Origin: Arthrobacter sp. APC 3897
Lineage (GTDB): Bacteria > Actinomycetota > Actinomycetes > Actinomycetales > Micrococcaceae
Length of the DNA stretch: 64,000 nucleotides
Direction: 5' to 3'
Assembly (NCBI RefSeq): GCF_030407495.1
Contig: NZ_JASDDG010000020.1
Location: 1-64,000 of the forward strand
Part shown: piece by piece, positions 1 to 64,000 of the stretch
How the letters are laid out: each line of letters opens with the position of its first letter
Position numbering within the stretch: position 1 is the stretch's first letter
Program-made: the position numbers and the translations under genes
The notes under the pieces: model-generated
Databases searched by the model: none
Seen by the model: only the letters and a program-made list of their open reading frames with translations
What the model was told of the DNA's origin: nothing

Positions 1-145
1 GCAGCCACCTCCCCCGCTTACGTTCCCTCATGCGGCCCCAGCATTCCTCCTCCACAGACGTCGGTCAATGCTCCGCGGACGCAATCTTTTCCACAAACTC
101 GAACAAACTTTCGAATAGGGATCTTGATACTGAGAATCTTGATCC

Positions 146-1807
146 ATGGAAGACGATCTGGAAAACGGCACCACGGGACCCTCGTCCCGGGCCCCGGAGG
201 ACAAAGCAGGACCCTGGTCAGCCGGGACAGAGGCCCGCTCTTCCCTTTCTGCCCGCGGAACCTTTCCAGCGAGTGCAGCTCTGAGCAATCTGGTCCCCGC
301 CGTGCACCGTATTGTCGGTGATCTTGGCGACGAGATTCCCTTCCTTTCATCATCGGATCTGGTCACTCTGGCGACAGATGTCGAGTCACTTTCACGATTT
401 GTTGACCACCTTCAAATCGTCGCTGCCGCTGCCCTCGAACGCGCACGGATATCATCCGTCGCAGCTGATTCGTGGTCCCTTCCATCAGGGCAAGTCCAGC
501 AGGAGTACAAGAACACGGCAGAGTACCTGCGCCACCGTCTTCGGATCAGCCGGCGTGAAGCGTGGAGGCGCATTCGGCTTGGTTCATCGCTGACCTCCTC
601 AACAAGTTTGTCCGGGGAAACCCTCGAGCCGGAGTTCCCGGTGTTGGCCGAGTCGACGGCGGAGGGCCGGTTAGCCGGTGAAGCTGTACAGGTGATCAGC
701 ATGGCCCTGAAACGCGTGCAGGGCTGTGGTACCCGTGAGGATCGCACCGCCATGGAGACCGCCTTGACGGACGTGGCCGTCAGCCAAGATCTGGACGTGC
801 TCAACGTAGTGGCCCAAGCATGGATCAATCATCTCGATCCCGACGGAACAGAGCCGTCCGAACAGCAAAAAGCCGACCTGCAGGGACTATTTATCCGCCG
901 GAAGTACCGGGGACTGCACCGAATAGACATATTTGCCACCGAAGACCAATTCGAAACCCTGATGACGGCACTGGCACCGGAGGCCAACCCGCGCTTGGAC
1001 GGCACCAAGGCCAATGCGGGTTCCTGCGCGGACCCTGAGCCCACTGAAGGTTCCTGCGCAGACCTTGCGGGCAAGCAGCATGTAGTCCCGCCAGATCCCC
1101 GCAGCTATCCGCAGAAGTGCCTGGACGGACTTGTGAGCTCCTGCCGGATGGCACTGTTATCCGGCCGGCTTCCCGCCAGCGGCGGGTCCAAACCGCAGGT
1201 GCTGGCGGTCATTCCCTACGACCAGCTAAGCGACCGTTTGACAAGCGACGGCGGGGGAAGCCCCAAGACCGCAAAGACAGACCCGACCAGAACCCCGGAA
1301 AACGGGATGCTGGCCTTCGCCGGCCCTGTTCCGGCCCGCCAGATCCGCCGCATCGCCTGCGACGCGGACATCATCCCTGTAATCCTGAGCGGCGAGGGCC
1401 GGGTTCTGGACGTTGGAACGGCGGCCCGCTATTTTCCGCCGCACCTCAGGAAGGCGTTGATTGCCAGAGACCGCGGATGCGCTTTCCCGGGCTGCTCCAC
1501 GCCGGCCCCCTGGTGCGAAGCGCACCACGTCGAATACCACTCTCACGGAGGAACCACGAGCACAGACAACGGTGTCCTGCTCTGCGGATTCCACCATCAC
1601 CTGATCCATCGCGAGAAGTGGCGGATCAGCGTTCGGCGGGGTGCACCATGGTTTATACCGCCAACCTACGTTGATCCTTTCCAGACGCCGCTGAGGAACA
1701 CGTACTTCCATCCGCTGCGTCCCCGTACGGTTCCATTCCCTGAACCGTTTCCATCCCCCGAGCCGTTACCGTCCCGTGAGCCGTTTCGTTCCAGTGAACA
1801 GTCGTGA
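146..1807 (+). CDS. DUF222 / HNH endonuclease family protein
   Basis: The 553-residue product has a long N-terminal helical DUF222-type region and a C-terminal HNH nuclease fold. The HNH part shows C445 and C450 (CAFPGC), then H460-H461 in EAHH, an Asn in DNGVLLC and a final HHHLIH. All metal and catalytic positions of an HNH site are therefore present. This family is highly multicopy in Arthrobacter and relatives, and its role is unproven; mobile-element or DNA-degradation links are only suggested. The C-terminus ends in a Pro/Glu/Ser-rich repeat tail (PFPSPEPLPSREPFRSSEQ). The ATG at 146 is chosen although it lacks a strong ribosome-binding site, so a later start is possible. Confidence 0.85.
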   Translation: MEDDLENGTTGPSSRAPEDKAGPWSAGTEARSSLSARGTFPASAALSNLVPAVHRIVGDLGDEIPFLSSSDLVTLATDVESLSRFVDHLQIVAAAALERARISSVAADSWSLPSGQVQQEYKNTAEYLRHRLRISRREAWRRIRLGSSLTSSTSLSGETLEPEFPVLAESTAEGRLAGEAVQVISMALKRVQGCGTREDRTAMETALTDVAVSQDLDVLNVVAQAWINHLDPDGTEPSEQQKADLQGLFIRRKYRGLHRIDIFATEDQFETLMTALAPEANPRLDGTKANAGSCADPEPTEGSCADLAGKQHVVPPDPRSYPQKCLDGLVSSCRMALLSGRLPASGGSKPQVLAVIPYDQLSDRLTSDGGGSPKTAKTDPTRTPENGMLAFAGPVPARQIRRIACDADIIPVILSGEGRVLDVGTAARYFPPHLRKALIARDRGCAFPGCSTPAPWCEAHHVEYHSHGGTTSTDNGVLLCGFHHHLIHREKWRISVRRGAPWFIPPTYVDPFQTPLRNTYFHPLRPRTVPFPEPFPSPEPLPSREPFRSSEQS

Positions 1808-1915
1808 GAAGTCCTCAGAATTCCAGGGTTGCACTCCTTGGTCCTCATACTCAGCGGGCTTATCATTGATGGTGAACGGGAGACGTCTGGTTTCCCCAGT
1901 GAAAGGAGGTGGTCC

Positions 1916-2173
1916 GTGTCTGTATTTGACGGGCTCAAGGGCAAGGCCGGTGAGCTGAAGGACAAGGCTACCGAGCTTGTGGGCGAAAACGCTGACAAGA
2001 TCAAGGGCGGCATCGATCACGCGGGGAAATTCGTCGACGAGAAAACCGGCGGAAAGTACTCCGACAAGATCGATGGCTTCCAGAACAAGGCCTCGGAAGC
2101 GGTAGACAAGGTCGACCGCAACCAGGGACCCGCCACGGGAACCGAACCCGGACCAACTCCTCCGGCCGTATAA
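1916..2173 (+). CDS. MT0933-like (Rv0909-type) small protein, putative antitoxin family
   Basis: This 85-residue, Lys/Asp/Gly-rich protein starts SVFDGLKGKAGELKDKATE and has the repeated KDK..ELVGENADKIK and DEKTGGKYSDKIDG pattern of the MT0933/Rv0909 family. In mycobacteria that family is annotated as an antitoxin. No partner toxin gene is adjacent here, so a stress-related orphan role is equally possible. The GTG start at 1916 is fixed by an unusually perfect ribosome-binding site (AAAGGAGGT, 1902-1910). The longer reading from 1829 has no such site. A hairpin follows the stop. Confidence 0.8.
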   Translation: MSVFDGLKGKAGELKDKATELVGENADKIKGGIDHAGKFVDEKTGGKYSDKIDGFQNKASEAVDKVDRNQGPATGTEPGPTPPAV

Positions 2174-2474
2174 GTTCAAGAGCACCCGAGAGGTCCCGGT
2201 CCCGCCGCACGGTGGGGTCGGGACCTTCGTGGTTAAACAGCCCGGTTAAACGGCCTGCCTCAACGTGGACGGGTGATCGCCGGACAATTGCGCTCCTTTG
2301 CCTCCTTGTGGGATTGGCGGAAGTGGGAGATATTGATAGCGCCCGGACGAGGTTGGTGGGGACTCGGAGGCACAATGGCGTGTTGCAGAGCTCACCGACA
2401 GCCAGGTTTGGCGACGGACAAACCTCTTATATCGGTGGTATTTGCTCCCTCGAAACGACAAGGACGGATCTCAC
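2174..2474. other. Intergenic region without a gene
   Basis: About 300 bases between the MT0933-like gene and the ring-cleaving dioxygenase. It holds the hairpin at 2191-2226 and a direct repeat of GGTTAAAC (2231-2238 and 2244-2251). The promoter of the dioxygenase must lie in the downstream half, but I cannot identify a convincing -35/-10 pair. Confidence 0.5.
2191..2226 (+). terminator. Putative terminator hairpin after the MT0933-like gene
   Basis: AGGTCCCG (2191-2198) pairs perfectly with CGGGACCT (2219-2226), and the inner bases pair further with mismatches. There is no clear T-run, so this is a plausible rather than certain intrinsic terminator. Confidence 0.5.
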
Positions 2475-3437
2475 ATGACATATCTCGTCGGCTCCCACCA
2501 TGTAACTCTCTCAGTGGGCGGGGCTCAGGAAGACGTGGACTTCCACACCCGGATCCTCGGCATGCGCTTCATTAAGAAGACGGTGCTGTACGACGGATCC
2601 GCCCCCGTCTACCATCTCTACTATTCCAATGCCGAGGGAGATCCTTCTTCGGTCGTGACCACGTTCCCGTGGGCGCAGCACGGCATTTACGGCACCCGCG
2701 GAACCAATCAGGCCCGGGAGGTATTGCTCTCGGTCCCCGCAGATTCCTTGGATTTCTGGACCAGGCGGCTCACCGCTCACGACGTGGAGAATGAACAGGT
2801 GGAGCTCTTCGGGGAACGGCGGGTGACGTTTCGTCATCCGTCCGGAATCGAATACCAGTTGGTAGGCAACGCCGGGGATCCCCGCCGGGGGTTCACCGGC
2901 CACGGTGTAACTCCCGAGGCTGCAATCCACGGTATCCACGGCGTCGGCATTCACGTATATGACGCGGACCGCATGGTCGACTTCGGCAACGAGGCCTTCT
3001 TTGCCAGGGGGCAGATTCTGGAGGAGGGTGAGCGGGCACGATTCCAAGTCGGCAAAGACGACTACGGCAACTGGATCGAACTCACGGGAAACCGAACGGA
3101 TGAGCAGGGCACGTGGCGCTACGGGGCCGGAACCTATCACCACTTCGCCTGGAATCTGGACACGCTGGCCAACCAGGAGCGGGCAAAGTTTGAGATAGAG
3201 GGTGCGGGGTACACCGATATTTCCGAGTTGAAGGACCGCACCTACTTCAAATCCCACTATGTCCGCTCACCCGGCGGGGCCCTGTTCGAGCTCGCAGTCA
3301 CGCACGACGACGGCGGCTGGGACTGCGATGAGTCACCTGAAGAACTGGGGCGCGCCTTCATGCTTCCCCCACAGTTCGAGCATGAACGCGAACACATTAT
3401 GTCCCAGCTCGAGCCAGTCACTACGGACGAGGACTAA
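2475..3437 (+). CDS. VOC-family ring-cleaving dioxygenase (MhqO/PcpA-like)
   Basis: This 320-residue protein is built of two vicinal-oxygen-chelate halves, as in Fe(II) dioxygenases that open hydroquinone-type rings (MhqO, LinE, PcpA). The metal-ligand pattern is visible: His in SHHVTLSV (H8/H9), YHHFAWN (H222/H223) and Glu in LFELAV (E272). The start is the ATG at 2475, just before the conserved TYLVGSHHVTLSV strand; 11 extra upstream codons are open but do not fit the family. A hydrolase follows after 7 bases, the MhqO-MhqD arrangement of quinone-response operons in Firmicutes. The substrate is inferred to be a hydroquinone or quinone-derived compound. No MhqR-like repressor gene is adjacent. 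Confidence 0.85.
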   Translation: MTYLVGSHHVTLSVGGAQEDVDFHTRILGMRFIKKTVLYDGSAPVYHLYYSNAEGDPSSVVTTFPWAQHGIYGTRGTNQAREVLLSVPADSLDFWTRRLTAHDVENEQVELFGERRVTFRHPSGIEYQLVGNAGDPRRGFTGHGVTPEAAIHGIHGVGIHVYDADRMVDFGNEAFFARGQILEEGERARFQVGKDDYGNWIELTGNRTDEQGTWRYGAGTYHHFAWNLDTLANQERAKFEIEGAGYTDISELKDRTYFKSHYVRSPGGALFELAVTHDDGGWDCDESPEELGRAFMLPPQFEHEREHIMSQLEPVTTDED

Positions 3438-3444
3438 GCCAGGG

Positions 3445-4134
3445 GTGAAGACCAATCAGCATCTGTTGCAGAACCCCGTGAACTACGGGGCGCCGATGGA
3501 ACAAGCCCGCCTGATGGTCTACGGGGTCCACGGACGGAGTCAGGCGCCGGAGTTCATGATGGAGGTTGCCGATCGCGTGGACCTTCCCGGTGTGGCGTGG
3601 CTGTTACCGGCTGCCCATGACCAAAGCTGGTATCCGCAGAGCTTCCTTGCGCCCCTCACTGAGAATCAACCGGCATTGGATAATGCCCTGGAGACCGTCA
3701 GGACGCACCTGGACGGTGTGCTGGGACGGCGGGAGGGTCCGCCAGTAGTGGTGTTTGGATTCTCCCAGGGCGCATGCCTGCTGTCCGAGTATCTCTTGCG
3801 GGATCAGCCGGGTCTGGCCGGAGCAGTTCTCCATACCGGTGGGTACCTCGGCCCGTCCGAACGGGATGGGGCCGTTTCCGACCTGGTCACCATGGCCGAT
3901 CTGAGTGTCAGGATGTTTACCGCCCGCAACGATTCCTGGGTCCCGCTGCAGCGCGTGGAAGCCACACGGTCAGCCTTCCGTTCGCTCGGAGCCACGGTGG
4001 AACTGACTGTCTACGATGACCCTGAACACCACGTCAACGATGACTCCGTCGGCGCCCTCCGGCGTTATCTCCGCCAGGTTGCCGGACTGTCTCCAGGTCA
4101 TAATGCGACCGGGGACCAGCCTGCCGGGCACTGA
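3445..4134 (+). CDS. Phospholipase/carboxylesterase-type alpha/beta hydrolase (MhqD-like)
   Basis: A 229-residue alpha/beta hydrolase of the phospholipase/carboxylesterase group. The nucleophile elbow GFSQGA has Ser107; an Asp follows in TARNDSWVP and the His in DDPEHHV, completing a triad. The GTG start at 3445 is preferred over the ATG at 3496, because relatives carry a short segment like NQHLLQNPVNYGAPMEQA before the first beta strand. It lies 7 bases after the ring-cleaving dioxygenase and is almost certainly cotranscribed. It may hydrolyse a ring-fission product or a quinone conjugate; the substrate cannot be read from sequence. It converges on the hydroxyquinol operon with only 43 bases between. 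Confidence 0.8.
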   Translation: MKTNQHLLQNPVNYGAPMEQARLMVYGVHGRSQAPEFMMEVADRVDLPGVAWLLPAAHDQSWYPQSFLAPLTENQPALDNALETVRTHLDGVLGRREGPPVVVFGFSQGACLLSEYLLRDQPGLAGAVLHTGGYLGPSERDGAVSDLVTMADLSVRMFTARNDSWVPLQRVEATRSAFRSLGATVELTVYDDPEHHVNDDSVGALRRYLRQVAGLSPGHNATGDQPAGH

Positions 4135-4177
4135 TCCATATCCGGCAGGACGACTCGGGGCAGGACGAAACGGAGTG

Positions 4178-5149
4178 TCAGACTGAGGCCGGGGCCAGAA
4201 CCACATCGAACCGTGTTCGTGCCCAGCCGGTGGAACCCACATCCCGCCCATCCGGGGTGGGAGTTCCGGCTTCCTGGACTTCAAACGGCTTGATCAGGGA
4301 GTCTTTAACGCCGAACACGGAGTCCCCGATCTGCAGCTGCGGATCACCTTCGACGAAGATGTGGGTGATGAGCGTCCGCAGACCGGGGGCAGTGACCATG
4401 AAGTGCAGATGCGCGGCTCTGACGGGCGAACGGCCCACAGAGTGGAGCATCATGCCCACCGGTCCGTCATGGGGAATGGGATACGGAGTGGGGGTCAGAC
4501 CCCAGAACGCGTACTTCCCCTGATCATCCGCGTATAGGTGCGCCCGCCCGGCTACCCGCCGGTCCGGGTACTGAACATCGTAGAGCCCGTCCTCATCTGC
4601 CTCCCACACCTCAATCCTTGCCCCGGGGACCGAATTACCGTCCGCGTCCCGGACCGTCCCCTCGACCCAGCAGGGCTGGCCGGCGGCAGCCCCGGAAATG
4701 TCGCCGCCCTGGGCAATTTCCGGAGCGTCCTCGACAAAGAACGGCCCAAAAACAGTGGCCTCGGTGGCGTCTTTGTAGGACTCGTTGTTGACGGCGATAA
4801 CCTGCATCGAGGCCCCTAGTACGTCGGACAACAGGACGAATTCCTGGCGTTTATCGTCGGTGATCTGCCCTGCGGCGGTAAGGAAGGCGATGGCGGCGTT
4901 CCACTCCTCCTCTGTCAGCCGCACATCTCGGATGAACCCGTGCAGGTGTTGAACGAGGGACTGCATCAGCTGCTTTAGCCGTTCGCTGCCGCAGTTGTCG
5001 AAGGATGCCACCACACGGTCCACGAGCTCCTGCTCCATCCGCTGCTGTGCTTTTATCTGCTGAGGGTCGTTGGAACTCTGCGGGCCACTCTGCGGGGCAC
5101 TCGTCCGGATAGTGGAGGCTGTGGTCGCACTGGTTTCGTTGCGGGTCAT
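4178..5149 (-). CDS. Hydroxyquinol 1,2-dioxygenase (intradiol)
   Basis: Intradiol ring-cleavage dioxygenase of 323 residues that should convert hydroxyquinol to maleylacetate using non-haem Fe(III). The four iron ligands appear with the family spacing: Y190 (DGLYD), Y223 (TPYPIP), H247 and H249 (AAHLHF). The N-terminal helical dimerisation domain precedes the catalytic domain. The segment [16 protein letters not shown] is typical of hydroxyquinol rather than plain catechol dioxygenases, and the maleylacetate reductase immediately upstream supports this choice. It is the last gene of the minus-strand operon, 12 bases after the reductase. The N-terminal 30 residues are Ser/Thr-rich, so a later start is possible. 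Confidence 0.88.
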
Positions 5150-5161
5150 GTCCGTATCTCC

Positions 5162-6238
5162 TTACAGGTACGTGAGGTTCAGGGGGTTGGCACCAGTCAG
5201 CGCCCCGGTCAACAGCTCGGTCAGGTTCGCATGGGAGACCGGTCGGGGGTTGCCTGCCGGGATAGCGGGCAAGGCCAGCTCGACAGCCTCCGCGACATCC
5301 TCGAGGGCAAAACCAAAGTCCTTCAACCCCTTCGGTGCGTAGAGTTCCCGCCGGAGAAGCTGGAGCCCCTCGATGGCCGTGCCGGAGCCGAAGGCAGCAG
5401 CAATGCGTGCCTCGGCGTCGGGCGCTGCCTGAGCGTTGAAAGCGAGCACATAGGGAAGGACAACGGCGTGGGTCTGAGCATGCGGCAGATTGAACGCCCC
5501 GCCGAGCACATGGCAGATCTTGTGGTGCATCCCGGATCCAGCAGAGGCGAAGGAAACCGCGGCCAGGTACGCCCCGTAAAGCGTCTGTTCCCGGCCCGTC
5601 AGTGCGGAGGGTTCGGTCCTGATCAGCCTGAGCCCGCCTGCCAGCGCCCTGATACCCTCGGTGGCCAGGGCCGCATTGATGGGATCTGGCCGCGGACCCC
5701 AGAATGAGTCAATGCAGTGGGCCAGAGCGTTCAGTCCGGACGCCACCGACATGTCCAGCGGCAGCGGGAGGGTCAACGCGGCGTCATACAGCACGGTGGC
5801 CGGCAGGACGCGGTCATCCACCCCGGTGGTCTTGCGGCCGGCTTCGGTCAGACCCCAAACGTTGGTGGCCTCGGACCCGGCGTAGGTCGTCGGGACGGCA
5901 ATGATGGGAATCCCAGTGGCCAGGGCAACAGCTTTTGCGAGTCCGGTAGCCGACCCGCCCCCGATACAGATCATCAGATCGATCCCCGCACGGCCGGCCG
6001 CAGCCCGCGCAGCTTCGGCTGTTTCCACCGGCACATGCGTGACGGCGTCGGTATGCCACAGAGCGACGTCAATACCGCCCGCGATGTTCCGGGCCATCTG
6101 CAGGTTTGATTTCGACGTGATGATCATGACTCTCGCAGCACCATGCCGGGCCACCTCAGCGGCAAGGTGCTCCGCCGCCCGGCCGGATCCAAACAGGACC
6201 CGCTGACCGAGGGTCACGTGCTCGAAGGTGAGGCTCAT
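5162..6238 (-). CDS. Maleylacetate reductase
   Basis: This 358-residue iron-containing-alcohol-dehydrogenase-like protein has the usual length for maleylacetate reductases. It reduces maleylacetate to 3-oxoadipate with NAD(P)H. Visible features are the nucleotide-binding IGGGSATGLAKA loop, VPTTYAGSEAT, and the metal-region histidines in ALAHCIDSF and GMHHKICHVLGG. Its start overlaps the hydroxylase stop by four bases (ATGA), and the dioxygenase follows 12 bases later. The order hydroxylase - reductase - dioxygenase matches known resorcinol/hydroxyquinol operons, so the assignment is strong. Confidence 0.9.
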   Translation of the reverse strand: MSLTFEHVTLGQRVLFGSGRAAEHLAAEVARHGAARVMIITSKSNLQMARNIAGGIDVALWHTDAVTHVPVETAEAARAAAGRAGIDLMICIGGGSATGLAKAVALATGIPIIAVPTTYAGSEATNVWGLTEAGRKTTGVDDRVLPATVLYDAALTLPLPLDMSVASGLNALAHCIDSFWGPRPDPINAALATEGIRALAGGLRLIRTEPSALTGREQTLYGAYLAAVSFASAGSGMHHKICHVLGGAFNLPHAQTHAVVLPYVLAFNAQAAPDAEARIAAAFGSGTAIEGLQLLRRELYAPKGLKDFGFALEDVAEAVELALPAIPAGNPRPVSHANLTELLTGALTGANPLNLTYL

Positions 6239-8061
6239 CTCTCGCCGCCGAATTCCGAACCGCCGCTGTGCCCCAAGATGTGAGACACTGCGTCATGCAG
6301 GGCGGCCTCGGGATAATCCGGCAGATGGTGTGCACGCCAGCCCACATGCTTGTCCGGACGTACCAGAACCGCGCCGTCCTCTGCCACTTCGCGCAGGCGT
6401 TCCCAGTCGAAGTACAGGTCGGTGACTTCCCGGCCGGGTCCGATCACCACCGCCTCGACGGCGACGCCGAGCCGGGCCGAGACCTTCCGGGCGGCCTCGA
6501 CCCAGTCTTCGCCGGCGATTCCCGTGAAGAGCGTAAACCGGTCATAGGAGGCGAGGTCATGGGTGGAGAGCTTTCGCTGCCAGTCCCCCACCCATGCGTG
6601 CGGCAACCGGACGCCCGGGTAGGTCGAGGGCTCGTAATAGAGTTCCGGGTCGCGGGCAGGTGCCGGCCGCTCGCGCTCCCCGGTATCCGGCGCGACGGCG
6701 GAGGAACGGTAGAACTGGCCCAACTCCACCCCGTGGGCATTGAACTCGTAATTCTTGATCTCCATGGCCTCACGGATGGCAGCCCGTTTGGCGACGCCGG
6801 CCGGACTGTTTTCCTTGCGTGATTCGATGGCCGCCTGCATCTGAGCCTCGGTTACCACCTCGGTGAGCCCAAGCGCTTCGAACAGCTTGACGAATTCACG
6901 GCCTGATTGGTTGGCGCGCGTCACAATTTGTTTGGCCACCGCCGCACGCTCCGCAGTGTACGTGTCAAGCAGCGCAGGCCCGGCCTGCCCGGTCAGGACG
7001 GCCGCGATTTTCCACGCCAGATTGTACGAGTCCTGAATGGAGGTGTTCGAGCCCAGGCCGTTGCTTGGCGGATGTTTATGAATGGCGTCACCGGCGCAGA
7101 ACACCCTTCCGGACTGCAGCGACGTCGCATACTGCTCGTTGTTGCCCCACAGCGAGATACCGGTAATTTCGGCATCCAGATCCGGCACCCCGATCAGGTT
7201 GCGCACTATCTCCAGGGCATTCTCTGCCGAGACCTCCGGCGTGCCCTGGGTAATGTCGAAACCCCATACGACGAGCCATTCATTCCACGGGCGGACCATC
7301 CGCACCAGACCCGCACCTATGCCGCCAATATTGGAGCCGGGCTGAATCACCCAATAGAGAACCGAGGGCCGGTGTCCCACCAGCTGTGCAAGATCGGCCT
7401 TGAACGTAATATTCATCGAGCCGGCAATATCCATCTGCCCCTGCATCGGAAGGGCGATATCAGCGGCAACCTTCGAGCGAGCGCCGTCGGCTCCGATCAG
7501 GTACTTGGCGCGGATGGTGTACTCATGACCGGTCAAGCGGTTGAGGACGAGGACAGACACTCCGTCCTCGTCCTGGGTGTGGGAGAGGTACTCGGTGGAG
7601 AACTGAGCCTGCGTCCCGCGCATGGTGGCATTGCGGACCAGGATCGGCTCCAGGAAAGTCTGCGGAATGTCGCAGTTCAGCGACGGTGAGGCGAGTTCAT
7701 ACTCTGCATGCCGCGTCGGGTGGTTGCCCCACGTGAGGATCCGGCCAATCTCTTCGCCGGCGATCGACGTGCAGAAGACAGTGTCGCCAATCATATGGTG
7801 GGGCGTGGCATCAGCCAGGATCTGCTCCTCGATCCCCAGGTCCCGGAAGATTTCCATGGTCCGCTGGTTGGTGATGTGGGCCCGGGGTGTGTTCGCGGTC
7901 CAGCGGTACTTGGTGATCATGATGTTCGGGACCCCGAGCGAGGACAGGAACAGGGCGGCAGATGAACCGGCTGGCCCCGAGCCTACGATCAGTACATCGG
8001 TTTCCACTACGTCTCTTTCCGGGGTCCCCGTGGCCGGGACGCCGTCATGGAATATCACCAT
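6235..8061 (-). CDS. FAD-dependent phenol hydroxylase (TfdB / resorcinol hydroxylase-like)
   Basis: A 608-residue class A flavoprotein monooxygenase. The N-terminal FAD site is VLIVGSGPAGSSAAL (about residues 24-38). The DG motif is YLIGADGARSK, and the GD motif is CAGDAIHKHPPSNGLG, followed by a thioredoxin-like C-terminal domain. Overall it resembles 2,4-dichlorophenol hydroxylases, including TPRAHITNQRTMEI. Next to hydroxyquinol dioxygenase and maleylacetate reductase, the natural job is ortho-hydroxylation of resorcinol or another phenol to hydroxyquinol. A chlorophenol or 4-nitrocatechol-type substrate cannot be excluded. The AraC-type gene lies 156 bases upstream on the same strand. Confidence 0.83.
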   Translation of the reverse strand: MVIFHDGVPATGTPERDVVETDVLIVGSGPAGSSAALFLSSLGVPNIMITKYRWTANTPRAHITNQRTMEIFRDLGIEEQILADATPHHMIGDTVFCTSIAGEEIGRILTWGNHPTRHAEYELASPSLNCDIPQTFLEPILVRNATMRGTQAQFSTEYLSHTQDEDGVSVLVLNRLTGHEYTIRAKYLIGADGARSKVAADIALPMQGQMDIAGSMNITFKADLAQLVGHRPSVLYWVIQPGSNIGGIGAGLVRMVRPWNEWLVVWGFDITQGTPEVSAENALEIVRNLIGVPDLDAEITGISLWGNNEQYATSLQSGRVFCAGDAIHKHPPSNGLGSNTSIQDSYNLAWKIAAVLTGQAGPALLDTYTAERAAVAKQIVTRANQSGREFVKLFEALGLTEVVTEAQMQAAIESRKENSPAGVAKRAAIREAMEIKNYEFNAHGVELGQFYRSSAVAPDTGERERPAPARDPELYYEPSTYPGVRLPHAWVGDWQRKLSTHDLASYDRFTLFTGIAGEDWVEAARKVSARLGVAVEAVVIGPGREVTDLYFDWERLREVAEDGAVLVRPDKHVGWRAHHLPDYPEAALHDAVSHILGHSGGSEFGGER

Positions 8062-8217
8062 GGTTACTCCTTGAGCTGCTGGCCGGCTTCGCTGCCGGCG
8101 GGTGTGCCTTCAGCTTGCCCGCACCATGCCTGCGCCTGGGCCGGACCCGGCCGTGACGGCGGAAACCGTCAAGAATTCCCCTTTTGCCCGGCCTAAACCA
8201 GCAGCTGCCGGCAAGTA

Positions 8218-9168
8218 TCAGGCCAGCAGCCCGCGCCGGTGACGCAGGGGAGGCATCCCAAAACAGGCCCGGTAGCTGCGCGAGAACTGGGCATGGGAGC
8301 TGAAACCGCAGCGGGCCGAGATGTCGGCTATGGCAAGGTGCACGGCCTCGGGTGAACTCAGCAGCCGATGTGCTTCCCCGAGGCGTGCAGCGAGGATTGC
8401 CTGCGGTACCGTCCTTCCGGCCGAAGCGAACAGGCGGGAAAGCTGCCGTTCGGAGATCCCGACGGCTGCCGCTATGCCCGTGGCCGAAAGTTCAGGACGC
8501 TGGTAGTTCGTTCGGATGAATTCCTCGGCTGCGCCGAGATGATCCAGGGTGGAACCGCCGACCATGACATCGGTGAACAGGGCGAGAATCTCTTCCTCCA
8601 GGAGCTCCCAGTCCGACGGCCTGCCTGCGAGGGCACCGCCGACCAGCCGGGCCAGAGCCGCGGCCGCCGGATTGGACGTGCCCGAAAATTCAAAGGCCAG
8701 CGGACGGGGCCGGTTACGGGACCTGACCGGGCCGGGAAGGGCCGCCCTGGGAACCTTGACCACCAATTCAGACAAGCCCTGGGCGAAGCCTCGCTCAAAC
8801 GGCAGGTCCGCGTCCACGACGATGCCTTGTCCGGGCGCAACCGTTTCGCAGCCATCCAAGTGGAAAAACTGACCGGTCCCGCGCAGGGCAAAATAGGCAA
8901 CGACGCTGCTGGCCGGAGTCTGCGCAATGTGGAGCGGACGGCGGGCAACCCGGTGGGCCGAACCGGTAACCTGAGCAAGCTGCAGCCGCGGCAGCGCAAG
9001 GGTCAGCTCGGTGGCGCGGAACGGAACTCGGGGATCAGTCCGGGCCGTTAAACCCAGCAGTGCACGGGCGTTGTGTCTCTCCCACTGCAAAACCCGCCGG
9101 GTCTCAGGCCAGGATTCCGTGGTGAACCGGGTGAACCCAGCTGCCCGCGGGGCAGCAGAATGTGTCAT
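8218..9168 (-). CDS. AraC-family transcriptional regulator
   Basis: 316 residues: an N-terminal cupin-like AraC-binding domain of the type also seen in AlkS/FeaR-like regulators, then a C-terminal double helix-turn-helix (about residues 215-310). The first HTH contains ATGIAAAVGISERQLSRLF and the second ISARCGFSSHAQFSRSYRA. It is transcribed toward the phenol hydroxylase and is the obvious candidate activator of the hydroxyquinol operon, with a phenolic compound as inducer (inference). The 8062-8217 gap that it would act on contains a short inverted repeat, GACGG-6-CCGTC (8155-8170). Several operons of this type use TetR or LysR regulators instead. Confidence 0.85.
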   Translation of the reverse strand: MTHSAAPRAAGFTRFTTESWPETRRVLQWERHNARALLGLTARTDPRVPFRATELTLALPRLQLAQVTGSAHRVARRPLHIAQTPASSVVAYFALRGTGQFFHLDGCETVAPGQGIVVDADLPFERGFAQGLSELVVKVPRAALPGPVRSRNRPRPLAFEFSGTSNPAAAALARLVGGALAGRPSDWELLEEEILALFTDVMVGGSTLDHLGAAEEFIRTNYQRPELSATGIAAAVGISERQLSRLFASAGRTVPQAILAARLGEAHRLLSSPEAVHLAIADISARCGFSSHAQFSRSYRACFGMPPLRHRRGLLA

Positions 9169-9238
9169 GGGACACAGTATAAGGACGCCCCGGCCCGCCC
9201 GGACGGGTCCGCCCCGCCGTCACATCAGGGCCAGGCAG

Positions 9239-10285
9239 CTAGGCTGCTTCTCCGGTCTGCCCTTCGCGCGCCAGCGCAGTGAGACGGGAAACCGCACGGA
9301 AGTACTTCTTCATATATCCACCGTTCATCATTTCCTCGGTGAAGAGCTGATCGAACGGAACACCGCTTGCAAGGATTGGAACATCCTTGTCATACAGCCG
9401 GTCAGCCAGCACCACAAAACGAAGGGCAACAGACTGCTCGGTGATGGTGGTGACATTGTGCCAGGCAACAGCATCCACCCCGTCGATGAGCTGGCGGTAA
9501 CGGCTCGGATGAACGGTGGAGAGGTGGTTGATAAGGGTGGTGAAATCGTCATCGGCAACAACCTTGCCGCTGAATTCGTCAGCCACACGGCCGTCCAGAT
9601 CCGCTTCGCTGACCGGGTCCGGAGACTGCGGCAGGCCGCGGTGGCGGTAGTCCTCGCCGTCAATGCGCACGACGTCGAACTGGTCGGCCAGGACCTGGAT
9701 CTCACGCTGGAAATCCACGGCGGCAAAACGGCCCTCGCCAAGAGAACCCGGCAGGGTGTTGGAGGTGGCAGCCAGCTTGACGCCGGCGTCGGCCAGTTCC
9801 CGCATCAGGCGGGACATCAGGACCGTGTCCCCCGGATCATCGAGTTCGAATTCATCGATGCAGACCAGCTTGTAGGCGCTCAGGGCGTCAACGGTTTTGC
9901 GGAAGGAGAGCGCTCCCACCAGGTTCGTGTACTCAACGAACGTTCCGAAAGCTTTAGGACCCTCAACCGCGTGCCACAGGGAGGCCAACAGGTGGGTCTT
10001 GCCAACGCCGAAGCCGCCGTCCAGGTAGAAACCGGCCTTGGAGTCAGGCTTCTTGGCACCAAAAAGCTTCCGCAGTCCGGTGGGTTCGGGTACGTCGACA
10101 GCCACGGCAAACTCCCGCATGGCGGTGACGGCCTTCGCCTGCGACGGCTGCGCCGGGTCCGGACGGTAACTGTCGAAAGAAACCTCGCCGAACCGGGGCG
10201 AGGGAAAGAAACCCTTCAGCAGTTCGTCGGTCGAGACCTGGGGAGTCCGCTCTGCAAGGTGCTCCACTTGTGCCACTGTGCGCAA
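9239..10285 (-). CDS. zapE: Cell division protein ZapE (AFG1-like ATPase)
   Basis: A 348-residue AAA-type ATPase of the ZapE/AFG1 family, which in E. coli binds FtsZ and destabilises Z-ring bundles. The Walker A is GGFGVGKT (residues 90-97) and the Walker B is VCIDEFELDDPGD (D144, E145). The sensor Asn in ATSNTLPG and the C-terminal FDQLFTEEM region are also present. Length is normal for the family. It is monocistronic, divergent from the sulfurtransferase across 286 bases and 70 bases upstream of the AraC gene. Confidence 0.9.
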   Translation of the reverse strand: MRTVAQVEHLAERTPQVSTDELLKGFFPSPRFGEVSFDSYRPDPAQPSQAKAVTAMREFAVAVDVPEPTGLRKLFGAKKPDSKAGFYLDGGFGVGKTHLLASLWHAVEGPKAFGTFVEYTNLVGALSFRKTVDALSAYKLVCIDEFELDDPGDTVLMSRLMRELADAGVKLAATSNTLPGSLGEGRFAAVDFQREIQVLADQFDVVRIDGEDYRHRGLPQSPDPVSEADLDGRVADEFSGKVVADDDFTTLINHLSTVHPSRYRQLIDGVDAVAWHNVTTITEQSVALRFVVLADRLYDKDVPILASGVPFDQLFTEEMMNGGYMKKYFRAVSRLTALAREGQTGEAA

Positions 10286-10571
10286 TTTCCGTCCATCCGA
10301 TGTTTTTTAGCCGTCATATTGGGTCCCACGGTACTGCGGACAGTGGTACCAAGCCTGCCGCCGGCAAAATGCCGCCGTTGCAACGATACGCCAACAGTGC
10401 GTGTCCAACCTCTACAGGACGTCCTGTTTCGGCGCCACGGATCACGCCGGGAATAACGCCGGTGGACCTGCAGGAAGTTTTCGCCGGCGCACATCGTTAG
10501 GCTAGAGGTAAGCCCGTGCCGCCGCTTTCGCGTCCGGCAGCAGAGAATCTGACCCGAAAGAGGCCGCGTAC

Positions 10572-11471
10572 ATGTCGATCGCCCCTGACACCGAATCCAA
10601 GTTTGCCGAATATGCCCATCCCGAGCGCCTTGTTTCCACGCAGTGGCTGGCCGACAACTTGGACGCCGAAGGCCTGGTGGTCCTCGAATCCAACGAGGAC
10701 ATCCTCCTGTACGAAACGGGCCATGTCCCGGGTGCGCGCAAGATCGACTGGCACACGGACCTCAACGATGCCGACACGCGTGACTTCGTAGACGGTGAAG
10801 CGTTCGCGAAGCTGATGTCCCGCAAGGGCATTACCCGTGACTCCACAGTGGTGATCTACGGTGACAAGTCCAACTGGTGGGCCGCGTACGCACTGTGGGT
10901 CTTTACCCTCTTTGGCCACGAGGATGTCCGCCTCGTTGACGGCGGACGGGACAAATGGGTTGCCGAAGGCCGCCCCATGACCACGGACAAGGTGGTTGTT
11001 GACCCCACCGATTACCCGGTGGTGGAACGCAACGATGAAAAGATCCGCGCCTTCCTGCCCGACGTCGTCGGCCACCTGGGCAAGGGACCCCTGATCGACG
11101 TCCGCTCCCCCGCCGAATACACCGGCGAACGCACCCACATGCCCGATTACATGGATGAGGGTGCCATGAAGGGCGGCCACATTCCCACCGCCAAGTCCGT
11201 GCCGTGGGGCAAGGCCGCCGCCGAAGACGGCACCTTCCGCACCCGCGAAGAGCTGGAAGCCCTCTACAAGGACGGCGCCGGTCTGCGCGAGGGCGACGAC
11301 GTCGTGGCCTACTGCCGCATCGGCGAACGTTCCAGCCATACATGGTTTGTGCTGAAGCACCTGCTCGGCTTCGATTCCGTACGCAACTACGACGGTTCCT
11401 GGACCGAATGGGGCAACGCCGTCCGCGTGCCGATTGCCCGCGGCGAAGAGCCCGGAAACGCCCCCAGCTGA
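10572..11471 (+). CDS. Thiosulfate/3-mercaptopyruvate sulfurtransferase (two-domain rhodanese)
   Basis: 299 residues forming two rhodanese domains. The N-terminal domain is non-catalytic; the C-terminal one carries the active-site loop [12 protein letters not shown] with Cys248. A persulfide forms on this Cys when sulfur is taken from thiosulfate or mercaptopyruvate. The loop resembles actinobacterial CysA/SseA proteins. A SufE-like gene starts 80 bases downstream and a YbaK-like deacylase follows, so the trio is probably one transcript handling sulfur and cysteine. The ATG at 10572 is preceded by GAAAGAGG at suitable spacing. Confidence 0.9.
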
Positions 11472-11551
11472 TCCCCTTCGACCCACCCATGGGCCGCGAC
11501 CGGTCCTTGGAAGTCGACCCACCCTTGGAACCTGCAGAGAGAAACACCTTC

Positions 11552-12016
11552 ATGAGCGTCACCCCCGAAACCGCCGTCCCCGACTCGCTCGCTGAGATTG
11601 TTGACGACTTCCAGGCCCTCGAGGAAGCCGAGCGGCTTGAACTGCTGCTGGAATTCTCCCGCAGCCTGCCGGATCTTCCCGCCGAAATCGCCGACCGGCC
11701 GGAACTGCTGGAACAGGTTGTTGAGTGCCAGTCGCCGGTGTTCCTGAGCCTGGATGTGGACGATTCCCCCGATCACCTGGTGTCCCTGTTCTTCAAAGCA
11801 CCGCCGGAGGCTCCCACCACCCGCGGCTTCGCCAGCGTGCTGTATGAAGGCCTGAACGGTCTGCCTGCGAAGCAGATTTTGGCCGTCCCCGCGGATGTTC
11901 CTGACCGTCTCGGCCTCACACGAGCAATCACACCGCTGCGCATGCGCGGCATGTCAGCCATGCTGGGACGTATCAAGCGCCGTCTGTCCGAGCACGAAAA
12001 ACTGAACCAGGGTTAG
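11552..12016 (+). CDS. SufE-like sulfur acceptor protein
   Basis: A 154-residue SufE-fold protein. The sulfur-accepting cysteine is in VVECQSPVF (C59), the family's conserved loop. SufE proteins take persulfide sulfur from a cysteine desulfurase and pass it to the Fe-S assembly scaffold. Here the immediate neighbour is a rhodanese rather than SufS, which suggests sulfur exchange with that enzyme (inference). The ATG at 11552 begins the recognisable domain. The same frame is open upstream but overlaps the sulfurtransferase. Confidence 0.85.
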   Translation: MSVTPETAVPDSLAEIVDDFQALEEAERLELLLEFSRSLPDLPAEIADRPELLEQVVECQSPVFLSLDVDDSPDHLVSLFFKAPPEAPTTRGFASVLYEGLNGLPAKQILAVPADVPDRLGLTRAITPLRMRGMSAMLGRIKRRLSEHEKLNQG

Positions 12017-12063
12017 GCCGCCACCAAGTCGTCAGCGGCATTGGCACAGGAAAGGCTGGAGTC

Positions 12064-12573
12064 ATGGCAGGAAACCGGGACAAGCATTCGGGCAAGGGCG
12101 CGACGCCGGCCACCCGGTTGCTGGATGAAGCCAAAGTTCCGTACACGGTGCGGCAGTATGAGCACGATGCCGGTGCGCCCTCGTACGGTCTGGAGGCTGC
12201 CGAGAAACTGGGCCTGCCGCCGGAGGTTGTCTATAAAACGCTGATGGTGGATCTGGGCGGCCGGCTGGCGGTGGCTATGGTGCCCGTGGCCATGAACCTT
12301 GACCTGAAGAAGTTTGCTGCCCTGATGGGCGCCCGCAAGGCTGTGATGGCAGACCGGCACGAGGCGGAAAAGCGCACCGGATATGTGGTGGGAGGCATCT
12401 CGCCGCTGGGGCAAAAGCATCCCTCCCACGCCGGAATCGACAGCCGGGCGGAACTGCTGGACACCGTCTATGTCTCCGGCGGGCGCCGGGGACTCCAGAT
12501 CGGGCTTTCGCCTTTTGATCTGATCCGGCTCACCTCAGCCCTCACAGCCCCGATCGCGGCTGAGCCCGCGTAG
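12064..12573 (+). CDS. ybaK: YbaK/EbsC-type aminoacyl-tRNA deacylase
   Basis: This 169-residue single-domain protein is of the YbaK/ProX editing family, which removes Cys mischarged on tRNA-Pro. Family features are the early TRLLDEAKVPYTVRQYEHD segment, the catalytic-pocket Lys in VYKTLMVDL, and GYVVGGISPLGQK near the C-terminus. It starts 47 bases after the SufE-like gene and closes the rhodanese-SufE-YbaK group. Length is normal. The exact tRNA substrate is inferred from the family. Confidence 0.9.
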   Translation: MAGNRDKHSGKGATPATRLLDEAKVPYTVRQYEHDAGAPSYGLEAAEKLGLPPEVVYKTLMVDLGGRLAVAMVPVAMNLDLKKFAALMGARKAVMADRHEAEKRTGYVVGGISPLGQKHPSHAGIDSRAELLDTVYVSGGRRGLQIGLSPFDLIRLTSALTAPIAAEPA

Positions 12574-12654
12574 TTGGCTTGGCCCGGTTTAGTTGGTTAG
12601 ACCGGTGCAGATGCCTGAACCGGTGCAGCTCCCGGTTGCGGCCCGCGGCCAAAA

Positions 12655-13941
12655 CTAGCCCTGCCCCTCCGCCCGGCGCACAGCGGGATGCCGGGTACGG
12701 CCCAGGATGTTGTTGAGCCACACCTGGACGGTGGTCTCCCACCGCTCGGGATCCACGTTGTACTCCTTGGTGTGGCCGGCCTTCGAGAAGCGCTCAAACG
12801 TCACCACTCCGGGATTCTTTTCAGCCAGCTCGGCGGACGGGCCGGAGGGAACAAACTCGTCGTCTTCGCTGTGCAGAATCAGAGTCGGAATCCGAAGCTC
12901 ATCCGCCCGTGAAACCCAGTCCATGCTCTTGAGGTCCAGCGGTGCGGCAAGGCCGGTCAAGGCCCGCCCTGCCGTATTGGAAATCAGCCACTGGCCCAGC
13001 CGCCCGGCCTGCGCCGGGATCCGGTTAAGCCGGGCATGGTGTGCCAGCACATCCACCCAGTTGATGACGGGTCCATCCAGCACCAGGGCCCGGATGTGCC
13101 GCCTCAGCGGCGACCGGTCAGCGGCCTGCAGGCTGATGGCTCCGCCCATCGACCACCCGAAAAGGACAACGTCCTTTGCCCCGTGGTCCAGGGCATAGCG
13201 GATGGCTGCTTCGACGTCGTGCCACTCCGTGAGCCCCAGGCCGTACCGGCCGTCGGACGCATAGGGGGCCTCGCCGTCGTTCCGGTAGGAAATGAGCAGG
13301 CTCGTCAGCCCCGCCGCCCGGGCCGTGCGCACCGCACGCAGGCATTCAGTCCGTTCCGCGCCCCGGCCGTGCACCATGATGGCCCAGGTGGACGCTTCCG
13401 GATCTGCCCGGACCAGCCAGGCCGGGGCCATTCCCCCGTCCACGGGAACCAGGACTTCTTCCTCGGCCAGGCCGACGGCGGCGGGCGAGGGATAGATGGC
13501 ACCGCTCCACCAGCCCCGCACGGCCTTGGCAAGATCACCGCTGTAGATCTCTTCAACGTCACGCTGCACCGTGCCTTCGCGCGGCACGTAGGAACGGATG
13601 GCACCTATCCGTGCATGCCCCTCTCCGCCGTCGAAGTACAGGCTGTAGGTTCCATCCACCGTGGTGTCCTCATTGGCGGGCAGAATGATTTGCTTTCCGT
13701 GCTCCGAATCGAAAACGGCCAGGATCTCCAGGTTGGCATCCCGGGTGCGGCGCGGGGTGACCACCTGGCGGGCAAAATAGACGCCTAGACCGGACGTCGC
13801 AGCGAAAAGTGCCGTTGTTGCCGCCGCTCCAACCCCTGCTCCGAAAGCCGTCCATTTGATCCACGGGGCGGAAAGCCCGGTGGGTGCTGCAGGAACGTCT
13901 GAGACAGCCGGGAACGGAAGCGAGCGGATGGAGATAGGCAT
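12655..13941 (-). CDS. Membrane-anchored alpha/beta hydrolase
   Basis: About 428 residues. One N-terminal transmembrane segment lies near residues 28-50 (WTAFGAGVGAAATTALFAAT), followed by a large extracytoplasmic or membrane-proximal region and an alpha/beta hydrolase domain. The nucleophile elbow is GWSMGG, the acid is in HSEDDEFVP and the His in AGHTKEYN. Such fusions are common in Micrococcaceae and are usually of unknown substrate. The start is uncertain: ATG 13941 begins after GGAGG with only one base of spacing, and a 25-codon longer reading is open. It converges on the YbaK gene and diverges from the dipeptidase. Confidence 0.75.
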   Translation of the reverse strand: MPISIRSLPFPAVSDVPAAPTGLSAPWIKWTAFGAGVGAAATTALFAATSGLGVYFARQVVTPRRTRDANLEILAVFDSEHGKQIILPANEDTTVDGTYSLYFDGGEGHARIGAIRSYVPREGTVQRDVEEIYSGDLAKAVRGWWSGAIYPSPAAVGLAEEEVLVPVDGGMAPAWLVRADPEASTWAIMVHGRGAERTECLRAVRTARAAGLTSLLISYRNDGEAPYASDGRYGLGLTEWHDVEAAIRYALDHGAKDVVLFGWSMGGAISLQAADRSPLRRHIRALVLDGPVINWVDVLAHHARLNRIPAQAGRLGQWLISNTAGRALTGLAAPLDLKSMDWVSRADELRIPTLILHSEDDEFVPSGPSAELAEKNPGVVTFERFSKAGHTKEYNVDPERWETTVQVWLNNILGRTRHPAVRRAEGQG

Positions 13942-14151
13942 ACCTCCATTCTTACCGATTGTTCTTCGTGCTGCGGCGCCCCATGCCGCCGAACGGCCAA
14001 ATGTCGCTGGCGCCACAGTCTTCGGGCGGCATCACCTTTTCTCCCGCGAATTTCACGTGCTGTCCCGGGTGTCACAGGTTCGGACACGTACTACGCTCGG
14101 GTGTCATGACCCCGGCCAACCGTGCCGGCCCCACCACACAGGGAGCCACTA

Positions 14152-15204
14152 ATGAGTGCCAGCCGCTTGCCAACCATCCCTGTCATTGACGGGCACAATG
14201 ATTTTCCCTGGACCTCACGCACCATGCGCGGATACTCCGTTGAGGGAATGGAAGATGACAGGCTCAGCCTGCAAACCGACATTCCGGCGCTCCGGCAAGG
14301 CGGTGTTGCCGGACAGTTCTGGTCGGTATGGGTTCACAGCGCCATCGACGGCGCAGAATCGGTCCAGGCCACTTTGGAACAAATCGACTTTGTGCACCGC
14401 ATGGCTGCCCGGTACCCCGAAACGTTCCGGCTGGCGTCCACAGCAGACGAAGTCCGCCGAAGCATGAAGGATGGCCGCATTGCCTCCCTGATCGGCGTCG
14501 AAGGCGGCAGCCAAATCAACGGTTCGCTGGCCGTGCTGCGCAGTTATGCGCGCCTGGGTGCGCGCTACATGACACTGACATGGACCTCCAGCAGCAACTG
14601 GGCCGACTCGGCCACCGACAATCCGGTCAACAACGGTCTCACCGGATTCGGGCGGGACGTGATCGCCGAGATCAACCGCATCGGAATGCTGGTGGATCTT
14701 GCCCACACTTCGGTCAAGACCATGCACGATGCCCTGGACGCGTCGGCGATGCCCCTCATCAACAGCCATGCCGGGGCCTATGCAGTCAACCCTCATCCCC
14801 GCAATGTTCCCGATGACGTGATCCGGCGGGTGGCAGCAGCGGGAGGTGTTCACATGGTTACTTTCGTGCCTTCGTTCATGTCTGCCGAACGCAGCGCCTG
14901 GTCGCTGGCCGGCAAGGAGGGTCCGATGCCGCCGGTGGATGTCCGCACCGTGGCAGACCATGTGGACCACGTGCGGTCCGTCGCAGGCATCGACGGCGTT
15001 GGCCTGGGCGGGGACTTCGACGGCTCGGATGCAATGCCTGATGGGCTGGACACGGTTGCCGGCTATCCGAACCTCTTTGCTGAACTGTCATCCCGCGGCT
15101 GGACCAATGAGGACCTGAACAAACTTGCCCATGAAAACGTCCTGCGGGTCCTTGAAAGCGCAGATGAGAACTACCGGTCCTTCCTGCAGGCCGGAGCCAA
15201 ATGA
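14152..15204 (+). CDS. Membrane dipeptidase (peptidase family M19)
   Basis: A 350-residue M19 (renal-dipeptidase-like) zinc hydrolase. The binuclear site is visible: H15 and D17 in DGHND, E117 in IGVEGG, and H185 and H206 in LAHTS and NSHAGAY. The Asp loop GVGLGGDFDGSD follows near the C-terminus. It probably cleaves dipeptides, including D-amino-acid-containing ones. No signal peptide is seen, so the enzyme is likely cytoplasmic. The ATG at 14152 follows an AGGGAG site. A possible hairpin (GCGGCGG 15211-15217 / CCGCCGC 15223-15229) lies just after the stop. Confidence 0.9.
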   Translation: MSASRLPTIPVIDGHNDFPWTSRTMRGYSVEGMEDDRLSLQTDIPALRQGGVAGQFWSVWVHSAIDGAESVQATLEQIDFVHRMAARYPETFRLASTADEVRRSMKDGRIASLIGVEGGSQINGSLAVLRSYARLGARYMTLTWTSSSNWADSATDNPVNNGLTGFGRDVIAEINRIGMLVDLAHTSVKTMHDALDASAMPLINSHAGAYAVNPHPRNVPDDVIRRVAAAGGVHMVTFVPSFMSAERSAWSLAGKEGPMPPVDVRTVADHVDHVRSVAGIDGVGLGGDFDGSDAMPDGLDTVAGYPNLFAELSSRGWTNEDLNKLAHENVLRVLESADENYRSFLQAGAK

Positions 15205-15210
15205 GCCGAA

Positions 15211-15255
15211 GCGGCGGGGGAACCGCCGCAATTCGAGTACGCAGCGGGGCGTTTT
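15211..15255 (+). terminator. Weak terminator-like hairpin after the dipeptidase
   Basis: GCGGCGG (15211-15217) and CCGCCGC (15223-15229) form a short GC-rich stem. A GTTTTT run appears only about 20 bases later, so efficiency is doubtful. Confidence 0.35.
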
Positions 15256-15275
15256 TCATAACGTAAGCTGACCGC

Positions 15276-15767
15276 ATGAGTGCAACAATCGTGGTGCTGA
15301 CCGAAGAGTCCCTCAATGAAACGGACATTTCCAACCTGCGGTATCTGATCCAGGACAACCCCGCCCGCTTTGAGGTGCTGGTACCTGCCGATACCAGACG
15401 CAACCTCCTCGTGGACGTGCTGGACAACCTGAGCCTGCTGCAGTTTGCCGAAGCGTTCCGCGGTCTGACGGGGGAAAAACCAACAAAGGACCAGGAGACG
15501 AAGGCTGCCGAGGTGGAGCTGGCTGAATCCCTGGAGCTGCTGGCCTCGTCCGGGCTGGAAGCCACCGGCGCCGTTACGGGCGAGGACCCGGTCCAGGCCG
15601 TGGTTGCCACGGCCAAGGAAACTAATGCACAGCAGGTGGTAGTGATCACCACGCCGCACGCCGTGGAAGACACGTTCCGCACTGACTGGGCAAACGAAGC
15701 CCAGGACCGTTTGGGGGTACCCGTGCTGCACCTCTACTCGGGCTCGGGATTTATTGGCGACTCTTAA
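15276..15767 (+). CDS. Conserved hypothetical protein, universal-stress-like fold
   Basis: 163 residues with alternating strands and helices (SATIVVLTEESL at the start, QVVVITTPH and VPVLHLY near the end), as in Rossmann-like universal-stress or nucleotide-binding folds. I do not recognise a named family. The ATP-binding GxxG(S/T) signature of classical UspA is not evident, so nucleotide binding is uncertain. It lies 14 bases upstream of msrB on the same strand, which hints at an oxidative-stress context (inference). Confidence 0.7.
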   Translation: MSATIVVLTEESLNETDISNLRYLIQDNPARFEVLVPADTRRNLLVDVLDNLSLLQFAEAFRGLTGEKPTKDQETKAAEVELAESLELLASSGLEATGAVTGEDPVQAVVATAKETNAQQVVVITTPHAVEDTFRTDWANEAQDRLGVPVLHLYSGSGFIGDS

Positions 15768-15781
15768 GCGTTGACCCCGGT

Positions 15782-16225
15782 ATGACTGAAGACACCACCG
15801 GAACCGTGCCCGTACAGAAGACAGACGATGAGTGGCGTGAAGAGCTGACTCCCCAGGAATACCAAGTCCTGCGGAAGGCCGGAACCGAGCGCCCGTACAC
15901 CGGCGAGTACTGGGACACCAAGACCGCCGGCGTGTACCAGTGCCGGGCCTGCGGCAGCGAACTGTTTACCTCAAGCGAGAAGTTCGACTCGCATTGCGGC
16001 TGGCCGTCCTTCTTTGCGCCGCTGGCCGAAAGCAAGGTCCGCTACCTCCACGACCGCAGCATGGGGATGGACCGGATTGAAGTTCGCTGCGCCAACTGTG
16101 ACTCCCACATGGGCCACCTGTTCGAGGGCGAAGGTTTTGACACGCCCACCGACCAGCGGTTCTGCATCAACTCCATCTCCGTGAAGCTGGTTCCCTCGGA
16201 TTCCGGCTCCTCAGAGGCAAACTAG
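15782..16225 (+). CDS. msrB: Peptide-methionine (R)-S-oxide reductase MsrB
   Basis: The 147-residue MsrB repairs methionine-R-sulfoxide in proteins. Zinc is held by C54/C57 (CRAC) and C103/C106 (CANC). The conserved HCGWPSF segment and catalytic Cys128 (QRFCINSISVKL) are intact. The active form is therefore the Cys-type, thioredoxin-regenerated enzyme. It is followed four bases later by a flavin reductase gene and preceded by a stress-like hypothetical, and the three genes are tightly spaced. Confidence 0.95.
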   Translation: MTEDTTGTVPVQKTDDEWREELTPQEYQVLRKAGTERPYTGEYWDTKTAGVYQCRACGSELFTSSEKFDSHCGWPSFFAPLAESKVRYLHDRSMGMDRIEVRCANCDSHMGHLFEGEGFDTPTDQRFCINSISVKLVPSDSGSSEAN

Positions 16226-16229
16226 CAGC

Positions 16230-16775
16230 GTGGAACACGGCGTCTTTCCGGGAGAGCTGGTTCCTTCTCCGGAAGTCACCGATGAGGCGATCGACAGCTA
16301 CCGGCTGCTTAGCGCCGATATTGCTTCCGGGGTGGCTGTTGTCTCCACCCGGCTGCGCGGCCGTGACTACGCGGCAACGGTCAGCGGGTTCCTTTCGGTT
16401 TCCTACGATCCGCCCACACTGCTGGTGAGTTTATACGCCGACTCCCGAATCGCCGAGGCCGTACTGGACAGCGGCACCTGGGCGCTGAGCCTGCTCTCCG
16501 CCCGCCAGCGCGGCACCGCCAACTGGCTGGCCAGCCCCGGATCCCCGCTGGAGGGACTGCTCAGCCAGGTTGACTACGGTCGCGGTCCCGCCACCGGAGC
16601 CGCCGTCATCGAAGGCTGCATCGCCTGGTTTGAGGTGCGTACCACGCAGGTGACGGCGGCGGCCACCCATCAGTTGGTGGTGGGCGAAGTGCTGGCAATG
16701 GGGCGGCGTGCAACAGCTGGCGACGAGGCCGATCCGCTGGTGCACTTCGCGTCCGCCTACGGCCGGCTCGCCTGA
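16230..16775 (+). CDS. Flavin reductase family protein
   Basis: A 181-residue FMN-binding split-barrel protein of the flavin reductase / HpaC type. Typical segments are SGVAVVSTRLRGRDYAATVSGF and SYDPPTLLVSL near the N-terminus, and LSLLSARQRGTANWLAS in the middle. The C-terminal half carries GCIAWFEVRT and HQLVVGEVLAM. It would supply reduced flavin to a monooxygenase or reduce flavin-linked substrates; no cognate oxygenase is adjacent. The GTG start at 16230 lies only four bases after msrB, so translation may be coupled. A strong terminator follows. Confidence 0.85.
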   Translation: MEHGVFPGELVPSPEVTDEAIDSYRLLSADIASGVAVVSTRLRGRDYAATVSGFLSVSYDPPTLLVSLYADSRIAEAVLDSGTWALSLLSARQRGTANWLASPGSPLEGLLSQVDYGRGPATGAAVIEGCIAWFEVRTTQVTAAATHQLVVGEVLAMGRRATAGDEADPLVHFASAYGRLA

Positions 16776-16821
16776 TTCGAACAGCATTCCGCTGAAGGAA
16801 CCCAAGAACCAGTATCAGAGA

Positions 16822-16858
16822 GGCCCGGACGCTTTACTCCTTGGCGTCCGGGCCTTTT
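16822..16858 (+). terminator. Rho-independent terminator after the flavin reductase gene
   Basis: GGCCCGGACGC (16822-16832) and GCGTCCGGGCC (16844-16854) form a perfect 11-bp stem with an 11-base loop, followed by TTTT. It isolates the msrB unit from the EncFtn-like gene. Confidence 0.85.
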
Positions 16859-16990
16859 GCGTGTCTCCCCCGGACCCCGAAGGGTTGACCATTGTCTCGC
16901 CGCAGCCCCAACCGTAACCTCGAAGGACAGGGCACACTACGCGAACCGCGCCGATTCCGGGGCGCAACGGGGCCGCACCAGGAGACGAGC

Positions 16991-17329
16991 ATGGGCACAG
17001 AGCAGTATCACGAGCCGCCATCGGAACTTCCCGCTGAAACCAGGACCTTCGCGCGGATGTGCGCCAGCCTGAGCGAAGAGGCTGAAGCTATCGGTTGGTA
17101 CGTCCAGCGGATGGCCGTTGAGCCCGACGCCGAGTCCCGGGCCATCATGCACGATTCCCTCGGCGAGGAGTTCAAGCACTTCAGCATGGAGTTGGAGTTC
17201 CTGTTGCGCCGGACGCCGTTATGGCGGGAAATTGCACGGGGAATCCTCTTTACCGACGGAGACATTGTGCAGCACGGCGAGGCCTCCGAAGCCGAAGCCA
17301 CCGGAGACGACGACGCTTCCGGCGGTTGA
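16991..17329 (+). CDS. EncFtn-type ferritin-like protein (encapsulated-ferritin family)
   Basis: 112 residues with the short two-helix ferritin-like fold of encapsulated ferritins. The order HEPPSELPAETR, SEEAEAIGWYVQR, EEFKHFSMELEFLLRR and LFTDGDI follows the family closely. The ferroxidase residues are kept with family spacing: E30 (with E29 and E32), W36, Y37, E60 (with E59) and H63. In EncFtn these form an iron site at a subunit interface and the protein works inside an encapsulin shell. Two things are odd. No encapsulin gene is present in this window, and the acidic C-terminus (EASEAEATGDDDASGG) lacks the usual hydrophobic-Gly-Ser-Leu cargo peptide. The ATG at 16991 follows CAGGAG. A V/A-type ATPase operon begins 146 bases downstream. 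Confidence 0.8.
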   Translation: MGTEQYHEPPSELPAETRTFARMCASLSEEAEAIGWYVQRMAVEPDAESRAIMHDSLGEEFKHFSMELEFLLRRTPLWREIARGILFTDGDIVQHGEASEAEATGDDDASGG

Positions 17330-17392
17330 GCGAAACCAGCCGCCGCCCGGTTCTGTTACTGCGGCCCGCTGCTGGCAGGCACGGCCCACTGC

Positions 17393-17452
17393 GCAGGACA
17401 CGATTCAGCGGGACGCGGTTTAGCAGGACACGGTTTAGCAGCACACGGCACA
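17393..17452 (+). repeat. Four imperfect 15-bp tandem repeats before the ATPase operon
   Basis: Units run 17393-17407, 17408-17422, 17423-17437 and 17438-17452. The sequences are GCAGGACACGATTCA, GCGGGACGCGGTTTA, GCAGGACACGGTTTA and GCAGCACACGGCACA. They sit between the EncFtn-like gene and the ATG at 17476. They could be regulator sites, mRNA structure or simple slippage; the sequence cannot decide. Confidence 0.7.
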
Positions 17453-17475
17453 ACTGCTTCCCAGGAGGTGCATCA

Positions 17476-17961
17476 ATGGCACGCAACAGTTTGCTCGACC
17501 GGTTCCGGCCTGTGGGCGCGCCCGGACCCGCCGGCCCTTCAGGAGTGCCTGCGACGGATGACCAGGGTCCGGAAGCTGAACTTGTTCCGGTGTTTGAGGC
17601 TCTCGATCCAACCATCCGCGACGGCAGAATGCTGGTTGACGACGCGGCAGCGCGGGCAGCGGACGCCGTTTCCCAGGCCCGGACCAGGGCGGCAGCCATG
17701 GTTGAACAAGCCCGGATGGACAGCGGCGCAGTGCGGGCCAACGCCGCCGCCGAAGTCTCCCGGGAGGCCGAAACCGCGGACAAGAACATGCTGCGCCAAG
17801 CCGATGAAGAGGCGGCGGAGCTGAAGCGCAGAGGTGAGTCCCGGCTACCGCAGCTGGCTGCTGCCATTGTGGCGGACCTGGTGAGTGATCTGCTCGGCTC
17901 AAGCCCGGAGCAGGACGAAGGTCCTGATGACAGGCAGCGCGGAAAAGATGAAGGCGCATGA
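17476..17961 (+). CDS. V/A-type ATPase peripheral stalk subunit (G/H-like)
   Basis: 161 residues. A disordered Pro/Gly-rich head (about 1-45) is followed by a long Ala/Glu/Arg heptad-rich helix (about 50-140) with segments DDAAARAADAVSQAR, ARTRAAAMVEQAR and ADEEAAELKRRGE. This matches the coiled-coil G/H stalk subunit that pairs with subunit E in V/A ATPases. The assignment rests on composition and on position as first gene of the operon; the sequence itself is weakly conserved. The start has a strong site (CCAGGAGGTG). Its stop overlaps the subunit C start as ATGA. Confidence 0.65.
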   Translation: MARNSLLDRFRPVGAPGPAGPSGVPATDDQGPEAELVPVFEALDPTIRDGRMLVDDAAARAADAVSQARTRAAAMVEQARMDSGAVRANAAAEVSREAETADKNMLRQADEEAAELKRRGESRLPQLAAAIVADLVSDLLGSSPEQDEGPDDRQRGKDEGA

Positions 17962-18990
17962 GGTCCGACTGGGTCGCGGCCTCAGTTCGTGCGCGGTCCA
18001 TGGCACAGCGTCGTGTCGGCGCGGGAACCTGCCGCGGAATCGCCGGATCACATAATCTGCGGACAGCGCTGGACCGGCTTGCCGACAGCGCATATGCCGA
18101 TGAAGTGGAATCCGCCCGGACACTCGCTGCGGCTCAGCGTGCCACCCGCAGGACAGTGTTATGGCAGCTGAGAGTTCTGGCCGGCTGGCTCCCGGCGTCA
18201 GGCGCACGGCTGGTTCGCTCAGCAGCCGCTGCGTTCGAAGCGGACAACATCCTGTCCCTGGATCTGCAGCTGCGCCGGGAACAGGCGGCGCAGGCAGCTC
18301 AACCAGCTCAACCAGTGCAGACAGTGCCGACAGTGCAGCAGGTGCAGACCCCCCGGGACAGAGCGGATTCAAACCCCGGACCAGACCCAAACCCGGGTTC
18401 CGTCTCGGGCGGGGACCAACAGCCGTTTGAGCTCGGCGGACTGGCAACAGCGTGGCCGCGGCTCCGGACGGCCGCCAGCGCCGACGAGCTGCGGTCCGCC
18501 CTGGCTTCCTCGCCCTGGGGCGATCCGGGACCGGACGCCGCGCTCTCGGACGTGCTCACGGTGGTGTGGCTGCGCCGGCTCGCCAATGGGGCTCCGACGG
18601 CACGTTCCTGGGCTGCTTCAACGGGTGCCCTGCTCTCTGCCCGCTTGGTCTTTGTTGACGGGTCCGCTCCCGGTGAGCGGTTGTTGTCACTGCTGCGGCC
18701 GCTGATCGGAACCGGCTGGGTGGGTGCCGATTCCCCTGACACCCTGCGGGCCGCCCTTCCCCCGGGGACGGCGCAGGTGCTGAACGGACTGCAGATTCCC
18801 ACCGAACTGTGGCGTGCCGAAGCCATGCTCGCAGCGCGGGTGGAAATGGACGGGTTCCGTCTGCTGCGGGCCGGTTTGCCCGGACCGGACGTTGTCTTGG
18901 GCGCCATGGCGGTATTGGCTGTGGACGCCTGGCGGGTGAGGGCAGCTCTTGCTGCCGCTGCAGTGAACGCAGGAAGCAGCGAGGTGCTCG

Positions 18991-19004
<14 letters not shown>
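17958..19004 (+). CDS. ntpC: V/A-type ATPase subunit C (d/AC39-like)
   Basis: A 348-residue Ala-rich helical protein of the central-stalk socket type that links subunits D/F to the K ring. Recognisable are the early ASVRARSMAQRRVGAG and the LGGLATAWPRLRTAASADE segment before SSPWGDPG. Between residues about 105 and 155 lies a low-complexity Gln/Ala/Pro insert (QPVQTVPTVQQVQTP) that typical subunits lack and that splits the domain. Assignment depends on these motifs and on location between the stalk and membrane subunit genes. Overlaps are ATGA with the previous gene and 14 bases with the next. Confidence 0.7.
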
Positions 19005-21111
<2,107 letters not shown>

Positions 21112-21112
<1 letters not shown>

Positions 21113-21639
21113 TGAGCAAGCTGCCCTCCGGATCCGAAGCCTCCCTTGAGTCTGTCCGTTATGCCCTGAGGCGCCGGGCAGACACGGAAGCAGGGCGTCT
21201 GGCAGAAGATGCCCGGGCCCAGTCCGAGTCCATCCTCGCCGCCGCGGGCGCCGAAGCGGAGGAGATCCGGAAAACGGCCGAGCGGCAGGGCCGCGAAGCT
21301 GCCCGCACGGAGGCTGCCGGCCGGTCCGCACGCATCCGCAGGCAGGCACGGCGCACCGTCCTGGCCCAGCAGGAGGCCCTCCGCGCCGAACTGATCCAAC
21401 AGGTTCAGCACCAGGCACAGGAGCTCCGCAGTGATCCCCGCTATCCCCGGATGCTGCGTATCCTCACCGAACGGGCGGACAGCATTCTGGGGCCCATGGC
21501 GTCGGTGACGGAGAGCTACAAGGGCGGGGTGAACGCCACGGCAGGGTCCAGGCACCTGGATTTCTCGCTGCCCGCGCTGGCCGAGCAGGCACTGGCGAAC
21601 CGTGCCGGCGAGGTGCCCCTGCTATGGGCCGCCGAGTGA
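21112..21639 (+). CDS. ntpE: V/A-type ATPase subunit E (peripheral stalk)
   Basis: 175 residues. A long charged helix (about 15-110), with AEDARAQSESILAAAGAEAEE and RRQARRTVLAQQEALRAEL, precedes a small C-terminal globular part, as in subunit E. It pairs with the G/H-like protein to make the stator. The C-terminal part is shorter than in archaeal E. Its stop overlaps the subunit A start. Position and coiled-coil pattern are the main evidence, since this subunit diverges fast. Confidence 0.75.
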
Positions 21640-23459
21640 GCGCCGCCGGCACCGGTTCCGGGCCTGAAGCAGGAACCATCACCCGGGTCAGCGGACCCCT
21701 GGTGGAAATCACCGGCCTGCACGGACTGTCCATGCTGGAAATCGTGGCCATCGGCCCGGAACGGATCTCCGCCCAGGTAGTGGCGATCAACGGAGAAAAC
21801 GCCACCCTCCAGGCCTACGAATACACCGGCGGCCTGAAGTCCGGAGACCGCGCGGAACGCTCCGGCCACCAGCTTTCCGGCCTGCTGGGCCCCGGGCTGC
21901 TGGGAACAGTCTTCGACGGGCTGCTGCGTCCCCTTTCCTCCGCTCCCCTGTGGCTGACCCAGGACCGGCAGGCCTCCGCGGAAGATCCGGCGGTGCTGGA
22001 AACCGAGTGGGGATTCACCCCTTCGGTGAAGGTCGGCGACACGGTGCAGCCCGGGCAGGTCATCGGCACGGTTCCGGAAGCGGGCACCGTGGAATTCCGT
22101 GTCATGGTGCCGCCCGCCGTGGCCGGCGTCGTCCAATGGCTCGCCGACGGTCCTGTCCATCCGCTGGACCCGGTGGCACGCGTGGACGGCGTTGAAGTGC
22201 CGCTTGCCCAGCAGTGGCCTGTGCATACCGCGAGGCCCTTCGGCGAGCGCCTGACCGAGGCACTGCCCCTGCACACGGGACAGCGGGTCCTGGATCTGCT
22301 CTTCCCCCTCCCCCGCGGCTCGGCGGCCGCCGTCCCGGGAGGCTTCGGCACGGGCAAGACCCTCACCCTGCAGCAGATCGCCAAGTGGTCCGACGCCGAC
22401 GTCATTGTCTATGTGGGCTGCGGCGAGCGCGGCAATGAAATGGCCGATGTGCTGGACGGCCTCTCCGATCTGGAGGATCCCCGGACCGGAGGAAAACTGA
22501 TCGACCGCACCGTGATCATTGCCAATACCTCCAACATGCCCATGATGGCCAGGGAGGCTTCCATCGCCAGCGGAGTCACCGTCGCGGAGTTCTTCCGCGA
22601 CATGGGGTATGACGCCGTCGTCATTGCGGACTCCACCTCACGGTGGGCCGAGGCCCTGCGTGAGTTCGCCAACCGCAACGGCGATCTCCCGGCTGAGGAA
22701 GGCTATCCGGCCTCACTGGCCAGTGAACTGTCCGCCTTCTACGAACGCGCGGCCCGCGTCCGCACCCTTGGCGGTGCAACGGCGTCGGTCACCGTCATTG
22801 GAGCTGTGTCCCCTCCCGGCGGAGACATGAGCGAACCGGTAACCACGGATACCCAGCGCTTTGTCCGCTCGCTCTGGGTGCTGGACCGCGAGCTCGCCTA
22901 CTCCCGGCACTATCCTGCGGTCAGCTGGCGCGGTTCCTTCTCCCGTGACGCGGAGGCCCTGGCCCGCTGGCACTCCGCCAACGGGGATCCGTTGTGGGCC
23001 CGGCGCCGGGCTTCGGCCACTCTGCTGCTCTCCGAAGCGGACCGGCTGACTGCCCTGGCCGAGATCATCGGCACCTCCTCGCTGCCCGGGCATGAACAGA
23101 TGGTGCTGCTGGGCGGGCGGTTGGTGCGCGACGGCGTCCTGCTCCAGAACGCGCTCAGTCCCAATGACGGCTACTCCTCGGCGGAGAAGGGTTCTGCCCT
23201 GCTGCAGATTGTGCTGGACGTGGTTGATGCCTGCCAGGCGCTGGTGGCGCGCGGAGTGCCGGCCGCCGACGTCGAACGCGTGGATTTCACCCCTATTCTC
23301 CGGCTGCGGGAGAACACCGGCCCCACCGACGCCGACGGAGTGTGGGCGCAGGGCCGCGGATTCTTGGCCCGGCTGCAGCAAATGGACGGAACCGGGCCTG
23401 ACCGTCCGGACCACGGCAGAGCCACGGAATCTTCAGGAGGCATCGATGGCGGCACATGA
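21624..23459 (+). CDS. ntpA: V/A-type ATPase catalytic subunit A
   Basis: 611 residues, normal for subunit A. It contains the N-terminal barrel, the large A-specific insert, and the catalytic domain with Walker A PGGFGTGKT (K245 counted from ATG 21624). KWSDADVIVYVGCGERGNEM carries the catalytic Glu, and DSTSRWAEALREF and SPPGGDMSEPV follow. All ATP-hydrolysis residues are present, so the enzyme should be active. A GTG at 21636 overlaps the subunit E stop as GTGA and may be the true start. A purifying-type intact frame argues against decay. Family knowledge: the A3B3 hexamer drives ion transport through subunits D, F and C and the K ring. Confidence 0.95.
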   Translation: MGRRVSAAGTGSGPEAGTITRVSGPLVEITGLHGLSMLEIVAIGPERISAQVVAINGENATLQAYEYTGGLKSGDRAERSGHQLSGLLGPGLLGTVFDGLLRPLSSAPLWLTQDRQASAEDPAVLETEWGFTPSVKVGDTVQPGQVIGTVPEAGTVEFRVMVPPAVAGVVQWLADGPVHPLDPVARVDGVEVPLAQQWPVHTARPFGERLTEALPLHTGQRVLDLLFPLPRGSAAAVPGGFGTGKTLTLQQIAKWSDADVIVYVGCGERGNEMADVLDGLSDLEDPRTGGKLIDRTVIIANTSNMPMMAREASIASGVTVAEFFRDMGYDAVVIADSTSRWAEALREFANRNGDLPAEEGYPASLASELSAFYERAARVRTLGGATASVTVIGAVSPPGGDMSEPVTTDTQRFVRSLWVLDRELAYSRHYPAVSWRGSFSRDAEALARWHSANGDPLWARRRASATLLLSEADRLTALAEIIGTSSLPGHEQMVLLGGRLVRDGVLLQNALSPNDGYSSAEKGSALLQIVLDVVDACQALVARGVPAADVERVDFTPILRLRENTGPTDADGVWAQGRGFLARLQQMDGTGPDRPDHGRATESSGGIDGGT

Positions 23460-24927
23460 CGGCACACAGAACCCGGTGCTTCCCGGCGTGCCCGTTCCTG
23501 ATCCCGCAGGTTCCCGCAGTGAGCCGGCTTTATCCGTCCCCCGTGTCGGCTACAGCGACGTGCGTGAGCTGCGCGGGCCGCTGCTGGTGCTGGGCGACGC
23601 CGACGGCGTTGGCTGGGATGAGTTCGCGACCGTGGCCGTCGCGGGACAGCCGGAGCGGCATGGCCTGGTGCTCGAGGTGGACGGGGATGAAACCACCCTG
23701 CAGGTGTTTGAAGGAACCGAGGGCTTGTCGCTGGGCGGCATAGAGGTCCGTTTCTCGGGGCGCCCGCTGGCAGTTCCCTCGGGCCCCGGCTGGCTGGGCC
23801 GGGTCTGCAACGGGCGCGGCGAGCCGCTTGACGGCGGCCCTCCAGTGACGGGCGGAGCGCCGACGCCGGTGGGCGGCTGGCCGTTGAACCCCGTCTACCG
23901 AGAACCCCCTCAAGACCCCGTGCTGACGGGCATCTCCGCCATCGATGCCCTCACCACGCTGGTCCGTGGCCAGAAGCTGCCGATCTTCTCGGTCCCCGGT
24001 CTGCCCCACCTCACCCTCGCAACCCAAATTGCCGCCCAGGCCACCACCTCCTCCGGCCGGGCCTTCCGGGTGGTGTTTGCGGCCATGGGCATGACGCACG
24101 CCGACATTGCCTACATCCGGGACAGACTCGAAGAGCGCTCGGCCGCCGGCGAACTGGTGCTGTTGCTTAACGCCGCCGATGATCCGGTGATCGAACGCAT
24201 CCTCACGCCCCGCATTGCCCTGACGGTGGCCGAGTCCCTCGCCTATGACCACGGTTCCGATGTCCTGGTGGTCATGTCGGATATGACCAGCTACGCCGAG
24301 GCAGTCCGCGAAGTTTCCGCCGCCCGGCGGGAGATCCCGGCCCGCCGCGGCTATCCCGGCTACCTGTACAGCGATCTGGCAACTCTCTATGAGCGCTGCG
24401 GCCGGGTGCAGGGCAGGGAGGGCTCCGTGACCATTGTGCCGGTCCTGACCATGCCGGCCGGAGACATCACCCATCCCGTCCCCGACCTCACCGGATACAT
24501 CACCGAAGGGCAGGTGGTCCTGGATCCGGACATCGATGCGCGGGGTATTTACCCGCCCGTGGATGAACTGTCCTCGCTGTCCCGGCTGATGCGCAGCGGT
24601 GCGGGCAAGGGCCGCACCCGTGAGGATCATCTTGACGTGGCCGCCCAGATTCTCTCGGCCATGGCCCGCGCGCGGTCCGCCGCGGAACTGGCCGAACTGG
24701 TGGGAACGGCAGCCCTCAGCGAGACCGATAACGCCTACATAGAGTTCCGCGATGTGGTGGAGCATGACCTGCTCAACCAGGGCAGGGACGAGCTGCGGAC
24801 CTTCGAACAAACCATGACGCGTGCCTGGCAGGCACTGTCACTGCTGCCCCGGCGTGAGCTGAACATGCTGTCCGCCGAGTTCCTGGACAAGTATCTGCCG
24901 GGTCCTGTGGGCGGTGCACGGCTGTGA
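23446..24927 (+). CDS. ntpB: V/A-type ATPase regulatory subunit B
   Basis: 493 residues. The B-type non-catalytic nucleotide-site remnant appears as LVRGQKLPIFSVPGLPH, which replaces a true Walker A. VVFAAMGMTHADIAYIRD, MSDMTSYAEAVREVSAARREIP and ARRGYPGYLYSDLATLYERCG are hallmark segments. Length is slightly longer than average. The ATG at 23446 has CAGGAGG in front and overlaps the subunit A end by 14 bases. Its stop is seven bases before subunit D. Confidence 0.95.
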   Translation: MAAHDGTQNPVLPGVPVPDPAGSRSEPALSVPRVGYSDVRELRGPLLVLGDADGVGWDEFATVAVAGQPERHGLVLEVDGDETTLQVFEGTEGLSLGGIEVRFSGRPLAVPSGPGWLGRVCNGRGEPLDGGPPVTGGAPTPVGGWPLNPVYREPPQDPVLTGISAIDALTTLVRGQKLPIFSVPGLPHLTLATQIAAQATTSSGRAFRVVFAAMGMTHADIAYIRDRLEERSAAGELVLLLNAADDPVIERILTPRIALTVAESLAYDHGSDVLVVMSDMTSYAEAVREVSAARREIPARRGYPGYLYSDLATLYERCGRVQGREGSVTIVPVLTMPAGDITHPVPDLTGYITEGQVVLDPDIDARGIYPPVDELSSLSRLMRSGAGKGRTREDHLDVAAQILSAMARARSAAELAELVGTAALSETDNAYIEFRDVVEHDLLNQGRDELRTFEQTMTRAWQALSLLPRRELNMLSAEFLDKYLPGPVGGARL

Positions 24928-24934
24928 GCGGGAT

Positions 24935-25534
24935 ATGAGCGGGTTCCGCAGCACCGGCAGCCGTGCCGACAGGGCCGATGTTGAGCGCCGTCTGGCAACC
25001 GCCACCCGGGGTGCCGAACTGCTGGACCGCAAACAGCGCATTCTCCGGCTCGCTATCGACGGGCTGCAGGAGGAGGCGGATGCCGCCCGCCTCGCGTGGC
25101 AGGAACAGGCCCGCCGGGCTGCCGTGTGGCTGCAGCGTGCCGCCGGATTGGACGGTGATGACCGGATCATTGAGTCAGCACCGGATGACCCCGCCCGGGT
25201 GACGGTTCAGTGGGGCGGGAGCATGGGCATCTCTTATCCGCAGGGTGCCGAGTGTCTGCTCCCCGTTCCGCCCCCGACCGGCGGGAGTTCGGCTCTGGCT
25301 TATGCCGCCGCAGCGCACCGGGAAGCCCTGCAATCCGCAGTCACTGCGGCGAGCACCGAGCGGGCTCTGCTCCTGGTGTCCCGGGAACTGCTCGCCACCC
25401 GCACCCGGCAGCGTGCCGTCGAGAACCGCTGGATTCCCCGGCTGCAGGATCAGCTCACAGAGATTGGACGGCGAATCGCCGAACAGGAGTTGGAGGAAAG
25501 CCTGCGGCTGCGTTGGTCTGCCGGGCTGGTCTGA
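24935..25534 (+). CDS. ntpD: V/A-type ATPase subunit D (central rotor)
   Basis: 199 residues with two long helices (about 10-70 and 120-195), as expected for the coiled-coil rotor shaft. LLDRKQRILRLAIDGL near the N-terminus and LATRTRQRAVENRWIPRLQD near the C-terminus follow the family pattern of the conserved K..L..... and RRxNALE-like helices. The ATG at 24935 is preferred over an upstream in-frame ATG at 24914 that overlaps subunit B. It is the last gene of the operon, and no clear terminator follows. Confidence 0.88.
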   Translation: MSGFRSTGSRADRADVERRLATATRGAELLDRKQRILRLAIDGLQEEADAARLAWQEQARRAAVWLQRAAGLDGDDRIIESAPDDPARVTVQWGGSMGISYPQGAECLLPVPPPTGGSSALAYAAAAHREALQSAVTAASTERALLLVSRELLATRTRQRAVENRWIPRLQDQLTEIGRRIAEQELEESLRLRWSAGLV

Positions 25535-25912
25535 GTCGCGTTCCTCAATGAACTGATTTGTCTCCGCCCAGTGGACAACGGGGCCGCCGCCGTTTCATCT
25601 GGCGTTCGGAACCACGTTCAACCCCTAGGAACTGCCCTCCTGCGCGGTCGGCGCGGCCGCCGCTTGGCGTGCCGATTCGGAGTGCCGTGCATTGCAGACA
25701 AAAAATTGGCGGGTAAGGTGTTCGGATTTCCGGCTCCAAATCGGAACAGTAATCCTCAACACCCTCCGGAGCCATGTTAAACCTCTGAATCCGTCTTTTA
25801 GTTGGCGATCCGGAAAAACCGCCCCGGCACTATGGCAGGTTGATCGCATCGCATGGCGCGGTGCACTCACCGTTTGCGAATGCGATGGCATCAATCGCAA
25901 AGGGGAAATCGT
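25535..25912. other. Intergenic region, AT-richer than the rest
   Basis: About 380 bases between the ATPase operon and the M14 carboxypeptidase. It is less GC-rich than the neighbours. It contains small repeats of ATCGCAT/ATGCGAT type (25843-25854, 25880-25886). Several short open frames here look like chance because they have no ribosome-binding site or recognisable domain. No terminator hairpin is obvious. Confidence 0.5.
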
Positions 25913-27349
25913 ATGCATTTCAGACGCTCAGCGATATTAATTTGCATTACCTCAATAACAGGCGCCCTGCTGACCTCCGGTCACGCACCGGTGACATCTG
26001 CGGTGCCACGAACCGTAGCCGGTGTGTCCTCGCTGTCGGATACATCCGCAGAGGAGCTGAAGAGGGCGTTGGAGGAAGCGCCCACGAGTCTGAAGGACTC
26101 CTCGGTCCGGGCAACAGCTGGGAAGGCCCGGGACCTCAGGACGCCGTTCGAGATCAGTAACGGCGCTGCGTGGACGTCCGTGGCTGAGGCACGCAGATTC
26201 AACCAGCGGCTCGATGAGAGCAGTCCGCGGGTCAAGGTGGAACGGATCGGAACCTCGGGAGCCAAACAGCCGATTCAAATGCTCTCGGTCGGATATCCGG
26301 AGCCCAAACCCGTTTCCGAGGCTGCCAGAGGATCAGTGATTCTCTTTAACTGCTCCATTCACGGCGATGAGCCTTCCGGCCGAGAAGGATGCATGCAGCT
26401 GGCACGGGACATGTCCACTACAACAAATCCGTCCTGGATCCGCCTGCTGAAGGAGACAACGGTGCTGTTCACCACTATTAATCCTGATGGGTGGCAGGCT
26501 GACACCCGCGGGAATGCTGCCGGTATTGATATCAACCGCGATTTCCTTGCACTCGCCACACCCGAAGCCCGCGCTCTGGCCAAGGTCATGCGTGACTGGA
26601 AGCCGGATGTCCTCAATGACCTGCACGAATTCGGCCCTCGTGAGTTTTATGACGCACAGGTGTTGGCTTTGTGGCCGCGAAACCGCAACGTAGATCCGCA
26701 GATTCATGCTCTCTCCAAGACCATGGTGAATGACTACTCTCTGGCGCAGGTCGCGTCCGACGGCTACACCACGAGCATCTACGGACAACTGGTCAAAGAC
26801 GGCGTTCCCTTCCAGCAGATCGCGGGCGACGGGCAGGGCAGGATCCTCCGTAACTACGCTGGCCTGCAGCACATCACGGGTCAGTTAACTGAAACCGCCG
26901 CCGATGCTGTGACCCCGGAGGAAGAAAGCGACGTGACGCTGCTCAACCGGCGCCGCGTGGTGGGTCAGTATGACAGTGCCGTGGGATCGGTATCGATGCT
27001 CATCGAGAACCGGCAGACTCTGGCGCAGGCATCAGTCGATGCCGCGAGCAAGGCTGCCCAGGCCGGCGCCGAACGTTCCGGGGTTGTGTATTTCGACGGC
27101 CAGGATGACATGGTGCCCACCACCCCTGAGGGTGCAGAGCCCCACCCGATGTGCGGTTACCAGCTCTCCGCTACTCAGTTGACGGAACTGCGGCCGGTTC
27201 TGGAGCTGCACGGTATTACGTGGAAGAGGAACAGAGACGGAGCCATTGTCACCATGGCCCAGCCGGCCAAGACTCTTATTCCGCTGATCTTTGATGCGCG
27301 TGCACCCTTCAACGTCAGCGAAGCCGCCCCGTTGGACACCTGCCCATAA
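25913..27349 (+). CDS. Secreted M14-family zinc carboxypeptidase
   Basis: 478 residues with a signal peptide (RRSAILICITSITGALLTSG, cleavage near 30). The M14 zinc ligands appear as H150 and E153 (SIHGDEPS) and H238 (DLHEFG). The catalytic Glu is likely E327 in QLTETAAD. PDGWQADTRGNAAGIDINRD has the substrate-binding Asn-Arg pair. It would trim C-terminal residues from extracellular peptides or cell-wall material. Base composition is AT-richer than the neighbouring ATPase genes, so recent acquisition is possible (inference). The ATG at 25913 is chosen because it starts the signal peptide and follows AAAGGGGAA. Confidence 0.82.
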   Translation: MHFRRSAILICITSITGALLTSGHAPVTSAVPRTVAGVSSLSDTSAEELKRALEEAPTSLKDSSVRATAGKARDLRTPFEISNGAAWTSVAEARRFNQRLDESSPRVKVERIGTSGAKQPIQMLSVGYPEPKPVSEAARGSVILFNCSIHGDEPSGREGCMQLARDMSTTTNPSWIRLLKETTVLFTTINPDGWQADTRGNAAGIDINRDFLALATPEARALAKVMRDWKPDVLNDLHEFGPREFYDAQVLALWPRNRNVDPQIHALSKTMVNDYSLAQVASDGYTTSIYGQLVKDGVPFQQIAGDGQGRILRNYAGLQHITGQLTETAADAVTPEEESDVTLLNRRRVVGQYDSAVGSVSMLIENRQTLAQASVDAASKAAQAGAERSGVVYFDGQDDMVPTTPEGAEPHPMCGYQLSATQLTELRPVLELHGITWKRNRDGAIVTMAQPAKTLIPLIFDARAPFNVSEAAPLDTCP

Positions 27350-27394
27350 AGGAGAACACATCAAGAGGATTGGTTCTCTTGGCAGGAGCACACT

Positions 27395-27435
27395 GGAAAG
27401 GGAGACCGTCATCGGCGATGGCGGTCTCCCTTTCC
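27395..27435. terminator. Bidirectional terminator between M14 gene and thiolase
   Basis: GGAAAGGGAGACCG (27395-27408) pairs with CGGTCTCCCTTTCC (27422-27435), a perfect 14-bp stem between convergent genes. Confidence 0.85.
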
Positions 27436-27497
27436 GGTGTTTCACATCCATGCCAGGCCGGGTTCGGGCGGCCCCTACTGACGCTGGGGAACGTGCC

Positions 27498-28664
27498 CTA
27501 CAGCCGGAAGCTCTCGTCCAGGCGTTCGATGATGGTGACGTTGGCCTGGCCGCCGCCCTCACACATGGTCTGCAGCCCGTAACGGCCGCCGGTGCGCTCA
27601 AGTTCATGCAGCAGCGTGGTCATAATCCGGGCACCGGTGGCGCCAATGGGGTGCCCCAGGGAAATTCCGCCGCCGTTGACGTTCACCTTGTCCATGTCCA
27701 CATCCAGTTCCCGCTGCCAGGCCAGCACCACGGACGCGAAGGCCTCGTTGATTTCCAGCAGGTCAATCTCGTCCAGGCTCATCCCTGTCCGTCCCAGTGC
27801 ATGCCGGGTGGCTTCGATGGGGGCACTGAGCATCATGATGGGATCATCACCGCGGGCCGAGATGGAATGGATACGGGCACGCGGCTTGAGCCCGTAGCGG
27901 CGCACGGCGTCCTCAGAGGCCAGCAGCAGCACGGCGGCAGCATCGGAAATCTGGGATGACGTCGCAGCGGTGAGACGGCCGCCGTCGGACAGCGGTGCCA
28001 GGGACTCGATCTTGGCGCGGTTCGGTTCCCGCGGACCTTCGTCTGCGGTAATTCCGTTCAGCGGAAGGATTTCGCGGTCAAAGCGGCCCTGTGCCTGGGC
28101 TGCGAGCGCCCGGACATGGGATTCGACGGCGAAGTCCTCCATTTCCGAGCGGGTGAGGCCCCACTTGTCCACCATCATTTCGGCGCCGATGAACTGGGAC
28201 ACCTTCTGGTCACCGTAGCGCTCAGCCCAGCCGGCGGATCCGGTGAAGGGATCCGGGAAGCCCAGCTCGCGGGCAGCAGTGTTGGCGTACGAGATCGGGA
28301 TGGAGGACATGCTCTGCACTCCGCCGGCCAGGACCAGGTCACTGGTTCCACTCATGACGGCCTGCGCCGCGTAGGACACCGCCTGCTGTCCGGAGCCGCA
28401 TTGGCGCTCCACCGTGGTGCCGGGCACGCGCTCGGACAGCCCGGCAGCCAGCCAGGAGGTGCGGGCAATGTCCATGGCCTGCGGGCCCACCTGATCAATG
28501 GCACCGAGGATAACCTCGTCAAACTCTGCGGAATCGATGCCGGTGCGGCGCACCGTTTCAGCGATGACGTGGGCGGCCATGTCGGCGGGGTGGACCTTGC
28601 TCAGTCCTCCGTTGCGCCGCCCCACGGGAGTGCGGACGGCGTCGATAATGAATGCTTCAGCCAT
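27498..28664 (-). CDS. Acetyl-CoA C-acetyltransferase (thiolase)
   Basis: A 388-residue thiolase. The acyl-accepting Cys is C89 (ERQCGSGQQAV). The C-terminal GGGISLGHPIGATGAR and TMCEGGGQANV carry the catalytic His and the second Cys. It could work in acetoacetyl-CoA synthesis or beta-oxidation; the sequence does not say which. It stands alone, divergent from prfC. A different thiolase at 49611 sits in a beta-oxidation operon, so the two are not duplicates with the same role. Confidence 0.9.
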   Translation of the reverse strand: MAEAFIIDAVRTPVGRRNGGLSKVHPADMAAHVIAETVRRTGIDSAEFDEVILGAIDQVGPQAMDIARTSWLAAGLSERVPGTTVERQCGSGQQAVSYAAQAVMSGTSDLVLAGGVQSMSSIPISYANTAARELGFPDPFTGSAGWAERYGDQKVSQFIGAEMMVDKWGLTRSEMEDFAVESHVRALAAQAQGRFDREILPLNGITADEGPREPNRAKIESLAPLSDGGRLTAATSSQISDAAAVLLLASEDAVRRYGLKPRARIHSISARGDDPIMMLSAPIEATRHALGRTGMSLDEIDLLEINEAFASVVLAWQRELDVDMDKVNVNGGGISLGHPIGATGARIMTTLLHELERTGGRYGLQTMCEGGGQANVTIIERLDESFRL

Positions 28665-28824
28665 GAAGGCAGGCCTTTCGTTGAGGGGTTGTGTGTGTTT
28701 TCCACCACCCTAAGTGATGCAGGCCACGCGGACACCAATCCACCGGTATGCGTCCTGCCCCGGCGTGCCTGCACTGCCACACGACTGAGAGGCCCCGCCG
28801 TCCGGAGCGCAGGGGCCGAACGGC

Positions 28825-28830
28825 TAGAAT
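28825..28830 (+). promoter_or_regulatory. Possible -10 element upstream of prfC
   Basis: TAGAAT in the prfC leader; no good -35 is seen 17 bases upstream. If it is used, transcription begins near 28836, which favours the GTG start at 28913 over earlier in-frame starts. Confidence 0.4.
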
Positions 28831-28912
28831 GGAAAGGCTGTCATTGCCGGCAGCACTGCCGCGGGTGTTTCACCCCCTGCGGCCGCATCCCACCACACGT
28901 GAAAGCAGCGGA

Positions 28913-30559
28913 GTGTCCTTACAGGTTCAGCCCACCGTCAGCGCCACCAACAGCCCGGCAGGCAAAGCGACCGCGGCGATTGTCCGCGAGTCCTCCCGCC
29001 GCCGCACCTTTGCGGTGATCTCGCACCCCGACGCCGGTAAGTCCACGCTCACGGAAGCCCTGGCCCTGCATGCCCGAGTGATCGGCACGGCCGGTGCCAC
29101 AAACGGCAAGGAGAACCGCCGGGAAACGGTCTCTGACTGGATGCAGATGGAAAAGGACCGCGGCATTTCCATCAGTTCCACCGCGCTGCAGTTCGCGTAC
29201 CGGGACACCGTCATCAACCTGCTGGACACCCCGGGCCACGCCGACTTCTCCGAGGACACCTACCGCGTGCTGGCCGCCGTTGACTGCGCCGTCATGCTGG
29301 TGGACGCGGCCAAGGGCCTGGAGACCCAGACCATGAAGCTGTTCGAGGTCTGCCGCGCCCGCAACCTGCCGATCATCACCGTGATCAACAAGTGGGACCG
29401 TCCCGGCCTGGATCCCCTGGCCCTCATGGACGAGATCACCGAACGCACCGGACTCACCCCCATGCCCCTGACCTGGGCCGTGGGTATTGCCGGGGACTTC
29501 CGCGGCGTCTGGGACCTGCAGAAGGACGAATACGTCCACTTTGAACGGCAGAACTCCGGCGCGTCGCTGGCCAAGGAAGAACATCTCAGCCCCGAGGACG
29601 CCCTGGCCCGCGAAGGCGATGTCTGGGAGGACTCCCTGGGCGAAGCCGAGTTGGTCATCGACGGCCGCGAGTTTGACCGGGACGCCTTCCTCAACGCCAA
29701 GGCAACACCCATCCTCTTCTCCTCCGCCGCCCTGAACTTCGGCGTGAAGCAGATCCTGGACGCACTCGTGGACCTGGCGCCGGCGGCAGGACCGCGCGAA
29801 GACAAGGACGGCGGACTCCGCCCGGTTGAAGCACCGTTCTCCGGGTTCGTCTTCAAGGTCCAGGCCGGAATGAACAAGGCCCACCGCGACCACGTCGCCT
29901 TTATCCGCGTCTGCTCCGGCATCTTTGAGCGCGGCATGGTGGTGACGCACTCCAACACCGGCAAGACCTTTGCCACGAAGTACGCCCAGCATCTGTTCGG
30001 CCGTGAACGCGAAGTGATCGACCAGGCCTACCCGGGCGACGTCGTCGGCCTGGTGAACGCTTCGGCACTGCGGGTTGGCGACAGCCTGTATGTGGAGGAG
30101 CCGGTGGAGTACCCGCCCATCCCGTTCTTCTCCCCCGAGCACTTCCGCGTGGCCCGGTCCAAGGATCCCAGCCGCTACAAGCAGTTCCGCCGCGGCATCG
30201 ACCAGCTCGAACACGAGGGCATCATCCAGGTGCTGCGTTCGGACCGGCGCGGAGACCAGGCGCCGGTACTGGCCGCCGTGGGCCCCATGCAGTTCGAAGT
30301 GGTGGAGGACCGCATGACGCAGGACTTCAACGCCCCCATGCGTTACGAGCAGCTCTCCTACTCCCTGGCCCGGCTCACCACCGCCGACGCAGCTGAAATC
30401 CTGTCCAACGTGCACGGGGCCGAGGTCCTGGTCCGGACGGACGGCGCCTATGTGGCGGTGTTCAATGACATCTGGGCACTGCGCCGGGTGGAAAAGAACC
30501 ACCCCGAGGTTTCACTCACGGTGATTGGCACGGAGTCCCCGAACAGCCGCGGCTACTAG
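28913..30559 (+). CDS. prfC: Peptide chain release factor 3
   Basis: A 548-residue translational GTPase that recycles RF1/RF2. G1 is SHPDAGKST, G2 lies in RGISISSTAL, G3 is DTPGHADFSEDTYR and G4 is NKWDRPG. The C-terminal domains are intact and include RRGIDQLEHEGIIQVL and YEQLSYSLARL. The longer open frame reaches back to 28748, but the first residues there are not conserved and fall before the putative -10. GTG 28913 is therefore chosen, with ATG 28829 as an alternative. Confidence 0.93.
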   Translation: MSLQVQPTVSATNSPAGKATAAIVRESSRRRTFAVISHPDAGKSTLTEALALHARVIGTAGATNGKENRRETVSDWMQMEKDRGISISSTALQFAYRDTVINLLDTPGHADFSEDTYRVLAAVDCAVMLVDAAKGLETQTMKLFEVCRARNLPIITVINKWDRPGLDPLALMDEITERTGLTPMPLTWAVGIAGDFRGVWDLQKDEYVHFERQNSGASLAKEEHLSPEDALAREGDVWEDSLGEAELVIDGREFDRDAFLNAKATPILFSSAALNFGVKQILDALVDLAPAAGPREDKDGGLRPVEAPFSGFVFKVQAGMNKAHRDHVAFIRVCSGIFERGMVVTHSNTGKTFATKYAQHLFGREREVIDQAYPGDVVGLVNASALRVGDSLYVEEPVEYPPIPFFSPEHFRVARSKDPSRYKQFRRGIDQLEHEGIIQVLRSDRRGDQAPVLAAVGPMQFEVVEDRMTQDFNAPMRYEQLSYSLARLTTADAAEILSNVHGAEVLVRTDGAYVAVFNDIWALRRVEKNHPEVSLTVIGTESPNSRGY

Positions 30560-30659
30560 TGAGCGCATCAACCCGCTGATACTCCGGCTTCCCTCGACAA
30601 AACAGAAACCCGGGTATAGGTTCGCGTCAAATTGACTGAACGAGCCGGCGGGGGACGCT

Positions 30660-30980
30660 ATGAGACAGCTGAAGAAGCTCGCGGGAAGCACCCTCCTTGC
30701 AGCGGCCTTGGCCGCTGTACTCACTGGGTGCTCCTCCGGCGGTGACCTCGCGTTCAGCAACGAGGGCCCCGACGACGTCACGGTGTCCACCGGAGACCAG
30801 GAGTTCACCGTCGAATCAGACGGCGGGGTTCACATCCTGGGTTACGGCTGCACGGAGGGGGACACCACAGTCCGGTTCCCGTCCGGTCGGGAGATTGTCC
30901 TCACCGAGCGCGTTTGCCCGGACCAGCAGATCGTGATCCGTGACGGAGCAGTGGACCTGCATGCCGCATCGGACAGCTGA
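30660..30980 (+). CDS. Small predicted lipoprotein
   Basis: 106 residues with an N-terminal signal ending in the lipobox LTGC (C24). The rest is a compact beta-rich domain with two further Cys (YGCTEGD and ERVCPDQQ) that could form a disulfide. No family is recognised. It is presumably anchored outside the membrane. It stands alone between prfC and the DUF6421 gene, preceded by GGCGGGGGA. Confidence 0.7.
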   Translation: MRQLKKLAGSTLLAAALAAVLTGCSSGGDLAFSNEGPDDVTVSTGDQEFTVESDGGVHILGYGCTEGDTTVRFPSGREIVLTERVCPDQQIVIRDGAVDLHAASDS

Positions 30981-31161
30981 CTGGACCCGTGACCTGCAGC
31001 AGGAGTTACGGTCGTCACACTGAACGGCGAGCGTGAGCATAAGTAATCCTTATCTTTTCCCGGAAACAGCGTAAGCGTTAGTTTTTCGTGAGTATGCTCA
31101 ACGAAATACTTCACTGCCGCTCCACTGGTTAGGGGCGGCCTCCCTCCGGAAGGTCGCAGCC

Positions 31162-32553
31162 ATGTCTGTCTCAGCGTTTCCCTCGCTTTCCCGCCCTGCA
31201 TTCCCCGCCGTTGCCGACGGTACCGCGCCGGAAAACTCCGAAGCCTGGCTGGCCCTGAAATCCGCAGCAACGGCACTGCAGCCGCTGCAGAACAAGAACG
31301 GCTCAGTGGAGGCGGAAAACCGCGCCGCTGCCGAAGAGCTCATTGCGGTCATTGCTGCCGCTGTCCAAGTGCTGGCTCCCGCCTTCGAGCACGACGCCGA
31401 ATACCTGACCCTGGTGGTCAGCGACCTCGAGCGCTGGGTTGCCAACGGGTTGGGCGAACCGGACTTCCTGGACTCCCTGCTCGCGTTTTCCCCGCAGCTG
31501 GACCGCACGGACGGTCTGCAGCACCTTGTGCTGTTCCCCATGTACACGCAGAACGGCTCCACCAACCGCTACATGGAAGCCGTGCTCATCGAAGTTGTCT
31601 GGCCGGAGTTCATCGGCGAGCTGGAGGCCGGCGGGTACTCGAACAAACTCTTTGTGCCGATCCGCTTCCTGGACTTCACCCCGGGCTACGACACCAACTC
31701 AGCGGTGCTCTTCCCCGAGTCCGTGGCCGTCCGCGAAACCCCCACCTTCACCTGGGGTGCCATCTTCGCTGACCGTGAGGCAGCCCGGTTCCGCCGCGTC
31801 CTCCGGGCCGCAGCTGAGATCACCTCACTGCAGCTGCCGGAGGACGCCGCGGCGCTGCTGGATGACCAGAAACTGGCCCAGGACACCTTCGTCATGTGGG
31901 ACCTGATCCACGACCGCACGCACATGCGCGGGGACCTGCCCTTTGATCCCTTCATGATCAAACAGCGCATGCCGTACTTCCTCTACTCCCTGGAGGAACT
32001 GCGCTGCGACCTGACCGCCTTCCGCGAAGCTGTGAAGATCGAAAAGGATGAGGACGCTTCCCCGGAAGCGCGCAAGCATGCCACGCTGGTGCAGTACGCG
32101 GTGATCTTTGACCGGATCTTCCGGTTCGCCATTACGGGCAGCCGGGTGCGCAACTATGACGGCCTCGGCGGGCAGCTCCTGTTCGCCTGGATGCATCAGA
32201 ATCACGTCCTGCACTGGACCGACGGCAAGCTGAGCATTGACTGGGAAGACGCGGCCGACGTCGTTGTCCGCTTGGGCGCCAACATCGAGGACCTGTACTG
32301 GCGCTCCATTGACCGGCCCAAGACCGCCCACTGGCTTGCCGCCTACGATCTGGTGTCCGCCACCCTGACTCCCAACCCCGCCTCCGTGTGGGCCAAGGGT
32401 CCGGACGCGCTGCCGCTGGACGGACCGCCGCGCGGGCTGACCGACCAGGTACTGGACGACGAGTTTCCACTGTCCATGTTCTACGAAGCGCTCTCCAAGA
32501 AGATGGCCCCGGTCATCGAATCCACCTCGGGAATCACAGGAAGTACGAACTAA
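31162..32553 (+). CDS. DUF6421 family protein
   Basis: A 463-residue soluble protein that I place in DUF6421, a family seen in actinobacteria with no known function. A clear central motif DLIHDRTHMRGDLPFDPF, followed by EELRCDLTAFRE, is rich in His, Asp and Glu and may bind a metal (inference). The C-terminal half contains FAWMHQNHVLHWTDG. It ends immediately before an SDR gene (TAA then ATG), so the two are surely cotranscribed. A biosynthetic or detoxifying two-component enzyme pair is possible. Confidence 0.75.
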   Translation: MSVSAFPSLSRPAFPAVADGTAPENSEAWLALKSAATALQPLQNKNGSVEAENRAAAEELIAVIAAAVQVLAPAFEHDAEYLTLVVSDLERWVANGLGEPDFLDSLLAFSPQLDRTDGLQHLVLFPMYTQNGSTNRYMEAVLIEVVWPEFIGELEAGGYSNKLFVPIRFLDFTPGYDTNSAVLFPESVAVRETPTFTWGAIFADREAARFRRVLRAAAEITSLQLPEDAAALLDDQKLAQDTFVMWDLIHDRTHMRGDLPFDPFMIKQRMPYFLYSLEELRCDLTAFREAVKIEKDEDASPEARKHATLVQYAVIFDRIFRFAITGSRVRNYDGLGGQLLFAWMHQNHVLHWTDGKLSIDWEDAADVVVRLGANIEDLYWRSIDRPKTAHWLAAYDLVSATLTPNPASVWAKGPDALPLDGPPRGLTDQVLDDEFPLSMFYEALSKKMAPVIESTSGITGSTN

Positions 32554-33327
32554 ATGAACTCAACGCCGGCCAGCGAAACGTCCGCCCCTGACCAGTCCCT
32601 GCGGGGCCGTACCGTTTTGGTGGCCGGCGCCGCCTCGGCCTCCGGCGCCGCCGTCTGCACGGCGCTCGAGACCGCCGGAGCGAAAGTCGTGGCCGTGGGC
32701 CGGGACGGAGCCCGGCTGGAGACCGCCCTTTCTGACCTGCTTGACGCCGATCTGCGCACCTGCGACCTGTCCCGTCCGGGAGACGTGGACGCACTCGCCC
32801 AGGATCTACAGGAAATCTACGGCGGGATCGACGGGCTGATCCACCTGGTGGGCGGCTGGCGCGGCGGCGGCGGAATCACCGGGCAGAAGGAAGATGACTG
32901 GGATTTCCTGCAGACCAACATCCTGCAGACCCTGCGCAACGTCAGCCGCAGCTTCTATGACCAGTTGGCAGCCTCCGACGACGGCCGGCTCGCCATTGTC
33001 TCCTCCACCTCCGTGGACTCCCCCACCGCGGGAGGGGCCGGCTATGCCGCAGCCAAGGCCGCAGCCGAAGCCTGGGTGCAGGCTATCGCCCAGGGGTTCC
33101 GCCGGGCCCAGTCCGGCGCCGGGGACAATCCCCAGCCGCAGCACTCGGCTGCCGTCGTGTTTGTGGTCAAGGCTCTGGTGGATGACTCCATGCGTGCGGC
33201 CGAGCCGGACCGCGACTTCAGCACCTACACTGATGTGCAGACTCTGGCCGGAGCCGCCGTCGGCCTCTTTACCCGGGATGCCGCGCAGCTGAACGGGCAG
33301 CGCATCTCACTGGTGCCGCAGCCTTGA
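32554..33327 (+). CDS. SDR family oxidoreductase
   Basis: 257 residues. The Rossmann start LVAGAASASGAAVCTAL is a variant of the usual TGxxxGIG. The catalytic Ser and YxxxK are visible as SSTSVDSP and GYAAAKAAAE. Typical SDR features HLVGGWRGGG and LQTNILQTLRNVS are also present. It begins directly at the end of the DUF6421 gene. Substrate unknown. Confidence 0.85.
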   Translation: MNSTPASETSAPDQSLRGRTVLVAGAASASGAAVCTALETAGAKVVAVGRDGARLETALSDLLDADLRTCDLSRPGDVDALAQDLQEIYGGIDGLIHLVGGWRGGGGITGQKEDDWDFLQTNILQTLRNVSRSFYDQLAASDDGRLAIVSSTSVDSPTAGGAGYAAAKAAAEAWVQAIAQGFRRAQSGAGDNPQPQHSAAVVFVVKALVDDSMRAAEPDRDFSTYTDVQTLAGAAVGLFTRDAAQLNGQRISLVPQP

Positions 33328-33388
33328 GCCCGCAGCCCGGTCCTGACCCCGGACAAAAACCGAACACCCGTAAGAGATACTGGACACT

Positions 33389-34480
33389 GTGACCAACATT
33401 TCCCCCCTGCATGACATATCCATCCGCGCGTTTGCCTCGGACAACTATTCCGGAGTCCATCCGGAGATCCTGGATGCGCTGACCGCTGCGAACCGGGGCC
33501 ACCAGGTGGCCTACGGTGAGGACGTTTACACAGCCAAACTGCGCGAGGTCCTGTCCGCACACTTCGGCGCCCAAATGCGCGCCTTCCCGGTTTTTAACGG
33601 CACCGGCGCGAACGTCACCGCCCTGCAGTCGCTGCTGCCGCGCTGGGGTGCCGTCATCTGCGCCTCCACCGCCCACATCAACGTGGACGAGAACGGTGCA
33701 CCGGAACGGATTGGCGGCATGAAGCTGCTGCAGATCCCCGCTGCGGACGGCAAACTGACGCCCGAACTGATTGATCAGGAAGCCTGGGGCTGGGGAGATG
33801 AGCACCGCGCCCAGCCGCTGGCCGTGTCCATCACGCAGTCCACGGAACTCGGCACGCTGTACACCGTTGAGGAAATCACCGCGATCGCCGAGCACTGCCA
33901 CAAGCACGGTATGCTCCTGCACATGGACGGGGCCCGGCTGGGCAACGCCGCTGCGGCGCTCGGCGTGGGCATGGGTGCCATGACCACCGACGCCGGCGTG
34001 GACATCCTGTCCCTGGGCGGCACCAAGAACGGCATGATGTACGGCGAGTGCATTGTGTCACTGAATCCGGAGGCCTCCCCCGGCCTGGATTACCTGCGCA
34101 AGATGAACATGCAGCTGGCCTCCAAGATGCGTTTCATTTCCGCCCAGTTCGTCACGCTGTATGAGGACGACCTGTGGCTGCGTTCAGCATCACATGCCAA
34201 CGCCATGGCCCGGCGGCTGCGGGCCGCGGTGGAGGAGATCGACGGCGTGGAGCTGACCCAGCCTACCGAGTCCAACGCTGTCTTCGCCAATCTTCCGGCC
34301 GGAGTTGCGGACCGTCTGCGCTCCTCGTTCCGGTTCTACGACTGGGACCAGGCCACGGGAGAGGTGCGCTGGATGTGCACGTTCGACACGTCCGAAGCCG
34401 ATGTCGACGCATTCGCCGAGGCCATTGCCCGGGAGGTTGCCGCTGATCCCGAGGCTCCCGGAGTGTCCGCACTGAGCTAA
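33389..34480 (+). CDS. Low-specificity L-threonine aldolase
   Basis: A 363-residue PLP enzyme of fold type I. The PLP Lys is K213 in LSLGGTKNGMMYGE. FNGTGANVTAL at the start and LHMDGARLGNAA, which contains the PLP-pyridine Asp and Arg, are both present. It cleaves L-threonine or L-allo-threonine to glycine and acetaldehyde. The start is GTG 33389, 61 bases after the SDR gene. A long hairpin with an 11-bp stem follows. Confidence 0.92.
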   Translation: MTNISPLHDISIRAFASDNYSGVHPEILDALTAANRGHQVAYGEDVYTAKLREVLSAHFGAQMRAFPVFNGTGANVTALQSLLPRWGAVICASTAHINVDENGAPERIGGMKLLQIPAADGKLTPELIDQEAWGWGDEHRAQPLAVSITQSTELGTLYTVEEITAIAEHCHKHGMLLHMDGARLGNAAAALGVGMGAMTTDAGVDILSLGGTKNGMMYGECIVSLNPEASPGLDYLRKMNMQLASKMRFISAQFVTLYEDDLWLRSASHANAMARRLRAAVEEIDGVELTQPTESNAVFANLPAGVADRLRSSFRFYDWDQATGEVRWMCTFDTSEADVDAFAEAIAREVAADPEAPGVSALS

Positions 34481-34487
34481 CAGCTGA

Positions 34488-34519
34488 GGTCCCGGAGCCG
34501 TACCTGCAGCTCCGGGACC
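34488..34519 (+). terminator. Hairpin after threonine aldolase
   Basis: GGTCCCGGAGC (34488-34498) and GCTCCGGGACC (34509-34519) form a perfect 11-bp stem with a 10-base loop. No strong T-run follows. Confidence 0.6.
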
Positions 34520-34612
34520 GGAACCACCTGTCCGGTATCCCGGAAAGCGGTCCCACTTCCGCTACGGTGGGACGCAACCGTCCGCCGTTGACATCCGGAA
34601 AGAAGGACCAAC

Positions 34613-34783
34613 ATGGGCTCCATCCAGCTCTGGCACATAACACTCCTGGTCATCCTGCTTGTGGGTGCTGCAGCAACTGCGGGCCTGGTGTACTTCGTCA
34701 GGAAGAACTCCCCTGCCCGGACCGGCAGTGACGGCGGTGCGCCCCGGCAAACAACCCGGAACCCTCCCGCCGCCGGCAACTGA
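34613..34783 (+). CDS. Small single-pass membrane protein
   Basis: 56 residues: one transmembrane helix (about 7-29, LWHITLLVILLVGAAATAGLV) followed by a basic, Pro/Gly-rich cytoplasmic or external tail. An AAAGAAGG site precedes the ATG. I do not recognise a family, and short proteins of this type are easily missed. It could be a membrane-stress or anchoring peptide, but nothing here proves it. Confidence 0.6.
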   Translation: MGSIQLWHITLLVILLVGAAATAGLVYFVRKNSPARTGSDGGAPRQTTRNPPAAGN

Positions 34784-34865
34784 GGCCTAGGCTGGGCAGA
34801 TAACAAAAGGGACACTTCGGCGAGCCTGCACCTTTGCCCGAGTCCTGCGCCAGTAACCTGCGAAG

Positions 34866-35504
34866 GTGAGTGCAATCGGTGACTTATCACAAGTACCCCC
34901 AGACTTCCTGAAAGCCCTCGGTTCGCTGCGGCGAGCCCGGTGCCGCCCTGAGCTGCATCTGAACGAGATCCCGGCACCGGCACGACTGGCTCCTTTTGCC
35001 GTGTCACTGGGTGCGGAGATCCTCGCGAGCGGACCGCTGGCGCGTGCTGAAGGCCTCGGCCACGGTCCGTCCGGGATCGTCATTCCGGAACAAACCGAGC
35101 TGGCCACCGGCCGCTTCATCCTCCTTCATGACCCGGAGGGGTCGGACGTGTGGAACGGAACCTTCCGGATTGTCACCTACATCCGGGCCGAGCTGGAACC
35201 TGATATGGGCAACGATGAACTTGTTGGCTCCGTCGCCTGGACCTGGCTCGTGGAAGCCCTGCAGGAACACCATGCCGGATACTCCAACGCCGGCGGCACC
35301 GCCACCCGCATCCTCTCCGAAAGCTACGGCACACTCGCCGGCCGCGGCGACGCAATCGACATTGAACTGCGGGCATCCTGGACACCGGATTCCGCCGACG
35401 TGCAGGAGCATTTGGAAGCATGGTCGGACATGGTCTGCACCTTCGCCGGGCTTCCTCCCCTGCCCGAGGGCGTGACGCCGCTGCCCAGGGCGCGCCGAAG
35501 CTAG
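34866..35504 (+). CDS. DUF3000 family protein
   Basis: A 212-residue protein that I assign to DUF3000, an actinobacterial family. It has DFLKALGSLRRARCRPELHL and EIPAPARLAPFAVSLGAEI near the N-terminus and GNDELVGSVAWTWLVEAL in the middle. No catalytic motif is visible. It precedes the RNase D gene by about 90 bases, and this DUF3000-RNase D order is my recollection of the usual actinobacterial layout. Function unknown. The start is GTG 34866. Confidence 0.8.
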   Translation: MSAIGDLSQVPPDFLKALGSLRRARCRPELHLNEIPAPARLAPFAVSLGAEILASGPLARAEGLGHGPSGIVIPEQTELATGRFILLHDPEGSDVWNGTFRIVTYIRAELEPDMGNDELVGSVAWTWLVEALQEHHAGYSNAGGTATRILSESYGTLAGRGDAIDIELRASWTPDSADVQEHLEAWSDMVCTFAGLPPLPEGVTPLPRARRS

Positions 35505-35592
35505 GCTGCGGCACCCCTCTTTGGAGCATCGGAACAGGCGGGGCACCCGTGTGTCACTGCGGCACCGCCGGACTCGATAGACTGAAGTCCTT

Positions 35593-36888
35593 ATGACCGC
35601 GCAGATACCCGGCTCCCCCGCCCAGAACCCTTCCGCCGATTTGACCGACGAACCCGTTGAGCTTCCGCTGCTGGAGGCTCCGAGAGACGGGGTGCCCCTG
35701 GTCATCGACACTCCCCGCGGATTGGAACGGGCTGCCAGGGCACTCGCCGCCGGCACCGGACCCGCAGGAGTGGACGCTGAACGGGCCTCGGGTTTCCGCT
35801 ACGGCCAACGGGCTTTCCTGGTCCAGATTCGCCGGGAAGGATCCGGCACGTGGCTGATCGATCCGGAACCGTTCGACAACCTGGACATCATCAACGACGC
35901 CCTGCAGGGGGTGGAGTGGATTCTGCACGCCGCCACCCAGGACCTGCCCTGCCTCTCGGAACTGGGCATGTGGCCGGACAAGCTGTTCGACACGGAACTG
36001 GCCGCACGGCTGGCCGGACTGCCGCGCGTCGGCCTGGCCGCCGTGATTGAGAACCTGCTCGGCTTCACCCTGGCAAAGGAGCATTCGGCAGCCGACTGGT
36101 CCACCCGGCCGCTGCCCGAGCCGTGGCTGCGCTACGCCGCCCTGGACGTTGAGGTCCTCGCCGAGCTCCGCATAGAACTGATCAAGGTACTCGACGACGC
36201 CGGTAAGCTTTCCTTCGCGGAACAGGAGTTCGAAGCGATCCGCACGGCTCCCCCGGCTCCCCCGCGCGTGGACCCGTGGCGCCGCACCAGCGGCATGCAC
36301 CAGTTGCGCGACCGCCGTCAGCTTGCCGTTGTCCGCGAACTGTGGACCGAGCGCGAGCACCTGGCCGAGAACAGGGACACCGCACCGGGCAGGCTCATTC
36401 CCGATTCCGCAATTGTGGCGGCCGCACGGGCCATGCCCGCCACCGTCCCTCAGCTGCTGGGCACCCCGGGCTTCCACGGCCGCGCCGCCCAGAAGGAAGC
36501 ACCGCGCTGGCTGCGCTGCATTTCCGCCGGCCGGTCCGCATCAGACCTGCCCCCGCTGCACATTCCCACCCACGCGCCGCCGCCCCCGCGGGTATGGGCC
36601 AAGAATGATCCGGCAGCAGCGGCACGCCTGCAGACCGCGAAGCCGCGGCTGGCCGCCGTAGCCGAGCAGCTGAACCTGCCCGTCGAGAACCTGCTGACTC
36701 CCGACACCCTTCGCCGGGTGGCCTGGCGTCCTCCGGCCCAGATCAATCTGGAGTCCATCAGTTCCGCACTGCGTGACCTGGGCGCACGCCGGTGGCAGAT
36801 TGATCAGACGGCTGCCGTCCTGACCGTGGCCTTCCTTGATCCGGACCCGCTGGTGGAAAAGGAAAAAGACACCGCCGGCTCCCGGTAG
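35593..36888 (+). CDS. rnd: Ribonuclease D (HRDC domain)
   Basis: A 431-residue 3'-5' exoribonuclease. DEDDy motifs are GVDAERASGFRY, HAATQDLPCL and YAALDVEVL, giving the four acidic residues and the Tyr. An HRDC-like domain (about residues 235-310) follows, and a C-terminal extension with a second HRDC-like repeat makes the protein longer than enterobacterial RNase D. It takes part in tRNA 3' processing. The 17-bp-stem terminator follows. Confidence 0.9.
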   Translation: MTAQIPGSPAQNPSADLTDEPVELPLLEAPRDGVPLVIDTPRGLERAARALAAGTGPAGVDAERASGFRYGQRAFLVQIRREGSGTWLIDPEPFDNLDIINDALQGVEWILHAATQDLPCLSELGMWPDKLFDTELAARLAGLPRVGLAAVIENLLGFTLAKEHSAADWSTRPLPEPWLRYAALDVEVLAELRIELIKVLDDAGKLSFAEQEFEAIRTAPPAPPRVDPWRRTSGMHQLRDRRQLAVVRELWTEREHLAENRDTAPGRLIPDSAIVAAARAMPATVPQLLGTPGFHGRAAQKEAPRWLRCISAGRSASDLPPLHIPTHAPPPPRVWAKNDPAAAARLQTAKPRLAAVAEQLNLPVENLLTPDTLRRVAWRPPAQINLESISSALRDLGARRWQIDQTAAVLTVAFLDPDPLVEKEKDTAGSR

Positions 36889-36921
36889 GGCCCGGCGGAG
36901 CGATCGGCACCCGCAGCAGCA

Positions 36922-36961
36922 AAGGGCGTGGCCCCGGGAGGATTCCCGGGGCCACGCCCTT
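36922..36961. terminator. Strong bidirectional terminator between RNase D and M6 protease
   Basis: AAGGGCGTGGCCCCGGG (36922-36938) and CCCGGGGCCACGCCCTT (36945-36961) form a perfect 17-bp stem with a six-base loop between convergent genes. Confidence 0.92.
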
Positions 36962-37002
36962 ACTTATGGACCGGCGAAGATGCGCCGGGCCGGCGGTTGG
37001 TC

Positions 37003-38829
37003 TTAGTTGACCCGTACGGTCATCATTCCCTTGGGATTGCTCTGGATGACCTGGATCTTGGTACCCGTTCCTGCCACGACAACGCTGGCCTGGGGATTGG
37101 CCGGATCGTAGTAGGCGTTCGGATTGGTGTCATCAAAAACGGCAACACCTGGCTGGGACGGAACGTTCAATGTGGTCATGCCGGCCGCCGTCTCGCGGTG
37201 CAGACTGATCGGGTCCGTAGCTTCCTTGCCGAACGTCGCATCGTAGCTCTGGATGCGGTTGCGGGCATACGCGCCGTCAGACCAGACCAGGCTCCGGGGA
37301 TGTGAATCTACCGGAAGCACCAGGCCCGCACCTGGATGCTGTGACGTGTTGTTGTTCCGCTGCCCGGCGTTCCAGTAGGTGATCAGCATCCCGTTTTGGT
37401 ACGGATAGTGTTCCACGGTGTCCGGGGCGCTGAGTGCCCAGCCAAAGTTGTACGGACCGGTTTCCAGCGTGCCGTCGTAGCCCATGTACTGGCGGTTCTC
37501 GGCGATGTAATACCGGCCGTTTCCGGCGGCGTCCCGCGGCAGCGTGACCACCAGGGCCTGCTGCTTCTTAGTGGCATGGAAGGACGGGCCAAGCTTATGC
37601 GTGGATTTTGTGCCCGCGGCAGCCACGTCATAGTCCAGCCAGCCGAGCTGCAGTTTCTCCCAGGCGCCCATGTGGTTGGGCGTGGTGCCGATGGAACCGT
37701 CACCGTGGCCCAGCCAGGATCCTGAACTCATGAGGGTCCAGAAGCCGGTGCCGTTGTCGCCGCCGGCGGTGTCATAGAGGTCCGGAAGGCCAAGGTCGTG
37801 GGCATATTCATGAGCGAAAACGCCCAGTCCGCCGTTCTCGGGCTCCGTGGTGTAGTCCCGGATCCAGACGTTGGAAGCTCCGATCTTGATGCCGCCGTAA
37901 AGGTTCATTGCCGGGCCGCTGGTACCCCGTCCCGCTTGTCCTACTGACCACCGGTGGGACCAAATGGCCGACGACGGCGCACCCGCCTCTTCTCCCTCAC
38001 CGGCATGGATGGCCTGGAAGTGGTCGATGTAACCGTCCGGCTCGTCGAAGTTGCCGTTCTTGTTGTAGTCGTAGCGGTCCCACTGATCGAACGTGGCCAG
38101 GTACGCGTCAATGTCCGCGGCTGACTTTCCGGCCTCGATCTGGGAGTCGTACCAGGCGTTGGCCGCATCCTGCACAAAACGGGTCATGTCCGTCTGGCTC
38201 TCGGTTTCCCCATAGCTGGCCGAGTTGTACGGCACGGTGACCCAGTCGCTGACGTCACCGTCCACCGTGTACCGGCCGCTCGAAAGCTCTTCATAGAGAG
38301 TCTTCATGGACTCTTCCCGGGGGTGAAAGAACATATCCAGATAATGCTCGCGGTCGAACTTCGGCTCCCAGTAGGTTGAGTTGTCCGTGCTCCGGTCCGG
38401 TTCCGGAATCTGGTTCTGCGACGGTCCGGCCGAGGTATTCGGAAACCGCGGATCAGCCTGGTCACCAAAGCCAATGAGGAAGGACAGGATCTGGTCGCTG
38501 TCTTCGAGTCCGTATTCGGCCCATTGCCCCGGGGCAACCTGCACGGCCTTCGACCCGCCGCGGTTCTGGACCGGGGCTTCACCGCGGATCACCTTTTCCA
38601 CCGCCTGCTGATTCAGCGCACGCTTTTCGGCGGCAGCTGCGTCCGGACGGTCATCCATTTTCCCGGGGCTGCCGCCGGCTCCCGGAGATCCCGCAACGGA
38701 ACCGCCGTCCCCTGCGCCCGGCTGGGAGGGCGGAGCGGCTACAGCGGCCAAGGGAGAAAGCAAAAGGACACTGCTGACAGCCAGCACTGCTGCTTTCCGC
38801 GCATTCCTGCGCCTGTTTCGACGAATCAA
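37003..38829 (-). CDS. Secreted M6-family (immune inhibitor A) metalloprotease
   Basis: A 608-residue exported protein. The signal peptide (RKAAVLAVSSVLLLSPLAAV) probably cleaves near residue 32. The zinc site is HEYAHDLGLPD (H340, E341, H344), followed by MSSGSW. Around it are the typical M6 segments GVFAHEYA, GGDNGTGFWTLM and YDYNKNGNFDEPDGY. Homologs in Bacillus degrade antimicrobial proteins; here it may be a general secreted protease. The propeptide region (about 40-130) is low complexity. The protein is complete. It is divergent from the GNAT gene. Confidence 0.88.
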   Translation of the reverse strand: MIRRNRRRNARKAAVLAVSSVLLLSPLAAVAAPPSQPGAGDGGSVAGSPGAGGSPGKMDDRPDAAAAEKRALNQQAVEKVIRGEAPVQNRGGSKAVQVAPGQWAEYGLEDSDQILSFLIGFGDQADPRFPNTSAGPSQNQIPEPDRSTDNSTYWEPKFDREHYLDMFFHPREESMKTLYEELSSGRYTVDGDVSDWVTVPYNSASYGETESQTDMTRFVQDAANAWYDSQIEAGKSAADIDAYLATFDQWDRYDYNKNGNFDEPDGYIDHFQAIHAGEGEEAGAPSSAIWSHRWSVGQAGRGTSGPAMNLYGGIKIGASNVWIRDYTTEPENGGLGVFAHEYAHDLGLPDLYDTAGGDNGTGFWTLMSSGSWLGHGDGSIGTTPNHMGAWEKLQLGWLDYDVAAAGTKSTHKLGPSFHATKKQQALVVTLPRDAAGNGRYYIAENRQYMGYDGTLETGPYNFGWALSAPDTVEHYPYQNGMLITYWNAGQRNNNTSQHPGAGLVLPVDSHPRSLVWSDGAYARNRIQSYDATFGKEATDPISLHRETAAGMTTLNVPSQPGVAVFDDTNPNAYYDPANPQASVVVAGTGTKIQVIQSNPKGMMTVRVN

Positions 38830-39060
38830 GTGATCCCCTTAGAACAAAACTTCACGGGTGGAAGTGTGATGGGACAAAGGTACGGCCCGTTTGGATTAGG
38901 ACGGAAAACACAGCGGCACTGTTTGGCTATTTCGAGGAAATGCAGAGAAATATCCAATGCACCTCTTTCTAAAATCCTCTTCTCCCTGTACAGAGTAGAC
39001 GCCATGGATTTTGGCGGAATTCCAGGGCATTTGACCCAGACGTACAGATAGGCTGTCACC

Positions 39061-39492
39061 GTGCCCAGACTGGAATACGCCGCCGGACCCGATTTGCCGC
39101 TGACCGACGTCGTCCGGCTTTATGACTCGGTGGGTTGGAGCGCCTACACCAGCGACCCGGACAACCTGGCAGCTGCCCTCGCGGGCTCCACGCTGCTGGC
39201 GGTTGCCCGTTACGACGGCACCCTGGTGGGCCTGGCCAGGATTATCTCCGACGGTCACTCCGTCTGTTACCTGCAGGATGTCCTGGTTGATCCCCGGCAC
39301 CAGCGAACCGGATTGGGCCGGAGACTGGTCGAATTTGTCCTGGCGCCGTACTCCCACGTCCGCCAGAAGGTATTGCTCACCGACACCGAGCCCGGTCAGA
39401 AGGCGTTCTACGAATCGCTCGGCTACCGGCAGGCAGGCGGTGACACCGGCAGCGGATTGCCGCTGCGGGCATTCGTCCGGTTCGATTCATGA
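39061..39492 (+). CDS. GNAT family N-acetyltransferase
   Basis: 143 residues with the acetyl-CoA site VLVDPRHQRTGLGRRLVE (the RxxGxG/A pattern) and a C-terminal LTDTEPGQKAFYESLGY. Substrate unknown. The GTG start at 39061 follows the only AT-rich stretch upstream. The TGA overlaps the next gene's ATG (ATGA), so the membrane protein and NfeD-like gene after it form a unit. Confidence 0.85.
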   Translation: MPRLEYAAGPDLPLTDVVRLYDSVGWSAYTSDPDNLAAALAGSTLLAVARYDGTLVGLARIISDGHSVCYLQDVLVDPRHQRTGLGRRLVEFVLAPYSHVRQKVLLTDTEPGQKAFYESLGYRQAGGDTGSGLPLRAFVRFDS

Positions 39493-40019
39493 AGCAGTCT
39501 GTGCAACACGGCGCCGCAGTCATTCTGCTGTCTTGTGCCGCCGCCGTTGTGGTGTTGATTGTCCGCGGCAATGACCCCGCTGCATGGGTGTTTTGCGGGT
39601 ACTGTTTCGTCATGGCATCGATGCAGATCCGCCGGGAGCGCCGGACCGGCCGCCGTTATGCAGCCAGGAACCAGTTTGAGTGCCGGGTCCGGCCCGCCGC
39701 AGCTGCCGCCTCCCGGCCACGGTGGGCCCGTGCTCTCGCAACCCCCTATCCCGATTGGTTGACGCTGCAGCCGCTGTCCCGCAGTGCTGGGCCCAATGAT
39801 GACCCGCTGGTGCTGCAGAGCTCCCATTTCGCAGGAATGCGCAGGGCCGAACTTTCCGAATCCCTGTTCCGGTTCAACCCCGGCTGGCACATCGCAAGCT
39901 TCCGCAGCGGCGGCGGGGACATTCTGCTTGCTGCCCCGTCCGCGTCCCTGACGGCGTTTATCGAACCCGCCTCGCTGCGGGGCCCGCAGCACCGCCCCGC
40001 GCCGGAGGATCAGCCATGA
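39489..40019 (+). CDS. Membrane protein of unknown function
   Basis: 176 residues: two N-terminal transmembrane helices (GAAVILLSCAAAVVVLIV and AAWVFCGYCFVMASM), then a basic loop and a soluble region containing SSHFAGMRRAELSESLFRF. No family is recognised. Overlaps are ATGA with the GNAT gene and ATGATC with the next one, indicating a coupled trio. Confidence 0.6.
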   Translation: MKQSVQHGAAVILLSCAAAVVVLIVRGNDPAAWVFCGYCFVMASMQIRRERRTGRRYAARNQFECRVRPAAAAASRPRWARALATPYPDWLTLQPLSRSAGPNDDPLVLQSSHFAGMRRAELSESLFRFNPGWHIASFRSGGGDILLAAPSASLTAFIEPASLRGPQHRPAPEDQP

Positions 40020-40516
40020 TCATGGGCGTATTCGTCATGGCATGGGCGCTCGGACTGTGGTCCCTGCTGAAAAACACCATCGAGGTACGCGGCTATGTTC
40101 CGCCCTCATGGTGGTGGACAACCCTGCCGTTCAGCGTCGTCGGATTTATCACCGCCGTGTCAACGAAGTCCCCTTTTGCGGGCATCGCTGTCGGATTAGT
40201 TGCAGCCGTCGCCGTGCATCTCTGGGCATCGGCCAAATACCGCAAAAAGCATCTGCGCGCGGAGGAATTGCCTTCCTATGTGGGACGGCACGGCGTTGTC
40301 ACCGAAGCTATTACGAGCCTTGACTACGGGAGATTGAATCTGGAAGGCACGGTGGAGATCGAGGACGGACGCACTGTTTATGCCATTACCCGGGGCCTCG
40401 CAGAGAAAGAGGCTTTGCCTAAAGGTTCCCTGGTCCGGATTGTCGGCACCACCCCCGGCGACTGGGCCGTTGTTGAGCCGGTCGGAGAGTTCAACGACGG
40501 CTACCTGATGCGCTGA
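40016..40516 (+). CDS. NfeD-like membrane protein
   Basis: 166 residues: about two or three N-terminal transmembrane helices and a C-terminal OB-like domain (GRHGVVTEAITSLDYGRLNL ... GSLVRIVGTTPGDWAVVEP) as in NfeD proteins. NfeD normally pairs with a membrane protease or a flotillin-like protein, and none is adjacent, so the name is by domain only. It overlaps the preceding gene. Confidence 0.65.
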   Translation: MIMGVFVMAWALGLWSLLKNTIEVRGYVPPSWWWTTLPFSVVGFITAVSTKSPFAGIAVGLVAAVAVHLWASAKYRKKHLRAEELPSYVGRHGVVTEAITSLDYGRLNLEGTVEIEDGRTVYAITRGLAEKEALPKGSLVRIVGTTPGDWAVVEPVGEFNDGYLMR

Positions 40517-40585
40517 GAGCTTCACCCGATTAGGGAACGCTCCCGCGTCCTGCGCCGGTGCAGGGCAGACCTCTGCCCTCCCCTT

Positions 40586-40625
40586 GTTCCGCGCAGCTGG
40601 ATCCGGGATTCCAGCTGCGCGGAAC
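40586..40625. terminator. Bidirectional terminator between NfeD-like gene and 5'-nucleotidase
   Basis: GTTCCGCGCAGCTGG (40586-40600) and CCAGCTGCGCGGAAC (40611-40625) form a perfect 15-bp stem. A second short hairpin (AGGGCAGA / TCTGCCCT) lies at 40562-40579. Confidence 0.88.
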
Positions 40626-40644
40626 TATGCGGGCAAGAGGGTGC

Positions 40645-42441
40645 CTAGTCGAAGACGGGAACCCCGCTGCGGACCAGGCGCCAGTTGTTGTCGGCAAAGT
40701 CCGCCGGGTTAACGGTTCCCTGAGCCACCACGTAGTCAATGAGCAGCTGGCGGATTTCCGTCTGCTGGTTGACCAGCACCGGAGCCATGGCGATGTGCGG
40801 GAAGTTGCCGCCGCCGGACTGCCGGTAGTTGTTTGTGGCTACCGCGAAGCGCTGCACCGGATCCACCGGAGCACCGTTGAAGCTCAGGTTGACGATGCGC
40901 TCCCCCACCGGGCGGCTGATATCGATGTCATAGTCAATGCCGGACAGCATGTCGTAGTTGTAGTCCGGAGTTCCGTCGGCGTTGGTCAGCGTGGCGGGAT
41001 CCACCGGGGCGCCCGGCGCCGTTTGAATGAAGTACTTCGCTGAGTACTCCAGGTAATCCTTGACCTGGGCACCGGTCATCTCCACCCCGAAGAGGGTGTT
41101 CGGAAAGACGTACAGCCCGGCCAGGTCGCGGATGGTCACCGGACCGGCGGGGATTTCAGCGGTACGGCTGAAAGGAGCCACCAGGGAGAGCACGGGCAGA
41201 TCCGCGCTGGGGCCGCCGTCGAGCGCCCGGTCCACCGCCTGGGCCTGGACCGAACTCACGAAGTCCATGACGGCTGTGTCGCGGTAGCGTGACTCCGCCG
41301 CAGGCATGGACTCGGTGGCCGTGCCGATGGGCGTATTGACGTAATCAATGACCCGCTGGTGCTGTTCGGCCACCAGCTTGGAGATTTTCGGATCCGCCTC
41401 AACGGTGTTGGCGTTCAGCAGCGAGGACGACGCCGAGGTAACGTCCCATTGGCCGCGCACCTTGGTCAGTTCAAAGTCCATCACGGACAGGCGCATCCCC
41501 CAGTTCAGCGGTTCGGTCAGCAGCACCTGATCGCCGGTGACCTTGTTGGTCACGAAGCGTTCCGGGATTTCCTGGTGGGCGTGTCCCACCAGGACGGCGT
41601 CGATGCCGGGCACTGTTTCGGCCAGTTGCGTGGATGCGTTCTCCAGCGGCAGCTCGGGACCGTAGGAGGACGTTCCCGAGGTTCCGGAGTGGGCGCTGAC
41701 CACCACAACGTCTGCGCCCCGGGCCTTCATCTGCGGCACATATTTCTGTGCCTGTTCCACAATTCCCGGGAACTCAAGCTTGCCGTCGACGTTGTTTTTG
41801 TCCCAAATGGCCACCCCGGGATTCGTAAGGCCCAGAATGCCGACCTTCACGGGCTTGTTGCCCTTGGTCTTCACCGTTTTGATGATGTACGGGGTGAAAG
41901 CCGGCTTCCCGGACTTCACATCCACAGCATTTGCTCCGAGCAGCGGGAAATCCAGCTGGCTTTCAAACTTCCGCAGCAGGTCCAGCCCATAATTGAATTC
42001 GTGGTTGCCCAGCGCCGCTGCGTCATAATCCATCGCGTTCATGGCGGCAGCCATCGGATGAATTTCCCCGGTTTCGGTGATCGGCTCCGTGTTGGCGAAG
42101 TAGTCCGTCAGCGAGGTGCCCTGAATGGTGTCGCCGGCGTCGATCAGCAGCGTGGAAGCCCGGCCCCTGTCGGCCCGAACGGTGTCCACCAGGGTGGAGA
42201 TCTTGGCCAGTCCAACGTCGTTGGAGGCGGCGTCGTCGTATTCGCCGTCCTTGAAGTAATCCCAGTTTTCGATGTAGCCGTGCAGGTCCGAAGTGCCCAG
42301 AACCGTGACGGTTGTTTTCTGGTCCTTACCTGCGTGCTCCGGCGGTGCGGCGGCTGCCGGAGCCATTGAGACGAGTGTCAGTGCGAGAACGGCGGTGACT
42401 GCGGTGGCAGCACCCGGCCGCCGGGTGAATGGAAACATCAA
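40645..42441 (-). CDS. Secreted 5'-nucleotidase / 2',3'-cyclic phosphodiesterase
   Basis: A 598-residue exported metallophosphatase. The signal peptide (about 1-32, AVLALTLVSMAPAAAAP) is followed by LGTSDLHGY (D52, H54), LGNHEFNYG and VLVGHAHQE, all metal-binding motifs. The C-terminal 5'-nucleotidase domain ends with FAVATNNYRQSGGGNFP. It releases phosphate and nucleosides outside the cell. It is alone on its strand, with no signal of a sorting or anchoring sequence. Length is typical for the family. Confidence 0.9.
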   Translation of the reverse strand: MMFPFTRRPGAATAVTAVLALTLVSMAPAAAAPPEHAGKDQKTTVTVLGTSDLHGYIENWDYFKDGEYDDAASNDVGLAKISTLVDTVRADRGRASTLLIDAGDTIQGTSLTDYFANTEPITETGEIHPMAAAMNAMDYDAAALGNHEFNYGLDLLRKFESQLDFPLLGANAVDVKSGKPAFTPYIIKTVKTKGNKPVKVGILGLTNPGVAIWDKNNVDGKLEFPGIVEQAQKYVPQMKARGADVVVVSAHSGTSGTSSYGPELPLENASTQLAETVPGIDAVLVGHAHQEIPERFVTNKVTGDQVLLTEPLNWGMRLSVMDFELTKVRGQWDVTSASSSLLNANTVEADPKISKLVAEQHQRVIDYVNTPIGTATESMPAAESRYRDTAVMDFVSSVQAQAVDRALDGGPSADLPVLSLVAPFSRTAEIPAGPVTIRDLAGLYVFPNTLFGVEMTGAQVKDYLEYSAKYFIQTAPGAPVDPATLTNADGTPDYNYDMLSGIDYDIDISRPVGERIVNLSFNGAPVDPVQRFAVATNNYRQSGGGNFPHIAMAPVLVNQQTEIRQLLIDYVVAQGTVNPADFADNNWRLVRSGVPVFD

Positions 42442-42561
42442 TGTTTGGTCAGCTCCTCATAGTGCGTGCATTGTCCCCCTCAGGCACCCTTGCAGGTTTC
42501 ACGGCAATTCGGGAACAGGCGCACGAAAAATTCACGGGGAATTTTCGTGATGAAGGAAGCG

Positions 42562-43146
42562 TCAGGATTCCTTTTCCCGCTTTATCGGCGGTTCGAGGAT
42601 CCGCTGGAAAAGAAGGTGGTCCTGCCAGTACCCGGCGATTTTCAGGTAGTGCGGAGCCTGTCCGATCCTTTCGAACCCGCAGTTGTTCAGAACTTGCTGT
42701 GACGCGGCGTTGTGCAGCAGGGTCGCAGCCTGGATCCGGTGCAGGCCCAGGTGCGCCCGTGCGGTTTCGACCACGGCTTTCACCGCCGCTGTGCCAAGGC
42801 CGCGTCCGGCGTATTCCCCGTCGATCCAGTAGCCCAGGTTCGCTGAGAGAAACGGGCCGCGGACGATTCCGGCCAGAGTCACGGTCCCGACTATCCGGTC
42901 TCCGCCGGCGAGGACCCAAGGCACTTCGCTGCCGTCCCGGTACAGGGCATGCTTGGCGTTGATGACGGACCGCTGGCCTTCCTCGGTGAAGAAGGGGCCC
43001 GGGCGCAGCGGTTCCCACGGCGCAAGATAGCTCCGGTTCCGCTGGTATGCGGCTGCGAGGGCTGCGGCGTCTTCAGCCGTCAACACGGACATCCGGATGG
43101 CGCCGGGCAGTAAGGTGGCGGGCAGGTCCTGCGGGTCGGTGAGCAC
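42562..43146 (-). CDS. GNAT N-acetyltransferase (RimJ/RimL-like)
   Basis: 194 residues with NRSYLAPWEP, YWIDGEYAGRGLGTAAVK (acetyl-CoA site) and ATLLHNAASQQVLNNCGFER of the RimJ/RimL class. The GTG at 43146 is chosen because it begins the domain; the frame is open further but overlaps the UvrA-like gene. It follows that gene by 43 bases and is probably cotranscribed. The acetylated target is unknown; drug or protein N-terminus acetylation are both possible. Confidence 0.82.
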   Translation of the reverse strand: MLTDPQDLPATLLPGAIRMSVLTAEDAAALAAAYQRNRSYLAPWEPLRPGPFFTEEGQRSVINAKHALYRDGSEVPWVLAGGDRIVGTVTLAGIVRGPFLSANLGYWIDGEYAGRGLGTAAVKAVVETARAHLGLHRIQAATLLHNAASQQVLNNCGFERIGQAPHYLKIAGYWQDHLLFQRILEPPIKREKES

Positions 43147-43189
43147 GTCACAGCCTAACCCGGAGCAAGAGCCGGAAGGCGTCCATGAA

Positions 43190-45745
43190 TTACCGGAGCG
43201 TCTGGAGAGCCGCCTTGAGGTAGGGCGCCGTCCGGCTGGCATCACACGCTGCCACCTCGGATGGGGTTCCCGCACAGATGATCCGGCCGCCGTCGTCGCC
43301 CCCGGACGGGCCCATGTCGATGACCCAGTCCGCAGCAGCCACCACGTTCATGGAGTGCTCCACCACCACCACGGTGTTCCCGGTCTCCACGAGCCGGTTC
43401 AGTTGGGCCAGCAGCAGGCGCACATCCTGGGGATGCAGTCCGGTGGTGGGCTCGTCCAGCAGGTACAGGGTGTGCCCCCGCCGGGCCCGCTGCAGCTCGG
43501 TCGCCAGCTTGATCCGCTGGGCCTCGCCGCCGGAGAGTTCGGTGGCCGGCTGGCCCAGGCGCAGGTAGCCCAGGCCGACGTCGAGCAGGGTCTGCAGGCT
43601 CCGTGCCGCTGCCGGGACATCGGCAAGGAACTCCGCCGCTGTCTCCACCCGCATGCCCAGCACATCCGCGATGTTCTTGCCGCGGTAGGTGACCTCGAGG
43701 GTCTCCTCGTTGTAGCGCGCACCGTGGCACTGCGGGCAGGGACCGTAGGTTCCCGGGAGGAACAGCAGTTCGACGGCGAGGAAGCCTTCGCCCTGGCAGG
43801 TCGGGCAACGTCCGCTGGCCACGTTGAAGGAGAACCGGCCGGCAGTGTAGCCGCGGGCCTTGGCCTCATCAGTGCCCGCGTAGAGCTTGCGCACGGCATC
43901 GAACAGCCCGGTGTAGGTGGCCAGGTTGGAACGCGGTGTGCGTCCAATGGGACGCTGGTCCACCTTCACCAGCCGGTCCAGATGCTCAAGCCCGGCAATA
44001 TCGCGCACCGTGGCGCCGGGATCGACGTCGTCCTCCGGATCCGCTTCCGGGTCCCCTGCGTGCTCTGCGGCCATGGCCGCAGACCCGTTGACGTGTTGAC
44101 CCACGGTTTCAGCCAGCACCTGGCTCACGAGGGTCGACTTTCCGGAGCCGGAGACCCCGGTGACGGCTGTGAGGACACCCAGCGGAATCTCGGCGTCGAG
44201 TTCTCGCAGGTTGTGCCGGCTGATGCCCTTGAGGTTCAGCCACCTCTCGGGCGTCCGGTCGGCCGAGGCCGGTTCCTCCGCTTCCCGGAACAGGAACGGG
44301 CGGGTGGCACTTTCTTTCACCTGCGCCAACCCCTCCACAGGGCCGCTGTACAGGACGGTGCCGCCGCCGTCGCCGGCCTGCGGTCCCACGTCCACAATCC
44401 ATTCAGCGCTGCGGACCACGTCCATGTTGTGCTCGACGACGAAGACGGAGTTTCCGGCTTCCTTCAGCTCCTGCAGAACGGCCAGCAACGGCTCGGCATC
44501 GGCCGGATGCAGGCCGGCGGACGGCTCGTCCAGGACGTAGATGACGCCGAACAGGCCCGAGCGCAGCTGGGTGGCGATGCGCAGGCGCTGCATTTCACCC
44601 GGCGACAGCGTGGGCGTGGACCGGGACAGGCTCAGGTAGCCCAGTCCCAGATCGATCAGGATCTTCAGCCGGGACAGCAGGTCCCGGGTGATGGTGACGG
44701 CAACTTCGGTGTCCTCGTTGGAGGCTGCCGACCGCGACGCCGTTCCCGCAGCCTTCAGCTCCGCCGTCGGCCGGATGATTTCCGCCAGCTCGCCCAGGGT
44801 GGCGCCGTTCAGTTCGGCGATGTTCCGGCCGGCGAACGTGACGGCGAGCGCCTCGGGGCGCAGGCCGGCGCCGCCGCAGACCGGGCAGGGGCCGGAGACC
44901 ATGTATTCGAGCACGCGCGTGCGCATCTGCTCGCTGCCCGAGTCGGCCAGGGTATGCAGCACGTAGGACTTTGCGCTCCAGAACCGCCCCTTGTAGGGCT
45001 TGGCCACGCGGTCCCGCTGCGGGGTAATCATGACCACGGGCTGTTCGTCAGTGAAAAGGATCCAGTCGCGGTCCTTCTTCGGCATTTTCTTCCACGGCAC
45101 GTCGACGTCGTAGCCGAGCTGGATGAGGATGTCGCGCAGGTTCTTGCCCTGCCAGGCACCGGGCCAGGCGGCAATGGCGCCGTCGCGGATGCTCAGGTCC
45201 GGGTTCGGCACCAGCGAATCCTCGGTGACGGTGTGGGCAATCCCCAGTCCGGAGCATTCCCGGCAGGCGCCGGCCGCCGTGTTGGGTGAGAACGCGTCCG
45301 AGTCCAGGCTGCCCGGCTCTGCGTCCGCCGGGTAGGTGCCGCCGCGGGAGAAGAGCATGCGCATGGAATTGGAGAGGGTAGTCAGCGTTCCCACGGTGGA
45401 GCGTGAGCTCGGCGTGCCGCGGCGCTGCTGGAGCGCGACGGCGGGAGGCAGGCCCGTAATTTCCTCCACCTTGGGGGTGTGGCCCTGGGACAGCAGGCGC
45501 CGCGCATAGGGTGCCACGGACTCAAAGTACCGGCGCTGGGCCTCTGCGTAGATGGTGCCGAAGGCAAGGGATGACTTGCCGGAACCGGAGATTCCCGTGA
45601 AGGCAACGATCGCGTCGCGCGGGATCTCGACGTCGACATTGCGCAGGTTGTTCTCCTGCGCTCCGCGCACACGGACCATGCCGTTGGAGCTCACGTCCGA
45701 ACTCACGGGCGGGGCGGTTTCTGGGGAGGACTCAGCGATACTCAT
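43190..45745 (-). CDS. UvrA2-like ABC ATPase (drug/DNA-damage related)
   Basis: 851 residues, about 100 shorter than standard UvrA. Two ABC domains carry Walker A GISGSGKSSLAFGT and GVSGSGKSTLVSQ. Signature sequences are LSPGEMQRLR and LSGGEAQRIK. Zinc modules appear as CRECSGLG, CPVCGGAG, CPTCQGEG and CPQCHG. The sequence goes straight from LFSRGGTYPADAEP to CRECSGLG, so the UvrB-binding insertion is missing. That is the UvrA2 class, which is linked to drug or peptide-antibiotic resistance rather than to core excision repair. A GNAT follows in the same direction. Confidence 0.9.
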   Translation of the reverse strand: MSIAESSPETAPPVSSDVSSNGMVRVRGAQENNLRNVDVEIPRDAIVAFTGISGSGKSSLAFGTIYAEAQRRYFESVAPYARRLLSQGHTPKVEEITGLPPAVALQQRRGTPSSRSTVGTLTTLSNSMRMLFSRGGTYPADAEPGSLDSDAFSPNTAAGACRECSGLGIAHTVTEDSLVPNPDLSIRDGAIAAWPGAWQGKNLRDILIQLGYDVDVPWKKMPKKDRDWILFTDEQPVVMITPQRDRVAKPYKGRFWSAKSYVLHTLADSGSEQMRTRVLEYMVSGPCPVCGGAGLRPEALAVTFAGRNIAELNGATLGELAEIIRPTAELKAAGTASRSAASNEDTEVAVTITRDLLSRLKILIDLGLGYLSLSRSTPTLSPGEMQRLRIATQLRSGLFGVIYVLDEPSAGLHPADAEPLLAVLQELKEAGNSVFVVEHNMDVVRSAEWIVDVGPQAGDGGGTVLYSGPVEGLAQVKESATRPFLFREAEEPASADRTPERWLNLKGISRHNLRELDAEIPLGVLTAVTGVSGSGKSTLVSQVLAETVGQHVNGSAAMAAEHAGDPEADPEDDVDPGATVRDIAGLEHLDRLVKVDQRPIGRTPRSNLATYTGLFDAVRKLYAGTDEAKARGYTAGRFSFNVASGRCPTCQGEGFLAVELLFLPGTYGPCPQCHGARYNEETLEVTYRGKNIADVLGMRVETAAEFLADVPAAARSLQTLLDVGLGYLRLGQPATELSGGEAQRIKLATELQRARRGHTLYLLDEPTTGLHPQDVRLLLAQLNRLVETGNTVVVVEHSMNVVAAADWVIDMGPSGGDDGGRIICAGTPSEVAACDASRTAPYLKAALQTLR

Positions 45746-45835
45746 CCTTTTCAGGGTACCGAGGAGCGCGGGGCAGGGCTAAATGGTAAGCCTGCTTTCC
45801 GCTTAGCGCGTGACTGCAGCCAAGTTTTGCCATTT

Positions 45836-45977
45836 CATCGTGCAGATCCGGGGCTCAAACCGCCGGTCCGCGGATCCTTCGTGCAGCTCCGGGGCCCAAA
45901 CACGTCGATTAGTCCCTTCTGGTCCCTTGATCTGCACGAAGGATTTCGGCAGATGCCGTTATCTGCGCGAAGGATCC
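45836..45977. repeat. Cluster of short inverted and direct repeats, intergenic
   Basis: ATCCTTCGTGCAG (45874-45886) has a perfect inverted copy CTGCACGAAGGAT (45932-45944) and a near copy CTGCGCGAAGGATCC (45963-45977). The block CGTGCAG(A/C)TCCGGGGC(T/C)CAAAC occurs twice in direct orientation (from about 45839 and 45880). This looks like a palindromic interspersed repeat, not a gene. Confidence 0.65.
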
Positions 45978-46011
45978 GGCTCAGCATCCTGTTCCCAAAA
46001 GGCCGGTCCGC

Positions 46012-46731
46012 TTAGCGCACCAACGTGTCCGGCAGCGTGACGCCTTCGGGCAGCTCAGGAGCTTCGAACTTCTGCCGATCGCACTCATCGCGAAGCTGCG
46101 GGTACGTGTCCGCGATGAGATCCAGGATCCGGTTGCGCACCACCAGGTAGGCCTCCCCCACGCCGACGACACCCTTGAATTCCTTGAGTTCTTCCTCGTA
46201 GGAGGTCTGCTTGTGCCGCAGATAGTTCACGGTCAGCCGGTCAAGCCGTGCCTTGGACGTCTTGCGGCTGGCCGGAGACTGGCTGCGCCGGAGCCTGCTG
46301 TTGAAGTGGGCGATAGCTTTGTCCTGCATCTGCTGCCACGGCTCAGGCTCGATCCGCAGCTCCAGCGCCTCGGCTGCCGCAACGGCTTCCTTCTTTTTCG
46401 CCAGCGCGCGGGTCCGGGCCGCAATCTGCCGGGTTCGGGACGCTTCCCGCGCCTTCCGGTATTCGGGGGTGGCTTCGATGGCTTCGACGCGCTCCAGCGC
46501 GTACAGCTTCATGGGAGCGGCCTTGCGGGAAAACGGATTGCGCGCGGTCTGGTCCGGTTCAGGCAGGAACGTCTTGATCTGCGTGTCCGTCCAGCCGCGG
46601 TCCTTCTTCAGGTCGTTGGCAATCAGCAGGCCTTCGCTGTTGGCCGGCTTGGGCCGCGGCGGATGGTGTTTTCCTCGGGACAATGCAGACTCCACATTTC
46701 TGAACGTGCGGCGGGACGGGAACCCATCCAT
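46012..46731 (-). CDS. Hypothetical protein, highly charged
   Basis: 239 residues. The middle (about 110-190) is a Lys/Arg/Glu/Ala-rich helical region with RTRALAKKKEAVAAAEALEL. The C-terminal third starts at LTVNYLRHKQTSYEEELKEF. No family is recognised. NDLKKDRGWTDTQIKTFLPE and the following MKLYALERVEAIE suggest a conserved N-terminal domain. It is downstream of the CNNM genes and upstream of the UvrA2-like gene on the same strand, with repeats on its 3' side. Several starts are possible. I cannot propose a function. Confidence 0.6.
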   Translation of the reverse strand: MDGFPSRRTFRNVESALSRGKHHPPRPKPANSEGLLIANDLKKDRGWTDTQIKTFLPEPDQTARNPFSRKAAPMKLYALERVEAIEATPEYRKAREASRTRQIAARTRALAKKKEAVAAAEALELRIEPEPWQQMQDKAIAHFNSRLRRSQSPASRKTSKARLDRLTVNYLRHKQTSYEEELKEFKGVVGVGEAYLVVRNRILDLIADTYPQLRDECDRQKFEAPELPEGVTLPDTLVR

Positions 46732-46813
46732 TCTAGTGAGCCCTGGGTATTCGGCCGAAAACCGCCCAGTCCCCTGCCGTTGTCGCTGCAGGAGCCCGGC
46801 CGGTTTAAACAGC

Positions 46814-46846
46814 TCCGCCGGCCCCCATGAAGGGGCAGCCGGCGGA
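46814..46846 (-). terminator. Terminator hairpin after the CorC-like gene
   Basis: TCCGCCGGC (46814-46822) pairs with GCCGGCGGA (46838-46846), and CCCC/GGGG extend the stem. It lies just after the stop of the CNNM/CorC gene on the minus strand. Confidence 0.65.
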
Positions 46847-46879
46847 AGCGGTCAGTCAACCGGAGATCGATGTCGGACG

Positions 46880-47920
46880 CTACACGGTGGTGGCGTCCTG
46901 CACCTCGCCCACCAGTTCTTCGATGATGTCCTCCAGGAACAGCACGCCGGTGGTGTTGCCCTCGGCGTCGAAGACCCGGGCTACGTGGGCACCGGTGCGG
47001 CGCATGGTGGCCAGGGCGTCCTCGAGCTCGCTGCCGACAAAGGCGGAAGCCAGCCGGCGGATGCGCTTGGCGGGCACCGGAGCGGTGAACTTTTCCGGCC
47101 GGGTCAGGTCCATGACGTCCTTGAGGTGAAGATAGCCGCTCGGAACGCCGTCACCGTCCGTCAGGATGTACCGCGAGTAGCCGTGGCGGCTCACAGCCTC
47201 CTGGATGTCTGCCGGGGTGGCGGTTTCCGGCAGGAGCACCATCCTGTCGATGGGAACCTCAACGTCGGCAACGGTCTTGTTCGTGAACTCGAAGGCAGCA
47301 CTCAGGGTGCCGCTGGCGTCGGCCAGCATTCCCTCGCGTGTGGACTGCTCCACGATGTTGGCCACTTCGTCCATGGTGTAGGCGCTGGTTGCCTCATCCT
47401 TGGGCTCCACTTTGAACAGGCGAAGGATGCTGTTGGCTATCCCGTTCAGCGACCAGATCACCGGTTTGAAAATCCGGGCCACCATCACCAGCGGAGGAGC
47501 CAGAATGAGCGCGGCACGGGTGGGCACGGAGAACGAGATGTTCTTGGGGACCATCTCGCCAATGACTACGTGCAGGAACGTCACGAGCATCAGAGCCACT
47601 GCAAAGGCGATGATGCTGATGGCGTCAGCCGAAAGCGAGGTCAACCCCAGCGGGATTTCCAGCAGATGGTGAATGGCCGGTTCGGAAACGTTCAGGATCA
47701 CCAGGGAGCAGACGGTGATGCCCAGCTGCGCCGTGGCCAGCATGAGTGTGGCGTGCTCCATGGCCCAAAGGGTGGTTTTGGCAGCCTTGGAACCGGCGTC
47801 AGCCTTCGGCTCAATCTGTGAGCGGCGGGCTGAAATAACGGCAAACTCTGCACCGACAAAGAAGGCATTGACAGCCAGGAGGACAAAGAGCCAGATAATT
47901 CCGGGAAGATATTCGCTCAT
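46880..47920 (-). CDS. CNNM/CorC family transporter-like protein (hemolysin family), second gene
   Basis: 346 residues: a DUF21/CNNM membrane domain (about four helices, 1-180), then two CBS domains (about 195-320). It lacks the CorC/HlyC C-terminal domain. Family members are linked to Mg/Co ion extrusion or homeostasis; the hemolysin name is historical. It overlaps the preceding larger paralog by ATGA (47917-47920), so the pair is translationally coupled and probably forms a heteromeric complex (inference). Confidence 0.88.
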   Translation of the reverse strand: MSEYLPGIIWLFVLLAVNAFFVGAEFAVISARRSQIEPKADAGSKAAKTTLWAMEHATLMLATAQLGITVCSLVILNVSEPAIHHLLEIPLGLTSLSADAISIIAFAVALMLVTFLHVVIGEMVPKNISFSVPTRAALILAPPLVMVARIFKPVIWSLNGIANSILRLFKVEPKDEATSAYTMDEVANIVEQSTREGMLADASGTLSAAFEFTNKTVADVEVPIDRMVLLPETATPADIQEAVSRHGYSRYILTDGDGVPSGYLHLKDVMDLTRPEKFTAPVPAKRIRRLASAFVGSELEDALATMRRTGAHVARVFDAEGNTTGVLFLEDIIEELVGEVQDATTV

Positions 47921-49266
47921 GCCAGGTCCTTCGTCAGCTCGTCAATGATCTGGTCATGGGCGCTCGGCAGCGATCCCTCCGTGGGGGTAAAGCGCAGCCG
48001 CTCAACATGGGTTCCGACCACCCGCTCCACGCGCAGGACACCGTTATCCAGGGTTACCTCATCGCCGAGTTCCGGAATCCGGTCCAGACGGTCGGTGACA
48101 AAGCCGGCGAGGGTGTCGTATTCCTCGCCGTCGGGTACGACGACTCCGGTGCGGTCCCGCAGTTCGTCCGGGCGCAGCGACGCGTCAAACGTCAGCGAGC
48201 GGCCGGACCGGACGACGCCGACACGGGCGCGGTCGTGCTCGTCCTCAAGCTCGCCCACGATCTCCTCGACCAGGTCTTCCAGCGTCACAATGCCGGCGGT
48301 GCCGCCGTGTTCATCCGAGACCACAGCCACCTGCAGTCCCTGCTGGCGCAGCAGACCCAGAAGGGAGTCCACACCCATGGACTCGGGCACCCGAAGAGCT
48401 TCGACCATCATCTCTCCGGCGGTGATCCCGCTGCGCTCCGCGATGTTGACGGCGAAGGCCTGCTTCACGTGCAGTACGCCCAGAATGTCGTCGGAATCGC
48501 GGCCAATCACCGGGAACCGGGAGTACCCGGTGGAAACGGCTGCCTCAATCACCTGCTCAGCTGTGTCGGTTGCGGCGACGGAGCGCATCCGGACGCGGGG
48601 AGTCATGACATCGGCGGCCGTGTGGTCCGAGAACCGCAGGGTGCGGCTGAGCAGCTGTGCGTGATCCTGGTCCAGGACGCCTTCCAGCGCAGACCGGCGA
48701 ACCAGGGAGCTGAGTTCCTCCGCGCTGCGGGCACCGGAGAGTTCTTCCTTCGGCTCGATGCCGAAAGAACGGATAATCGCGTTGGCGGTGTTGTTGAAGA
48801 GCAGAATGACTGGCTTGAACACCGTGGTGAACAGGCTCTGGAACGGAACAACAATCTTGGCGGTTTCCCGCGGGAGGGCCAGGGCGAAGTTCTTCGGCAC
48901 CAGTTCGCCGATGATCATCGAAAACACGGTAGCCAGGAAGATACCGATAACGGCACCTGCTCCGCCGACCACTGCCTCCGGAACTCCAACAGCCAGCATC
49001 GGCTCACGCAGCAGGGAGCTGATGGCCGGTTCAAAGGTGTAGCCCGTCAGCAGTGTGGTGAGCGTAATGCCCAGCTGCGCACTGGAAAGGTGCGTCGAGG
49101 TGATCTTGAGGGCTTTGATGGTGGGGCCCAGGCGTTTTTCGCCTTGGGCCTGCCGTGCCTCCAGGTCATTGCGGTCAAGATTGACCAGCGCAAATTCCGA
49201 GGCAACGAACAGCCCGGTTCCGACCGTAAGAACGAGGCCGACCGCGAGCATGATCAGTTCATACAT
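47917..49266 (-). CDS. CNNM/CorC family transporter-like protein (hemolysin family), first gene
   Basis: 449 residues with the complete order DUF21 (TVGTGLFVASEFALVNLDRND at the start), two CBS domains (about 195-340) and a C-terminal CorC/HlyC domain (about 350-430). EFALVNLDRNDLEARQ and the FSMIIGELVPKNFALA membrane motif are family hallmarks. First gene of the pair; its promoter lies in the 49267-49610 region, divergent from the thiolase. Confidence 0.9.
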   Translation of the reverse strand: MYELIMLAVGLVLTVGTGLFVASEFALVNLDRNDLEARQAQGEKRLGPTIKALKITSTHLSSAQLGITLTTLLTGYTFEPAISSLLREPMLAVGVPEAVVGGAGAVIGIFLATVFSMIIGELVPKNFALALPRETAKIVVPFQSLFTTVFKPVILLFNNTANAIIRSFGIEPKEELSGARSAEELSSLVRRSALEGVLDQDHAQLLSRTLRFSDHTAADVMTPRVRMRSVAATDTAEQVIEAAVSTGYSRFPVIGRDSDDILGVLHVKQAFAVNIAERSGITAGEMMVEALRVPESMGVDSLLGLLRQQGLQVAVVSDEHGGTAGIVTLEDLVEEIVGELEDEHDRARVGVVRSGRSLTFDASLRPDELRDRTGVVVPDGEEYDTLAGFVTDRLDRIPELGDEVTLDNGVLRVERVVGTHVERLRFTPTEGSLPSAHDQIIDELTKDLA

Positions 49267-49610
49267 TGAGGCGCCCCTCTCTGGTTGTGGCCGGAAGTCC
49301 GGTCAGAGCGTGGAGGGGCAAGGGTTTATGTGAGGGAGGGTCATCCATAGTCAGACGATAATACGGGAAAAGACTGAACATTTGCTGAGCGGGCAGCCGT
49401 TCGCTCACAGGTGAGCGAAGACAGTGGAGAAACGATCCCCGTCCCGCAGCCCGCTCCTCAGGCCGCACATCTGCCCCGCGCCGTCATCCGTTACGCCGGC
49501 CGGCGGTATGTCGGTAGTGTCGACTGAACGGTGGTTGCAGGCTATGTTACTCACGAGTAACATCGGTTGCCGGACAGTGTTCCGTTTCATATCTCAAAGA
49601 GGAGTTGCAC
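49267..49610. other. Divergent intergenic region between CNNM pair and thiolase operon
   Basis: 344 bases without a gene. It must contain two divergent promoters. The one clear element is the 20-bp palindrome at 49544-49563. The rest shows no strong hairpin or repeat. Confidence 0.6.
49544..49563. promoter_or_regulatory. Perfect 20-bp palindrome, likely operator of the fatty-acid operon
   Basis: ATGTTACTC-AC-GAGTAACAT, with perfect 9-bp arms, ends 47 bases before the thiolase start. Its size and TTACTC/GAGTAA symmetry fit a TetR-family repressor controlling beta-oxidation in actinobacteria (inference). No TetR gene is in this window. Confidence 0.75.
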
Positions 49611-50858
49611 GTGAGCCCACAAAGCCGAGCACGGCAGATCAGGGACGTAGTTTTCGTTGACGGAGTGCGCACCCCGTTCGGAAAAGCCGGCGAAAAAGGC
49701 ATGTACGCGGGAATGCGTGCCGATGACCTGGTGGTCAAGTGCATCCGTGAACTGATGCGGCGCAACCCCTCCCTTCCGCCCGAGCGCGTTGACGAGGTAG
49801 CCATTGCAGCCACCACGCAGACCGGCGACCAGGGCCTGACGATCGGCCGCACCGCAGCACTGCTCGCCGGCCTGCCGCAGTCCGTCCCCGGCTTCGCCAT
49901 CGACCGCATGTGCGCCGGCGCCATGACGGCTGTGACCACTACGGCTTCCGGCATCGGCTTCGGCGCGTACGACGTCGTCATCGCCGGCGGTGTGGAGCAC
50001 ATGGGCAACCACCCGATGGGCCAGGGCGCTGATCCCAACCCCCGTTTTGTCACCGAACGGATTGTGGACCCCGCTGCCCTGAACATGGGCAACACCGCCG
50101 AGAACCTGCATGACCGTTTCCCGGACATCACCAAGGAACGCACCGACGCGTACGCCGCCGCCAGCCAGGAGAAGCTTGCCAAGGCTTACGCCAACAACCT
50201 GATCCAGCCGGACCTGGTCCCGGTCGCCTCCAAGAAGGCCGGCAAGGGCTGGACGCTGAACTCCGTGGATGAGGGACCCCGCCCGGGCACCACTGTGGAG
50301 GACCTTGCCGACCTGCGCACCCCCTTCCGTGCCCACGGCCGCGTCACCGCCGGTAACGCCTCCGGCCTAAACGACGGCGCCACCACCGCGCTGCTCGCTT
50401 CCGCCGACGCCGCCGAGGAACTCGGCCTGCCGGTCAAGATGCGCCTGGTCGGCTACGCCTTTGCCGGCGTGGAACCGGAGGTCATGGGCTACGGCCCCGT
50501 GCCCGCCACCGAAAAGGTCCTGAAGCAGACCGGCCTGTCCATTGAGGACATCGGCCTGTTTGAAATCAACGAGGCCTTCGCCGTCCAGGTGCTGTCCTTC
50601 CTGGACTTCTACGGCATCGCCGACGACGACCCCCGGGTCAACCGCTACGGCGGCGCCATCGCCGTCGGACACCCGCTGGCCTCCTCCGGCGTACGCCTCA
50701 TGAACCAGCTCGCCCGCCAGTTCGAGGAAGATCCCTCCGTGCGCTACGGCATGACCACCATGTGCATTGGTCTGGGCATGGGAGCCACCATCATCTGGGA
50801 AAACCCGAACCACCCCGGCTACAACACCGACACCGAGTCCACGGAGGCCACGAAGTAA
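49611..50858 (+). CDS. fadA: Acetyl-CoA C-acyltransferase (thiolase, FadA-type)
   Basis: A 415-residue thiolase. Catalytic Cys is C101 (DRMCAGAMTAV). IAVGHPLASSGVR and MCIGLGMGATI carry the active His and second Cys. It performs the last step of beta-oxidation with the multifunctional enzyme next to it. GTG 49611 is chosen over TTG 49605 because AGAGGAG ends six bases earlier. It overlaps the next gene by one base (TAATG). The operator palindrome lies just upstream. Confidence 0.92.
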   Translation: MSPQSRARQIRDVVFVDGVRTPFGKAGEKGMYAGMRADDLVVKCIRELMRRNPSLPPERVDEVAIAATTQTGDQGLTIGRTAALLAGLPQSVPGFAIDRMCAGAMTAVTTTASGIGFGAYDVVIAGGVEHMGNHPMGQGADPNPRFVTERIVDPAALNMGNTAENLHDRFPDITKERTDAYAAASQEKLAKAYANNLIQPDLVPVASKKAGKGWTLNSVDEGPRPGTTVEDLADLRTPFRAHGRVTAGNASGLNDGATTALLASADAAEELGLPVKMRLVGYAFAGVEPEVMGYGPVPATEKVLKQTGLSIEDIGLFEINEAFAVQVLSFLDFYGIADDDPRVNRYGGAIAVGHPLASSGVRLMNQLARQFEEDPSVRYGMTTMCIGLGMGATIIWENPNHPGYNTDTESTEATK

Positions 50859-52999
50859 TGTCTGCTCCCGATTACCAGCGCCTCGCGGGCCTCTTCCCCA
50901 CCGAGGTTGTCACCCACTCCTACGTCTCCGACATCGAGCTGCCCGGCGGCGCAGGCACCTTCGCGCTGATCACCCTGGACAACGACGTCGACCACACCCG
51001 TCCCACCACGCTGGGCCCCAACACGCTGCTGGAACTGGGCGAGGTGCTGGATTCCCTGAAGGCACGCGCCGGCGCGGGCGAAATTGTCGGCGTCGGCGTC
51101 ACCGGCAAGCCGCACTATCTGGTGGCCGGCGCCGATCTGTCCGCCACGCAGAAGCTTGCCTCCTACGAGGACGGACTGGCCATGGCCAGTCTGGGCCACG
51201 AGGTCTACGGCAAGCTGCACACCCTGGGTGTACCCAGCTTCGCCTTCATTAACGGCGTGGCCCTGGGCGGCGGGCTGGAAATTGCCCTGCAGTCCCAGTA
51301 CCGCACCGTCTCCACCGGCGCCGGTGCTTTGGCCCTGCCGGAAGCCTTCATCGGCCTGGTCCCGGGCTGGGGCGGCGTTTACATCCTGCCGCGCCTGATC
51401 GGACCGGAGAATGCCGTCAAGGTGATGATCGAGAACCCGCTGAGCAACAACCGGACCCTCTCCGGTCCGGCGGCGTTCAAGCTGGGCATCGCCGACGCGA
51501 TGTTTGAACCGGCCGACTTCGTGGAGCAGTCCCTTGCCTGGGCCGCCCGCGTCATCATGGGCGAAGAGGAAGTATCCCGGCCCAACGCGGCCGATCCTGC
51601 CGCCACCCCCGAGGCCTGGGACGCCGCCGTCGCACACGGCCGTGCCGTGGTGGAAGCCCGCACCTCCAACGCCGCTCCCGCACCTGCCAAGGTGCTGGAC
51701 CTGCTGGAGGCCGGCAAGAACTGGACCGCCGAGCAGTCCCGTGACGCCGAGTGCGAGGCCCTGGCCGAGCTGATGCAGACCCCGCAGTTCCACTCCACCG
51801 TCTACGCGTTCCTGGACCTGGTCCAGAAGCGCGGCAAGCGTCCCGCCGGTGCTCCGGATAAGAAGCTGGCCCGCCCGGTGTCCAAGGTGGGCGTGGTGGG
51901 CGCCGGCCTGATGGCCAGCCAGCTTGCCCTGCTGTTCGCCCGCCAGCTCAAGGTTCCCGTGGTGATGACGGACATTGACCAGGCACGCGTGGACAAGGGC
52001 GTGGGCTACGTGCACGCCGAGGTGGACAAGCTGCTGGCCAAGAAGCGCATCTCCCCCGATGCCGCCAACCGCACCAAGGCGCTGGTTTCGGGCTCGGTAT
52101 CCAAGGAAGCGTTCTCCGATGCGGACTTCGTGATCGAGGCCGTCTTCGAGGAACTCTCCGTCAAGAAGCAGGTCTTCGCCGAGGTCGAGGCTGTTGTCTC
52201 CCCCGAATGCATCCTCGCCACCAACACCTCCTCACTTTCCGTGACGGAGATGGCCGCTGACCTCGAGCACCCCGAGCGCGTGGTGGGCTTCCACTTCTTC
52301 AACCCGGTGGCTGTCATGCCGCTGCTGGAAATCGTGCGCGCCCCCAAGACCGACGACGCCGTGCTGGCCACCGCGTTTGTCTTGGCCAAGGCGCTGAAGA
52401 AGACCGCCGTGCTGGTCAAGGACGACGCCGCGTTTGTGGTGAACCGCATCCTGGGCCGCATGTTCGGTGAAATCACCGCTGTCTTTGACGAGGGCACCGA
52501 CGCCGCAACGGCCGACAATGCGCTGCGGCCCATGGGCCTGCCGATGTCACCGTTCACGCTGCTCGCCCTGGTGGGCCTGCCCGTAGGCCAGCATGTGCAG
52601 GAATCCCTCCACGCAGCCTTCGGCGAGCGGTTCTGGCTGTCGAAGAACTCCCAGAAGATCATCGATGCCGGCATCAAGTCCCTCTGGCAGAAGGACGAGG
52701 ACGGGAAGCCGTACATTCCGGCCGAAACCCTGGAGATGCTGGACTTTGGCAACACGCCGTCCACCTCCGAGGAAGTTCTGCGCCGCACGCAGGATGCCCT
52801 GGCGGATGAGATCGGCCGCATGCTGGATGAAGGCGTTGTGGCAGGTCCCGAGGACATCGATCTGTGCATGATCCTGGGCGCCGGCTGGCCGATGCACCTG
52901 GGCGGCATCACGCCGTACCTGGACCGTGTCGGCGCCTCCGAGCGCGTGAACGGCAGGAAGTTCCATGCTGAGAAGGAACCGGCGCAGACCGCTTCCTAG
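50858..52999 (+). CDS. fadB: Multifunctional fatty-acid oxidation protein (enoyl-CoA hydratase / 3-hydroxyacyl-CoA dehydrogenase)
   Basis: 713 residues. The N-terminal crotonase domain (about 1-250) has GVALGGGLEIALQSQYRT and PEAFIGLVPGWGG with the catalytic Glu. The central Rossmann domain begins at KVGVVGAGLMASQLAL, and NTSSLSVTEMA and ERVVGFHFFNPVAVMPL carry the dehydrogenase Ser and His-Glu/Asn. The C-terminal domain ends the protein. It carries out hydration and oxidation in beta-oxidation and pairs with the thiolase before it. Confidence 0.93.
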   Translation: MSAPDYQRLAGLFPTEVVTHSYVSDIELPGGAGTFALITLDNDVDHTRPTTLGPNTLLELGEVLDSLKARAGAGEIVGVGVTGKPHYLVAGADLSATQKLASYEDGLAMASLGHEVYGKLHTLGVPSFAFINGVALGGGLEIALQSQYRTVSTGAGALALPEAFIGLVPGWGGVYILPRLIGPENAVKVMIENPLSNNRTLSGPAAFKLGIADAMFEPADFVEQSLAWAARVIMGEEEVSRPNAADPAATPEAWDAAVAHGRAVVEARTSNAAPAPAKVLDLLEAGKNWTAEQSRDAECEALAELMQTPQFHSTVYAFLDLVQKRGKRPAGAPDKKLARPVSKVGVVGAGLMASQLALLFARQLKVPVVMTDIDQARVDKGVGYVHAEVDKLLAKKRISPDAANRTKALVSGSVSKEAFSDADFVIEAVFEELSVKKQVFAEVEAVVSPECILATNTSSLSVTEMAADLEHPERVVGFHFFNPVAVMPLLEIVRAPKTDDAVLATAFVLAKALKKTAVLVKDDAAFVVNRILGRMFGEITAVFDEGTDAATADNALRPMGLPMSPFTLLALVGLPVGQHVQESLHAAFGERFWLSKNSQKIIDAGIKSLWQKDEDGKPYIPAETLEMLDFGNTPSTSEEVLRRTQDALADEIGRMLDEGVVAGPEDIDLCMILGAGWPMHLGGITPYLDRVGASERVNGRKFHAEKEPAQTAS

Positions 53000-53011
53000 T
53001 TCCGCGCAGTC

Positions 53012-53052
53012 CAGAAGGATCCCGCTCTCCGGCGGGAGCCTTCTGCCTTTTC
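53012..53052 (+). terminator. Terminator after the beta-oxidation operon
   Basis: CAGAAGGATCCCGC (53012-53025) pairs with GCGGGAGCCTTCTG (53032-53045) with one mismatch, followed by CCTTTTCC. Confidence 0.8.
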
Positions 53053-53072
53053 CGGGTAAGGTGGTGGGCATT

Positions 53073-53552
53073 ATGAGGACAAGGATCCGAGCTGCAGTCC
53101 GGCCGGCGGCGACCATTCGGTCGGCGTCCCGGCTTCCGGCCACGGTCCTCGGACTGCTGGCCGTGGTAGCCGGCATCCTGGGGATGCATCTGGTCACGGA
53201 TTTGGGGTCACCGGCAGCACACGCGGCATCCGCGCCGCATTCACCGCTGGCTGCCTCGGCCCTATCGGCCATGCCGACGCTGCAGACCCACAGCGCATTC
53301 CCGGCCGCTGAGGCGGCCCCGGAGGACGGCGGGCACGCGGACCACGGCTGCGCGAACTGCGGCCCCTCCGGATGCCTGACCGCAGCTTGCCTGCTGTTCC
53401 TGCTCCTCACCGGTCTGGGGGGCATCATTCCGGGGTTTAGCGGCAAGCTCAGGTTCCGCGGTCCCGGCCGTCTGGTCCGCTTCCTATCCCCTGTGTCCGC
53501 AACGCTCCCGCGGGCTCCTTCGCTCGTTCAGCTCTGTATCAGCCGCACGTAA
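53073..53552 (+). CDS. DUF6153-like membrane/exported protein
   Basis: 159 residues with an N-terminal hydrophobic helix (TVLGLLAVVAGILGMHLVTD), an Ala/Ser-rich exported section, then the metal-binding-like DGGHADHGCANCGPSGC and a second hydrophobic helix (LTAACLLFLLLTGLGGII). I place it in DUF6153. The His/Cys cluster suggests metal contact, most plausibly copper given the next gene (inference). Starts at ATG 53073; longer starts overlap the fadB stop. Confidence 0.72.
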   Translation: MRTRIRAAVRPAATIRSASRLPATVLGLLAVVAGILGMHLVTDLGSPAAHAASAPHSPLAASALSAMPTLQTHSAFPAAEAAPEDGGHADHGCANCGPSGCLTAACLLFLLLTGLGGIIPGFSGKLRFRGPGRLVRFLSPVSATLPRAPSLVQLCISRT

Positions 53553-53651
53553 AAAGGCCTGCTCCGATGACTTTGCGGAGCGCTTGCCCCCTGCGTGCCC
53601 CCCCGGCCTCGCTGACTGCCGGAAACTGAAACGTACCGAAGGAACTTACTC

Positions 53652-54293
53652 ATGAAAAAGCCCATGCCCTTGTCCGTGCTTGCTCTCAGTGCCCTGGTCG
53701 CCCTGGGCGGATGCGCAGTTGACGCCGAGTCTGCGGATACGGCGCCCGCCGCCACGACTAACACGCACGGCACCGGCCATCACGGTGCCACTGAGACGCC
53801 GGATCACGGGGCAGCCGATGCAGCTACGGAAGCCGCCCCAGCGCACAACAGCGCCGACACAATGTTTGCCCAAATGATGATTCCGCATCACGAGCAGGCA
53901 GTCACCATGAGCGAGATGATGCTCGCGAAAACCGGGATCGATCCCCGCGTCTCGGAGCTGGCGGAAGCCATTCAAGCCGCCCAGGGACCCGAAATTCAGA
54001 AAATGGCAGACTGGCTCGCTGCCTGGGACGAACCTCGGGAGATGAGCGGTGACCACTCCATGGACGGAATGCTGTCTCCGCAGGAACTCGCTGAGCTGGA
54101 CGCTGCGCGGGATACAGCGGCTGCCCGACTGTTCCTGCAGCAGATGATCGCCCACCACGAGGGCGCAGTGGCCATGGCCCGGACCGAACTCGAAGACGGA
54201 TCAAGTCCGGAGGCCATGGAGTTGGCTACGGCCATCATCGAGGACCAAAACGCCGAGATCGAGCAGATGAACAATCTGCTGCGGAACCTCTGA
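53652..54293 (+). CDS. DUF305 lipoprotein, ferritin-like, putative copper protein
   Basis: 213 residues, exported lipoprotein with lipobox LGGC (C21). A His-rich linker (NTHGTGHHGATETPDHG) precedes the DUF305 domain. The domain is two related halves, each with an HHE-type helix: MMIPHHEQAVTMSEMML and QQMIAHHEGAVAMA. DUF305 proteins are a ferritin-like fold often found with copper-resistance genes. Cell-surface copper binding is the best guess. About 100 bases separate it from the DUF6153-like gene, and another exported gene follows. Confidence 0.82.
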   Translation: MKKPMPLSVLALSALVALGGCAVDAESADTAPAATTNTHGTGHHGATETPDHGAADAATEAAPAHNSADTMFAQMMIPHHEQAVTMSEMMLAKTGIDPRVSELAEAIQAAQGPEIQKMADWLAAWDEPREMSGDHSMDGMLSPQELAELDAARDTAAARLFLQQMIAHHEGAVAMARTELEDGSSPEAMELATAIIEDQNAEIEQMNNLLRNL

Positions 54294-54346
54294 CTCGTTG
54301 CGTACCTCGAAGATCGGACATTTTCCATGCCCTTCCGTTCCTGTCC

Positions 54347-55270
54347 ATGACCCCTCCTGCCGGCCCTGGCCGGCACACATCCTGGCAGGGAAGGCGCCGG
54401 TATGCGCCGGCAGCCGCAGCTGTCCTGCTGGTGCTGGCTGCGGCCGCCTGCTCCCCGTCCGCAACCGACACGTCAGCTCCGGACGCGGCAGCGGGCGCTG
54501 AAGGAGCCGGTGCCGCCCCGTCGTTTCCCACCCACGTCCATGCCCTCGCCCTGAAGCCAGGCACCACCGAGGTCCTGATTGCCAGCCATGAAGGCATTTT
54601 CGAGGTCTCAGGCGATGCCCTCACGGCGACCGGCGCCAACGTAGACCTGATGGGCTTCACGGTTGCCGCTGATGGAGACTATCTGGCTTCGGGGCATCCC
54701 GGGCCGGGAGTCGATCTGCCGGAACCCGCGGGGCTGATCAGCTCAGTCGACGGCGAATCCTGGAGTGTGGAGTCCCTGGGCGGGGAATCTGATTTCCATG
54801 CCCTGACGGCCACCAGCGGCGGAATCATCGGCTTTGACGGCACCCTCCGCCTGAGCCGCGACGGCAAGACCTGGACCGAGGCTCGGACGCAGCTTCGTCC
54901 CTACAGCCTGGCCGGTTCCCCGGCCGGCCCCCTGGCCGTCGCCACCTCGGAATCCGGTCCGTATGTTTCGCGGGATGCCGGCGACCAGTGGAGCGCGCTT
55001 CCGGACGCTCCGGTCATCGTGGTTGCCGCCGTCACCGACTCCTCGCGAATCGTAGGGGTGCTGCCCGACGGCGGAATCGTCACCAGCGCGGACGAGGGAC
55101 GTACGTGGGCAGCGGCCGGCTCGGTCACCGGCTATCCCGTCGCCGTAACAGCAGCCGAAACTCCGGACGGGCTGCACATCTGGGTTATGACGGACGCCGG
55201 GCTGGAACATTCCATCGACGGCGGGCAGCAGTTCCACACCGTGGTGAAGCAACCCGGCGCCGCTTCCTAG
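54347..55270 (+). CDS. F510_1955-type beta-propeller lipoprotein
   Basis: 307 residues with a signal and lipobox AAAC (C35). The mature part shows sialidase/BNR-like Asp-box-like repeats (SVDGESWS, SRDGKTWTE, SRDAGDQWS, SADEGRTWA, SIDGGQQFH). This is the propeller architecture that is often named glycosylhydrolase F510_1955. No catalytic sialidase residues are recognisable, so enzymatic action is doubtful; a binding or sensor role is as likely. It co-occurs with DUF305 genes in other actinobacteria by my recollection. It converges on glycerate kinase. Confidence 0.75.
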   Translation: MTPPAGPGRHTSWQGRRRYAPAAAAVLLVLAAAACSPSATDTSAPDAAAGAEGAGAAPSFPTHVHALALKPGTTEVLIASHEGIFEVSGDALTATGANVDLMGFTVAADGDYLASGHPGPGVDLPEPAGLISSVDGESWSVESLGGESDFHALTATSGGIIGFDGTLRLSRDGKTWTEARTQLRPYSLAGSPAGPLAVATSESGPYVSRDAGDQWSALPDAPVIVVAAVTDSSRIVGVLPDGGIVTSADEGRTWAAAGSVTGYPVAVTAAETPDGLHIWVMTDAGLEHSIDGGQQFHTVVKQPGAAS

Positions 55271-55277
55271 CCCGTTG

Positions 55278-55320
55278 GCCTGCAGCAGGCTGCCGCCGTC
55301 AGGCGAAGCCTGCTGCAGGC
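55278..55320. terminator. Bidirectional terminator between the propeller gene and glycerate kinase
   Basis: GCCTGCAGCAGGCT (55278-55291) and AGCCTGCTGCAGGC (55307-55320) form a perfect 14-bp stem with a 15-base loop between convergent genes. Confidence 0.8.
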
Positions 55321-55368
55321 TCTGGCTGTTCCATTCTCTGCGTTGCTTCTCTGCATTTTGTCTCCGCC

Positions 55369-56577
55369 TCAGGCTGCTGCCGCCGCCACCCGCGAGGAAA
55401 TCGCAGACCCCAGCAGCAGTACCCGAAAGGTGCGTTCGGCAGCTTCCTGCAGTAGGACGGCACCCTCCGCCACGGCCTGGTCCAGACCCATGGGAATGGG
55501 AATGATGCCGGCAATCGCGTCAATTCCCGCGGCATGAACATCGGCGGCATCCTTGCCGATCGAGCCGGCGAACGCCAGCACCGGCACCCCTGCCCGCTGC
55601 GCCCGCCGTGCCACTTCCGCCGGCACTTTCCCCCGCGGCGTCTGGAAATCAATGGCACCCTCGGCCGTAACCACCAGGTCCGCCGTCGCAATCGCGGCAT
55701 CCAGGTCAATGCCCGCCAGTCCGGAATCGAGCAGGAGCTCAAAGCGGGGCACCAGCTTCCCGCCGATGGCCGCCAGTCCGGCTCCGAGTCCCCCGGAAGC
55801 GCCTGTTCCGGCACCGTAGCGCAACGAGTCTTTGGTCACCCCGGAAGCACCGGCCAGCAGCAGGGCCCAGTGCTCCAAGCCGAGGGAAAGCTCCTCCACC
55901 TCCTGCGGCGATGCTCCCTTTTGCGGGCCAAATACCCTCGCGACGCCCTGCGGGCCGCACAGCACGTTGTAGGGGTTCAACGCCAGTTCCAGGCTGCACC
56001 CGGCGAGCCGGGGGTCGAGTCCGGAGAAATCGACGCTCGCTGCCCGCGCCAGCGCTGCTCCGCCTTCGGGCAGCTCGAGGCCCTCTGCGTCAAGAATCCT
56101 CACCCCCAGCGCCCGCAGGGCACCGGCGCCGCCGTCGGACGTGCCGGAATCACCGCAGCCCACCACAATCCTCTGCACGCCGCAGTCCAGGGCTGCCAGA
56201 ATCAGTTCTCCGACTCCCCTGGTGGTGGTCCTGCCCGGATGGCGCAGGGACGCGGGGACCAGCGCCAGCCCGGCCGCCGCTGCCATTTCGACGACGGCAG
56301 TCGGCAGCCCGGTGCCGCCGAGGACGGCAAAGTGGGATTCCACCGGCTGCCCCACCGGCCCGGTAACCGTCGTAGGAACAAGATGTCCAGCCGTGGCACA
56401 GGCGAGAGCCGCTGCCGTCCCCTCACCGCCGTCGGCCATGGGAAGGGACGTGATGCTGACACCCGGAATGGCCCGCCTGATGCCGGCGGAAATAGCAGCA
56501 GCTACCTCCACCGCGTCGAGGCTTTCCTTGAATCCTGAGGGTGCAACAAGAATCCGCTGCGGAATGGTCATGACCAT
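55369..56577 (-). CDS. Glycerate kinase (GarK type)
   Basis: A 402-residue type I glycerate kinase, which phosphorylates D-glycerate to 2- or 3-phosphoglycerate. Hallmarks are APSGFKESLDAVEVA at the start, PMADGGEGT, a central VGCGDSGTSDGGAGAL (phosphate-binding) and the C-terminal VTAEGAIDFQTPRGK. Starts are possible at 56577 or 56571. It is the last gene of the five-gene operon, 21 bases after the SLC13 permease, which would supply its substrate. Confidence 0.9.
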   Translation of the reverse strand: MVMTIPQRILVAPSGFKESLDAVEVAAAISAGIRRAIPGVSITSLPMADGGEGTAAALACATAGHLVPTTVTGPVGQPVESHFAVLGGTGLPTAVVEMAAAAGLALVPASLRHPGRTTTRGVGELILAALDCGVQRIVVGCGDSGTSDGGAGALRALGVRILDAEGLELPEGGAALARAASVDFSGLDPRLAGCSLELALNPYNVLCGPQGVARVFGPQKGASPQEVEELSLGLEHWALLLAGASGVTKDSLRYGAGTGASGGLGAGLAAIGGKLVPRFELLLDSGLAGIDLDAAIATADLVVTAEGAIDFQTPRGKVPAEVARRAQRAGVPVLAFAGSIGKDAADVHAAGIDAIAGIIPIPMGLDQAVAEGAVLLQEAAERTFRVLLLGSAISSRVAAAAA

Positions 56578-56598
56578 GAGGACACCTTTTTCTTGGGA

Positions 56599-58119
56599 TT
56601 AGGATTGAATGAGAAGCGGAAGGCCCAGCAGGGGCCACACCACAAAACTGAAGAGGATGACCAGTGCCGCGCTCAGGGGAGCCAGCCACTTGGAGAGGCG
56701 CAGCAGATCGCCCGGCTCATAGTTGGGCTGCCCGTCCGTTTCGGCGAAAATCGCCACCGGTTTGGCGGAACTGGTCAGCGTATGGCAGAAACCGGCTGCG
56801 GCCGTGGAGGCAAACGCCGCAGCCATGGGATCTACACCCATGGGACCGGCTGCGGCAACAATGACCGGAATCAGGACGGCGGAACGGGCTGAGCGCGACT
56901 GGATCACCAGGTGCGCGGCGGTCGACACCAGGACCGCCACTGCCACGAAGACATACGGTGTGGCGGCACCGAGCGCCTGCACCGGTGCCAGCATTGAGGC
57001 GGCAAGCCAGTCGGCGGCACCGGTGGTGACCAGGCTGGATCCCAGCGCCAGCGTCGCCGCCATGAAGATCAGCATGGACCAGGGCACCTTTTTCAACGCC
57101 GTCCCCAGATTTACGGAACCATAGGCCGGCAGACATACCACCAGGGCTCCCACCAAAGCCACAATTGCGGGGTCCAGCCCGTGGATGGGTTCGGTGCACC
57201 ACAACGCCACAACCGCGCACAACAGCAGGACCGAGCGCTGCTCATCCAGGTCAAGCGGTCCTGAAAGGCGCTGCCTGCTGCCTTGCCGAAGCGCGGTCCT
57301 GCCGATCCGCAGCGGCACACAACGCTCCGCACGATCGGTAAAGAGCCGCAGCACCAGTTCCGTGGCGAGAAAGGACGCTGCCAGCGCCAACGGAAGCCCC
57401 AGCAGGAGCCAGGAGGCGAAGTCGAACCCGGGCAAACCAGCCGACTGAAGGATCTGGCTCGTGATCAAATGAGCGCCGGCGCCCAGGAAAGAGCTGACCG
57501 CGGACAGCAGGATGACAGTGGGAAAGAGCACCGCCAGCATTTTCACCGCTGCGGGGCGGTCCGGCAGCACCCTGCGAAGGGTGAGGAAAATGGGCAGGGC
57601 CAGGGCTGCCCGCCCGGAGGTTGCCGGGATGGCGAACGCCGTGACGATCAGCCCCAGGCAGGAGAGGTATGCCAGTTGCCGGAGCGAACGGGCACCGGAA
57701 ATAAGGAAGGCGGCGCCCCGGGCAGCCAATCCGGTTGAGGCGACCGCACCGGCGATGACAAAAGCTGCCATCAGCAGCCAGATTGTGTCCTCTCCGAGGG
57801 CGGCGAACAGATCGTCTGCTGGAAGGATCCCGCTGATGACCAGTGCCACGGCGGCACCGAGGGCCACATAGGTATCCTCCACCGAGGAGAAGATCCAGAA
57901 CCAGACGGCGCCGATAAAGATGCACAGCGTGACGGCCCCGGCCACGCTCAGGCCCCAGCCGTTGACCGCGTTAACGGTCAGCGCAGCCATCAGGGCAACT
58001 GCTACGGCCAGTGCCGCGACTGCGGACCGTGTGAGGATGCCGAGAATCCGCCGACCGGCGTCCGTTTCTTCCTCACGCAGCGGGTTTCGGAGCGCCGAGC
58101 TGAAATAGGTCTCGCTCAT
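56599..58119 (-). CDS. SLC13/DASS-family carboxylate permease
   Basis: A 506-residue permease with about 12 transmembrane helices. The first is VAALAVAVALMAALTVNAV. It resembles the divalent anion/Na symporter (DASS/SLC13/ArsB) group, with the helical hairpin repeats containing IPATSGRAALALPIFLT and LVIQSRSARSAVLIPVIV. Substrates in the family are dicarboxylates, citrate and related acids. Next to glycerate kinase, glycerate or a precursor such as tartronate is a fair guess (inference). Its ATG overlaps the regulator's TGA as ATGA. Confidence 0.8.
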   Translation of the reverse strand: MSETYFSSALRNPLREEETDAGRRILGILTRSAVAALAVAVALMAALTVNAVNGWGLSVAGAVTLCIFIGAVWFWIFSSVEDTYVALGAAVALVISGILPADDLFAALGEDTIWLLMAAFVIAGAVASTGLAARGAAFLISGARSLRQLAYLSCLGLIVTAFAIPATSGRAALALPIFLTLRRVLPDRPAAVKMLAVLFPTVILLSAVSSFLGAGAHLITSQILQSAGLPGFDFASWLLLGLPLALAASFLATELVLRLFTDRAERCVPLRIGRTALRQGSRQRLSGPLDLDEQRSVLLLCAVVALWCTEPIHGLDPAIVALVGALVVCLPAYGSVNLGTALKKVPWSMLIFMAATLALGSSLVTTGAADWLAASMLAPVQALGAATPYVFVAVAVLVSTAAHLVIQSRSARSAVLIPVIVAAAGPMGVDPMAAAFASTAAAGFCHTLTSSAKPVAIFAETDGQPNYEPGDLLRLSKWLAPLSAALVILFSFVVWPLLGLPLLIQS

Positions 58120-58775
58120 GTTAACCGGTATCCCGCCCCGCGCACCGTCTCCAGCCGGCGTGCACCGATCTTGGTCCGCAACGCCCGGACGTAGACATCG
58201 ACGACGTTGGAAGCTGGATCAAAATCCATGTCCCAGGCGTGGGATATCAGCTGTTCACGGCTGAGGATCTGGCCGGGATGGCGCAGGAAGACTTCCAGGA
58301 GGGAGAACTCCCGGGCCGTCAGATCGGCAGTGTCAGCTCCGACGTGCACCCGGCGGCTGCGCAGGTCCAGACTCAGTTCCCCGTGGCTAATGGTGGCCAC
58401 GGGAGCAGGACCGGCGTCGTCGTGCAGGCGGAGGCGAACGCGGGCCAACAGCTCGGCGAACTGGAATGGTTTGGTCATATAGTCGTTGGCGCCGCTCTCC
58501 AGCCCGTACACCGTGTCAGCCACCGAGTCGCTTGCCGTCAGCACGATCACTGGCGTCTTGCAGCCCTCGCTGCGCAGCCGTTCAAGAACTTCAAAGCCGC
58601 TGAGCGTCGGCAGGCCGATGTCCAGGATAATCATGCCGAACTCGCCCGAGCGGGCCAGCAGCAGTGCGCTGGCGCCGTCCTCCACCGCTGTGCAGGTGTA
58701 GTTGGCGGCCCGAAATCCTTTTTCTATAAACTCTGAGATCCGGCGGTCGTCTTCGGCGATCAGGATCCTGCTCAT
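58116..58775 (-). CDS. OmpR/PhoB-family response regulator
   Basis: 219 residues. Receiver domain with acidic pocket E8/D9/D10, phospho-acceptor D52 (MIILDIGLP) and switch residues VLTAS and KPF. The C-terminal winged helix includes LTAREFSLLEVFLRHPG and NVVDVYVRALRTKIG. It is embedded in the permease operon, overlapping the kinase gene before it and the permease gene after it. A perfect inverted repeat at 60830-60847 in the operon leader is a candidate binding site for it. Confidence 0.93.
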   Translation of the reverse strand: MSRILIAEDDRRISEFIEKGFRAANYTCTAVEDGASALLLARSGEFGMIILDIGLPTLSGFEVLERLRSEGCKTPVIVLTASDSVADTVYGLESGANDYMTKPFQFAELLARVRLRLHDDAGPAPVATISHGELSLDLRSRRVHVGADTADLTAREFSLLEVFLRHPGQILSREQLISHAWDMDFDPASNVVDVYVRALRTKIGARRLETVRGAGYRLT

Positions 58776-60388
58776 GGGTTCTTGTCCTTTGGGAGTTCAG
58801 TGGAGTCCGCGCAGGGCCGCGACTGCTCGTCGAAGTTCCTTTCGGAGCACGATTCAACCGCATCACAGGGTGTAGCGGGAGCGGGCAGGGTCAGGCCAAA
58901 GGTGGCTCCGTTTCCGGGTGAGCTGCGCACCCAGACGGTTCCGCGATGGGCTTCGGCGATACCGCGGACGATGGCCAGGCCAAGACCGGCCCCGGTACGC
59001 GCGCCGTGGGCCGCATCAGATGCCTGCCCCCGGTGGAACCGGCCGAAGATACGGGCGGCTTCCTGCTCGTCCACTCCGCTGCCGCGGTCGGAGACCCAAA
59101 TCGTGAAGCAGCGGGCAGCACCCTCGTCTTCAAACCGCGATCCGAGGCTGACCGTGCTGCCGGCCGGGGAGTACTGGCAGGCATTGGTTGCCAGCTGAAG
59201 CACAGCCTGCGTAATGCGCTGCGCATCAACGCTGATCGGACCTTCGGCTATTTCCAGGATCGGCCAGCCGCGGGGTCCCAGGACCTGGGCTTTGGCTTCG
59301 ATATCGAGCAGCAGCGCGGCGGCGTCCGTGGACCGCGGCTGGACAAATCCCGGCCGGTCCACCTTTGCCAGCAGCAACAGGTCCGACACGATCCGTCCCA
59401 TCCGGGCCAGCTCACCGTCCACCAGCGCCAGCGTCCGGGTGCGGTCCGCCGCATTGTCTTCCATCAACTCCAGCTGGCCGCGGATGACGGTGATCGGTGT
59501 GCGGAGCTCATGCGAAGCGTCATCGACAAACGCCCGCTGGGTCCGGTACGCCGATTCAAGCCGGTCGAGCATGGTGTTGAAGGTGACCGCCAGGGCGGAA
59601 ATGTCATCATTTCCGCGCACCGGAACCCGGGTTGTGAGGTCACTCTCCGAAATATCCTCGGCAACGCGGCGGACCTCCCGCACCGGCGTCAGGATCTGCC
59701 CGGCAACCAACCACGCAATCCCGGCCGTCACCAGCAACCCGCCGATGGACACAAAAAAGATGGTCAGGACGGTGTCCGCCACCTCCTGCTCCAGCGGAGC
59801 CATGTAGACGCCCACGATAAGATGCCCGGTTTCATTCCCGGACGTGACGGGCAGCCGAACCCACTGCATCTCCCCCGCGCTGGTTTCGGCAATGCCTGAT
59901 GCTGATCCACCACCGCGGATGTTGTCCAGCAGGGCATCATCTTCCGGCAGCATGTGTACGGACGCCGAGGACGCTGCAGCGCCGGTAGGCGTGTAGAGAA
60001 TGCGCTGGCCAACGCTTCCCACAATAACCTCGCCATGCGCCGCAGACTGCCGGCTGAGGAAGACCTCCAGCATTCTTTCAATTGAGGTGAACGGATCCGT
60101 TGTTGTGGGATCCACCCCTTCGGCGGCAAACGCGCGAAACTCCTGGAGTTCCTGGGTGATGTCCTGATGTGCTTGAAGGCGGGCACCGTTCAGCAGCAGG
60201 GATTTCATGGTGAGCAGAACGGCAAGGAGCGTCAGCGCGGTTGTCAGGAGGATCCAGCCGGCTATCCTCCAGCGGGCCGGGACTCTTGATCCCAGACGCC
60301 TTTCCGGGACTGTTGCATCCCTGGGCGGTTCAGGAGTCCGCGCTGGTGCCGACGCCGGACTGTCCTGCAGGGAATCGGTGATCGTCAC
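58772..60388 (-). CDS. Sensor histidine kinase (HAMP)
   Basis: 538 residues. Two transmembrane helices (about 43-64 and 206-229) flank an extracellular sensor domain of about 140 residues. A HAMP domain (about 230-283) follows, then the H-box DDASHELRTPIT with H293. The N-box is LATNACQYSP and the G-boxes lie in VSDRGSGVDEQE and GAGLGLAIVRG. The sensor part resembles no domain I can name; it should see a ligand outside the membrane, perhaps the permease's substrate. It overlaps the hypothetical gene (60385-60388) and the regulator (58772-58775). Confidence 0.92.
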   Translation of the reverse strand: MTITDSLQDSPASAPARTPEPPRDATVPERRLGSRVPARWRIAGWILLTTALTLLAVLLTMKSLLLNGARLQAHQDITQELQEFRAFAAEGVDPTTTDPFTSIERMLEVFLSRQSAAHGEVIVGSVGQRILYTPTGAAASSASVHMLPEDDALLDNIRGGGSASGIAETSAGEMQWVRLPVTSGNETGHLIVGVYMAPLEQEVADTVLTIFFVSIGGLLVTAGIAWLVAGQILTPVREVRRVAEDISESDLTTRVPVRGNDDISALAVTFNTMLDRLESAYRTQRAFVDDASHELRTPITVIRGQLELMEDNAADRTRTLALVDGELARMGRIVSDLLLLAKVDRPGFVQPRSTDAAALLLDIEAKAQVLGPRGWPILEIAEGPISVDAQRITQAVLQLATNACQYSPAGSTVSLGSRFEDEGAARCFTIWVSDRGSGVDEQEAARIFGRFHRGQASDAAHGARTGAGLGLAIVRGIAEAHRGTVWVRSSPGNGATFGLTLPAPATPCDAVESCSERNFDEQSRPCADSTELPKDKNP

Positions 60389-60780
60389 TGGTCATTGTCC
60401 TCTCCCGCGCCGTCGTCATCCGCTCCATCGTCATCACCATCGTCATCGTCATCTATCACCACGGGCGGAAGCACAGGGACCGGATCGGCCGGCGGCGCCG
60501 GAACGGGCGCGGCAGGCGGCCCTTGAACAGGCGGAGCTGCCGGCGGCGTCTCGGTCTGCGTGCGGGGCACATCTCCGGTACCGGAAGCCGCGCCGCTGGG
60601 GCTCGGACCGGGGACGGGTTCCAATCCGTGGGCGGGAGTGCCGTCCGGCCCGGGACCAAGCTCCACGGGAGTCGCATCGACAGCGGGCGGACCTGAGGGC
60701 GCCGAGAGGAATGCTCCCGCTGTGGCCAGAAGCACGGGGATCAAAAGCAGCATCCCCAGCAGGAGGACTCGTCGCATCAT
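60385..60780 (-). CDS. Membrane-anchored Pro-rich protein with acidic tail
   Basis: 131 residues. An N-terminal hydrophobic segment (MMRRVLLLGMLLLIPVLL) is a signal anchor. A Pro/Ala/Gly-rich linker follows, and the tail is almost all Asp (DDDDDGDDDGADDDGAGEDND). No family is recognised. ATG 60780 is preferred to ATG 60786 because GAAGG lies seven bases before it. It overlaps the kinase gene by four bases, so it may be an accessory sensor protein or cation-binding stalk (inference). Confidence 0.65.
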   Translation of the reverse strand: MMRRVLLLGMLLLIPVLLATAGAFLSAPSGPPAVDATPVELGPGPDGTPAHGLEPVPGPSPSGAASGTGDVPRTQTETPPAAPPVQGPPAAPVPAPPADPVPVLPPVVIDDDDDGDDDGADDDGAGEDNDQ

Positions 60781-60829
60781 TTGCATGCCTTCATGGTTAC
60801 AGGCCTGCATGAGTCCAACATGAAACGGG

Positions 60830-60847
60830 GATGAAGAAGTCTTCATC
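60830..60847. promoter_or_regulatory. Perfect inverted repeat upstream of the sensor operon
   Basis: GATGAAGA-AG-TCTTCATC lies about 50 bases upstream of the first gene of the kinase-regulator-permease operon. Related half-sites ATGAAA (60820-60825) and ATGAAG are close by. It is a candidate autoregulatory operator for the operon's OmpR-type regulator (inference). Confidence 0.6.
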
Positions 60848-60926
60848 TACGCCGTGCCTGGCTGCGGTATGTTACGCCGATCGTGTTCACAGAGGGCTGG
60901 GCCGCGCGGAAGACCGACGGCGGGAA

Positions 60927-61178
60927 TCAGTTAGTGGACTGCCGCTGCACGATCTCACTGATCCAAATGCGTGGAGCACAGTCCGGCCGCGTGGGCCGGG
61001 CATTCAACATGTCCGCCTGTGTCTTCAGTCGCTTGGCGACCACCAGGAGCTTACCCAGGTTCACGCCGTGGTCATCGCCGTGTTTCTCGTTCACGGCCCG
61101 TGCCTTCGGGTCTTCCAACCCGGCAACTCCGGACAATACCTCAGCCGCGGTGGTACCTGTCGCTGATGCCTGAGCCAT
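60927..61178 (-). CDS. Small hypothetical protein
   Basis: 83 residues, starting MAQASATGTTAAEVLSGVAG. It has actinobacterial-looking codon use (GC-rich third positions) and a GGGAG site six bases before the ATG. The central LGKLLVVAKRLKTQADM forms an amphipathic helix. No family is recognised. It might be a remnant of a larger gene, because the ends look abrupt; it might also be a spurious frame. It overlaps a plus-strand open frame at 60883-61173 that has no ribosome-binding site. Confidence 0.4.
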   Translation of the reverse strand: MAQASATGTTAAEVLSGVAGLEDPKARAVNEKHGDDHGVNLGKLLVVAKRLKTQADMLNARPTRPDCAPRIWISEIVQRQSTN

Positions 61179-61226
61179 GTGGGACTCCCGCCGCTCGCTT
61201 GCACCAGACTGCTGAGCTGACCGCTC

Positions 61227-62531
61227 TCAGCCAACGGGATCATGACTGGCGCGAACAGCGTTTCCATGCCGTCCCACCGAGCTGAACAAAAATACCGCGG
61301 CGCCGGCGCACAGCAGGAACACCAGACCGCCCGCGAACACCGGAAGGGCAATATGCACGAGGGCAAGCAGTCCCCCAAGCACAGCTCCCAGGGCGAGGCC
61401 GAGCAGACCGAGCACCTTCGAGGCAGCATTTACCCGGCCCCGAAGGTCATCCGGTACCAGACGCTGACGCAGCGAGGTTGCGCAGATTCCCCAGACCACG
61501 GCATGAAGGATGTAAACGGAGAGCAGGAAGGCAGCCACACCGGCGTTTTGCGTCATTGCCAGACCGAAAAGGGAAACAGCTCCCGTGGCAAGGCTGGCAG
61601 AGATGGTCCATCGGTATCCAATTTTCGCCCGGGCTCTTGGGGCGGCAAAGGTACCGGCCAGCCCGCCGAGTGCAGAAATCGCCAGAATGAGACCATACCC
61701 CTCGGCGTCAATACCAAGCTCCTGCTGTGCAAAAAGCACCAGAATGGAGAAGGGCAGCATGTAACCCACACTGGCTAGTGCACCGATCAGGGCCAGAGCG
61801 CCCACAACTCGGTGGTGTGCCAGCCAACGGGCACCGGTTGCCGCCTCTGCCCATACCTGCGTTCCGTTTCCGACAGGCTTCCTAACCCCCGGCGCACGGG
61901 CTCCTTCTGCTTGTATCCGTTTCGGCAGCGCCAATGCCAGGAAGCCGGCCGCAGCCCAGAGTCCGCCCATGGCGAAGATCGGCGCTGCTCCCGCGAGTGC
62001 GAAAAGAAGCCCTCCCAGCGGCGGACCCGCGAATTCGTCGATGAGGAGCTGCGTTGCCGATATCCGGCTATTGGCGCGGTCCAGCTCCCGGCCATGAACA
62101 AGAGCGGGAACGAGAGACACCGAGGCGTTGTCGGCAGCGCTTTCCATCGTTCCGATGAGTGCAAACGCTGCGTACAGCAGAGGCAGGCCGCCCAGCCCGA
62201 GCTGGATGGACAGTGCCAGGGCCAGGACCGCGCCTCCGCGCAGAACATTGGCGGTTGCCAGAACAGTGCGGCGATCCGCTCGATCCACCCAAACACCGAT
62301 GGGCAGGGCCACCAGCACTCTGACCAACGCGTAGAGCGAAGCGAGTCCGGCCACCCACCGCGGATCGTCCGTCATCGATGCAGCCAGCAGCGGCATGGAA
62401 ACAAACGCCAGCCCGTCTGCAAGGTTGGATGCAGCGCTGGCGCCCCAGAGAACTCTGAATCCACGGCCGAGGGACATCAGATGAGCGTACACGCCTCCCT
62501 TTGCCTTTTCTGACGGGTGCCCGGCCAGCAT
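61227..62531 (-). CDS. MFS transporter
   Basis: 434 residues with about 12 transmembrane helices. GVWVDRADRRTVLATANVL fits the loop 2-3 motif of the major facilitator superfamily (G...DR..RR). It resembles the drug-efflux or MefA-like group (about 400 residues). Substrate unknown. The start could be 62531 or ATG 62477; GGGAGG lies 16 bases before the latter. It is divergent from the mycothiol-dependent gene. Confidence 0.85.
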   Translation of the reverse strand: MLAGHPSEKAKGGVYAHLMSLGRGFRVLWGASAASNLADGLAFVSMPLLAASMTDDPRWVAGLASLYALVRVLVALPIGVWVDRADRRTVLATANVLRGGAVLALALSIQLGLGGLPLLYAAFALIGTMESAADNASVSLVPALVHGRELDRANSRISATQLLIDEFAGPPLGGLLFALAGAAPIFAMGGLWAAAGFLALALPKRIQAEGARAPGVRKPVGNGTQVWAEAATGARWLAHHRVVGALALIGALASVGYMLPFSILVLFAQQELGIDAEGYGLILAISALGGLAGTFAAPRARAKIGYRWTISASLATGAVSLFGLAMTQNAGVAAFLLSVYILHAVVWGICATSLRQRLVPDDLRGRVNAASKVLGLLGLALGAVLGGLLALVHIALPVFAGGLVFLLCAGAAVFLFSSVGRHGNAVRASHDPVG

Positions 62532-62602
62532 TACTGTCCTGCACGCATCCGGCTTAGAGATTGGCCCACCGAACGGTGTGGGTTCGGGTTAGAGTCCTGA
62601 TC

Positions 62603-63274
62603 ATGGTGAAAGCCCTTGCTTACAGAACCCCGGGCTCAGGTTCCCGCATCTGGCCTGTGGTCCGGGAGGAACGCCGTGCTTTGATTTCTGATCTGGAGCA
62701 GTTGCAGCCCTCATTGTGGCAGACCCCGTCCCTCTGCCCGGGTTGGAGCGTGCACGACGTGCTTGCTCATCTGGTCGATACGGCGAAAGCCACACGATGG
62801 GGCTTCGTCCGCAGCGTCGTCGCAGCCTGCTTCGATTTTGACCGCACCAACGCCATGGGTATCGCCCGGGAACGTGCGGAGGACCCCGTCCGCACACTGG
62901 ACAGGTTCAAGGCAGTCCAGGCCAGAGAAACCGGTCCGCCGGTTCCCCTCGCCACCCGGCTGGTTGAAGCGTTCATCCACGGCGAGGATATTCGGCGCCC
63001 CGTGGGGATTCGCCGCACCTATCCGTCTGCCCACGTTGTCACCGCACTGAAGTACCAGCTGAAAACGAGCGTCACGATCGGAGGCGGCAAAGAACGCGCC
63101 AAAGGCTGGCGCCTTGTGGCAGTGGACGAAGGATTTAGTTACGGATTTGGCCCGGAGGTGCGGGGTCCGGCCATCGCGTTGCTCCTTGCCGTGTCCGGAC
63201 GTCCCGTGCTCAAACACGAATTGTCCGGTCCCGGCGCCGGAGCCTTCCTCCGCGGCACAGAAGGAGCCCCGTAG
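62603..63274 (+). CDS. Mycothiol-dependent maleylpyruvate-isomerase family protein
   Basis: 223 residues with the DinB-like N-terminal part typical of this family (CPGWSVHDVLAHLVDTAKA with the conserved His) and a C-terminal GEDIRRPVG segment. Members use mycothiol, consistent with an actinobacterial host. Substrate is not predictable. ATG 62603 is chosen because it begins the conserved region; a 14-codon upstream extension is open. Confidence 0.82.
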   Translation: MVKALAYRTPGSGSRIWPVVREERRALISDLEQLQPSLWQTPSLCPGWSVHDVLAHLVDTAKATRWGFVRSVVAACFDFDRTNAMGIARERAEDPVRTLDRFKAVQARETGPPVPLATRLVEAFIHGEDIRRPVGIRRTYPSAHVVTALKYQLKTSVTIGGGKERAKGWRLVAVDEGFSYGFGPEVRGPAIALLLAVSGRPVLKHELSGPGAGAFLRGTEGAP

Positions 63275-63541
63275 CCCCCTGCCAGCGGACTCAGCAGTCT
63301 CCCACCCCTGTCTCAAACGCGGATACGGCACTCGTTCATGCCATCAGGAACGGTCGGTCCCGGCATCGGAAACACCTCGGCACCAGAGGAACCTCTGCCC
63401 GCGTTTCGGAACGGCCACCGGCTGGTCAAGAGCTGCCGGCGGGTCCGGGTTAGGCGGCTTTAACAACTGCTGCAAGCTCTGCGAGCAGGAATTTTCGTTT
63501 CCGCCGTTCCGGACCCGCCGAACACAGGGTGGCGAACGTGC

Positions 63542-64000
63542 CTAGAACAAAGCCACCTTCGGCGTCTTCGGGAAGATCCGGTCCAGTTCCTCGAGGTCCT
63601 TCTCTGACGGCTCCCAGGCGACAGCCGCGGCGTTCTGCTGTACCTGCTCCACCTTGGTGGCACCGGCAATAACGGAAGCCACTGACGGCTGCGCGGCGAG
63701 CCAGGAGAATGCCACCTGCACCTCGGTCAGGCCGCGCTCGGCGGCAAACGAGCCGAACTCGGCCAGCTGGCCCAGATCCGCATTGTCCAGCAGGTTCTGC
63801 CGTGAATGGGTCAGGCGGCTGCCCTCGGGGGCGTTGCCGCTGCTGTACTTCCCCGTGAGCAGGCCGTTGGCCAGCGGGAAGTACGGCAGCACGCCCAGGC
63901 CGTAAGCCTCCGCCGCCGGGGTGACTTCCTGCTCGGCCCGGCGGTCGAGCAGATTGTAATGGTTCTGTGCCGATATGAACGGGGTATAGCCGCCCATCCG
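63542..64000 (-). CDS. Aldo/keto reductase, C-terminal part (runs past the window end)
   Basis: At least 151 C-terminal residues are visible, from about GGYTPFISAQNHYNLLDRR to the stop. AQNHYNLLDRRAE and FSWLAAQPSVASVIAGATK are classical aldo/keto reductase segments, the latter in the NADPH-binding region. The start and the catalytic Tyr/Lys part lie beyond base 64000. Function in general carbonyl reduction. Confidence 0.85.
   Translation of the reverse strand, partial: RMGGYTPFISAQNHYNLLDRRAEQEVTPAAEAYGLGVLPYFPLANGLLTGKYSSGNAPEGSRLTHSRQNLLDNADLGQLAEFGSFAAERGLTEVQVAFSWLAAQPSVASVIAGATKVEQVQQNAAAVAWEPSEKDLEELDRIFPKTPKVALF

Follow-up and report, generated by a model that had tools for sequence, protein, structure and literature searches.

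The best described relatives of the protein reported here are the classical EncFtn proteins, also termed FLP-TP (PF22277, TIGR04535), with representatives in R. rubrum (Rru_A0973) and H. ochraceum. They are cargo proteins with a C-terminal targeting peptide of the LGIGSLK type and an encapsulin gene that is adjacent or elsewhere in the genome. In the excerpts of He et al. (2016; PMC5012862) used here, EncFtn is described as oxidizing Fe(II) at a site formed by two subunits and as accruing no mineral on its own, while according to the available part of a review (PMC7762939) the holding of mineral by EncFtn needs the shell. The same excerpts of He et al. set a 'Non-EncFtn' group without an encapsulin sequence beside EncFtn, and a peptide-less group has thus been on record since 2016. 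The short, peptide-less proteins are named s-FLP in a 2024 review (PMC11202242), for which N. europaea NE0167 (PDB entry 3k6c) is an example. In the accessible text of this review they are said to have first been classed as non-encapsulated, it is considered that they might be encapsulated nonetheless, and a putative, uncharacterized targeting sequence, LFTD(E/N)KPIAHE, is proposed. The other system of relevance is the bacterial V/A-type ATPase of the Thermus thermophilus type, with genes for subunits A, B, D, E, F, I, K and C and a G-like subunit.

The window analysed here is a stretch of 64 000 nucleotides from Arthrobacter sp. APC 3897. It holds the same nine ATPase genes, which, among the genomes examined, are headed by an EncFtn gene in this genus only. 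Our searches of open-licence PMC papers found no account of EncFtn beside a V/A-ATPase or of a shell-less EncFtn in Arthrobacter; two of the papers found mention Arthrobacter, in the available passages solely as a test organism. As far as these searches show, the genus-wide absence of a shell gene at the genome level, the rule that links peptide and shell, the coexistence of tagged and tail-less paralogues and the ATPase operon with its independent losses are new. We consider it likely that the protein is a cytosolic, shell-independent EncFtn ferroxidase that is transcribed with the ATPase but is not required by it.

The EncFtn-type protein and its C-terminus

The gene at 16991..17329 (forward strand), with AGGAG just 5' of its ATG, encodes an EncFtn-type ferroxidase subunit of 112 amino acids. 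The protein matches the EncFtn-like family PF22277 (2.9e-19; 69.1 bits, cut-off 27), and its best PDB sequence matches (33bf, 5da5, 7oe2, 5n5f and 3k6c; 2e-14 to 6e-11) are EncFtn proteins. Identity to the Rru_A0973 chains, mutants included, is 37–41%. This confirms the family assignment made in the preliminary description, which had also picked out the correct site residues: E30, E60, H63, W36 and Y37 align with E32, E62, H65, W38 and Y39 of R. rubrum EncFtn. The R. rubrum residues are named as in the excerpts of PMC5012862, except for W38, which is placed by alignment only. The ferroxidase residues E32, E62, H65 and Y39 are therefore all present as E30, E60, H63 and Y37, and an alignment with 39 tail-less and 61 tagged relatives shows E29, E30, W36, Y37, E59, E60 and H63 to be invariant.

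An AlphaFold2 model built from 41 sequences (mean pLDDT 91.2) predicts helices at residues 15–43, 47–73, 76–85 and 92–104, in agreement with the two-helix subunit fold and short C-terminal helix of the EncFtn family. It superposes on EncFtn chains from R. rubrum, H. ochraceum and N. europaea with TM-scores, normalized to the target, of 0.88–0.92 (46 matches, E ≤ 0.001), and the modelled similarity to the 3k6c chains spans this same range (0.88–0.92). Fold, length of the helical core and di-iron residues are thus those of classical EncFtn. The differences lie in the C-terminus and in the shell: the chain ends in ...GDIVQHGEASEAEATGDDDASGG without a targeting peptide of the LGIGSLK type, there is no adjacent encapsulin gene and none was detected in the genome. 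The lack of a cargo peptide had been noted before and is borne out by the protein sequence and its alignment with relatives.

In being short, without a long tail or apparent targeting peptide, the protein resembles the 'Non-EncFtn' or s-FLP proteins; here, the search for a shell took in whole genomes from across a genus. Residues 86–97, LFTDGDIVQHGE, match the targeting sequence proposed for s-FLP, as judged from a purely visual comparison with the form in N. europaea. This stretch falls in alignment columns common to tagged and tail-less proteins, upstream of the tagged peptide, which argues against a targeting signal. The protein scores 46 bits against 3k6c and 54 bits against tagged R. rubrum EncFtn (bit scores only being compared), and it is 65–76% identical to 21 tagged actinobacterial proteins (alignment A1). 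Its tail state therefore probably changed separately from that of the 3k6c form. The nearest relatives outside the tail-less group are tagged actinobacterial EncFtn–encapsulin pairs (L012, L038, L116 and L120 among them), which have a peptide and usually a shell gene a few nucleotides downstream, whereas complete tail-less copies stand alone.

The NCBIfam model TIGR04535 gives the protein 76.1 bits against a curated cut-off of 125 bits. This cut-off does not discriminate cargo status, as five tagged actinobacterial forms that were tried also reach only 78–91 bits. An anti-phage role was rejected after a PADLOC search gave no match.

Encapsulin genes, targeting peptides and ancestry

The assembly of Arthrobacter sp. 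APC 3897 (3.79 Mb, 60 contigs, completeness 100) contains a single EncFtn copy, and a search with the encapsulin family PF04454 gave nothing at E ≤ 10. PF19307 is likewise without a match at E ≤ 10, although as a family that matched one of 14 control genomes, below the cut-off, it is a weak control. Profile searches find EncFtn in 26 of the 29 genomes of the genus and PF04454 over the cut-off in 0 of 29. The preliminary description had offered a shell-free EncFtn as its first alternative; the full-genome search supports it and extends it to the genus. Sub-cut-off matches to PF04454 occur in nine of the 29 genomes (ten rows, best E 0.018). We read them as false, because eight of the ten rows cover the same 38–43 model positions (positions 75–117 at most) and the two that were fetched (L108 and L109) are SpoU rRNA methylases.

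Outside the genus, 25 of the 26 EncFtn genomes in a family sample of 295 genomes match PF04454, by which measure the search is sensitive; the match in G083 is a fragment near a contig start. In G043, the sole negative, the only EncFtn is tail-less. EncFtn exceeds the cut-off in ten of 396 genomes sampled across the order and falls below it in an eleventh (G479). Five of the ten have encapsulin and five do not, the latter being three of the genus, G043 and G575, where the EncFtn copy is also tail-less.

The relation between peptide and shell was assessed for EncFtn proteins from 80 named loci (the best 80 of 288 found), the genus genomes and fetched stretches from genomes in the family and order samples, in all 146 rows with 109 distinct proteins. 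Sixty-three of these combine an LGIGSLK-type peptide with an encapsulin within the fetched stretch. Neither is present for 44, of which 43 are complete and one (L050) is truncated where its contig stops. The remaining two are L032, with a peptide and no encapsulin in the fetched stretch, and L152, with a masked run at the tail position. Among tagged relatives whose tail could be read, 63 of 64 therefore have an encapsulin gene in the fetched stretch. The stretches extend for about 1.5–10 kb per side, some being cut by contig ends, so that 'no encapsulin' here means not nearby; genome-wide absence was tested for the genomes with G numbers only. L032 is a Skermania EncFtn (10001–10387) with a targeting-like peptide, SLDIGGL, for which no encapsulin was found in a 20 kb stretch.

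None of the 26 copies in the genus has a tail. The reading frame of the copy in G023 (L107, G023:C1) is shifted near its start, and L011 has several ATPase matches that are shorter than those of other loci, pointing to sequencing errors. The family sample outside the genus holds 29 copies: 24 beside a shell gene, of which 23 have a visible peptide and one is the masked L152, and five tail-less (G043, G056, G083, G123 and G139). The shell gene of L159 was read in two pieces. Tagged and tail-less forms occur together in G056, G123, G139 and Cryobacterium tepidiphilum, where they are 65–78% identical over the first 95 residues. Tagged copies measure 124–143 amino acids and complete tail-less copies 104–126.

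A conserved third partner of the tail-less proteins, such as a new shell or a chaperone, was looked for by clustering the neighbouring ORFs (≥70 amino acids, flanks up to 10 kb, with EncFtn and its overlapping frames set aside) of 25 loci, six in the genus and 19 outside. No neighbour is shared widely among the 14 largest clusters, and the candidate was rejected. The widest cluster consists of ABC-transporter ATPases (seven loci), the others comprise at most six, and an MFS-like transporter is found at four.

A tree was calculated from 102 EncFtn cores over 95 columns, leaving out L050, L107 and L152 and merging identical cores. Of 41 tail-less proteins, 39 share one half of the tree with five tagged ones, and L062 and L079 are in the other half. 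The tail-less form is spread over two families. Support is weak owing to the few columns, with 52 of the 99 inner branches open. Constraining the 39 tail-less proteins, which were picked after seeing the tree, to a single clade gives a higher likelihood and is not rejected (p 0.81). A single origin of the tail-less form is thus neither shown nor rejected by the tree and this test. L079 (6130–6450) is from a Chloroflexia metagenome bin, and its position outside the main tail-less group possibly reflects a further loss of the tail.

Comparison of the window gene with 12 congeners over 98 codons gives dN/dS values of 0.005–0.10, with ten of the 12 dS values above 1, and six closer pairs of tail-less genes give 0–0.13. 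These codon comparisons indicate strong purifying selection; the gene is therefore no recent accident, nor is it a relic in decay.

The V/A-type ATPase genes and the promoter-like element

Downstream of EncFtn, after a gap of 146 nt (17330..17475), nine ATPase genes follow, as the preliminary description had it, all on the same strand. The first (17476..17961, 161 amino acids) is a G/H-like peripheral-stalk subunit, named from weak matches and position only. Subunits I/a (18991..20433, 480 amino acids), K/c (20430..20888), A (21624..23459), B (23425..24927, start codon uncertain) and D (24914..25534) are over their Pfam cut-offs, while F (20885..21112; E 0.0075) and E (21112..21639; E 0.0018) fall below. 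The gene at 17958..19004 encodes a protein of 348 amino acids with no match in Pfam or NCBIfam. It is assigned by fold as subunit C/d, the rotor cap: its model (pLDDT 87.2) resembles subunit d of the V-ATPase and subunit C of Thermus, in matches with a probability of 1.00 and a modest best E of 1.4e-3. Some actinobacterial V/A-ATPase subunits are therefore missed by the present family models. The N-terminus of subunit I/a is shorter than in the models, the best stretch matching the Pfam model only from about position 313; judged from this alignment, the N-terminal part appears to be short or very diverged.

The gap between EncFtn and the ATPase contains three tandem copies of a unit of about 15 nt at 17393–17448, and a simple terminator scan finds no terminator in it. 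It is the longest of 24: the 24 genomes of the genus that have both EncFtn and the ATPase all have EncFtn directly before the ATPase on the same strand, with gaps of 4–146 nt (middle values 44 and 47) between the EncFtn stop and the first ATPase start. In the genus the two probably belong to one transcription unit, judging from this arrangement. Subunit A is present in 27 of the 29 genomes; the ATPase occurs without EncFtn in three (G001, G006 and G025), and EncFtn without the ATPase in two (G005 and G013), so that presence and loss do not go together. The preceding genes are the same in all five (hydrolase, Usp-like and msrB, with a flavin reductase in addition in G025), and every stretch except that of G025 also shows a thiolase gene on the far side. 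Fragments of EncFtn remain between the promoter-like element described below and the ATPase in L170 and L171, and no nameable fragment is left in L169. Since G025 stands apart from G001 and G006 in a tree of the Usp-like and MsrB proteins, EncFtn was lost at least twice within the genus. Being absent from three of the 29 genomes, it is dispensable there, and the ATPase would not appear to need it.

Outside the genus the arrangement does not recur in the loci and genomes examined. The ATPase lies in the flanks of only 11 of the best 80 named loci (L002–L011 and L016), all labelled Arthrobacter, and near none of the 19 tail-less EncFtn loci of other genera in the neighbour comparison. Subunit A occurs in nine family-sample genomes from other genera. 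Eight of them are without EncFtn; in G079, the remaining one, a tagged copy linked to a shell gene sits on a different contig. The ATPase was accordingly rejected as a general partner of EncFtn. The second alternative of the preliminary description, in which iron handling and ion pumping form a new pair, holds only as a gene order in one genus and, in the material examined, does not recur as a module among homologs. By the criterion set in that description, this weakens a functional pairing, which within the genus keeps a low probability.

Immediately upstream of EncFtn, genome comparison identifies a promoter-like element, CATTGT...TAACCTCGA, at 16890..16923 on the forward strand. It includes a −35-like TTGTCT (16892–16897) and, after a 17 nt spacer, a −10-like TAACCT (16915–16920) that ends 71 nt before the EncFtn ATG. 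In general form it reads CATTGT and, further on, CGTA(A/C)NNTCGA, and it holds TTGTNN and TANNNT at a spacing of 17 or 18 nt in the nine versions measured, with a variable spacer sequence. The loose form precedes EncFtn in 25 of 26 genus genomes (it is absent from L100). The strict form has 14 matches in 2.7 Mb (L001–L081, both strands), all before EncFtn of the genus, that of the window included. The element also precedes the ATPase in all three genus genomes without EncFtn. In other genera it was not seen, either ahead of the ATPase (four loci) or ahead of tail-less EncFtn (17 genes). A generic σ70 scan found no site, the element having come to light only via genome comparison. It probably drives EncFtn and the ATPase as one unit. 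A likely terminator of the preceding gene, a perfect 12 bp inverted repeat followed by TTTT at 16821..16855 (forward strand), would cut this unit off from that gene. In L169, L171 and L009 a long inverted repeat (GCCCGCCGTACGCT ... AGCGTACGGCGGG) with T's after it contains the −10-like part in one of its arms, and the promoter and the upstream terminator seem to overlap. An iron-regulator box of the DtxR/IdeR or Fur type before EncFtn was rejected: the best candidate agrees with the consensus strings at 10 of 19 positions, and the IdeR string reaches 13 positions elsewhere in the window.

Proposed function and alternatives

By homology, the subunit would form two long antiparallel helices with shorter ones, a di-iron site would arise between two subunits and the ring would probably consist of five of these dimers. 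From the EncFtn biochemistry in the excerpts of PMC5012862, the protein should still oxidize Fe(II) without a shell, and it is predicted to do so in the cytosol, outside any encapsulin. Since a ring of this kind has no closed cavity, it could not store the product, and its likely role would be the quick removal of Fe(II) under iron or oxidative stress rather than storage. The ferric iron may pass to ferritin- or Dps-family proteins of the cell or to other ligands. Storage can lie elsewhere, as the genome encodes a ferritin-family protein of 175 amino acids (L132) and a Dps-like protein (L133), both PF00210; the best NCBIfam match of L133 is Dps, at 84 bits against a cut-off of 114. As the predicted first gene of the ATPase transcription unit in this genus, EncFtn would share expression and gene order with the ATPase, with no obligate complex.

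A functional coupling could mean that the pump is protected or served by the ferroxidase, or that its ion gradient benefits iron handling, with selection holding the operon together. It would account for the invariable adjacency, the short gaps and the upkeep of the element where EncFtn is lost. The adjacency is explained by shared descent of gene order, and the absence of recurrence outside the genus, together with the genomes of this and other genera in which one partner exists without the other, weakens the idea to the point where we regard it as unlikely. The same holds for a fuller scenario that we would give little weight, namely that a cargo enzyme became a free-living ferroxidase and was recruited to the V/A-ATPase operon, where it works with the pump from one shared promoter, for example by clearing Fe(II) where ion traffic of the pump or acid stress makes it harmful. 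A missed shell, be it an encapsulin that has diverged strongly, the capsid of a phage or an unknown fold, is suggested by the near-constant company of encapsulin genes among tagged relatives and by the possibility of encapsulation left to short FLPs in the available text of PMC11202242. It is hard to reconcile with a genome that has no PF04454 or PF19307 match even at E ≤ 10, with 26 copies of which none has a targeting peptide, and with 19 tail-less loci outside the genus where no neighbour occurs in more than seven, those seven being transporter ATPases; we hold it to be highly improbable.

That EncFtn is cargo left behind after loss of its shell and drifting to loss itself could be read from the three congeners without the gene, two of which retain fragments. 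We give this scarcely any credence in view of the low dN/dS values, the invariant active site, the retention in 26 of 29 genomes and the maintenance of tail-less copies beside a tagged paralogue in other genera. Binding of another metal, or a main task of carrying iron to ferritin- or Dps-family proteins instead of bulk ferroxidase activity, would suit an open ring that cannot store mineral (as in the excerpts of PMC5012862) and the two PF00210 proteins. The protein retains every ferroxidase ligand and the near-site tyrosine, as in active EncFtn, which makes this a very unlikely main function. A cytosolic, shell-independent ferroxidase is thus the reading we prefer. The genus, of which there are many isolates, keeps EncFtn under strong selection with no over-cut-off shell gene in 29 genomes, and some sister genera keep both kinds. 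The role of an EncFtn ring without a shell becomes directly testable, and the natural tagged and untagged pairs allow the study of a cargo gaining or losing its shell.

Directly before EncFtn, at 16230–16775, lies a flavin reductase-like gene (PF01613) that is found in part of the genus only. It is a possible source of reductant for ferric iron, although not a conserved one. An msrB gene and a Usp-like gene, the latter with a match below the cut-off, are also near EncFtn, and this gene order, while only suggestive, fits a stress setting.
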